From contig CAJXIY010000027.1 in NCBI GenBank assembly GCA_913054495.1, positions 1 to 34,011 on the forward strand: a DNA stretch of 34,011 bases, in the 5' to 3' direction. The stretch comes from an uncultured Gammaproteobacteria bacterium (GTDB taxonomy: Bacteria > Pseudomonadota > Gammaproteobacteria > Pseudomonadales > Pseudohongiellaceae). How positions within the stretch are numbered: position 1 is the stretch's first letter; the number at the start of each line of letters is the position of its first letter. Both the position numbers and the translations under genes were made by a program. Shown piece after piece: positions 1 through 34,011 of this stretch. The notes under the pieces are model-generated. The model did no database searches. It was given only the letters and a program-made list of their open reading frames with translations, and was not told the origin of the DNA.

Positions 1-56
1 CTGATGGCTGATGGCTGATGGCTGATGGCTGATGGCTGATGGCTGATGGCTGATGG
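1..56. repeat. Heptanucleotide tandem repeat (CTGATGG)x8
   Basis: Eight perfect, uninterrupted copies of the 7-base unit CTGATGG fill the first 56 bases and stop at AGCC. The array touches the window edge, so more copies may lie to the left. Seven is not a multiple of three, so the plus strand meets TGA in every frame, while the minus strand is open in all frames (heptapeptide period P-S-A-I-S-H-Q). Perfect short-unit arrays like this usually vary in copy number by replication slippage. No gene can be attached to it from this window. Confidence 0.95.
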
Positions 57-354
57 AGCCAGCTGACTATAGCAGATGAACCCGCGATCACCCTATCGAA
101 TTTGGCTGCGAGGCTGGGCCACGTGGGATTGGAATTTACGGAAAAGAACCTGTTACAGTCAGCCCCAAAACCCATAGCAACGCAGATCCCTGCTACCAGA
201 TCATTTGCAGCATGTCAGCTTTGAGAACCATCAATTTGAAGCGTCATGGCTGACCATTGCAGAATTGATTCAAGATTATTTATTGCTTGCATGCATCCAA
301 ATTGCCTCTACCACGCATCGTAGAAGAAACAACCAAGTAAATGAGGCACCAAAT
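57..354. other. Intergenic region upstream of the ECF sigma locus
   Basis: About 300 bases between the heptamer repeat and the first convincing gene. An in-frame upstream extension of that gene to position 205 is open, but its translation does not look like a signal peptide or a family N-terminus, so I treat it as untranslated. A CCACGTGG palindrome lies at 119-126. No RNA gene or clear promoter was recognised; this is where a promoter for the sigma-factor locus would be expected. Confidence 0.5.
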
Positions 355-708
355 ATGGACGGAATAGCTATCGGATTCGCGGCGGTTATATTAAGTATAG
401 GTGTATTGCCTCTTAGTCTCTTGTTTTTTATACATAAAATTAAGGCTAAGAAGATGGATACGCTGATAAAGATCGTTGAGTTGGGCGGAAACGTCGATCC
501 CGACATGATGAAAATGTTGAGCGGTGGCGAGGGAAACTACAAGACCGACTACAAAATCGGCATGATCTGGTTGGCGCTCGGTGTGCCCATAACTCTGGGC
601 ATCTGGCTTGAAAGCGGGTACGAGGAAGCAGTTTTCGGTACAATTGCTATCTTCATCGGCATCGCGTTTCTCATATCCGGGAAATACCGCTTGCGGGAAT
701 CTTCTTGA
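355..708 (+). CDS. Small membrane protein, DUF6249-like
   Basis: A 117-residue protein. The start at ATG 355 (MDGIAIGF) has GAGG eight bases upstream; the open frame reaches back to 205 without adding a recognisable domain. Layout: an N-terminal membrane helix (about residues 3-24), a basic and polar cytoplasmic stretch with the signature M-D-T-L-I-K-I-V-E, then two hydrophobic helices near the C-terminus. This matches the DUF6249 type (helix, 'LEKmALIEKG'-like segment, paired helices), small proteins often found next to ECF sigma factors. Here it lies just ahead of such a gene, which supports the match. Biochemical role unknown; a part in membrane sensing or sigma control is inference from position only. 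Confidence 0.7.
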   Translation: MDGIAIGFAAVILSIGVLPLSLLFFIHKIKAKKMDTLIKIVELGGNVDPDMMKMLSGGEGNYKTDYKIGMIWLALGVPITLGIWLESGYEEAVFGTIAIFIGIAFLISGKYRLRESS

Positions 709-730
709 GAGAGACTGGATTTTAGTCAGT

Positions 731-1294
731 TTGAATGACGAGAGCTCATTAATCCGGCGCACCCTGGCGCTGCGTGACAATGATGCATTTTCTACCTTGG
801 TGAAATTGCACCAGGGTAGAGTGCGGGCATTCCTGGTAAGACTCTGTAAGCAATACGATGTCGCGGATGATTTGGCACAGGAAACATTCATCAATGCCTT
901 TCGCAAGCTGAGTAGCTACAAAGGTACCGGTAGTTTTTCGGGTTGGTTGTATCGCATCGCCTATCATTGCTTTCTACAACATCGACGCTGTGTCAGCCGG
1001 CGTCTGGAAGTTACCGATGACTATATCGGACAACTCGAAGTACTCAGCGACAGGTATGATTCAATTTCTACCGAGCAGAAGGATATGGAAAAGGCCCTGG
1101 CCCAGCTCAATACAGATGAAAGCGGGACGATCACCCTGTGCCACAGTTATGGTTTCTCACACCAGGAAGTATCAGACATTCTGAAGATGCCCCTGGGAAG
1201 CGTGAAGTCAAATATCAGCCGTGGTAAGACCAAATTGCGCAAAATACTGACCAGGGAAAGCACCCAGGAACAAAAATTGGAGAAGGCTTCGTGA
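731..1294 (+). CDS. ECF-type RNA polymerase sigma factor
   Basis: A sigma-70 family protein of about 187 residues with both ECF domains. Region 2 contains D-D-L-A-Q-E-T-F-I-N-A-F-R-K-L followed by F-S-G-W-L-Y-R-I-A, the core-binding and -10 recognition block. Region 4 near the C-terminus has the helix-turn-helix Y-G-F-S-H-Q-E-V-S-D-I-L with G-S-V-K-S-N-I-S-R-G, which reads the -35 element. The open frame extends back to 608 inside the preceding gene; TTG 731 gives a normal family length, but its ribosome site is weak (a purine-rich GAGAGAGA lies about 17 bases upstream), so the start is uncertain. The stop overlaps the next gene's GTG by four bases, implying translational coupling with a probable regulator. 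Confidence 0.9.
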   Translation: MNDESSLIRRTLALRDNDAFSTLVKLHQGRVRAFLVRLCKQYDVADDLAQETFINAFRKLSSYKGTGSFSGWLYRIAYHCFLQHRRCVSRRLEVTDDYIGQLEVLSDRYDSISTEQKDMEKALAQLNTDESGTITLCHSYGFSHQEVSDILKMPLGSVKSNISRGKTKLRKILTRESTQEQKLEKAS

Positions 1295-1677
1295 ACAACA
1301 ACTCAAGTTTTGATTCCCTGGACCGCATGCTCGCGCAACCGGCCTTGATTGCGGACAAAGGCTTCAGCGAGCGCGTTGGCAGCAAATTGGCAACAGGCAT
1401 TTCACTGCGCGACAAACTCTTTGCAGGGGCGGGAGTTTTCTGGCTGACTCTGATCGCTGCTGTGGTATCGCCACAGTCAGCCTATGAAGACCTGTATAGT
1501 CTGGCCGCGATGGTGGATTTTTCAGAACAGCTTAATCTCCTGAGTACGCAGATTCGCTCGATTGACTATTCGAGCTTGCAATCGGTGGATTACACGGTCT
1601 TGCAATCTTCCAACATCGGCCTGCTTGTTGCTGCGATGTCGATTGCGGCCGTATTTAGCCTGCTGTCGAGGGTCTGA
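1291..1677 (+). CDS. Small membrane protein coupled to the ECF sigma factor (possible anti-sigma factor)
   Basis: A 128-residue protein starting at GTG 1291, whose GTGA overlaps the sigma factor stop. A hydrophilic N-terminal part of about 45 residues precedes a hydrophobic helix (about 46-61); a polar extracytoplasmic stretch rich in S, D and Y follows, with a near-repeat (S-I-D-Y-S-S-L-Q-S then S-V-D-Y-T-V-L-Q-S), then a final helix (about 107-125). I do not recognise a named domain and see no zinc-binding anti-sigma HxxxCxxC motif. Position, coupling and one soluble end facing the cytoplasm fit an anti-sigma factor; this is inference. Confidence 0.65.
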   Translation: MNNNSSFDSLDRMLAQPALIADKGFSERVGSKLATGISLRDKLFAGAGVFWLTLIAAVVSPQSAYEDLYSLAAMVDFSEQLNLLSTQIRSIDYSSLQSVDYTVLQSSNIGLLVAAMSIAAVFSLLSRV

Positions 1678-1741
1678 GAGAGAAAACCACAACGGATGTT
1701 TTTCCTTCAGCGGACATACTAAAGCTTTGCTCGGAAGCTCC

Positions 1742-3208
1742 CTAAACAGATCCCCACTTCAGGAAGTTCATAAACTCACGCCGAGTCTTCGGGCCATGAG
1801 TTAGAAACGATGGCTGTGGATCTTGCTGATACGCCAGCTTTTCCGAGGCAACAAAGTCATTCGCAGTAAGCGCGCGAATTTCAGCCTCATCGATCTGGTA
1901 GGGAAGAGCGGCGTTCAGTCCAAACACCTTACGTCGCATGGCCGGGGAAATTGCGCTGTAGCCATATCGATCCTGAAATTCCTGTGAAATCTGAAAGGTT
2001 CTGAAGGCCTGGATCTGATCCTGGGGCGAGCCGTACCAGATAGAGTCCGTACCCCACAGCACATTGTCCTCGCCGATATATTTGAACAGCTTGCCGAGGG
2101 CGTGGGCGGCATTGTCCGGGTCTCGCATCAGAAAGCGCCAGGTGGACCCCAATTCCGCGTAGACGTTGGAATTAGGCGCCACTTCATTGTCCAGCACCGA
2201 TTGAATCAGGGTGTCGATGCCGTCACGTCCTGCCCCCTCGATAAATTCCTGTTCCTGCACGCTGGCAACGAAACCAGAATGGTAAACCAGAAAATTCATA
2301 TCCGGATATAGCTTGGCGACGATGCCAATATCTTGACATTGGCTGTGCTCATAGGACCGGGGACCGAATGGTAGCCCCTTGTGCACGCAGATATTTCGCA
2401 CACCCAGGCGACGTGCACGCTCGATCATCGCCAGGCCAGGATCATCATGGAGATAGAAGCCGATGCCCCCGGGTCCGTACTGGGTATAGGTCTTGAAGGC
2501 CGCGATGTCCCAGTTTTCAGCCAGTTCGTCCATGCCTTCCAGGTCACCGTCCTGGTTTGGATTGACGCGGCCGTGCACCAGCAGCCGTTTGCTGCCCTGT
2601 AACTGGGCGACAATATTTCGGGTCTCGGTGGCATCCTCAATCGTTACCGGCTCGTTTTCACGGGTAGAAGGCACGAATGACAAGACCATGATGTCGGTAT
2701 CGCTGTCGAGAAAGATGTCTTTTATGAACTCATTGCCACTCAAGCAATTCAGATAACCTCGATCACCGCCAGTTTCTCCGGCGTCGCAGGCGGCTTTTTC
2801 CATGCCGGCGTAGGGTCGGGCTGCGGGTGGAATTCTGCTGAGCCAGTCTCCCTCAGGATTGACGTAATGGCCCTGTACATCGAAGATAAACTCCCCGCCT
2901 TCGACTTCTGCCAGGGCCGAGGAAGCATCCAGCGCGCTCTCCTCCCTGATATCAAAAAACCCGCCGCGCTTGTGGTGATAGGAATTGGCCTGATTAAAAG
3001 CCAGCAAGGTACTGGCAGCACCACAGCTGGAAATAAGAAACTTACGCCGGGATTGACCACTGCGTCTGGCGTTTTCGCCGGCTAAGTGCAGGGCGAGCTT
3101 GTTCGCGCGTTCGTTGATTGGCGAGATAGGAATCGGCTCATATTCGCCATTAGAAGTGCTATCAATTTTTATGGGGAGACGGTTACCCTCTTTGTCTATT
3201 CGATCCAT
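1742..3208 (-). CDS. Tat-exported amidohydrolase (PF04909-like metal-dependent hydrolase)
   Basis: A 488-residue TIM-barrel hydrolase. ATG 3208 is preceded by a perfect GGAGG six bases away. A Tat motif S-R-R-K-F-L-I-S with a hydrophobic stretch appears only at residue 53, so the n-region is unusually long. The barrel begins with F-D-V-Q-G-H (110-114), where the first histidine of the usual D-x-H-x-H metal motif is glutamine. Later barrel elements include I-C-V-H-K-G, L-V-Y-H-S-G-F, V-Y-A-E-L-G-S-T-W and L-W-G-T-D-S-I-W, giving the usual His, His and Asp ligands. Related PF04909 enzymes are decarboxylases or hydrolases of small carboxylates and lactones; the substrate cannot be told. It is the last gene of the minus-strand run, 53 bases after the penicillin acylase gene. 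Confidence 0.85.
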   Translation of the reverse strand: MDRIDKEGNRLPIKIDSTSNGEYEPIPISPINERANKLALHLAGENARRSGQSRRKFLISSCGAASTLLAFNQANSYHHKRGGFFDIREESALDASSALAEVEGGEFIFDVQGHYVNPEGDWLSRIPPAARPYAGMEKAACDAGETGGDRGYLNCLSGNEFIKDIFLDSDTDIMVLSFVPSTRENEPVTIEDATETRNIVAQLQGSKRLLVHGRVNPNQDGDLEGMDELAENWDIAAFKTYTQYGPGGIGFYLHDDPGLAMIERARRLGVRNICVHKGLPFGPRSYEHSQCQDIGIVAKLYPDMNFLVYHSGFVASVQEQEFIEGAGRDGIDTLIQSVLDNEVAPNSNVYAELGSTWRFLMRDPDNAAHALGKLFKYIGEDNVLWGTDSIWYGSPQDQIQAFRTFQISQEFQDRYGYSAISPAMRRKVFGLNAALPYQIDEAEIRALTANDFVASEKLAYQQDPQPSFLTHGPKTRREFMNFLKWGSV

Positions 3209-3261
3209 TGCCTTTCCTCCTAATCTATTTTTCTTGTTATCGAGCCTGGAGTGCCTGCTGC

Positions 3262-5706
3262 CTAGTTTGCCGGGACCAGATCGAGTCTCTCGAACAATAC
3301 GGTCTCAATTTTCTCCCGAGAATAAAATACCGGAAATACCTTGTCGTTTGCCCACAGCTCGAACAGATTGTCGTAAAACGGGCTATCGGGATCCCCCACC
3401 TGCCCCGGTGTGTTCATGCCCAGGGTGTTGTCCCAATCCCGGGTATCCACAAAGATTCTGAAGGACGCGCCGGAGGTTTGATTGTCGCCGCTGCCGTTAG
3501 CACCCACGGTAAAACCGTTGCCTCCGCGTGGAACCGGTCCCACGTTGAGTCGTGAACGTAATTCATCATTGACTGCCGCCCCCAGGGGATGACGAATCTC
3601 GGCATGTTTGTAATCTGCCTGGCCATAGACCCAGTTTTGAATGTTAGGCCCGAGTTTCTCGCGCAGGTTCGCTACTCCCTGGGCCAATGTAGCGAGCAGG
3701 AAATCATCCCGCCCTGCGATTGGATCGTCGCCGAAGTCGCCATCCGGCGCCAGCAGCATGTCGATGCTGGTCTTCATGCCCAGGTTCAGATAGCTCGAGG
3801 CGATTTCCGGTACTTTCAAGGCTTCCATGTTATCCAGTAACTGGCGCTCGAAGGCGACGTAGATGCCGGCTTCGATGGAGTCTTTGTCCAGCACAAAATC
3901 CCAGTTCATCAGCATCTGTCTCGCGGTTTCCACCTGGGGGTCTGTCGCTCTCAGGTCTTTGAAAAACGGCATCAATGTGCGGGCGGGAATGGACAGATAA
4001 TCATGCTGCAACTGCACCATATCCATCATGTTGAATTTACGACCCGAGGCCAGGACTTCACTGGCGCGGGCCCAGCGGTAGGGATCGGTCCAGGTATAAC
4101 CGATGGCATCGAGATAGGGATAATCTGGCGTGGTGTAGTTGCTGTTGGAGGTCTCGATATAACCGCGGTCTGGATTGAATTCGTTCGGCTTGGCGGTGAT
4201 GGGTAGATAACCGTCCCATTCGAAGCGACCATCGCCGGGCACCGGCACCATGCCGCTGAAATTTCTCCTTACCGGTGCAATACCCACTGCCTGCCAGCCG
4301 ATGTTGCCGTCGCGGTCGGCCCAGATCATATTTTCCCCGGGGATATTGCTGTAATTCGTCGCCGCCCTGAATTCTTCCCAGTTCGTAGCCTGGTCCATGC
4401 GCAGGGACGCCAGATAAGGTGCACCCCCTACTTCCATCCAGGCTGGTCGCACGGCATAGGCCAGGTTCTTGTCGCGGTCTTCGAAGGTCACCGGACCATG
4501 TCGCGTGTATTTCAGTGCCACAGTTACCGGGGCACTGCCCTTCACATCGATCGTCTCCTCGATAATGCGCATCTCCTCCCATTGACCCTGGTAGCGATAC
4601 TGGTTGGGATTGTCTGGATTGGTTTCATAGACATAGAGATCTTCACCGTCGGTGGAAAATACGGTGAGGCCCCAGGCACCGTACTGATTGTGGCCAATGG
4701 AAATACCCGGAATCTCTGGTTCGCCACCACCGAGAACGTCCCAGCCGGGGCCTACCAAATGCGCCCAGTAGCGCAACGATGGCACGGACTGCGCGCGGTG
4801 AGGATCATTGATCATCATCGGCCAGCCATCCTGGGTCAGATCTCCACTGATGACCCAGTTGTTGCTGCCAATATCGTCTATGGATCGTTTTCGTAAATGC
4901 ATTTCCTCCTGCATCAAGGTATTGGCAATCTGCTGAAATTCGGCGTCAGTATTGCGCAATTCCGCCACTACAATGTCAGCGGGTTCGATTCGCAGACCAC
5001 GTCGATAGGCATTGTAAAGATACAGAATGTCGTTATTGAGCAGAGAATCGCAGTCGATCATGGGATCCAGTGTCAGATCGGGCTCATGGGGATGGAAATA
5101 CTGTAACTCCTTAACCATCGCCGCGCCGATGCTGCACACTGCCCGGCCGGTATTGAGCTCCCTGCCAATATTTCCCAACAGTCCCTGGTGTCGGGAGATA
5201 ACCACTTCTTCGGTCCAGTGCCTGGGTTGAATGCCCAGTAGCTTGAATGGCAGTGGCAGATCTTCTGGTTTTTGCAAGGCCTCATCTATGTAGGCGTTAA
5301 CACCGTGGACGAAGGCGGTGATGATATCGACGCCCCGGGGATGATAGTGATTCATTTCCTGGGCCATATAGCCCCGAAACTTAAACAGGCGGGTGCCATG
5401 ATCCCGGTCTATCATGCGCGGGCCGAAAATCTCGGCGGTGGTGCCGGTGGCCTGGGCCCGCCAGATTTCAAACTGAAACAGGCGATCCCGCGCCGCACTA
5501 TAACCCTGCGCGAAAAACAGGTCGTGCTCGGTTTCGGCGTAGATATGGGAAATGCCCCACTTGTCTTTCAGTATTTCAACAGTTTGATCCAGGCCCTCGA
5601 GGCGGACTGTTGCGGTTCCCTGTCCGAACACGGGCGCGGCAAGAATGCTGAACAGGGTCATGGCAGCTGCTGCGCTGGGAAGTCTGGAGAGTCGGTCAGC
5701 TGGCAT
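3262..5706 (-). CDS. Penicillin acylase family Ntn hydrolase, secreted
   Basis: An 814-residue precursor. ATG 5706 has AGAGG eight bases upstream. A Sec signal peptide ends near A-P-V-F-G-Q (about 23-29). The alpha-chain part carries D-K-W-G-I-S-H-I-Y-A and A-Q-G-Y-S-A-A-R-D-R-L-F-Q, both typical of the family. The autocatalytic boundary is seen as D-I-G-S-N-N-W with Ser281 as the new N-terminal nucleophile, leaving a beta chain of about 534 residues. N-M-I-W-A-D-R-D-G-N-I-G-W gives the oxyanion-hole region. Members of PF01804 hydrolyse amide bonds of penicillins, N-acyl homoserine lactones or other N-acyl compounds in the periplasm; which one cannot be read here. It is likely cotranscribed with the downstream amidohydrolase. 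Confidence 0.93.
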   Translation of the reverse strand: MPADRLSRLPSAAAAMTLFSILAAPVFGQGTATVRLEGLDQTVEILKDKWGISHIYAETEHDLFFAQGYSAARDRLFQFEIWRAQATGTTAEIFGPRMIDRDHGTRLFKFRGYMAQEMNHYHPRGVDIITAFVHGVNAYIDEALQKPEDLPLPFKLLGIQPRHWTEEVVISRHQGLLGNIGRELNTGRAVCSIGAAMVKELQYFHPHEPDLTLDPMIDCDSLLNNDILYLYNAYRRGLRIEPADIVVAELRNTDAEFQQIANTLMQEEMHLRKRSIDDIGSNNWVISGDLTQDGWPMMINDPHRAQSVPSLRYWAHLVGPGWDVLGGGEPEIPGISIGHNQYGAWGLTVFSTDGEDLYVYETNPDNPNQYRYQGQWEEMRIIEETIDVKGSAPVTVALKYTRHGPVTFEDRDKNLAYAVRPAWMEVGGAPYLASLRMDQATNWEEFRAATNYSNIPGENMIWADRDGNIGWQAVGIAPVRRNFSGMVPVPGDGRFEWDGYLPITAKPNEFNPDRGYIETSNSNYTTPDYPYLDAIGYTWTDPYRWARASEVLASGRKFNMMDMVQLQHDYLSIPARTLMPFFKDLRATDPQVETARQMLMNWDFVLDKDSIEAGIYVAFERQLLDNMEALKVPEIASSYLNLGMKTSIDMLLAPDGDFGDDPIAGRDDFLLATLAQGVANLREKLGPNIQNWVYGQADYKHAEIRHPLGAAVNDELRSRLNVGPVPRGGNGFTVGANGSGDNQTSGASFRIFVDTRDWDNTLGMNTPGQVGDPDSPFYDNLFELWANDKVFPVFYSREKIETVLFERLDLVPAN

Positions 5707-5800
5707 GGGATTACCTCTTGGTTCGGTGCTTGAGATCGGGTAGATGGGCCCAACTATACCCCAGAATTCAAGAAATTAGCCACGTGGGAGGGCTGACGGC

Positions 5801-6205
5801 TTACCCGGACATCGCAGCGAGCAATCTCAGGGCTTGCTCGGCTTTGTCCCTGGGCACGAAAATATGATCGTGATAGCTGGCAGCGACTACATTTGCACTT
5901 ATGCCGTGCTCTGCAAGTTTGCCAGCCACCGCAGCGGTCAGGCCGACGGCATCCAGGCTGGAGTGCACCGTCAAGGTAATCCCCTTGAACACTGATTCAT
6001 ACATGAGACCGGCTTCGTCAGCCACAATTTGTTCCAGAATCAGGCTTAGACCCTCATCCTCCTGAAAACTTGCCAGGGGCTTTAATTCGCGATAATCGAC
6101 TTGAGTTGCGTGGGCGACGGTGCAGAAAACGTAGTCCGGCTTTAACAATACCGGCGCCAAGGAAATGAGCAGACGCCTTAGATCGGTTTCACCGCTATCG
6201 TTCAT
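5801..6205 (-). CDS. ACT domain-containing protein
   Basis: A 134-residue protein starting at ATG 6205 with GGAAGAAG just upstream; the frame is open 17 codons further back, over the end of the preceding gene. The C-terminal half has an ACT-like regulatory fold: I-T-L-T-V-H-S-S-L-D-A-V-G-L-T-A-A-V-A then H-G-I-S-A-N-V-V-A-A-S-Y-H-D-H-I-F-V-P, ending with an A-L-R-L-L helix. This matches small ACT proteins (PF10000/PF13840 type) that bind small ligands such as amino acids. No catalytic domain is attached and no signal peptide is seen, so it is probably cytoplasmic. It lies 31 bases after the cyclase gene and 94 before the acylase gene, in the same direction. Confidence 0.8.
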   Translation of the reverse strand: MNDSGETDLRRLLISLAPVLLKPDYVFCTVAHATQVDYRELKPLASFQEDEGLSLILEQIVADEAGLMYESVFKGITLTVHSSLDAVGLTAAVAGKLAEHGISANVVAASYHDHIFVPRDKAEQALRLLAAMSG

Positions 6206-6236
6206 CAAACTTCTTCCCGCGTACCGGTCTCCTGGT

Positions 6237-7298
6237 TCAGAAAATTGCCAGCACATTAACCGGCGAGCCGGTGCCGCCCTCTACCGCCAGCGGTGCGGCC
6301 ACCACCAAAAACTCCCAGCGATTCAGTCGCGCTGCGGTCTCGGCGACAGCTTCGAGATCCTGGTTGTCGAACAGATCCACACCCATCGCCACGATTGTCA
6401 GCTGGTGAACCGGGAGCTGCACGCCTTCGATTTGGGATGGGACCACATCGCTGGCCACGTCACTGCCGAGAAAGGCGACATCACGGGCCTTGATCCAGGG
6501 CATCGCCGAGGCGTGCAGGCCCGCCGCCCCCTGCGCCACAACCCAGGGACCGAGCGCGGCACGGCGAGCCCAGCGGCCGGTGCGCACGAAGACCGCATCA
6601 CCCGGACGCACGACCACGCCAGTCATTTCTTCGAATGCCTCCAGATCTTCCTGGTAGATAGGCGTACCCGGCTCAAGGTAATCGACCCCCTTGAGAAGGG
6701 GTATATCGATAAGGACACCGCGGGTGACGATGCCTCCCTGCAGATTTGCAATCGAGTTGGTGGCGCAGCCGGCCTCGGTAACCGTGCTCTGATCCTTGCC
6801 GTTATACATCTTCCCCTTGTAGAAGATGTGGCACAGGGAATCCACATGGCTGTGTGAATAGCCGTGGTAGCTGATGCTGTAATTGTCGCTGACGGCGCCA
6901 AAGAAGCCCGGCTCAGCGGTGGCTTCGGGGACGGCCAACACCCGACGCTGGAACGGCTGCGGGACATCGGGCGCCGTCTCGGTCAGCAGCAGATGCTCAA
7001 GCGACACGGTGATGCCCTCGGTCACCGTAGCGATCGCCTCCAGCCGTTTCGCGGGGGTGATGAGATTGGCCGCGCCAAGCTGATCATCGGCCCCCCAGCG
7101 ACCCCAGTTCGACAGCTCCTCCATCATCCGTTCGATGTCGGCCCGGGTGAGGTCGCGGGATTCCGGCGAGACGGTGGGAGGCATATAGCCTGTGGCCGCT
7201 GGCGCGGCAGCCGAGCTGTCGTCAGTAACCGGTGCGCAGGCAACGCCCGCGATAGCCAGGACCAACAAGCAGGTAAAGCTCAAAATTCGAGTTCTCAT
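6237..7298 (-). CDS. Cyclase family protein (PF04199), exported
   Basis: A 353-residue protein. ATG 7298 has GAGGAGG eight bases upstream. The N-terminus is a signal peptide ending I-A-G-V-A-C (Cys21), resembling a lipobox although Gly at -3 is not ideal; the low-complexity A/P/S stretch after it is typical of a lipoprotein linker. The metal-binding family signature is S-H-S-H-V-D-S-L-C-H near residues 148-157. PF04199 includes kynurenine formamidase, isatin hydrolase and bacterial 'cyclases', which use Zn or Mn to hydrolyse amide or lactam bonds. This one belongs to the longer (about 350-residue) uncharacterised branch. It opens the putative operon cyclase, ACT, penicillin acylase, amidohydrolase. 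Confidence 0.88.
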   Translation of the reverse strand: MRTRILSFTCLLVLAIAGVACAPVTDDSSAAAPAATGYMPPTVSPESRDLTRADIERMMEELSNWGRWGADDQLGAANLITPAKRLEAIATVTEGITVSLEHLLLTETAPDVPQPFQRRVLAVPEATAEPGFFGAVSDNYSISYHGYSHSHVDSLCHIFYKGKMYNGKDQSTVTEAGCATNSIANLQGGIVTRGVLIDIPLLKGVDYLEPGTPIYQEDLEAFEEMTGVVVRPGDAVFVRTGRWARRAALGPWVVAQGAAGLHASAMPWIKARDVAFLGSDVASDVVPSQIEGVQLPVHQLTIVAMGVDLFDNQDLEAVAETAARLNRWEFLVVAAPLAVEGGTGSPVNVLAIF

Positions 7299-7516
7299 TG
7301 AATGCCTCCTCGTAGTGGTGAGGTAACGGTGGGGAAGGAACAGGAAGAATAATAGCTGCGCCGGTCGGTGTCTATCGGCGCTGTCTATTCAGCCCTAGCT
7401 ATCGGCAATTCGTCGCAATTCCTACGCTGGCATTGAGCAAGCCAAGGTCTTACGCGGCGGTTCATTTAACCAATGCGCCACCGCATTCAGCTTAGTCTGG
7501 CTGTGTACCGGTTCCT

Positions 7517-8758
7517 TTAGTTGATCACCACCGTCGCTTGCATCTCCGGGTGCAGGGCACAGAAGATCTGGTAGTTGCCTGGCTGGTCGAAGGAGATGTC
7601 GAAAGTGCCACCAGTATCCAGCACACCGCTGTCGAACTCCTCGGGGCGAGGATTGATGGACGATCCCGCGGTGACAGTATGTGGCACGCTGTCGGCGTTG
7701 CCGAAGCGGATGATCTCGCCCACGCTGGCCTCGATGTTGCCGAAACTAAAGTTGATGATGGGTGCAGCCACCGCATCATCGTCGCGGATAGTGCGGATCT
7801 CCAGCATCTTCTCAGGTGAAGAAGCGACGGGCCAGACGCTGGGATTAAACATAGCGAACACGCCACCCTGGGGGTCGAAATCTGGCACGACGTAGGTGTG
7901 CATCATCCAGGTCGGGATCACCCGCATGAAGAACCCACCACCCGCCCTGCACTCCTCCGGCGTTGCGGTGGTGGCGGTCACCTCGACCTCACCATTGACG
8001 TCGTTGGCATTCTCTACGGAGCCGCCGGCGCAGGTGTTGTGGTGAATGTGCCAGTTGTCGAGCTCGCCGGCGAAGGCATCGGGATGGTCCTCGCTGAGCG
8101 CAATATTGAACACCGCACCAACCGGTTGGAAGCCTTCCTCGCCCACGAACTTGTCGCCTTCACAGCGGCCGATGTCGAGCCTTGGGATGCGTTCGCCACC
8201 ATCTTTCGCGAACAGGATCATCTGGGGGCGATCGGGGTTGAATTCCAGGCCAGCACCAGGGTCCGTGACATGAATGCCCATGTTGGCGGTTTGGGCCGAG
8301 GAGATGCTCAGACCCGCCGCGCAGGCATCGTCGAGAGTCTCGTACTGCAAGACAGCGGCCTCGACTCGGGCCAGCTGGTCGAGTAATTCGCCGAGCGTGT
8401 TGCGGTCCATTTCGAGGTAGTCGGGGATCTCTCCGCCGGCATCGTAAATCGCCTGGAGCTCGACATAGGAGCACTCCTGCGCGAGCTGCTGGCAGCGGAC
8501 CTGATGGCCCACAGGCCCCTCGATGAGGGTCGCCACGATATTGTCGCCCTGACGCTGGTATACGTAGCGACTAAACCCGTACGCGCCCACTGGCCCGTCG
8601 GGCGAGACCTCGGGCAGAGATCGGTCGTTGGGCGGACTCGGCAGGTCGGCAAGCTGTGCCGCGTAGTCAGGCAAGACCACTTCCTGCGCTTCGTTGGTCG
8701 TCGTGTAGGCGGCCGCAATCAGAGCCACCACCGTTACACTTCCTATCAGTCGTTGCAT
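7517..8758 (-). CDS. Exported protein with C-terminal plastocyanin/azurin-like blue copper domain
   Basis: A 413-residue protein; ATG 8758 is chosen for its GGGAGG ribosome site and because a signal peptide (M-Q-R-L-I-G-S-V-T-V...) follows directly. The last 80 residues form a type 1 copper site: His360 (V-P-H-T-V), then Cys400, His403 and Met406 in F-C-A-L-H-P-E-M, the complete ligand set. The first 330 residues match no family I can name. They contain several Cys and a striking W-H-I-H-H-N-T-C motif, followed by W-M-M-H-T-Y-V-V-P, so a second metal site is possible. Probably a periplasmic electron carrier or copper-dependent redox enzyme; this is inference. It lies 218 bases ahead of the cyclase gene on the same strand. 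Confidence 0.8.
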   Translation of the reverse strand: MQRLIGSVTVVALIAAAYTTTNEAQEVVLPDYAAQLADLPSPPNDRSLPEVSPDGPVGAYGFSRYVYQRQGDNIVATLIEGPVGHQVRCQQLAQECSYVELQAIYDAGGEIPDYLEMDRNTLGELLDQLARVEAAVLQYETLDDACAAGLSISSAQTANMGIHVTDPGAGLEFNPDRPQMILFAKDGGERIPRLDIGRCEGDKFVGEEGFQPVGAVFNIALSEDHPDAFAGELDNWHIHHNTCAGGSVENANDVNGEVEVTATTATPEECRAGGGFFMRVIPTWMMHTYVVPDFDPQGGVFAMFNPSVWPVASSPEKMLEIRTIRDDDAVAAPIINFSFGNIEASVGEIIRFGNADSVPHTVTAGSSINPRPEEFDSGVLDTGGTFDISFDQPGNYQIFCALHPEMQATVVIN

Positions 8759-8926
8759 ACTCCCTCCCGGATCATTCTGGAACCCACGATCATTGGAACA
8801 TTTGGTGGAAATTGATCGTATCAGTGAGCCGAGAGTCTGTCGAGCCATTCCCGAAACCCAGAGTCAGGAAACCAAGGCTCAATTCTTTCCTCTCGACATC
8901 TTTGAAAACGGCGAATCTGGATGTAC

Positions 8927-8948
8927 GCTAAATTGCATGACCTGACCC
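8927..8948 (+). repeat. Solo half-site related to the REP-like element at 23020-23083
   Basis: GCTAAATTGCATGACCTGACCC resembles the right arm of the palindrome near 23061-23083: both share GCTAA, a TGCA core and a GACCTGA-CC end. No matching left arm is visible here, so it looks like a decayed or solo copy. It sits between divergent genes, upstream of the zinc-ribbon gene. Confidence 0.45.
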
Positions 8949-9014
8949 TGGGTCTTGAGTTTATTCGAATAATGACTACCATATTGCATATTGAACCAAA
9001 GGAGAAAGCGGTCA

Positions 9015-9413
9015 ATGTCAGATTCCCAGCTAGATTGCCCAAAATGTGATGGTACGTTAGAAACCAAGACCCACGAAGAGATCAGTGTTCAGCGTTGTAA
9101 TAGCTGCTATGGCCTACTGATCGACCCAGAGATGATGGACAAGATGAATGATGAATGGATGGTCGAGAAATTCTTCGATGTCGGTCCAGCATCTGTTGGC
9201 AGAAAATATGACAAGATTGACGATATCGAATGTCCGCTGTGCAAGATCGAAATGACCAGGCTGACAGATCCCGAACAAACTCACATCTGGATAGAAACCT
9301 GCCCTCTGTGTTATCGGGTTTTTCTCGATGCAGGGGAGTACACTGATCTGAAACATCATACTTTCACAGACCTGTTTGAACGCTTTCTAAAAGGCAAGCG
9401 CTTCAAGGATTAG
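9015..9413 (+). CDS. Double zinc-ribbon protein (zf-TFIIB-like)
   Basis: A 132-residue protein. ATG 9015 is preferred over an in-frame TTG at 8991 because AAAGGAG lies ten bases before it. It holds two CxxC...CxxC zinc ribbons: Cys8/Cys11 with Cys28/Cys31, and Cys73/Cys76 with Cys96/Cys99. Each second pair is followed by a segment like the family's 'C-x-x-C-x-G-x-x-L-D' (C-Y-G-L-L-I-D and C-Y-R-V-F-L-D-A-G-E). This is the PF13453 zf-TFIIB pattern, twice. The partner is unknown; such proteins are small cytoplasmic metal-binding proteins. It ends 23 bases before a secreted amidohydrolase gene and may be cotranscribed with it. Confidence 0.82.
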   Translation: MSDSQLDCPKCDGTLETKTHEEISVQRCNSCYGLLIDPEMMDKMNDEWMVEKFFDVGPASVGRKYDKIDDIECPLCKIEMTRLTDPEQTHIWIETCPLCYRVFLDAGEYTDLKHHTFTDLFERFLKGKRFKD

Positions 9414-9436
9414 GGTTATAGGTTAACGGGGTCTAT

Positions 9437-10696
9437 ATGAAACAACTATTTCAAAACCTGCGCCAGCGCAGGCTCTTGCAGTGGTTAACAGTATTTCTGA
9501 CTGTGGCCTCAACCTCGTTTTTATCGGCGACAACGGCGAGCGCCCAGGCTGAGCCGATTGCGATTCGGGCGGGCCGACTGCTCGACGGAGTGGGCGGTGT
9601 AATGGAGAACGTGACCATAACCATCGAGGGATCGCGTATCATCCGGCTCGACGATTCATCGGGTCCGGTTGACTACGATCTGACGGATCTCACCGTGATG
9701 CCCGGGTGGATCGATACCCACGTGCACCTGACCGCTCACTTCAATGCACAGGGTCGCTACAATCGAGACCCGGATGAGACTCCGGCCCAGACTGTGCTGT
9801 ACGCTGCCGAGAATGCACACCGGATGTTAATGGCTGGCTTCACCACCGTGCAGAGTCTTGGCAGTGTCGCAGATAAGGATCTGCGCGACGCCATCGAACG
9901 CGGTGAACTGCCAGGACCGCGCGTGTTGACATCATTAAGGGCCATCTCTGTAAGTTCGGGGACACCGGATGAGCTGAGGAGTATTGTCAGGGAGCTGCAT
10001 GCAGATGGAGCGGATGTGGTGAAGATGTTCGCCTCCGCGAGTATCCGGGAAGGTGGTGTTAAGCTGATGTCGGACCAACAGATCCGCGCGGTCTGTCATG
10101 AGGCCAATGAGCTCGGGCTGCGCACCGTCGTTCACGCCTACGGTACCGAGAGTCTAACGGCGATCATCGAGGCGGGGTGTGAAGGAATCGAACACGGCAA
10201 CCGCTACAGCGATGAAGTGATAGCGTTGATGGCGGAGCATGGCACCTACCTGGATCCACACCTCGGCTTACTCTACGCCAACTACTTCGACAACAGGGAG
10301 AAATACATCGGTCTTGGGAATTACACCGAGGAAGGTTTTGCACTGATGGAAGAGGCGCGGGTAATCGGATACGAAACTTTCCGACGTACCCTCGCCAATG
10401 GCAATGTGAAGATCGTGTACGGAACCGATGCCGTTGCGGGGGCCCATGGAATGAACGCCGAAGAGTTTATCTATCGGGTTCGGGACGGCGGCCAGGATCC
10501 GATGGCTGCGATCGTTTCTGCGACTTCCCTCGCTGCCGAGTCACTCGGGCTTGCTGACCAGATCGGCTCGGTTCGCCCGGGTTATCTGGCCGATCTTGTC
10601 GCGGTAACCGGTAACCCGCTCGAAGACATAAGCTCAGTTCGCAATGTGAAATTTGTAATGAAGGACGGCGTCGTTTACAAAAACCTTCCCAGATAG
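9437..10696 (+). CDS. Secreted amidohydrolase, imidazolonepropionase-like subtype
   Basis: A 419-residue protein. A Sec signal peptide runs from ATG 9437 through a basic n-region and hydrophobic core to T-A-S-A-Q-A (about 33-38). The binuclear metal site is complete: H95-V-H97, the carboxylatable lysine K196 in V-V-K-M-F-A-S, His233 (V-V-H-A-Y-G), His253 (G-I-E-H-G-N) and Asp331 (Y-G-T-D-A-V). The C-terminus has the family's metal-independent strand set (P-G-Y-L-A-D-L-V-A-V-T-G-N-P-L). Close relatives (PF01979) include Xaa-Pro and other N-acyl-dipeptide hydrolases, so a periplasmic peptidase or amidase role is likely but unproven. An F420-type oxidoreductase gene follows 62 bases later. Confidence 0.92.
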   Translation: MKQLFQNLRQRRLLQWLTVFLTVASTSFLSATTASAQAEPIAIRAGRLLDGVGGVMENVTITIEGSRIIRLDDSSGPVDYDLTDLTVMPGWIDTHVHLTAHFNAQGRYNRDPDETPAQTVLYAAENAHRMLMAGFTTVQSLGSVADKDLRDAIERGELPGPRVLTSLRAISVSSGTPDELRSIVRELHADGADVVKMFASASIREGGVKLMSDQQIRAVCHEANELGLRTVVHAYGTESLTAIIEAGCEGIEHGNRYSDEVIALMAEHGTYLDPHLGLLYANYFDNREKYIGLGNYTEEGFALMEEARVIGYETFRRTLANGNVKIVYGTDAVAGAHGMNAEEFIYRVRDGGQDPMAAIVSATSLAAESLGLADQIGSVRPGYLADLVAVTGNPLEDISSVRNVKFVMKDGVVYKNLPR

Positions 10697-10758
10697 TCGA
10701 AAGGTTTGATGCCAGTATTCTTTACCGAGGAATCAGAGTGTAAAAATAGGAGCAGGAT

Positions 10759-11517
10759 ATGCGTAAGAATAATCGTTTTTCCCTCTCTCGAAGAAAGTTT
10801 GTCAGCCAAACACTATTGGCAATGGCAGGGATCTCGCTATTTCCGGCCCTGTTCTCTTCCAGGATTCTTGCCCAGGCGATGCCATCGCCGGCACCCATGA
10901 AGATTGGCATCATCGGCTCCGGTCGCATCGGTGGCTCTGTGGGTCTGCGCTGGGCAGAGGCGGGCCACGAGATCATGTTTTCATCGCGCAATCCCGATCA
11001 ACTCGGCGAACTGGTCGCCCAGGCTGGTCCCAAGGCCAGCGCAGGGTTTCCGCGGCAAGCAGCGGAGTTCGGCGACATCGTCTTTATCGCCGTGCCCTAT
11101 GCCGCAATGCCCCAGGTGGGAGAGGATCTTGCGCCGCTGATGCAGGGCAAGATCGTCATCGACTGTGGCAATCCCTATGTGAGAAGGGATGGCGAAATGG
11201 CTGCGGTGGCACTAGAGAAGGGTACCGGTGTCGCCTCGGCAGAATTCTTTCCCGGCGTGAGGCTGGTACGGGCGTTCAATGCCCTGAGCTGGACCGAAGT
11301 CAACAATCAGGCCCATCGAGACGGTGAACTCATTGCCATCCCCATCGCCGGTGATGACGCAGAGGGTGTTGCCGTTGCCAGTCAGCTAGTTATCGATGCC
11401 GGGTTCGATCCGGTGGTAGTTGGCTCTCTGGATCGAGCGCGAGAATTCGATCAGGGAACAGAAGTTTACGTAAAAGGCATGACTGCACGGGAAATGCGCG
11501 CCGCCCTGGGCCTGTGA
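10759..11517 (+). CDS. NADPH-dependent F420 reductase-like protein with Tat signal
   Basis: A 252-residue protein. ATG 10759 has AGGAG nearby. The N-terminus is a clear Tat signal: S-L-S-R-R-K-F-V (8-15), hydrophobic core M-A-G-I-S-L-F-P-A-L-F, and A-Q-A at 38-40. From residue 47 begins a Rossmann fold M-K-I-G-I-I-G-S-G-R-I-G-G, then S-S-R-N-P (NADP-type loop), D-I-V-F-I-A-V-P-Y and V-I-D-C-G-N-P-Y, the layout of PF03807 F420H2:NADP oxidoreductase/ferric reductase proteins. Export of this normally cytoplasmic fold implies folding with bound cofactor before transport. The electron partner is unknown; no F420 biosynthesis genes are seen in the window. Confidence 0.87.
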   Translation: MRKNNRFSLSRRKFVSQTLLAMAGISLFPALFSSRILAQAMPSPAPMKIGIIGSGRIGGSVGLRWAEAGHEIMFSSRNPDQLGELVAQAGPKASAGFPRQAAEFGDIVFIAVPYAAMPQVGEDLAPLMQGKIVIDCGNPYVRRDGEMAAVALEKGTGVASAEFFPGVRLVRAFNALSWTEVNNQAHRDGELIAIPIAGDDAEGVAVASQLVIDAGFDPVVVGSLDRAREFDQGTEVYVKGMTAREMRAALGL

Positions 11518-11608
11518 GCACTTGGGAAAATTCTAGTAGAAGTCGGAGCCACTTGCTTTTCACAGCACTGAGACGTCCTTTATTTCTAGGTCACTTTTTA
11601 TTTGATTG

Positions 11609-12013
11609 TCATGGGTCGTCTGGCGCCGACTCATCATACTGGAGAACGCCATCGGGCATTATCTCCCATGTCGCTTTCGAGCCAACATAGATATGCCGTG
11701 CGATTTCAACTCCCGGATCACCATTGACACAGCCAAGGCTTACGCCATGTATGGTTCCATTGAACACGCCGCACAGAGTCGATCCACACTTGCTGCAAAA
11801 CTGCAGGCCGAAGCCATAGCTATTCTCGTATGTAGAAAGTAAATCTTCACCTGCAAGCCATTCAAATTCTTCTGGATTCATCAATGCATAGGCTGAAGCC
11901 TGAGCGCTAAAAGCTTTTCTGCAGCGCGAACAATGACAGGATCGCGCGTCTCGAAGCAGCCCGTTTATTGAGTATCTAACTTCACCACAGAAACATTCTC
12001 CACTGATAGTCAC
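11609..12013 (-). CDS. GFA family protein (PF04828)
   Basis: A 134-residue protein starting at GTG 12013, with AGGAG seven bases upstream. It has the full cysteine set of the glutathione-dependent formaldehyde-activating enzyme family: C7-F-C9 and C73-S-K-C76 as the structural zinc pairs, and C26-H-C28-S-R-C31 as the catalytic cluster. Length is normal for short GFA proteins. Most such proteins are not the true S-hydroxymethylglutathione synthase and their substrates are unknown; a role with glutathione adducts is only family-based. It is convergent with the F420-reductase-like gene and is separated from the next upstream gene by a terminator. Confidence 0.92.
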   Translation of the reverse strand: MTISGECFCGEVRYSINGLLRDARSCHCSRCRKAFSAQASAYALMNPEEFEWLAGEDLLSTYENSYGFGLQFCSKCGSTLCGVFNGTIHGVSLGCVNGDPGVEIARHIYVGSKATWEIMPDGVLQYDESAPDDP

Positions 12014-12050
12014 TGAATTCTCCTGGCCGAAAACGTCAATCTAGAGGCAT

Positions 12051-12074
12051 AAAAAAGGCGCAGATTTTCGCGCC
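12051..12074 (-). terminator. Rho-independent terminator after the MmcQ/YjbR gene
   Basis: Read on the minus strand: GGCGC, an eight-base loop, GCGCC, then six T. The five-base GC stem (12057-12061 with 12070-12074) and the immediate T-run make a compact but convincing intrinsic terminator, 43 bases past the stop at 12117 and before the GFA start. Confidence 0.8.
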
Positions 12075-12116
12075 CCAACGAGGGCAGCGAACAGCTTAAT
12101 GCTCTGCTTAGTGTGT

Positions 12117-12509
12117 TTATCTTTCATCGTATTCCCTGATGAGTTTTGCTGTTGCCGCCATGCGCCAGGCTTGTTCGACGATAGCCGGCATTGCATTCCA
12201 ATCTACCGCTTCCAAATTAATCAGGATAGCCCGTGAATTTGTATAGTGATCTGTTATATAAAATACTTCAGGTGCAGCGGCAAGCAGCATCTCCCGGTCT
12301 ACGAAATCACAAAGGATTACCAGGCCACCTTCGGCTTCGGAGCGCAGCCTCGCCATAAACTTTTTCTTCACCTTTATCGCAGGTGTCCCGTAAGAACGAC
12401 TCTCCTCTATGCCAGGGAACTGTTTTGCAACTGCAACGACTCTCGCAAATAGGTCCGCGTGCTTTTTATCAGGTGGAAACCTAATTGGCACAGGATCCTT
12501 TTTTACCAT
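12117..12509 (-). CDS. MmcQ/YjbR family protein
   Basis: A 130-residue protein if started at ATG 12509 (MVKKDPVP); the frame is open 22 codons further back, but that part does not look like the family. The start has only a distant AAAGAGA. Family features: F-P-G-I-E-E-S-R-S-Y-G-T-P-A-I-K-V-K-K-K-F-M-A, then an A-A-P-E-V-F-Y-I-T-D-H-Y stretch and a C-terminal V-E-Q-A-W-R-M-A-A helix, matching the CyaY-like fold of PF04237. These proteins are called DNA-binding by similarity, but their role is not settled. It is transcribed alone and ends at a terminator. Confidence 0.85.
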   Translation of the reverse strand: MVKKDPVPIRFPPDKKHADLFARVVAVAKQFPGIEESRSYGTPAIKVKKKFMARLRSEAEGGLVILCDFVDREMLLAAAPEVFYITDHYTNSRAILINLEAVDWNAMPAIVEQAWRMAATAKLIREYDER

Positions 12510-12664
12510 CAGAAGTAGTCTCTTTGCGCAGGATATGCAATGGATAAAAAATCGACTTGCCAGTGCGAAAGCCAAACAGCGGCTAATCGCTTTTCAGATG
12601 TTTTCAGTCGCGTCACAACGATCTGTGATCAGCATTCTGACCTGCTTGATTCCCAGCGATTTCG

Positions 12665-13651
12665 TTACCGTTGCTCGTCGTGCTCCTGTCGACGCGCACC
12701 GGCGAGGATGCCGGGGAGGGCATAGTTGCCTTCGTGACAGGCAAATTCATAGACCTTGTCATCGGTGGCGAGAAATCTGGCTATACCATGCCAGGCTTGG
12801 GAATAATATTTCGGATCTTCGACCGTAAACTCATAGTCAATCTGCTCATCGGAGATGCGGGTAAAGCGCTCCTGTACACGGGCGTTGGTGGACAGGCTAG
12901 TGCTCGCCTCTTCTTGCAAGGGGCTGAAATTAGTAGTTTCAACCACTAGTGTGTCGCCATCCCAATAGCCAATGGACTCGCCGAACAGGGGTGTCACCGA
13001 CTGCATCTTGTATTCGCTGTTAATGGGCACGATACGGGCGTGACTTATCATCTCGGTTCTTAGCACCACATATCCAGGGGTCTGAATGATTTCATAATTA
13101 TTATTGTAAAGCCCATTGATCATGGGCGGCCCTGTGCGCAGACCGGTGCTTATACAACGTTCCGATAGGGGTCGGACTTCCGGGCCATCAAAACCGGAAT
13201 TCTTGCGGCGCAGTGCCGACCTAAGTTCTCGACCCTGGTCACTGTAGGGAATGCGGCCATCCGCAGGATCATCGATCCAGGACGTGCGATATTCCCCGTT
13301 GATGACGCCGAACTTGGTGCCGGGATCGATCCAGAAGGCATTGTAGCCACGCCCTCTGGGCAGATCACTACCATCGAGCAACTCACCCTGCACCAGATTA
13401 TCGTCGGTGGCCAGCCTCACATTTTGCGGGTGCTCGTCGGTGGCGCGATTGATTTCATCATCCGTTAACACCAGATTTTCGTAACGGGCATTGCGCTCCA
13501 GGGTCGTGATAGACGCGTTGGACCAGGTGCCCTGCAGGTCTGGTTTACCATCCGCCGTTCTCGGTGGTTCATAGGCTTGCCCCCATGCGCTGCTTAGCAG
13601 CAGCAATGAAGAAAAAACCACGACGAATTTGTTCAGGATTCTTATCTGCAT
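12665..13651 (-). CDS. Secreted protein of unknown function ('ADGKPDLQGTW' family)
   Basis: A 328-residue protein. ATG 13651 has AGGAAA upstream and a Sec signal peptide ending L-S-S-A-W-G-Q-A (about 19-26). Mature residues start with Y-E-P-P-R-T-A-D-G-K-P-D-L-Q-G-T-W-S, a hallmark of a large uncharacterised exported family common in Gammaproteobacteria and Acidobacteria. Other family-like blocks are P-L-S-E-R-C-I, Y-E-I-I-Q-T-P-G-Y-V-V and Y-W-D-G-D-T-L-V-V-E-T-T-N-F, which suggest beta-strand-rich structure. No catalytic motif is recognised, and only two cysteines are present after the signal peptide (C-I-S-T-G-L-R and A-C-H-E-G). Function unknown. Confidence 0.85.
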   Translation of the reverse strand: MQIRILNKFVVVFSSLLLLSSAWGQAYEPPRTADGKPDLQGTWSNASITTLERNARYENLVLTDDEINRATDEHPQNVRLATDDNLVQGELLDGSDLPRGRGYNAFWIDPGTKFGVINGEYRTSWIDDPADGRIPYSDQGRELRSALRRKNSGFDGPEVRPLSERCISTGLRTGPPMINGLYNNNYEIIQTPGYVVLRTEMISHARIVPINSEYKMQSVTPLFGESIGYWDGDTLVVETTNFSPLQEEASTSLSTNARVQERFTRISDEQIDYEFTVEDPKYYSQAWHGIARFLATDDKVYEFACHEGNYALPGILAGARRQEHDEQR

Positions 13652-13739
13652 AAATGGTTTCCTGCATGCTTCGAAATATGATGTTTAGCCGCCACCATTG
13701 TGCCACGCAAAGACGCTGCTACCAGGGTTGTCCACAGTT

Positions 13740-14234
13740 TCAGATTGCCGGACAGGACCCGTCAAATCCATCTAGTGATGATTCCCGCGCGCAAGGCGCC
13801 ACGAATGGTTGCTTGAACGTAAAAGCATCGCTAGAGGGCCCCTGTTGGCGCAATTGAGCCAGCTTTTGTTTGGCTTCGTCCACAGTGGGGATAGTGCCGA
13901 CGGGAACCCACCACAATACCATATAGAATTCTCGCATCATCTCAAACCATTCTTTACGCCGCTTCATGATTTCAACATGGCCCGAGCGATATACGTAGTT
14001 GTGCAATGATTCGATGTTATTCCAAAGTGTTAAGTTCACCAGCATCTCGTCGCCGAAGGGACGAAAACTGGTGGCACTGCCCGCTTCATCCTGGAGCCGC
14101 CAGACAAATCCATCCGCGGCCTCGGCCAGGGCGTTGATGCGATCCAAATTGGCAACAAAATCCGACAGCTGCGGTGACTCTATCGGCGCCAGCATGCGAG
14201 CAATGTTGAGTTGAGCCAAGTGATAGTCGTCCAT
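13740..14234 (-). CDS. DUF3291 domain-containing protein
   Basis: A 164-residue protein from ATG 14234 (MDDYHLAQLN); a TTG six codons upstream is possible. The fold signature is clear: H-L-A-Q-L-N-I-A-R, F-V-A-N-L-D-R-I-N-A-L-A-E, G-F-V-W-R-L-Q-D-E, V-N-L-T-L-W-N-N-I-E-S-L, Y-R-S-G-H-V-E-I-M-K-R-R-K-E-W-F and L-W-W-V-P-V-G. These match PF11695, a dimeric ferredoxin-like (ABM/EthD-related) fold. Relatives are of unknown function but resemble monooxygenase or isomerase folds. No signal peptide. It follows the GST gene by 77 bases on the same strand, so the two may be cotranscribed. Confidence 0.87.
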   Translation of the reverse strand: MDDYHLAQLNIARMLAPIESPQLSDFVANLDRINALAEAADGFVWRLQDEAGSATSFRPFGDEMLVNLTLWNNIESLHNYVYRSGHVEIMKRRKEWFEMMREFYMVLWWVPVGTIPTVDEAKQKLAQLRQQGPSSDAFTFKQPFVAPCARESSLDGFDGSCPAI

Positions 14235-14311
14235 CAGGCGCCTGCGTTGCAATTTTCGATTTTTTCAGTCTGCTTGCCAATCCAACTACGCAGCTTACTT
14301 GGAAAGCCGTT

Positions 14312-14936
14312 TCAATCTTCCAGGCTCTTGATTCTGTCCTCGTTGATCTGGTTGGCTCGCTGTGAAGCGGGTCGGGCCGCAAGTTCCGCAGTGTACTTCT
14401 CAAACGCCGGACGCTTCTCCATGGTACCGAACATCATGCCCCAGATCAGAGCAGAGCCCAGGTATACGTCCACCGCCGTGAAATTTTCACCGCATACATA
14501 GGGACCCTTGCCCAACGCCAACTCCAGCGCATCCATGGTGTCCCCGTGACTACCAAAACCGACAGAGCGCTGCTTGTCCTCTGCCAATTCCCAACCCATG
14601 GACCGGGTAGTTACCGCCATTTCTGCCGGGCCGGCGGCGAAAAACATCCAGCGATAGAAATCGGCAAGCGCCGGATCACCATGCGCCGGGATCAAGTTCT
14701 TGTCGGGATAACTCACCGCCAGGTAGGTGCAGATAGCGGGAGTTTCGGTGACTACCGCGCCCCGGTGTTTTATCGCCGGTACTTTCCCCATTGGATTCAC
14801 CGCCAGATACTCGGCGCCCTTCATTTGCTCACCGTAATCGATCCACTCCGTGTCATAGGGCTCAGCCAGTTCTTCCAACAGCCAATGCACGATGCGGCCG
14901 CGATTGTGGGTTGGTATAGAAAGTAATGTCGCTCAT
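14312..14936 (-). pseudogene. Glutathione S-transferase family gene with a frameshift near its 5' end
   Basis: From 14890 down the frame encodes a GST: remainder of the thioredoxin-like domain (H-W-L-L-E-E-L-A-E-P-Y, N-P-M-G-K-V-P-A-I, T-E-T-P-A-I-C-T-Y-L) and an all-helical C-terminal domain (F-T-A-V-D-V-Y-L-G-S). The expected first beta strand and catalytic turn lie in another frame: ATG 14936 with an upstream AGG gives M-S-D-I-T-F-Y-T-N-P-Q-S-R, then the frame breaks inside TCGCGGCC. Restoring one CG dinucleotide (TCGCGCGGCC) would join it to G-R-I-V-H-W, exactly the family's S-R-G-R-I motif. So either a real two-base loss in a CG run or a sequence error. A shortened protein from GTG 14890 would lack the glutathione-activating residue. 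Confidence 0.75.
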
Positions 14937-14984
14937 AAGCCAACCTGTCAATTTAAGTGATGAATGAAGCACTGCATTGGCTGC

Positions 14985-16568
14985 CTAGCGCGTGAGCCTG
15001 AATGTTGAAAAGGGCTCCAGCGTGTCAATACTGTCCAGGCCTTGGGTCGGCAACCAGGCAAATTGCTTCACCTGAATGCTGTCACTATCGATGTCGAGAA
15101 TGGAAAACCCGTTATTCTCTATCGGATGTTCACGCTCTTGAAGTTCCATACTAATTGGGATCGTGGCGCCACTGCCACGGACAGCGCTGGGCCACCCGGT
15201 GCCGGTACCAATCGGTCCAGCCAGAATAGTGTGAATCGGCTTATCGAAATTGAGCTCACCACTACGGGTAATCATCGCCGAACCGACAGCATGCAAATCG
15301 CCTGAAATGATCAAGGGAATACGCTCATCCTGGCTCGATAACATGGATAGTATGCGCTGATGCTGTGAGAACCAGCCGGACTGCCAGTAAGGTTTGGGGT
15401 TCTCTAGCCCCAGCTGGCCATTGGGCTGTAGATAGTCTGGATACCACTCGCCCCATTTTCCGGCCGACCAGCCAAAGGGTGTTGAAGGAATGTGAATCAG
15501 ATGACGGGTGCTGGCTTCCGCAGCCGTACGTTTCGCCATCCAGCGTTCCGCAGTTTCCTCTACAAAGACTGCTGTCGGTCCTGCCAGGGTAATGAAACGC
15601 CGACAGTCATACATCAGCAATTCCAGCAATGATCCCCATCGGTATGAACCATAGGTCTCACTAGCGCCATTCGCATCAGAACCGGAGAGATGGACCGGGC
15701 GATTTTCATCCGGCATATACTCTGGAAAATACAGGGACTGAGACGCCCTGGCCAGGCGCGCCGTGAAATTGCGTGGCGGGAAGGTAACGATATCATCGGT
15801 GCCTTCATCGTTCTCGAAATAATCGTGGTCATCCTGGGTCAGAATCAGTGGCACTGAGCGGAAATTAATAGCGTACAGAGAAGCAATTTGCTCGTCCTGG
15901 CAGTTGGTCAGCGTGGCTTCGTTCGAGCTGCCAAAAACCGGTAAATCTTCGTCGAATTTGCCGTATTTGCCGTAGATCCGTTCCCTATTCCGCTGCCGCT
16001 GTGCATCGCCAAGCCAGCGCCGTGCAACATTTTGATCCCAGTAGGTCTGATCCCCCACGCCAATGGCAAGGTCTGGTGCAAATGACAGGGCACGGTCCAG
16101 TAAACGCTGACGCATAGTGACTGGTAAATAACGCCATGTGCCGGATTCGGTCTGGGCATTATCGGGACCGCCGGCACAGCTGAATATCAGCAGACGCATG
16201 GATTCAGAATCAGCATCGGGTGAGGGCGTAGTCGCCAGCGGCCAGGAGTCGGCAAAGCGAGAGCCATCCTGGGCATGCAGGGATAATTCGTACTGTTGCG
16301 AGCTTTCTAGCCCACCTGCGCGAAATGACCAGAACCGACCCAGTGTATCGAGCCGCCGACCAGGAATAGTGAGTGCCCCGATGTGTAGGCTGGGATTGCT
16401 CTGGGACTCCACGAAAGAAACCTTCAACAGGATGCTGTCGTGATTCGTCAGGGGAAGGAGATGCTGGATCTGACCACCTGACCAGCTGTCCGCACCACGA
16501 GATATCGAAGGCAGTAACATGGCGCCGGATAAAAGGGAACTATTGCGGATGAACTTTCTGCGGTTCAT
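14985..16568 (-). CDS. Tat-exported PhoD-like alkaline phosphatase/phosphodiesterase
   Basis: A 527-residue protein. ATG 16568 has GAGGA seven bases upstream. Tat signal: N-R-R-K-F-I-R-N at the N-terminus, hydrophobic L-L-S-G-A-M-L-L, then S-R-G-A. An N-terminal Fn3-like part is followed by the metallophosphatase core: L-L-I-F-S-C-A-G-G, G-V-G-D-Q-T-Y-W-D (about residue 173), T-Q-D-D-H-D-Y-F-E-N-D-E-G (about 246) and S-G-D-L-H-A-V-G-S (about 430). These are the PF09423 metal-binding blocks. PhoD-type enzymes use Ca/Fe to release phosphate from monoesters and diesters outside the cytoplasm; the exact substrate is not readable. Transcribed alone, divergent from the TauE gene. Confidence 0.9.
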   Translation of the reverse strand: MNRRKFIRNSSLLSGAMLLPSISRGADSWSGGQIQHLLPLTNHDSILLKVSFVESQSNPSLHIGALTIPGRRLDTLGRFWSFRAGGLESSQQYELSLHAQDGSRFADSWPLATTPSPDADSESMRLLIFSCAGGPDNAQTESGTWRYLPVTMRQRLLDRALSFAPDLAIGVGDQTYWDQNVARRWLGDAQRQRNRERIYGKYGKFDEDLPVFGSSNEATLTNCQDEQIASLYAINFRSVPLILTQDDHDYFENDEGTDDIVTFPPRNFTARLARASQSLYFPEYMPDENRPVHLSGSDANGASETYGSYRWGSLLELLMYDCRRFITLAGPTAVFVEETAERWMAKRTAAEASTRHLIHIPSTPFGWSAGKWGEWYPDYLQPNGQLGLENPKPYWQSGWFSQHQRILSMLSSQDERIPLIISGDLHAVGSAMITRSGELNFDKPIHTILAGPIGTGTGWPSAVRGSGATIPISMELQEREHPIENNGFSILDIDSDSIQVKQFAWLPTQGLDSIDTLEPFSTFRLTR

Positions 16569-16759
16569 TGTGATTCCTCGCCGTCAATAATATAGCTGGG
16601 AACATAACAGAAAAACGCGCTGGCGCGGTAACTTTTACAACCGACGGTGGACTTCATCCGAGATAGCTTTTATTCTTCGCAACGAGCAGCGATTCAATTC
16701 CGCGCCACCAGCCTGCCAAACTCCAAAATAGGTTAAAGCGAACAGAACCAGCCACACTA

Positions 16760-17503
16760 ATGGATTGGATGTATCTTATTCTTGCAACTTTCTTTGCATC
16801 GCTGGTTCAGTCGGCGACGGGATTCGGCTTTGCCCTGATAGCAGTCCCCTTTTTTCTGATCGTATTAAACTCATCAGACGCGATTCAGGTCGTGATTATT
16901 ATTACCCTGATCACGTCAATGTTGCATTGGGTACTAATCAGGAAAGAGACTCCGCTGGACTTGCTAAGATGGCTGTTTGTGGGCTGCACCCTGGGTTTTC
17001 CGCTGGGTGTTCTGATTTATATGCAACTGGAACTGGATGCGCTCAAAATGTTGATAGCGGTATTGATCATCTTGATCAGTATTTACAATGGCTGGCAGAT
17101 GTTCCGCAACCATCGTGCCACCCATGTGCCCGACTCTAAGGACGCAAAACCGGCGGCGCTTACGGTCGTCGGCCTCACGTCCGGGATGATGGCGAGTAGC
17201 ATGGCGATGCCGGGCCCGCCCCTGATGCTTTATTTATCGACCACCGCGCTCGACAAGAATCAAATCCGGGCGGCGATGTTTGCGTTCTTTACATTTTCCT
17301 ATGCCGGCGCGCTTATTATGCAGTCATTATTTATCGGTGTGGGACGGCAAAGCTGGGAGATGGCGGGAATTCTGACACCCGTTGCCATCATAGGATTGTT
17401 CGTCGGACAGTTACTATCGAAGAAGATCAGCGAAGCGTATTTCAAAGCGCTCGTACTAATTATTTTGTTAATGACGGGCAGCGTCATGTTGCTCAACTTA
17501 TAG
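16760..17503 (+). CDS. TauE/SafE family anion exporter (possible CuyZ-like sulfite exporter)
   Basis: A 247-residue membrane protein with seven or eight helices. The first half holds A-T-F-F-A-S-L-V-Q-S-A-T-G-F-G-F-A-L-I-A-V-P, the family's first repeat signature; the second repeat is G-L-T-S-G-M-M-A-S-S-M-A-M-P-G-P-P-L-M-L. This matches PF01925 TauE/SafE, which exports sulfite, sulfoacetate or related anions. ATG 16760 is used, though ATG 16769 is possible; neither has a strong ribosome site. The gene ends 16 bases before a PLP lyase gene. In cysteate degraders (cuyZ-cuyA in Roseovarius) a TauE-type exporter is paired with such a lyase to dispose of sulfite, so the same job is proposed here by inference. 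Confidence 0.9.
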   Translation: MDWMYLILATFFASLVQSATGFGFALIAVPFFLIVLNSSDAIQVVIIITLITSMLHWVLIRKETPLDLLRWLFVGCTLGFPLGVLIYMQLELDALKMLIAVLIILISIYNGWQMFRNHRATHVPDSKDAKPAALTVVGLTSGMMASSMAMPGPPLMLYLSTTALDKNQIRAAMFAFFTFSYAGALIMQSLFIGVGRQSWEMAGILTPVAIIGLFVGQLLSKKISEAYFKALVLIILLMTGSVMLLNL

Positions 17504-17519
17504 GAAAGATGAAAATTAC

Positions 17520-18536
17520 ATGCTAACTGACAAATTCCCAAGAGCCATCCTGTCGCACACCCCAACACCCCTTGAGTTTCTAAAAAACATGACTTCGAAT
17601 CTTGGGGGCGCAGATATCTGGATAAAACGGGACGACTGCACCGGCCTCGCCATGGGGGGAAATAAATCCAGGCAACTGGAATATTATTTGGGCGAGGCGA
17701 TTGCGCAGAAAGCCGACACCATTCTCATCACCGGTGCCGTGCAATCCAATTACGCTCGCTGCGCCGTTGCCGCCGCCCGAAAATGCGGTATGGAAGTTGA
17801 AGTGCAACTGGAAGATAGAACCCCCGATCGACCCCAGGAGTACCACAATTCCGGAAATCCCTATTTGATGAAGATGATGGGCGCAAAAATCCATTATTAT
17901 CCAGACGGCGAAGATGAGGAAGGCGCGGACAATTCACTCTATGAAATGGCAGAAAAGTTAAGGAGTGACGGCAAAAATCCCTACGTGATTCCCCTCAGCG
18001 GAAGTCAACCGCCCCTGGGTGCACTGGGATATGTCGATTGTGCGGAAGAACTGTTGCAGCAGTTTGACGAGTTAAAGCTTCAAGTAGATGGCATTATTAT
18101 TGGCACAGGCAGCGCCATGACCCACGCGGGACTGCTCGCAGGTCTACGCGCAATGGCGAGCAAGATTCCGGTTTATGGATTTTGCGTGAGGCGCGATAAA
18201 GCATCTCAGACCCTTCGCGTGTTCGAAAAAGCCAAAATAGTAGCTGAAATGATTGGCCACCCGGGCATCATCAGTGCCGACGATATTTGGGTTGATGACA
18301 GGATGTTGCGCCCGGGGTATGGGCAGCTTAATAGCGATGTTTTATCAGCGATTCATAAAACCGCCGAATGTGAAGGCATCCTGATAGATCCGGTTTATAC
18401 CGGGAAGGCCATGGCTGGGCTGATTTACCTGGTTGAGAACAAACATTTTTCTGCAGATCAAAATATCGTATTTCTTCACTCGGGAGGCACACCGGCGGTA
18501 TTCGGGTATCCTGAAATTCTCGAAGAGAAACTATGA
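17520..18536 (+). CDS. PLP-dependent D-cysteine desulfhydrase/L-cysteate sulfo-lyase family enzyme
   Basis: A 338-residue fold-type II PLP enzyme. Start ATG 17520, with AGGAAAG upstream. The PLP lysine is K49 in G-G-N-K-S-R-Q-L-E; I-K-R-D-D precedes it. T-G-A-V-Q-S-N-Y-A-R is the substrate loop, with Tyr where many relatives have His or Gln. I-G-T-G-S-A-M-T-H-A-G-L holds the phosphate-binding turn, and I-D-P-V-Y-T-G-K-A-M-A-G-L and H-S-G-G-T-P-A-V-F-G are family landmarks. The family covers ACC deaminase, D-cysteine desulfhydrase and L-cysteate sulfo-lyase (CuyA). Being next to a TauE exporter favours a sulfite-releasing lyase, yielding pyruvate and ammonium; this is inference. The stop overlaps the convergent permease gene's stop by six bases. 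Confidence 0.88.
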   Translation: MLTDKFPRAILSHTPTPLEFLKNMTSNLGGADIWIKRDDCTGLAMGGNKSRQLEYYLGEAIAQKADTILITGAVQSNYARCAVAAARKCGMEVEVQLEDRTPDRPQEYHNSGNPYLMKMMGAKIHYYPDGEDEEGADNSLYEMAEKLRSDGKNPYVIPLSGSQPPLGALGYVDCAEELLQQFDELKLQVDGIIIGTGSAMTHAGLLAGLRAMASKIPVYGFCVRRDKASQTLRVFEKAKIVAEMIGHPGIISADDIWVDDRMLRPGYGQLNSDVLSAIHKTAECEGILIDPVYTGKAMAGLIYLVENKHFSADQNIVFLHSGGTPAVFGYPEILEEKL

Positions 18537-19850
18537 TTGCGCTGGTTTCCTTTTGAATTGCTTATTGGCAAAATAGAAGAGATTTCCGAGCATCATAAAC
18601 CCAATCAGGTAGACCCAGGAATTCAAAGTTGCCTGTGAAATAGCGAAGGCAATCACCAGCAAGGCGATTCCTGGGACAAAAAACCCACCGGCCAGGGGCA
18701 TTGCTTCCCGGGCCGTCTCTGCGTCGGCATTCTTTTTGATTATGGGCAAGGCAAGCGTGCAAATCCCATAGGCCATCATCCTCGCCAGCGCACTGGCCAC
18801 CGCAAGATACACAAAGGTTCCGGATATCGCCAATAGAAACACCAATGTGCTGAAAAATAAAATTGAGTTCACCGGTGTATTGTATTTTGCCTGGATCATG
18901 CCAAACCATTCAGGCAAGTCCCCGTCTCTGGACATGGTGAATGAAATTCTGGAACTGGAAATAAGTGAACTCGTCACATTACCGGTAATTGAAAAAATAG
19001 CAGTTAAGATAATCACTACGACTCCAGCGGTTCCCAGTAACGCTCTCCCCATCTCCACAAGCGGTGCGCCGTCGTTGCCCTCTGGAGCCACTGCAACGTA
19101 AGCAAGCTGAACTAAAAAATAGAACACCGTGATGAACAACATCATGGTTATCAGCGCCCTTGGCATGGTTTTTTTAGGGTTTTTGGTTTCCCCTGCACTC
19201 ACCAACGACGATTCAAATCCAACAAAGGCAAATAGAATGAGAAGCGTAAGTGCGCCAGCGTCATCGATGCGGGGAAATTCACTGGGTATAAGAACTTCAG
19301 GCGTTAAATATTGAAACGCGAGAATGATCATGACAAGCAGTGGCAGCGTCTTGAAGAACGTCAGGATATTGATGACCTGAATGGCCTTTTTGATGCCGAG
19401 AACATTGATAAAAGTAAGCAGCGCAATGACCAGAAAGATCATGAAATCGCGCAATAATCCACCCGTTGCGCCATCCCAAAGATAGGCGACATAGTCAAAC
19501 AACACATTAACATTGGCGGCAAAGGAGGCCACCCGTCCCATATAGAGCAGCCAACCAGTCTGAAAACCGGCCCAAGGACCAAACGCAGAGCCGGCGTACA
19601 AAATGGGGCCCCCGGTATTACTGAAATAGCTGGCCAGTACCGCGAAGGTTAAGACAACGGGAATGATCAACACACCGAATATGAGAAACAGCCAGGGACT
19701 GAAACTTCCCGCCATCTCCATGAGTGTGCCCGGCAAGCCATAGATCCCCGCGCCAATCACACAATTGAGAACCAGGAACAAGGCTCCCCATTTACCAATA
19801 TCCCGTTTTAACCCGGCCGATGATTCTTCGTTCGTTTCCCTACCAGCCAT
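18531..19850 (-). CDS. APC family amino-acid permease
   Basis: A 439-residue polytopic protein with about 12 hydrophobic helices. ATG 19850 follows an AGGGGGA ribosome site. The first helix has the APC signature L-N-C-V-I-G-A-G-I-Y-G-L-P-G, and helix 6 contains F-A-F-V-G-F-E-S-S-L-V-S-A-G-E-T-K-N-P-K-K-T-M-P, typical of PF13520/PF00324 amino-acid and polyamine transporters. Substrate cannot be told from sequence. It is convergent with the PLP lyase gene and shares its last six bases, where CTA is a Leu codon one way and a TAG stop the other. Its location suggests it could import the lyase substrate, but it is not in the same operon. Confidence 0.92.
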   Translation of the reverse strand: MAGRETNEESSAGLKRDIGKWGALFLVLNCVIGAGIYGLPGTLMEMAGSFSPWLFLIFGVLIIPVVLTFAVLASYFSNTGGPILYAGSAFGPWAGFQTGWLLYMGRVASFAANVNVLFDYVAYLWDGATGGLLRDFMIFLVIALLTFINVLGIKKAIQVINILTFFKTLPLLVMIILAFQYLTPEVLIPSEFPRIDDAGALTLLILFAFVGFESSLVSAGETKNPKKTMPRALITMMLFITVFYFLVQLAYVAVAPEGNDGAPLVEMGRALLGTAGVVVIILTAIFSITGNVTSSLISSSRISFTMSRDGDLPEWFGMIQAKYNTPVNSILFFSTLVFLLAISGTFVYLAVASALARMMAYGICTLALPIIKKNADAETAREAMPLAGGFFVPGIALLVIAFAISQATLNSWVYLIGFMMLGNLFYFANKQFKRKPAQS

Positions 19851-19932
19851 TCTATTCCCCCTGCCTTTATGTTTTCAGATACCACCTGGATCGCAATATT
19901 GAATGTGACCGGACACGCTGGATGCTGTCAAG

Positions 19933-19990
19933 AATAAATGGGGTCAGAGTAAAAATACAGTGCTGTATTTTTACTCTGACCCCATTTATT
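19933..19990. repeat. Perfect REP-like palindrome (28-bp arms, 2-base loop)
   Basis: The arm AATAAATGGGGTCAGAGT and its continuation (19933-19960) is matched without error by its reverse complement at 19963-19990, leaving only TG between. The GGGGTCAGAGTAAAA core resembles REP elements tied to REP-associated tyrosine transposases (TnpA-REP, Y1 HuH family); no transposase gene lies in this window. It sits between the divergent permease and FAD oxidoreductase genes, and could act as a bidirectional terminator or insulator. Confidence 0.9.
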
Positions 19991-20072
19991 TTAATCTGAC
20001 GCGAATCTGCGTTAATATCTTCACGCTGGTTTATTTCCACAGGCGAGCTGGTTCAGGACCGCATCGAATAAT

Positions 20073-21332
20073 ATGAGTCGCAGAAAATTTTTGATAGCCA
20101 TGGGTGGTATCGCCATCGCCTCGACACCTGGAATCCTGTTGGCCGGACGCTCGCGTCTCGCTGTGGGCGTCATCGGAGGCGGCATCATGGGCGCTTCGAT
20201 TGCCTTACACCTTGCTCAGGCCGGAGTCGACGTCACCGTATTCGAAAAAACGGCCATTGCCAGCGGCGCCACCGGTAAATCCTTCGCCTGGCTGAATGCA
20301 TTCAGTGATGACTCACACTACCGGGATCTCAGGTTGCAGAGCCTGCGGGCTTATCACCAACTGGAGGCGGAGATGCAGTTGGATATCACCTGGGGCGGCA
20401 GCCTGCTGTGGAAGCAGCAACCTGAGGCCGCAGCAGCACTAAGTGAGCGCGCGCAAAGATTGGACCGAGCCGGCTATAGAATGAGCGTTCTGGGGCCGAA
20501 AGAGTTTTCTGAGCTGGCGCCAAATCTTGCGCCCGGTGCATTTGAAACCGCCGTCTATGCGGGCCTGGATGGGCATCTCGATCCCGTTCAAGTGACCAAT
20601 AAATTTCTCGATCAAGCCAGGAAATATGGCGCTCGGGTGCTCTATCCCTGTGAGGTGACGGATCTGAAATTTTCTGGCAGTCGCCTGACCGGCGTTGCCA
20701 CTACCAGTGGAGAATACTCCCTGGACCGACTCGTGATCGCGGCGGGGGTCGACACGCCGGCCCTGGCAGCAAAGATCGACTATGTTGCGCCGCTGAAACA
20801 CGCACCGGGAATTCTTGCCCACAGCGTGCCTCTACGACCGCTTATTCGAACGGTAAACGAGCATCTGCCAGTCTCCTTCAAACAAACCTCAAGCGGCAGT
20901 ATCGTCGGCACAGACAGTTACTATGCGCCGGAGATTCCCGCGCATCGCGATATCCTGCAAGGGCGTCAGGATTTTCCCGGCATGGAGCTACGTAGCCTGC
21001 ATGGCAGACGTATCCTGGACAGGATTGCGACTATGCTTCCGGGTGCGCGTGGTGTAGGTCTGCAACGATTGACTCTGGGTTTTCGACCACTGCCCGAAGA
21101 TGGCTTTCCCATCGTCGGCTATATTCCGGGATTCGACGATGTCTATATTGCCGTCACCCACAGCGGTGTTACCCTGGCCGCCATCATGGGCGAGATAATT
21201 CGTCGCGAGATTCTCACTGATATAACGCTCGACGCCTTTGCACCCTATAGGCCGCAGCGGTTTATCGGCCAGGTCGCTCATTCTCAAGCCACCGACGACA
21301 AAGCTCGCCTCCTCTCAGCGGTCAATGATTGA
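20073..21332 (+). CDS. Tat-signal FAD-dependent oxidoreductase (DAO family)
   Basis: A 419-residue protein. It starts M-S-R-R-K-F-L-I-A-M-G-G, a Tat signal with hydrophobic segment to residue 25. The FAD site follows at once: V-G-V-I-G-G-G-I-M-G-A-S (31-42), V-T-V-F-E-K (acidic end of strand two), then G-A-T-G-K-S-F-A-W-L-N-A. Late in the protein, L-G-F-R-P-L-P-E-D-G-F-P-I-V-G and V-T-H-S-G-V-T-L complete the PF01266 fold (glycine/D-amino acid oxidase type). Most relatives oxidise amines or imino acids in the cytoplasm; this copy appears exported with its flavin. Substrate unknown. ATG 20073 has a weak ribosome site (CAGGA, rather far). The promoter region includes the perfect palindrome. Confidence 0.9.
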   Translation: MSRRKFLIAMGGIAIASTPGILLAGRSRLAVGVIGGGIMGASIALHLAQAGVDVTVFEKTAIASGATGKSFAWLNAFSDDSHYRDLRLQSLRAYHQLEAEMQLDITWGGSLLWKQQPEAAAALSERAQRLDRAGYRMSVLGPKEFSELAPNLAPGAFETAVYAGLDGHLDPVQVTNKFLDQARKYGARVLYPCEVTDLKFSGSRLTGVATTSGEYSLDRLVIAAGVDTPALAAKIDYVAPLKHAPGILAHSVPLRPLIRTVNEHLPVSFKQTSSGSIVGTDSYYAPEIPAHRDILQGRQDFPGMELRSLHGRRILDRIATMLPGARGVGLQRLTLGFRPLPEDGFPIVGYIPGFDDVYIAVTHSGVTLAAIMGEIIRREILTDITLDAFAPYRPQRFIGQVAHSQATDDKARLLSAVND

Positions 21333-21370
21333 TGCCTTATTCAGATCGATCCGGATTCAGGGAAAACAAG

Positions 21371-22129
21371 TCATTGTTGATATTCCCATTTCTGACCGGG
21401 CATTAACCGTACGACTTCGATCTCTTCGCCCATACGCTTCGCTTCTTCTTCGGCATCCGCTCCAGAACTTCGCAGGCCAAACAGAAATGGAATGGGCTTT
21501 TGCGAATCGTGAATGGGGACTAGAGTCTTCGAACCCAGAATACGTGTTGCCTCAACCGCATCCCTCCCGTCCATTACGAGCTTCAAGAGATTGAACAAAT
21601 GAAAGCCATTGACAGGTACTAAGACTACGTCGATGCAAGAGCTACCCATTCGATCCCGATACTGTCGAAGCGGTTCGAGGTCACAGGCTTCACTCCCGAA
21701 AAATACACGAAGATCTGGTGTGCACAGGACGTAATTGTTGACCTTTAAACCGGCGGAGTGTTGAGCGGCGACGACTTCGAACGACAATCGATCCGAGATT
21801 CGACGACTCGCGTTCCACTCAAGTACTTCGACATGCTTGAATCCAACCGCCCGTGCGCTACGCTCCATTGATTTTGTGGCAACAAACACGGGCGTTTCAT
21901 CCTTATACTCATATGACTCCAAGGAGCCAATCTGCCAATGATCGAACACTGAGTGACCAACGAGAATTGCCGAGAGCCTAGGAAGTTGCGAGACCTTCAT
22001 CCCGATTGGTTCATTCCAATTCATATACCAGCGTTTTGTGAAATAGGGATCGGTCAGAACGGCATCCTTACCAAATTGGAGAAGGACACAAGAGTTGATA
22101 ACACGCGTCACAGAAAATGATGCGTTCAT
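21371..22129 (-). CDS. MBL-fold hydrolase-like protein with incomplete metal motif
   Basis: A 252-residue protein of the UlaG/RNase Z-like beta-lactamase fold. It starts V-T-R-V-I-N-S-C-V-L-L-Q-F-G and V-L-T-D-P-Y-F, as in UlaG-type proteins. The core motif is G-H59-S-V-F-D63-H64: first His and Asp-His are kept, but the second His of H-x-H-x-D-H is Val. A-A-Q-H-S-A-G, V-L-V-P-V-N-G-F-H and P-I-H-D-S mark later metal positions. One metal site may be altered, so activity could differ from lactonases of this fold. No signal peptide. It is divergent from a TetR-type regulator gene, a common arrangement for a regulator and its target. Confidence 0.8.
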   Translation of the reverse strand: MNASFSVTRVINSCVLLQFGKDAVLTDPYFTKRWYMNWNEPIGMKVSQLPRLSAILVGHSVFDHWQIGSLESYEYKDETPVFVATKSMERSARAVGFKHVEVLEWNASRRISDRLSFEVVAAQHSAGLKVNNYVLCTPDLRVFFGSEACDLEPLRQYRDRMGSSCIDVVLVPVNGFHLFNLLKLVMDGRDAVEATRILGSKTLVPIHDSQKPIPFLFGLRSSGADAEEEAKRMGEEIEVVRLMPGQKWEYQQ

Positions 22130-22386
22130 AAGATCAATCCTCTGGTAAAATGGCAGGCGCCATCCAAGCCGGGGTCGTTTTAACCAACATGAAAATCGGA
22201 AATGTCATTTCAGTTCCTTAGATTTCACCATGAGACCTTCCAAGGTGGTTTGGCTGTCACCACTGCAACTGCCTGCGAGCCGTAACGTGAAGTTTGTCCA
22301 ATCAGCCCTGCATCAGACGTGACTTGTCGCCTTCAGGTGACAATGTTATTTTCTGTCAATCTCACGAAAATAAGTACTCGCATCAA

Positions 22387-22986
22387 ATGCCGAAAGATCA
22401 AACCGCCATACACCCTCGAAAACGCCCGCGTCAGGCACGCGCGGCAGCTACATTTGACGCCATTCTGGAGGCTGCTGCTCGCATTTTGGAAAAAGACGGA
22501 TTTGACTCTGTGAACACCAATGCAGTCGCCGAACTTGCAGGAGTTAGCGTTGGTTCACTGTATCAATACTTTCCCACTAAAGAGTCAATTCTTGCTGAAC
22601 TGGTCAGGTTCTATAGAAATGTATTGAAAGAAAAAGTGGAGAGTGCTGTTGCATGGGGAATGGATAAGACATTAGAGGAGACCATAGACTTGTTGCTTGA
22701 CGCGGCCGTGTCACATCAACTCGAACGCCCTGAATTAGCCTTGGCACTTGAACAGGTCGAATCCATTTTACCACTCGATAACGAAACGCTCGCATTGACC
22801 CAGACGATGGTCGACAACGTTGAGATGTTACTTTCCGCGCACAATGTGTCAAATCCAGGAGAGACCTCCCGCGACATCGTCGCTTTAGCAAGAGGTATCG
22901 TCGATGCCGCAGGACTTGCAAAGGAAATCGACCAAGCTGCCATTCATCGAAGAGTACGACGCGCTGTATTCGGATACCTTTCCTAA
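22387..22986 (+). CDS. TetR/AcrR family transcriptional regulator
   Basis: A 199-residue repressor-type protein. ATG 22387 (MPKDQT) is chosen; an in-frame TTG at 22294 is less likely. The DNA-binding domain is classic: A-A-A-R-I-L-E-K-D-G-F-D-S-V-N-T-N-A-V-A-E-L-A-G-V-S-V-G-S-L-Y-Q-Y-F then P-T-K-E-S-I-L-A-E-L, in the first 80 residues. The remaining helices form a ligand-binding and dimer domain with no recognisable specificity. The divergent MBL-fold gene starts 257 bases away. A short inverted repeat, ACCTT-CC-AAGGT at 22235-22246, lies between them and could be an operator (weak). Confidence 0.93.
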   Translation: MPKDQTAIHPRKRPRQARAAATFDAILEAAARILEKDGFDSVNTNAVAELAGVSVGSLYQYFPTKESILAELVRFYRNVLKEKVESAVAWGMDKTLEETIDLLLDAAVSHQLERPELALALEQVESILPLDNETLALTQTMVDNVEMLLSAHNVSNPGETSRDIVALARGIVDAAGLAKEIDQAAIHRRVRRAVFGYLS

Positions 22987-23019
22987 ATAAGGGAAGGAGA
23001 GAAGGTCAACAAAATCGCG

Positions 23020-23083
23020 GGGTCGGGTCTTGCATGTTAGCGCCCAGATGTCTTGTCCACGCTAATATGCAAGACCTGATCCC
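23020..23083. repeat. REP-like hairpin overlapping the end of the formyltransferase gene
   Basis: Left arm 23020-23042 and right arm 23060-23083 are near-perfect inverted repeats around a shared TGCA-containing core (left GTCTTGCATGTTAGCG, right CGCTAATATGCAAGAC), with a 17-base spacer. The two mismatches are of the G:T kind, which would be G:U pairs in RNA; one base is unpaired. The right arm supplies the last codons and stop of the 23062-23877 gene. A related half-site lies at 8927-8948. Confidence 0.82.
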
Positions 23084-23877
23084 ATGATGAACTGTTTGGC
23101 GATCTTGACCAATTCACTACTATCCGTCAATTTGAAACCCATATCCGCAAAAGCCGCCAGTTCCGTATCGGTGGGAAAACTATAGTAGTTCCCTGCCTGG
23201 ACTTGAGGTTCGGACACGGGCACGCCGGACCCCGCAATCTTTCTCACCGCTGCGCTCATCATGTCGCAGCCATCTATGTATAAGGCCAACACATGCCAGA
23301 GATAGGAACGGCCGGGTTTCACGGCCATCAATGTGGTACCGATGATTCGCCCGGTATCGATTCCGCCGTCGTCGATAGTGTGCAGGGTCATGCCGATCTC
23401 GTCATCGCCATTGAGCATGGCTCGAAACGTGGCCATCACGCCCTTGTATTGAGGGAGCAGGCCGGAGTGCAAATTCAGCACACCGAATCGGGGCACCGCG
23501 ATCACAGCCTCTCGTAGTATGCCGCCGTAGCGAATACAAAGCACCAGGTCCGGCTGCGTGCTTTTGAATTGCTCGAAATCCGAGCTGTTGATGGCATTGA
23601 GTTCTAGTATCTCTCTGCCGATGTCCTTGCCGATTGCATCGAAGGTTTTTAATGCTGCGCTGTCGATACCCAGGGCAGTGGCTAGCGGGAAAACGATATT
23701 ATTAAACAGTCGCTGTTCATAGAAATTAAGATCCAAGAGCGCTTGCGGCAGCGTGTCAGATTTCCCCACTTTGGCAGAAAGAAAAATATAGAGTTCGTGA
23801 TCTTGCAGTAGAGGCAGCAGGCGATTCAACGCGATACAACTGGCCAGGTCTTTGTTGGCGAGGATCGTGATTTTCAT
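23062..23877 (-). CDS. Formyltransferase family protein (Fmt-like)
   Basis: A 271-residue protein. ATG 23877 lies 20 bases after the CsaA-like gene, so the two form an operon. The family catalytic triad is visible: Asn135 and His137 in L-N135-L-H137-S-G-L-L-P-Q-Y-K-G and Asp174 in I-D174-T-G-R-I, at the spacing known for 10-formyltetrahydrofolate-dependent formyltransferases. The protein is shorter than methionyl-tRNA formyltransferase and lacks its C-terminal tRNA-binding barrel, so it more likely formylates a small substrate such as an amino sugar or another amine. The last residues (G-S-G-L-A-Y) and TAG stop are encoded by the palindrome at 23060-23083, suggesting that an insertion replaced the original end. 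Confidence 0.85.
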   Translation of the reverse strand: MKITILANKDLASCIALNRLLPLLQDHELYIFLSAKVGKSDTLPQALLDLNFYEQRLFNNIVFPLATALGIDSAALKTFDAIGKDIGREILELNAINSSDFEQFKSTQPDLVLCIRYGGILREAVIAVPRFGVLNLHSGLLPQYKGVMATFRAMLNGDDEIGMTLHTIDDGGIDTGRIIGTTLMAVKPGRSYLWHVLALYIDGCDMMSAAVRKIAGSGVPVSEPQVQAGNYYSFPTDTELAAFADMGFKLTDSSELVKIAKQFIMGSGLAY

Positions 23878-23897
23878 CAGGGGGTGGCCTCGGTGCC

Positions 23898-24236
23898 TTA
23901 GATCAATCTCACTCCATTCGGCACCTGGCTATCCGGCGCAACCAACACCACGGCGCCATCTTCTCGATGAAATCCGGTGACCAGGCACTCGGACATCATC
24001 GGACCAATCTGCTTTGGCGGAAAATTAACCACCGCCATCACCTGCCTGCCCAGCAGCTCATCTTTCGAGTAAAGATCGGTGATCTGGGCGCTGGATTTTC
24101 GAAGTCCGACTTCCTCGCCAAAATCGACCTGGAGTATGAATGCAGGCTTTCGTGCTTCGGGAAAATCATCCACCTTGATAATCGTCCCAACCCGCAGTTC
24201 AACCCTCTGAAAGTCTTCCCAGCTAATCGTTTCCAT
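23898..24236 (-). CDS. csaA: CsaA-like tRNA-binding domain protein
   Basis: A 112-residue OB-fold protein. ATG 24236 is preferred (M-E-T-I-S-W-E-D-F) over an in-frame TTG four codons upstream; GGGA precedes it. The signature [12 protein letters not shown], then [23 protein letters not shown] and [18 protein letters not shown] matches PF01588 tRNA-binding proteins of the CsaA group, which form dimers and bind tRNA; a chaperone or secretion role was proposed for the Bacillus protein. Full family length. It is upstream of, and probably cotranscribed with, the formyltransferase gene. Confidence 0.92.
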
Positions 24237-24274
24237 GACCCATCCCAATTCAGAGGTGCCCTAGCGCCCTGGAT

Positions 24275-25783
24275 TCAACTCGCCGGTACCAGTTTACGCA
24301 CGCGACCATCACCCTTGCTCAATAGATAAAGCTCACCGTCACTGTCTATTCCCATGCGTAGATCTGACCGGTTGCGCGGTGAATATCTGTTGGGATAGTT
24401 TGACACGTCGTGAAATTCTCTCTCCACGCCGTCGAACTGGAGTCGAAGCTCCTGAATCAGCGCTGGTTTACCAGGGCTCAAGCCTTCGGCATCGATGAAA
24501 AACATTCTTCCCCGCACCATGTCGGCGAACACATACTTGCCCCGTAACTCAGGAATAGCATCGCCCCGATAAACGAAGCCACTACCTACCGCATTGCCTT
24601 CATCGTGGTCATACTGCGCGACCGGATAGACAAACTCCTGCGGATCATTTTCGGGCAATGGATAGACCGGGCCAGGTCGCGCACTTTCGAAGGCGAAGGC
24701 AGTAGCGAACATCCCTTCCCGGACCCTCCAGCCATAATTACCGCCGGCGACGCCGATGTTTATTTCTTCCACCTGGTTCTGGCCAATATCTGCCATGAAC
24801 ACCTTGCCATCGGTATCGAAGGAAAACTGCTGGGTATGACGCAAGCCATATACCCAGATCTCACTGGCGATCTCGGGATCGTCTATGAATGGGTTGTCTG
24901 CAGGTATGCCGTATTGCTTGAGGCCACCACCGCCTAGCGGATCGATACGCATGATAGAAGACATGGGCGTGACCAAGGACTGACCATTTTCCTCTGGGTC
25001 GTGGGCACCACCGCCATCACCCAGGCTGACATATAAAATGCCATAGTCGGCCGATCCGGGAGCGGCGTAGGGGTTGAACTTGATGGTGCCGATGTTGTGA
25101 TTCTGATCGAACTGGCCGATGCGAAAGATCTCTCGCGAGGAACCGGAAAAACCATTCGAGCTGGGATCGTCGGCGGTCCATTCCCGAATAACACTCTCAT
25201 GATTGCCGGCAGCATCGTCCAGGTAGTTGGCGTAGCCATGATCCGAGGGCGAACTATAGGCGGTGTAAAACTTCCCGTAACCAGGCTCGCCTGGTTTGGA
25301 AAAGTCGGGGTGGAAAGTAAAACCTGCCAGACCCGTCTCGTTGGCGAAGGTGGCATCGCTGAAACCAACTGCCTGCTGCCGCAGATCCAGGTAGACCTGA
25401 AGCTGCGCGCCAGCGCGGTCCGTGACATACAACAATCCCCGCGTGTCGTTTATCATCAGCCGCCCGGAGCCGTCCCTGACCGGTAACAAGTATTGCAGGC
25501 GGGCAAATGCCGGGTGCGCCCCTTCGCTGTTTACATCCTGGGTTCTCGGTAGTTGCAGGAATCCGACCACGCCCACTACAATGTTGCCCTTGGCGATTTT
25601 CGTGGGTATCGGATCTGCTAAGGCTTCCGCACTCTCGGCAGCACTGGTGACAACAGGAAACAGAAGCAGACTCACCGTCACCAGGGCACATCCTGTTATT
25701 ATCATGCTGTTCCAACTCCTCGAGATAATTTCCTGTAGTGGCTTTCGCGTCGGCACAAGCCGCAATGGAACTCGATTAACCAT
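24275..25783 (-). CDS. PQQ-dependent sugar dehydrogenase (glucose/sorbosone dehydrogenase family), exported
   Basis: A 502-residue protein. ATG 25783 has GAGGG eight bases upstream; ATG 25705 also has a GAGGAG site and would place the signal peptide (hydrophobic core, then V-T-S-A-A-E) right at the N-terminus. Family blocks of PF07995: G-L-A-G-F-T-F-H-P-D-F, Q-F-D-Q-N-H-N-I-G-T-I-K-F-N-P, L-Y-V-S-L-G-D-G-G, W-V-Y-G-L-R-H-T-Q-Q-F-S-F-D, A-D-I-G-Q-N-Q-V-E-E-I-N and G-G-N-Y-G-W. This is the six-bladed propeller of soluble glucose dehydrogenases and Yli-type aldose dehydrogenases, which oxidise sugars in the periplasm. No PQQ synthesis genes are in view. Sugar specificity unknown. Confidence 0.9.
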   Translation of the reverse strand: MVNRVPLRLVPTRKPLQEIISRSWNSMIITGCALVTVSLLLFPVVTSAAESAEALADPIPTKIAKGNIVVGVVGFLQLPRTQDVNSEGAHPAFARLQYLLPVRDGSGRLMINDTRGLLYVTDRAGAQLQVYLDLRQQAVGFSDATFANETGLAGFTFHPDFSKPGEPGYGKFYTAYSSPSDHGYANYLDDAAGNHESVIREWTADDPSSNGFSGSSREIFRIGQFDQNHNIGTIKFNPYAAPGSADYGILYVSLGDGGGAHDPEENGQSLVTPMSSIMRIDPLGGGGLKQYGIPADNPFIDDPEIASEIWVYGLRHTQQFSFDTDGKVFMADIGQNQVEEINIGVAGGNYGWRVREGMFATAFAFESARPGPVYPLPENDPQEFVYPVAQYDHDEGNAVGSGFVYRGDAIPELRGKYVFADMVRGRMFFIDAEGLSPGKPALIQELRLQFDGVEREFHDVSNYPNRYSPRNRSDLRMGIDSDGELYLLSKGDGRVRKLVPAS

Positions 25784-25891
25784 TACAATTCCCTCTGTAA
25801 GATTGAGAATGTAGAATATATTGTGTCAACCATATAGCAATCTCAATAACAAAAAAAGCTGAATCTATATGCAAGATTCCAAAGATGAAAC

Positions 25892-25909
25892 CCCGCGCTT
25901 CGCCGTGGG
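25892..25909 (-). terminator. Possible terminator downstream of the AlkZ-like gene
   Basis: Arms 25892-25897 and 25904-25909 can form a six-pair stem (one G:T pair) around a six-base loop, 18 bases past the stop at 25927 on the minus strand. The run after it is only moderately T-rich (GTTTCATCTTT), so termination would be weak. Confidence 0.3.
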
Positions 25910-25926
25910 AAATGGCATCGCTGAGA

Positions 25927-27114
25927 TCATCCTGGATCGGTCCTAGCCCATTGGGGTGACGCGTCGCAGCCTGTAATCCTATGTAGCCGTATGGTCTCAC
26001 AGTCATTGAATACAACAAATTTTTGTAATTCTGGCCATAGCGCATCGAAAAACCTGTCTGCACTGCGTACCGATTTCTCCAGATGCAAATGCAGTATATG
26101 GAATACCTTATCCTTCCTCGATGCCTTCGCATCCATGCGTGCAACCAGCTTGTTACTTTGCAATATTGGTAGACAATAGTAACCAAACCTGCGCTTCGCC
26201 TTCGGAACATAACATTCGATCTGGTAATCGAAGGCAAAAAGTTCGTTCATGCGCCGGCGTTGAATAATGGCATTATCAAATGGAGACAGTATTCGTAGCC
26301 TGGCTCGCGGGGTTTTCGTCTCCAGCCATTCCAGTGCCGACGGGAAACAGAGGTACTCCCTGCCATCCACCTGCACAGTCGCCAGTAGATTTTCTTCTAC
26401 CATATCTTTCGCTACCTGGCGCGCTAGCGGGCCCATTCCCTTTCTCAGGTAGATAGTCTCCTTAACCTGCCCCAGACCATGGCTGCGCAGGTAACTGCTG
26501 ATCAGATGCCGACAATACTCGGCATCGCCGGGTATGCGAGTATCGACATCGTCCGGCAGCACTCGCTCGCGCAATTCATAGACTTTGTGGAAGTTTCTGC
26601 GCCTGGCAATCATCAGCTTGCCTTCCATAAAAAGCTGCTCGAGAGCAATCTTCGAAGGCGCCAGTGCCCACATTTCCTTGCTACTTTTCTTGTCGTTGAA
26701 ATCCTTCGCCGACAAGGGGCCTTCTGCACGAATTCGTCTCAGCACGTAATTGGTCTGTTTCGAATCTTTGGGATACCAATGGGTCTCGCCACTGGCGATG
26801 CGATTCATCCTGGGGAGCGCGTAACGATAATCCGTCATCGGCAAGATCGCCAGGGCATGGGCCCAGTATTCGAAGATTTTCCGATTTTCTTGCAGTTGAT
26901 CGATGTGGGCCTGACTGAATCCCGCTACGCGATTCCACAGCGTATGCAGATGGGCTCTGGCGACAACCGAGAGCGTATCAATCTGCACGTAGCCCAGGTG
27001 CTGAATCGCGTTTAATGCCCCCTCTACGCCGCCACCAAAACTGTGGCGACTGTACAGGCGCTGGCTTTGCAGGGCTAGCTTTCTGGTTTCTGGCAGGGAC
27101 AGGGAGATTGTCAT
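25927..27114 (-). CDS. AlkZ/YcaQ-like DNA glycosylase (winged-helix, PF06224)
   Basis: A 395-residue protein, near the length of E. coli YcaQ. It begins with an L-A-L-Q-S-Q-R-L-Y helix and A-L-N-A-I-Q-H-L-G-Y-V-Q-I-D-T-L-S-V-V-A-R-A-H-L-H-T-L-W-N-R. The Q44-I-D46 tripeptide is the Q-x-D catalytic motif of AlkZ-type glycosylases, which unhook interstrand crosslinks or alkylated bases. Further marks are F-E-Y-W-A-H-A-L-A-I-L-P and, near the end, L-S-P-F-D-N-A-I and Y-E-(C)-Y-V-P-like I-E-C-Y-V-P-K-A-K-R-R-F-G-Y-Y-C-L-P-I-L. ATG 27114 has a distant GGAG. It lies in a monocistronic setting; an antisense open frame at its 3' end is not a gene. Confidence 0.9.
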   Translation of the reverse strand: MTISLSLPETRKLALQSQRLYSRHSFGGGVEGALNAIQHLGYVQIDTLSVVARAHLHTLWNRVAGFSQAHIDQLQENRKIFEYWAHALAILPMTDYRYALPRMNRIASGETHWYPKDSKQTNYVLRRIRAEGPLSAKDFNDKKSSKEMWALAPSKIALEQLFMEGKLMIARRRNFHKVYELRERVLPDDVDTRIPGDAEYCRHLISSYLRSHGLGQVKETIYLRKGMGPLARQVAKDMVEENLLATVQVDGREYLCFPSALEWLETKTPRARLRILSPFDNAIIQRRRMNELFAFDYQIECYVPKAKRRFGYYCLPILQSNKLVARMDAKASRKDKVFHILHLHLEKSVRSADRFFDALWPELQKFVVFNDCETIRLHRITGCDASPQWARTDPG

Positions 27115-27359
27115 GGGTAATAATACTCCGTGTAATCTACATCGATGGCAAGACCGGCGGCGTATTTACGGCAGTTACGAAACCCGCCTAATTGCGAGGA
27201 TTTACCATGGAGATGGCTATCGTTGATTGAGCTCGGACAAACTGAGGGGTACTATTTGCAGAATTGGAGTTTTAGTCACCAGCCCTTAAGGGTACCTTGG
27301 CTGTCAGAGGTCAGAGGTTCAAGTAGTTGAAAAAATTGGGGAAACTTTCAATATTGTAG
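27115..27359. other. Non-coding stretch between the AlkZ-like gene and a gene remnant
   Basis: No convincing gene. It contains a perfect 10-base palindrome CCCTTAAGGG (27283-27292) inside a possible CAGCC...GGCTG stem, and a GGTTCAAGT string that looks like a tRNA T-loop but has no partner arms. The 61-codon open frame at 27145-27330 has no family-like features. Confidence 0.5.
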
Positions 27360-27545
27360 GCACTATCCATAGGCTTCAGCAGTTGTTCCTGGCCCAGATG
27401 GATAGCAGACAGCGATGAAGCCAGTGGTAGTTACAGCTTTGTCGCAGCATGTGATGGCAAACTCACCCTGTTTGCCAACGACAGTTATGACTTCTACGGC
27501 AATAACGTAGGCTTCGCCAATATTTCTCTGTCGCGGGTAAACTGA
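27360..27545 (+). pseudogene. 3' remnant of a secreted carbohydrate-binding (LecA-like) protein gene
   Basis: An open stretch of 61 codons with no start codon ends at TGA 27543. Its translation includes G-S-Y-S-F-V-A-A, C-D-G-K-L-T-L-F-A-N-D-S-Y-D-F-Y and G-N-N-V-G-F-A-N-I-S-L-S-R-V-N. The pattern G-K-L-x-L-F-x-N-D-x-x-x-x-Y-x-N-N-x-G-x-x-x-V/I-x-V resembles the end of PA-IL/LecA-type galactose-binding and related beta-sandwich modules on secreted proteins. Upstream, the frame hits TAG at 27357. This looks like the surviving tail of a deleted gene. Confidence 0.6.
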
Positions 27546-27573
27546 TTGCCATCACTCCACCTCGTAGGAGTGA

Positions 27574-28008
27574 ATGATGCACACTGTAAAACAGATATTA
27601 GGACAAAAAGAATCTAACGAAATCTGGTCAATTAGGCCGGATGCCACGGTGTTGGAGGCCATTCAGGTAATGGCGGACAAACGCGCAGGCGCCCTGCTGG
27701 TGATGGAGGGTCCCGGCCTCAAAGGCATCATCTCCGAGCGGGACTATGCCCGTGAAGTTATCCTCAAGGGACGCTCTTCCAAAGACACCCTCGTCGGCGA
27801 AATCATGAGTACTAATCTCATCACCGTGCCCTCCACCCAGAGCGTCGACTCCTCCCTGGCTATCATGTCAGAAAATCACATTCGTCACCTGCCAATTGTT
27901 GACGACGACACCGTGGTTGGCGTTCTCTCCCTGGGCGACCTGGTCAAGGATGTGATTAACGATCAACAATCCACCATAGAACAGCTGGAAAATTATATTC
28001 GCGGCTAG
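27574..28008 (+). CDS. Tandem CBS domain protein
   Basis: A 144-residue protein made of two CBS domains. First: I-R-P-D-A-T-V-L-E-A-I-Q-V-M-A-D-K-R-A-G-A-L-L-V with G-I-I-S-E-R-D-Y-A-R-E-V; second: I-M-S-T-N-L-I-T-V-P-S-T-Q-S-V-D-S-S-L-A-I-M then H-I-R-H-L-P-I-V-D-D-D-T-V-V-G-V-L-S-L-G-D-L-V. The G-x-(I/L)-(S/T)-x-x-D signature in each binds the ribose-phosphate of an adenosyl ligand. The E-R-D-Y-A-R pattern is common in stand-alone CBS proteins of Proteobacteria. Two ATGs stand in tandem (27574 and 27577); AGGAG at 27566-27570 suits the second better. The effector and target are unknown; transcribed alone. Confidence 0.93.
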   Translation: MMHTVKQILGQKESNEIWSIRPDATVLEAIQVMADKRAGALLVMEGPGLKGIISERDYAREVILKGRSSKDTLVGEIMSTNLITVPSTQSVDSSLAIMSENHIRHLPIVDDDTVVGVLSLGDLVKDVINDQQSTIEQLENYIRG

Positions 28009-28025
28009 CCCGGTTGTCGCGGGCT
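28007..28025 (+). terminator. Possible hairpin at the end of the CBS gene
   Basis: AGCCCG at 28007-28012 pairs with CGGGCT at 28020-28025 around a seven-base loop, starting within the stop codon. No T-run follows, so an intrinsic terminator is doubtful; it may act as a transcript-end stabiliser. Confidence 0.3.
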
Positions 28026-28079
28026 CAGCCAGGACATGAAAGTTCAGACAACTGCTCAGCCTCTTATTAAGTAACTGGG

Positions 28080-29585
28080 CTATAGCTCCGATTGCTCCAC
28101 CATAAAAACACCGACATCGGTTGGCAGAAATCGCAGCCGCTGATTGATACAGGCCGGTTGCTCTCCCACGACGTGACTCACATAGACCAGATTCGTATGT
28201 GCCTGTGAGGCAATGACATCAAGGGTTTGCAGGATGAGCCGTCGATGATAGTCATCCAGCCCTACGCAGGGCTCATCGAGAATCAACACCCGCGGATGTT
28301 TCACCATCGCCCGGGCTAACAGCGCCAGGCGCTGCTGACCGAACGAGATTTCGTGATAGTAGTGCTTCTGTAACTCTTCAATTCCCAGCGCGGCCAGCCA
28401 TTGCCTGGCACAGTCAAGCTCGGCACCGCCGCTGTCATCGTAAAGCCCTACGGAATCGAAGAACCCGGACACCACCACATCCAGCACCTTCCAGCCCTTC
28501 ACATACTTGTTATGCAGCTCGTTGGAGACGATACCGAACCTCGCCTTTACGTCCCATACAGTTTCGCCACTACCCCTGACTCTGCCGAACAGGGTAACCG
28601 CCTGGCCATAGGCCTTGTGATTCTCACCATCGATCAAACTGAGTAGTGTGGATTTGCCACAGCCGTTGGGACCTTCAATGAGCACGTGGTGATGTGGCTT
28701 CATGGTCCAGCTGACATTGCTCAGCACCGGGAGTGGACCGTAACCGGCATTGACCTTGTCGAGTACAATCAGAGGTTCCTGCGCGTCTTCATCGGCAGTT
28801 TCGTCAACTATCAGCGGTGGCAGCATGGCAGGAATTTCAGGCCGTCTGTTGTCAATCTTCTCGAAGGCATCACCTGCCCGCACCGTAGTGGCATCCCCCT
28901 GCTCGAGGAGTGACAGCTCATCCATGACCGCCATATGCGTTACGCCGGGCAGGATATCTTGCTGGCGACGACACAGTTGCAGACTACAGCAGTCATCGGT
29001 CAAATAGTGTTCGATACAATGGATGATTCTGGTTCGGGAATCCTTGTCTATGCTCTCCAATGGATCATCGAGAATCAGTAATTTGCAGGCACCGGCTCTT
29101 TTTGCATAGAGGGCACGCGCAATCAGCACCCTGCGTATCTGCCCCGACGAGAGAAACCGAATTCCCTTTTGCAGCACGCCCTGCAAGTCTAATTGGCTCA
29201 ATAATTCGCTCAACAGATCGCGGTCCTGCTCTGCATCGGAACGAGCGGAGTCGATAAGCTCGAGAACCACGGTGCCGGCATCCTCCACCTTGTCGCTGTA
29301 TTCACTGATATCCAGCCTGTTATCGCGCCGCCACAGTCGCTGCTGTTCCTCGAAGGAGACGACGTGAATATCCAGAGCAGGATCGAAGCCTCCCCGGTAG
29401 TGGACATAACTACCCGACTCGACACGCTTGCCACTGATGAGGTTCACCAGCAGGGTTTTGCCGGCACCATTAGGACCAAACAGACACCAGTGCTCTCCGC
29501 TCGCGACTTCGAACCTATCGATCTTGAGTACGGCACGCCGACCGATGCGGCAGAGAGCCTGCTTGACGATGAGAAGCGGAATCAT
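28080..29585 (-). CDS. modF: ModF-like protein with two ABC ATPase domains
   Basis: A 501-residue soluble protein with two nucleotide-binding domains, matching E. coli ModF in length and in the second-domain blocks G-R-V-R-G-S-G-E-T-V-W-D-V-K, G-F-F-D-S-V-G-L-Y and S-F-G-Q-Q-R-L-A-L. Domain 1: Walker A G-P-N-G-A-G-K-T (37-44), signature L-S-S-G-Q (145-149), Walker B L-L-I-L-D-D-P (169-175) with Asp instead of the catalytic Glu, and no switch-loop His. Domain 2: Walker A G-P-N-G-C-G-K-S-T (from 305), Walker B L-I-L-D-E-P (434-439), His471 in Y-V-S-H. The first site is therefore likely inactive and the second active. No membrane partner or molybdate genes lie nearby. Role of the family is unclear; a molybdate link is by name only. 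Confidence 0.87.
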   Translation of the reverse strand: MIPLLIVKQALCRIGRRAVLKIDRFEVASGEHWCLFGPNGAGKTLLVNLISGKRVESGSYVHYRGGFDPALDIHVVSFEEQQRLWRRDNRLDISEYSDKVEDAGTVVLELIDSARSDAEQDRDLLSELLSQLDLQGVLQKGIRFLSSGQIRRVLIARALYAKRAGACKLLILDDPLESIDKDSRTRIIHCIEHYLTDDCCSLQLCRRQQDILPGVTHMAVMDELSLLEQGDATTVRAGDAFEKIDNRRPEIPAMLPPLIVDETADEDAQEPLIVLDKVNAGYGPLPVLSNVSWTMKPHHHVLIEGPNGCGKSTLLSLIDGENHKAYGQAVTLFGRVRGSGETVWDVKARFGIVSNELHNKYVKGWKVLDVVVSGFFDSVGLYDDSGGAELDCARQWLAALGIEELQKHYYHEISFGQQRLALLARAMVKHPRVLILDEPCVGLDDYHRRLILQTLDVIASQAHTNLVYVSHVVGEQPACINQRLRFLPTDVGVFMVEQSEL

Positions 29586-29700
29586 GAATGGTTCGGTTTC
29601 AATTGTTCTTCACGCAGATGTTGCCACAGCATCAACTCATTTACAGAATCTTTTTCGACAGCGATTGCTTTTGCACAACTCACTCAGTAAGCTGCGCGCC

Positions 29701-30447
29701 ATGGATTTAAGCGCTCTGGACATCACCAGTTTCATCTGGTTTATCGCCTGCTGGATGGGATATAGCCTGTTCTCCCGGCGCGCGGCCAAGAAACGCAACA
29801 GCCTCGCCAGCGTGCTGTATCGCTACCGCATGGAATGGGTGAAAAAACTCAGTCAGAGCGGCATGAGCGAGGTGGACGCGGAACTACTGGCCAGCCTTGA
29901 AAAACAAGTGTCATTCCTGGCATCCACTTCCCTGCTAATTCTGGCAAGTCTGGTTACTGTATTGGGCACCGCCAGTAACAGACTCATGGATTTGTCGAGC
30001 CTGCGCTTCGTGACTGAGGTGTCCTTGGGAGTCATACAGATAAAGCTGATGGCCTTGATCTTCATCTTCATCTACGCTTTTTTCACTTTTACCTGGTCGA
30101 TTCGACAGTACGGCTTCTGTTTCATCCTCTTCGGTTCTTCTTTTCATACCGTGAAATATTACAAGGAGGCCGCTAGCTACAGCGCCATCGCCATCGATCG
30201 GGACTTCGAAGCCATGGCGAAGGTCCTGGACCGGGCGGCGCACAGTTACAATTATGGTATCCGTGCCTATTACTTCGCCATGGCGGCGCTGGCCTGGTTC
30301 ATCAATTCCTGGTTTTTTTTCGGAGCCTGCGCAATTGTGGTCTGGGTGTTATATCGGCGGGAATTCCACTCGAGTTCACTGAAGGCCATGGTCAGTGCAC
30401 GCAGGGTCGAAAATGTGCACGATGAAGAAGATATAAAATTCGACTAG
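29701..30447 (+). CDS. DUF599 family membrane protein
   Basis: A 248-residue protein from ATG 29701 (MDLSALDITSFIWF); the frame extends back to 29428, but that part overlaps the divergent ModF-like gene and lacks membrane features. Four hydrophobic segments: about 7-22, 79-97, 115-135 and 195-217. Family marks are W-M-G-Y-S-L-F-S-R, S-F-L-A-S-T-S-L-L-I-L-A-S-L-V, L-M-A-L-I-F-I-F-I-Y-A-F-F-T-F-T-W-S-I-R-Q-Y and a late G-I-R-A-Y-Y-F-A-M-A-A-L-A-W-F. These match PF04654 (DUF599), inner-membrane proteins of unknown function. The last 25 residues are charged. Transcribed alone, divergent from modF. Confidence 0.88.
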   Translation: MDLSALDITSFIWFIACWMGYSLFSRRAAKKRNSLASVLYRYRMEWVKKLSQSGMSEVDAELLASLEKQVSFLASTSLLILASLVTVLGTASNRLMDLSSLRFVTEVSLGVIQIKLMALIFIFIYAFFTFTWSIRQYGFCFILFGSSFHTVKYYKEAASYSAIAIDRDFEAMAKVLDRAAHSYNYGIRAYYFAMAALAWFINSWFFFGACAIVVWVLYRREFHSSSLKAMVSARRVENVHDEEDIKFD

Positions 30448-30470
30448 GGCAACTCTGGATAATGTCATCA

Positions 30471-31292
30471 TTACCCCCCTCTTAATTTATTAATCACTCG
30501 CCGGAGAAACTGCGCCGGGAGACTCCGATCTTCCGGCAGAGTGAATTGATCTGTCTCCGGAATCCAGAAAGGAAATCGGTAGCGGCGCCTGCGCTTGCCG
30601 CTGAACATCGGCGTAAAGTATCGACAGTTCTCGAAATAGTAGTGCGTAACCTGTGAATGCCGGGTTCTGGTTCTGTCTTTATAGGCTGCCCCGCCGTGTA
30701 GGAGATTCGCGTGCCAGATAATCGCCTCACCTCTCTTCACCAGGCCATATTCGGGGCTTAAGCCTTGCTCCTGGATAATTCTCTGTATGCGCTGTTCGTA
30801 CTCGGGATAATCATCGAAGCCCGGCTTGAGATCAAAATCCAGCATGGAGTATTCGGGTAATCGATGACTGCCTGGATAGTAAATCAGGGGTCCGTTGTCC
30901 TCATCGATGTCCTCCAGCGCCACCCAGACTCCAACCATATAACCGCCTGGCTCGGAATTAAAGTGCAGGACATCTGCATGGGGCTGCTGCTCCGTGGCAC
31001 GAGGAAAGTTGAGAGTCTGGAACGCTAATGGCTTCCGGCCCAACAGCTGCTCGAGGGCGGTGGTGACAGATTTATGGACGGCGAGTTGTCGCACTTCATC
31101 GACGAGTTTCCAGGCGTCCTGGACGCGGTCGATTACAAACTCCCCGCGCCGGAATTCCTGGGAATAATAGGGATGCACTTTCCCGACGATGTTATCGAGC
31201 AAATCGGTGGCCAAGGAAAAATCAACTTTCAGCACACCGCGGTCGTGGAATGAACTGATCTGTTCGGGGGATAGGATGCTTGCTGTTGCCAT
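30471..31292 (-). CDS. Phytanoyl-CoA dioxygenase family protein
   Basis: A 273-residue protein from ATG 31292 (MATASILSPEQISSFHDRG), which fits the family's N-terminus. A GTG at 31346 with GAGG nine bases upstream would add 18 residues and overlap the esterase gene's end, so coupling is possible. The Fe(II)/2-oxoglutarate site is visible: H-A-D in E-Q-Q-P-H-A-D-V-L, the distal His in A-N-L-L-H-G-G, and R in T-R-T-R-H-S for the co-substrate. G-P-L-I-Y-Y-P-G-S-H is the family's core turn (PF05721). Members hydroxylate lipids, small metabolites or halogenated compounds; the substrate is unknown. It follows the secreted esterase closely and is probably cotranscribed with it. Confidence 0.88.
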   Translation of the reverse strand: MATASILSPEQISSFHDRGVLKVDFSLATDLLDNIVGKVHPYYSQEFRRGEFVIDRVQDAWKLVDEVRQLAVHKSVTTALEQLLGRKPLAFQTLNFPRATEQQPHADVLHFNSEPGGYMVGVWVALEDIDEDNGPLIYYPGSHRLPEYSMLDFDLKPGFDDYPEYEQRIQRIIQEQGLSPEYGLVKRGEAIIWHANLLHGGAAYKDRTRTRHSQVTHYYFENCRYFTPMFSGKRRRRYRFPFWIPETDQFTLPEDRSLPAQFLRRVINKLRGG

Positions 31293-31323
31293 TGTTGAGG
31301 ACACCGAGCTCCACACCGGCTTT

Positions 31324-32340
31324 TTAGGGCCTGTTACCCAGGGCACGGCGCATGACCTCGTGCTGGATGGTCATCATGTGGCCAATAGATCGACGCCAAT
31401 ATTCAGAGTTATGACCCCCGCGAGTCTGCATATAGTCGAACGGCACATCATTCGTCATCAGAATCTGTGCCAGTTCTCTGGCCAGGCTAATCAAGCCGTC
31501 TTCAGTACCGGAATCCATGTATATGTGTGGCATCTGGCTCCTGGGCACATCGTAGATGATGGTGAATGGATCGTAGGCTTCCGCTTGTTCCGGCGTCTCG
31601 AATACATCGCCCTTCGGGGTGCGCTCATCCTGCCTGCTAAAACCCGGAATGTCGATGATCGCGGAGATCAAGTCATCGGCGGCATCGATGCGCGCCTGTC
31701 GCTGCGGATCCCGTGGTGCGGGTTTCCTGTCGATGCCGGCCCTGATCGCAGTCGCCGAAGTACGAGCATAAGCCAGGGCTCCACTGGTGCTACCGATGGA
31801 GATAAACATCTCGGGGTGACGCAAGCCAAGCGAGAAGGCGGCGAATCCACCCATGGACAGGCCAGAGATGGCCCGGCCTTCGCGCCTGGCCAGGGTGCGA
31901 AAATTGGCATCGACGTAGGCAATCACATCCTCGATGATGTGATCTTCCCAATTGTTAGTCTGACCCTCGGCGCTGGAGGCATAATTGATAAACCAGCTAT
32001 TACCGCCGTCGGGTAGCACCAGGATCATGTCGTTCAGATTACGGGCATAAAATGCGGCGCCAAGATTGCGTCCCCAGATCGTGTAGTTCTGCATGACCCC
32101 ATGCAGGAGATAGAGCACGGGATAACGCTCATCGCTATGGTAGTAAGCTTCGGGCAGGACAATATCGAACTTCATGCGACGATCGACTGCGGGACTGTGA
32201 AATTCCACAGTCTCCAGACCGGGAGGGATCGGGGCCGCCTCCAGCACTGGCCCGGCAGCGATCTGGGCAAGGCCGGTGCCGCTGAGCAGCAACAGCAGCA
32301 CGGTGAAGGCTGGTTTTGAGGCGAATTTTAGATATACCAC
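31324..32340 (-). CDS. Secreted alpha/beta-hydrolase esterase (esterase D/Fes family, PF00756)
   Basis: A 338-residue protein. I place the start at GTG 32340: GGAG lies five bases upstream and the protein then begins with a signal peptide (K-F-A-S-K-P-A-F-T-V-L-L-L-L-L-S-G-T-G-L-A-Q). The open frame runs 44 codons further back through repeat DNA and is not believed. Catalytic residues: Ser in G-L-S-M-G-G, Asp in M-D-S-G-T-E-D-G-L (either of the two acids), and His in R-G-G-H-N-S-E-Y-W. Other family strings are Y-P-V-L-Y-L-L-H-G and I-L-V-L-P-D-G-G-N-S-W-F. Such enzymes hydrolyse feruloyl, acyl or siderophore esters, or transfer acyl groups. Likely cotranscribed with the dioxygenase-like gene. 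Confidence 0.88.
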   Translation of the reverse strand: MVYLKFASKPAFTVLLLLLSGTGLAQIAAGPVLEAAPIPPGLETVEFHSPAVDRRMKFDIVLPEAYYHSDERYPVLYLLHGVMQNYTIWGRNLGAAFYARNLNDMILVLPDGGNSWFINYASSAEGQTNNWEDHIIEDVIAYVDANFRTLARREGRAISGLSMGGFAAFSLGLRHPEMFISIGSTSGALAYARTSATAIRAGIDRKPAPRDPQRQARIDAADDLISAIIDIPGFSRQDERTPKGDVFETPEQAEAYDPFTIIYDVPRSQMPHIYMDSGTEDGLISLARELAQILMTNDVPFDYMQTRGGHNSEYWRRSIGHMMTIQHEVMRRALGNRP

Positions 32341-32687
32341 TTGCGCTCCATTAAGGAACCTTTGATCAATATTTGGCTTTTGTTGTAAGTAATTAATACA
32401 TGTAACGGGGCTAGGCAAGGGGCATTGTTTTTCCGTTCCATTGGGCCATCCCTGGCCCGTCCCGCGCTCCATCCCTTGGCGCTAGTCACTACAAAACAAC
32501 ACCCCTTGCCAATCCCCTGTCAAATTCAGTGTTAATTTCAGCAACTAGTCTTGCTATTTCTGCAATTTAATCAATGAAATCAGAGAATGTTTTGTTAACC
32601 CGTTGAATTTTAATAATATTTTGTGGAGATATCTCAGACTCCGACCTCGAAAGACAAGTCGAAATACCTGGCACCTGTTGTATCTAT
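32341..32687. other. Intergenic region with an AT-rich segment and a structured repeat
   Basis: 347 bases between the esterase start and the end of the phosphodiesterase-like gene, both on the minus strand. Bases 32560-32625 are AT-rich with several TAATAAT-like stretches and could hold a promoter. Bases 32414-32510 form an inverted repeat annotated separately. No small gene was recognised. Confidence 0.5.
32414..32510. repeat. 97-base inverted-repeat element with nested hairpin
   Basis: The outer arms 32414-32431 (GGCAAGGGGCATTGTTTT) and 32493-32510 pair in 16 of 18 positions: nine GC-rich pairs, a two-base mismatch, then seven pairs. The 61-base interior carries a perfect hairpin, GGGCCA-TCCC-TGGCCC at 32443-32458. 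On the minus strand the interior reads AAGGGATGG and later CAGGGATGG, a near-direct repeat. It resembles a mobile palindromic repeat or a small non-autonomous element, or a structured leader for the esterase gene. Confidence 0.75.
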
Positions 32688-33992
32688 TCAGTTCGATCTG
32701 ATTTCCAGTCTTTCGATGCGATAGCGACCCGGCACAGCCCCCGGATCCAGCCTGATCCGGGTGATGGGACTGGCACTACTGATGCGAATTACAAATTCAT
32801 TACTGCCCCGCAAGCCATTCTCGGCTGCCTTCATGGACTGACTATAATCGGGTTGAGCCCGGGTTGCATAGAACACCTCTAATCGGGAAGCTTCCGGGAG
32901 ATTTATATGCAGGTAAATTTCGATTTCAGCCGCCGGCTCTGAAAACGCTGGAAAATTAAGGAAGGGGTCACTCCCGGTCGCAGCAAACTCTACCGCCCCG
33001 GATGAAAAATTCAACTTATCGATCTGATTGACGCTTACGCTCGAGGAGGAGAAATCATCTTCAAGTGAATACAGCAAGTTCGATTTATCGAAGAACTGGA
33101 CTTTCTTTCTGGCCAGTTCACGGGATCTGTTCTGTCTAGCCTTATAATAGCCACTATCTGATACTTTGATCACGGCCTGGTTTTGTAATGTTCGTTCACG
33201 CAACAGAGAAAGGCTATCGGTGTAGATCTCATCTATGCCGACGGATTTAAAATAAAGATAGTCGGCATAGTCATTGATCGTATGCACATAGCTCGCCATG
33301 GCGATTGCATCGAGATCGAGTCCCAGCCCCTGATCGGCGCGATTGGTATCCATGGTTATGGCCCAGAGGTCCATGGCTTGTACATTGCTCAGTACAGATG
33401 AAGCGCTGCCGGGATAGAGATAGAGCGTCCAGATAATGCGCTTATAACCCAGATCCCTGGTCGGGGAATATTCATCGGGTTGATAAATCTGGGGAATCAC
33501 CCTGTCAATAAACTGCGGATAGTTCGAGCTGATCACCGCGAGTGCATCGAGGTTGCTCTCCTTAACATCCGTGACCAGGATGGCCTGTGGATGAGTCGAG
33601 AACCATTGCATCAGTGAAGCCAGGGTACATTTGTTGAATTCGGATCGTTCTCGTACCAGCTGTTCGAATTCCAGCAGTGAAATCAGCGCCTGGCGTCGCC
33701 TGCCGAAACTTCTTTCAAAACTTTCTTCCCAGTCATGCAGGCATACCAGCTGCCGGTCTGAGGTGAAGCTGAAATCCATTTCGAAAACGCGAAAACCTGC
33801 GTCGTAATTTACATTCAGTGCCTCGATCGAGTTGGTGTAGGTTGCGTTACCTATCTGTCCACCTGCGTGGGCAATTCTAGGAAGCTCGGAAACGGACTGG
33901 GCATACAGATGGGCGCTGCCGAACGCCGCAGCGAACAGCGCTAAGGCATTGAATAATGCCGCTGCATTCATTTGCTTCTCGCTGCTCGACAT
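32688..33992 (-). CDS. Exported glycerophosphodiester phosphodiesterase-like protein
   Basis: A 434-residue protein from ATG 33992; GTG 34004 and ATG 33971 are alternatives. A signal peptide ends near S-A-H-L-Y-A-Q-S. The GDPD/PI-PLC-like barrel starts R-I-A-H-A-G-G and includes Y-T-N-S-I-E-A-L, F-R-V-F-E-M-D-F and Q-L-V-C-L-H-D-W, so the two histidines and the Glu/Asp metal ligands are present. The usual HRG is HAG and the E-N of classic enzymes is T-N, a pattern seen in a divergent GDPD branch. About 130 C-terminal residues form a separate predicted beta-rich domain rich in hydrophobic-polar alternation (A-E-I-E-I-Y-L-H-I, I-T-R-I-R-L-D-P). Substrate, whether lipid headgroup or glycan phosphodiester, is unknown. 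The promoter end is cut off by the window edge. Confidence 0.85.
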   Translation of the reverse strand: MSSSEKQMNAAALFNALALFAAAFGSAHLYAQSVSELPRIAHAGGQIGNATYTNSIEALNVNYDAGFRVFEMDFSFTSDRQLVCLHDWEESFERSFGRRRQALISLLEFEQLVRERSEFNKCTLASLMQWFSTHPQAILVTDVKESNLDALAVISSNYPQFIDRVIPQIYQPDEYSPTRDLGYKRIIWTLYLYPGSASSVLSNVQAMDLWAITMDTNRADQGLGLDLDAIAMASYVHTINDYADYLYFKSVGIDEIYTDSLSLLRERTLQNQAVIKVSDSGYYKARQNRSRELARKKVQFFDKSNLLYSLEDDFSSSSVSVNQIDKLNFSSGAVEFAATGSDPFLNFPAFSEPAAEIEIYLHINLPEASRLEVFYATRAQPDYSQSMKAAENGLRGSNEFVIRISSASPITRIRLDPGAVPGRYRIERLEIRSN

Positions 33993-34011
33993 GGGTGTTC
34001 CCACCTCACTG

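Follow-up and report, generated by a model that had tools for sequence, protein, structure and literature searches.

The closest described counterpart of the locus considered here is the cuyA-cuyZ pair of Ruegeria pomeroyi DSS-3 (megaplasmid NC_006569, L086), which we equate with SPOA0158/SPOA0157 in the accessible part of PMC4334477 by gene order and replicon, not by locus tag. In this pair the gene for a PLP-dependent lyase adjoins that for a membrane exporter, CuyZ, which belongs to PF03601, a family other than TauE. According to the available portions of two further reports, the preferred substrate of CuyA is D-cysteate, reached via the racemase CuyB (PMC11382572), and the enzyme can also act as a D-cysteine desulfhydrase (PMC10507020). 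Two other reference points are DcyD (E. coli b1919, L198; Salmonella, PDB 4d8t), which forms another clade and is encoded beside cystine ABC transporter genes, and ACC deaminase (TIGR01274), which belongs to the same superfamily as CuyA and the lyase described below. For Salmonella DcyD, the sections available of PMC3344862 name the PLP lysine, a specificity residue, a tyrosine pair and Thr288 as site residues and describe binding of the carboxylate by main-chain atoms at the Y position of the QSNY motif; Lys54 does not occur in those sections.

The stretch of DNA analyzed, here called the window, comprises 34,011 nucleotides from an uncultured marine gammaproteobacterium of the Pseudohongiellaceae (GCA_913054495.1, contig CAJXIY010000027.1). 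On its forward strand, a gene for a TauE/SafE (TSUP) transporter of 247 residues (16760..17503; PF01925, 111.7 bits against a family cut-off of 32.6, covering profile positions 1-237), the putative exporter of the leaving group, precedes a gene for a PLP-dependent lyase of 338 residues (17520..18536; PF00291, 154.5 bits, cut-off 35). A gene for an APC-family amino-acid permease of 439 residues is encoded on the reverse strand (18531..19850; PF13520, 153.7 bits, cut-off 27), and adjoining the TSUP-lyase unit is a forward-strand gene for a DAO-type FAD oxidoreductase (20073..21332; PF01266, 176.5 bits). The open reading frame coordinates agree with the initial annotation that exporter and lyase are 16 bases apart (stop at 17503, ATG at 17520) and that the permease ends against the pair, the convergent ends at 18536 and 18531 overlapping by 6 bases. 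The unit is not one of the cuyZ-cuyA pairs to which that annotation likened it, since CuyZ is a PF03601 protein and the window exporter is a TauE protein; in addition, the PF03601 gene of R. pomeroyi lies downstream of the lyase gene, whereas the TSUP gene of the window lies upstream. Near its N-terminus the window transporter carries a QSATGFGF-type run, which differs from the GVGGG found there in a second TSUP protein of the same genome (L001), and a sequence search for solved relatives returned none at E <= 0.1.

The best NCBIfam model for the window lyase is CuyA (NF052482), at 388.6 bits and below the cut-off of 450. The same model was also the best for five further members of the clade to which the lyase belongs (337-405 bits, all below 450), whereas CuyA-group proteins pass the cut-off in five of five cases at 515-553 bits. 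To define this clade, lyase matches with a profile coverage of 70% or more, 192 in all, were collapsed to 159 distinct sequences, none being dropped for length, of which 41 carry a GGNKxRQ motif, 117 are of the RK type and 1 is neither. A phylogeny against CuyA, DcyD and ACC deaminase had been proposed as a check on the lyase assignment, and in a careful tree of the 41 clade members and 42 hand-picked others, with the signature columns removed, the GGNKxRQ clade received support of 100/100 and was sister to the CuyA group (joint node 86/75; CuyA group itself 92/94). A quick tree of 160 rows with the signature columns kept gave the clade a support of 99. The window lyase fell outside the group holding R. 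pomeroyi CuyA, to which it is 45.8% identical, and outside the E. coli-type DcyD and ACC deaminase clades. By sequence, it is a sister-branch enzyme of the CuyA group that lies outside CuyA itself. The earlier placement in a D-cysteine desulfhydrase/CuyA family is consequently retained in part: CuyA is the best model and two arginines described below are common to both, but the score stays under the cut-off and the protein outside the CuyA group.

The residues lining the predicted active site, all given on the forward strand, define the clade further. The GGNKSRQ motif with the PLP lysine Lys49 and Gln52 lies at 17655..17675 (bases counted from residue numbers), and a loop spanning residues 158-171 (PLSGSQPPLGALGY; 17991..18032) is one residue longer in the clade than in CuyA and DcyD rows. 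Gln52 is clade-specific, all but one of the 119 rows from elsewhere having Lys at this position, and both features separate the window lyase from R. pomeroyi CuyA. The initial annotation had emphasized a QSNYAR substrate loop, which is indeed present at residues 75-80 (17742..17759). Its tyrosine does not define the clade, because position 78, the third after Gln75, is Y in 18, F in 13 and H in 10 members; the QSNY substitution was therefore dropped as a key feature, and in sequence terms GGNKxRQ and the longer loop are the clade hallmark. Lys49, Ser76, Tyr267 and Tyr293 are present in 41/41 clade rows, and position 294 is Thr or Ser, never Glu.

Two arginines, with codons at 17817..17819 (Arg100) and 18189..18191 (Arg224), are common to the clade and R. 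pomeroyi CuyA. Arg100 is found in 40/41 clade rows and is replaced by Pro in E. coli-type DcyD rows and by Trp in ACC-deaminase-type rows, while Arg224 is found in 41/41 clade rows and 54/119 others; both are missing from the 18 DcyD-type and 7 ACC-deaminase-type rows. Their use as a CuyA criterion is a working feature of this analysis, not a published one, and Asn occupies the Arg224 position in a Desulfovibrio protein (L060) that scores above the CuyA cut-off. The two arginines suggest an acidic substrate.

These features also bear on the two other named activities. An ACC deaminase shares the superfamily, and its 158-171 loop is likewise longer by one residue. However, the window lyase has Thr294 and Ser321 where ACC deaminase has its site Glu and Leu, scores 224.2 bits against the TIGR01274 cut-off of 392 and does not group with ACC deaminases in the tree, so that we regard this identity as ruled out for practical purposes. 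Trp102 of ACC deaminase presumably sits in the active site; a search of open-licence PubMed Central found no paper on this residue. Clearance of D-cysteine or beta-chloro-D-alanine as by DcyD, with the TSUP protein exporting sulfide or another product, appears improbable. The catalytic residues do match, as Lys51, Ser78, Tyr261, Tyr287, Thr288 and Thr315 of Salmonella DcyD all have counterparts (Ser for Thr315 in the window genus), CuyA too can be a D-cysteine desulfhydrase in the part of PMC10507020 available, and the closest solved chain, PDB 7ysk (E 2.9e-89), bears that name. That chain lies inside the CuyA group and carries GGNKxRK, unlike the GGNKxRQ of the window lyase. Against this activity, the lyase does not fall in the clade of E. 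coli DcyD, carries arginines (Arg100 and Arg224) at the two positions that are Pro and Ser there, and misses the three DcyD equivalog cut-offs (270.4, 243 and 240.3 bits against 429, 610 and 469). The broader TIGR01275 model for the D-cysteine desulfhydrase family gave 268.8 bits, below its subfamily cut-off of 289.4, which one clade member (L189) just exceeds at 291.1 bits.

The exporter and the lyase form a real, conserved unit. All 14 loci in which lyase identity reaches 60% have a TSUP gene upstream, against none of the 66 loci at 49% or less, some of the latter having short flanks, in support of the exporter-lyase pairing put forward in the initial annotation. A single scan with the window lyase as query supplied loci L006-L085 (80 of 107 relatives kept) and later loci are best-scoring matches, so all ratios describe sampled loci. 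With the in-house profiles used for TSUP and other neighbors, which a distant TSUP protein may escape, a TSUP gene lay within 400 bp of the lyase in 21/41 clade members versus 0/117 RK-type members; at one RK-type locus (L032) it lies 2 kb upstream. For loci with at least 900 bp of upstream sequence the link between TSUP and clade gave a Fisher p of 4e-15, which ignores relatedness, and the TSUP presence label requires 7 changes on the lyase tree. Across 21 pairs, the distances between TSUP proteins followed those between lyases (Mantel r 0.94, a value reached in 0 of 2000 permutations), which shows that the two genes are inherited together. Three members of an inner clade of 20 have no TSUP gene, among them L171, the upstream sequence of which shows what look like the first residues of a TSUP gene.

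The remaining 20/41 clade members have no TSUP gene within 400 bp, and in two an EamA transporter takes its place; one of these (L165) matches a phosphonate-associated model at 163.8 bits, below the cut-off of 288. Together with the breadth of TSUP cargo, these observations would fit a role outside sulfur metabolism, in which some other beta-substituted amino acid, acidic or polar, would be the substrate of the lyase and the TSUP protein would move an organic acid or that substrate in either direction. In the parts available, one report describes a TSUP protein required for alpha-ketobutyrate use, so that the cargo need not contain sulfur (PMC12671195), and another judges cargo prediction not feasible (PMC5840216). 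Furthermore, no sulfur gene beyond the pair was recognized beside it in the window. Nevertheless, CuyA is both the nearest model and the nearest group to the lyase, and we consider a non-sulfur role unlikely.

At one locus (L009) LysR, TSUP-lyase, RidA-family and TAXI-TRAP genes are clustered, and at another (L088) the cluster comprises TAXI-TRAP, a D-amino-acid-dehydrogenase-like protein, a racemase-family protein, TSUP, lyase and RidA; these sets fit import of an amino acid and an aminoacrylate product. The racemase was ruled out as CuyB, at 35.7 bits against a cut-off of 190. In the window genome the best CuyB match likewise stayed below that cut-off (119.9 bits), which was passed in 1/28 clade genomes versus 11/16 others, two families accounting for 6 and 3 of these 11. 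CuyZ is absent beside the window lyase, and the in-house profile found PF03601 near the lyase in 0/31 clade loci for which 3 kb of sequence was available on either side; with a CuyZ neighbor in only 3/49 loci outside the clade, this is a weak criterion. The permease had been counted as part of the module, and it is present in the window, but its homologues occur in 3/81 genomes of the window genus (E <= 1e-60), the same three that carry the TSUP-lyase pair. The in-house profile found none within 5 kb of the other compared clade lyases. It was dropped as a general component, as it adjoins the unit only in these three close genomes, and is a possible substrate importer in the window lineage only. 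The DAO-type oxidoreductase, present at L172 and not beside the unit at L173, is a possible partner.

Taken together, the lyase probably cleaves a small acidic, sulfur-bearing amino acid. Most likely, a cysteate-like amino acid undergoes PLP-dependent beta-elimination, and the anion set free, in the first place sulfite, is exported. A small acidic beta-substituted alanine would enter the cell, here perhaps via the convergent APC permease and in some relatives via a TAXI-TRAP importer. The PLP enzyme would remove the alpha proton through Tyr293 and expel the beta substituent, and the resulting 2-aminoacrylate would yield pyruvate and ammonium, with the TSUP protein exporting the anion. If one substrate is to be named, we would choose a cysteate enantiomer, with sulfite as leaving group, in a two-gene catabolic module that would work like cuyA-cuyZ but draw its enzyme from a sister clade and its exporter from an unrelated family; we favor this reading tentatively, at somewhat less than an even chance. 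Two observations speak against plain cysteate: CuyZ is not found beside the lyase, and CuyB is rare in clade genomes. The suggestion in the initial annotation of a substrate differing from known ones gains weight from this scarcity and from the clade's own active-site features, Gln52 and the longer loop. The same module could thus act on cysteine sulfinate, S-sulfocysteine or serine O-sulfate and export thiosulfate or sulfate, as Arg100 and Arg224 suit any acidic beta group. No superfamily enzyme with such substrates was found in the open-licence PubMed Central literature, however, and the neighborhoods read gave no pointer to them; we consider this variant fairly unlikely.

Members of the clade are named D-cysteine desulfhydrase family proteins in four plasmid records, so that the dcyD or cuyA tallies of surveys could include them. 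A search of titles and opening abstract lines in open-licence PubMed Central found no report of a TauE-paired CuyA-type lyase. It is conceivable, again at rather less than an even chance, that the 41-member GGNKxRQ clade represents a new isofunctional PLP lyase family that has spread horizontally in alpha- and gammaproteobacteria from the sea and elsewhere, often with a dedicated TSUP exporter, and that acts on an acidic substrate, probably a sulfur-oxyanion, other than D-cysteate. Should the clade prove to be a distinct enzyme served by an exporter of its own, the turnover of sulfonates and cysteine would currently be misassigned, and the TSUP-lyase pair would offer a unit of two genes for which the candidate substrates are few. 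A new family of this kind would represent an overlooked route in organosulfur turnover.

The TauE/SafE (TSUP) transporter gene (16760-17503, forward strand, 247 aa) is followed after 16 bases by the gene of a PLP enzyme of 338 aa (17520-18536, forward strand), the lyase, whose end is overlapped by 6 bases by an amino-acid permease of 439 aa encoded on the opposite strand. The gene observations in the initial annotation, which had proposed a cysteate-type sulfur module, were borne out. The window is one of the 201 contigs of a genome of 3,385,933 bases that is 99.3% complete. A PhoD-like phosphatase lies upstream of the pair in the opposite direction, and a DAO-type oxidoreductase, a beta-lactamase-fold protein, a TetR regulator and a formyltransferase-like protein are encoded past the permease.

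The best curated model for the window lyase was CuyA, the cysteate sulfo-lyase, at 388.6 bits against a cut-off of 450 that was not reached. Five further members of its clade scored 337-405 bits, also under 450, and five CuyA-group proteins, including the R. pomeroyi DSS-3 megaplasmid protein, passed at 515-553. A careful tree of 83 rows, built without the signature columns, placed the clade on one side of a branch (100/100) with the CuyA group as its neighbor (86/75), and E. coli DcyD (D-cysteine desulfhydrase) and the ACC-deaminase-type rows were more distant. Gln52 of the GGNKxRQ motif was present in 41/41 clade rows and replaced by Lys in 118 of the 119 others. Further marks of the clade are a longer 158-171 loop with Leu159, and Tyr56, Thr71, Glu133, Cys222 and Arg233. 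Position 78, in the QSNY loop stressed by the initial annotation, did not prove to be the key feature, as the clade carries Tyr (18), Phe (13) or His (10) there (His in 119/119 others). The pair may work like cuyA-cuyZ, yet both tests that could be run on the protein itself, score and clade, place the window lyase outside CuyA. The literature passages searched yielded no published test of this branch. A second, distant lyase homolog of the SGNKxRK type (G000:C12:12631-13587, locus L090; 32% identity) is present in the window's genome, and similar homologs occur in many genomes of the genus.

Lys51, Ser78, Tyr261, Tyr287, Thr288 and Thr315 are among the residues studied in Salmonella DcyD (PMC3344862). 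Their counterparts in the window lyase are, in order, Lys49, Ser76, Tyr267, Tyr293, Thr294 and Ser321, on the basis of which beta-elimination would be expected. ACC ring opening is not expected because the relevant Glu is absent. The DcyD rows have Pro and Ser where the clade, like R. pomeroyi CuyA, has Arg100 and Arg224 (Trp and Ser in ACC-deaminase-type rows). The alignment places Arg224 opposite Ser221 of Salmonella DcyD; there, Ser221 and Arg222 together hold a pyruvate modeled beside the active site (PMC3344862). Arg224 is not universal in CuyA, since the L060 homolog passes the CuyA cut-off with Asn at this position. Fifteen positions set 49 CuyA-group rows apart from 18 DcyD rows, and at these the clade's most frequent residue matched CuyA at 10, DcyD at three and neither at two; kinship alone could cause much of this 10/15 agreement. 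A pocket lined with positive charges would point to a substrate whose beta substituent is acidic; sulfonate is the known case.

Eighty lyase loci came from one scan across named genomes: 14 showed at least 60% identity to the window lyase and the rest 49% or less. A homolog of the window transporter preceded the lyase in the same orientation at 14/14 of the former (two of the window's genus, Oceanospirillaceae, a Sneathiella bin, Kordiimonadaceae, Emcibacteraceae and unplaced alphaproteobacteria) and was found at 0/66 of the latter (blastp at 1e-8). Among 159 distinct lyases from the scan, further genomes, plasmid records and E. coli, a TSUP gene lay within 400 bp in 21/41 of the clade, 0/117 of the RK type and 0/1 other. 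The proportion rose to 17/20 in the inner clade that surrounds the window lyase; two of the remaining three have an EamA-family transporter in place of the TSUP, and the third locus appears to retain a remnant of the TSUP start. Transporter and lyase distances correlated at r = 0.94 over 21 pairs, a value as high in 0/2000 permutations; therefore, the two genes travel together. As judged from these genomes, they are a conserved unit. The two reading frames overlap in three outlying pairs (L186, L189 and L195). At L165 (5141-5986) and L166 (4491-5336), the EamA-family transporter replacing TSUP before a clade lyase lies downstream of a TAXI-TRAP importer. At L006 (about 5685-5998), an extra segment of ~316 bases separates TauE and lyase; it is bounded by a 23-base repeat in inverted orientation and resembles a small mobile element of the non-autonomous kind.

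The window lyase was present in 3/73 genomes of its genus, its own counted (next best genus match, 38% identical), and the permease in 3/81, the same three. Pair and permease form a block located between PhoD and the formyltransferase. The latter occurs in 34 other genus genomes, 27 of which gave loci (flanks up to 1.5 kb), and at two of these 27 (L205, L208) PhoD stands beside it with no block between. The G+C content of the block genes is 48-50% versus 53% for the window. The block appears to have arrived recently in the genus, and this may be a single event because the three carriers are close kin.

Partner genes were found at other clade loci. A TAXI gene was near the lyase at 5/31 clade loci versus 0/49 others (3 kb flanks on both sides) and, by annotation, also at L088; RidA-family genes occur at L009 and L088. 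These partners, limited to a minority of the clade, would fit amino-acid import and aminoacrylate release. A HalD-like (PF23169) Fe(II)/2-oxoglutarate oxygenase lies no more than a few kb from the pair in two different classes (L013, 1241-2026; L015, 1549-2331; L017, 578-1354; L018, 2-622; L170, 567-1391). It keeps the HxD motif, a sign of a hydroxylase and not of a halogenase, and thus looks like a hydroxylase. Close homologs (E below 1e-80) occurred in 9/28 clade genomes versus 0/16 others and were absent from the window's genome. In L011, L012, L014, L015 and L017, a cyanophycinase-type S51 peptidase (Pfam, L012 copy) lies 3' of the lyase, as do same-direction genes that resemble cyanophycin synthetases by eye. 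At L168 (6639-8716), a histone-deacetylase-family (PF00850) gene adjoins the clade lyase on the same strand, their ends overlapping by one base.

CuyB, a racemase, turns L-cysteate into D-cysteate and back, and CuyA prefers D-cysteate as its substrate (PMC11382572). CuyB scored above cut-off in 1/28 clade genomes versus 11/16 genomes chosen for a non-clade lyase, six of these 11 being from one family and three from another; in the window's own genome it reached 119.9 bits and did not pass the cut-off of 190. This scarcity speaks against plain cysteate as the substrate. CuyZ, the PF03601 exporter paired with CuyA, was beside the lyase at 0/31 clade loci, but at just 3/49 others too. TSUP transporters carry a wide range of cargo that cannot be predicted from sequence (PMC12671195, PMC5840216). 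Thus, the lyase may act directly on L-cysteate or on a different acidic amino acid. We rate the pair as ordinary chemistry in a well-marked branch with a frequent, co-inherited putative exporter.
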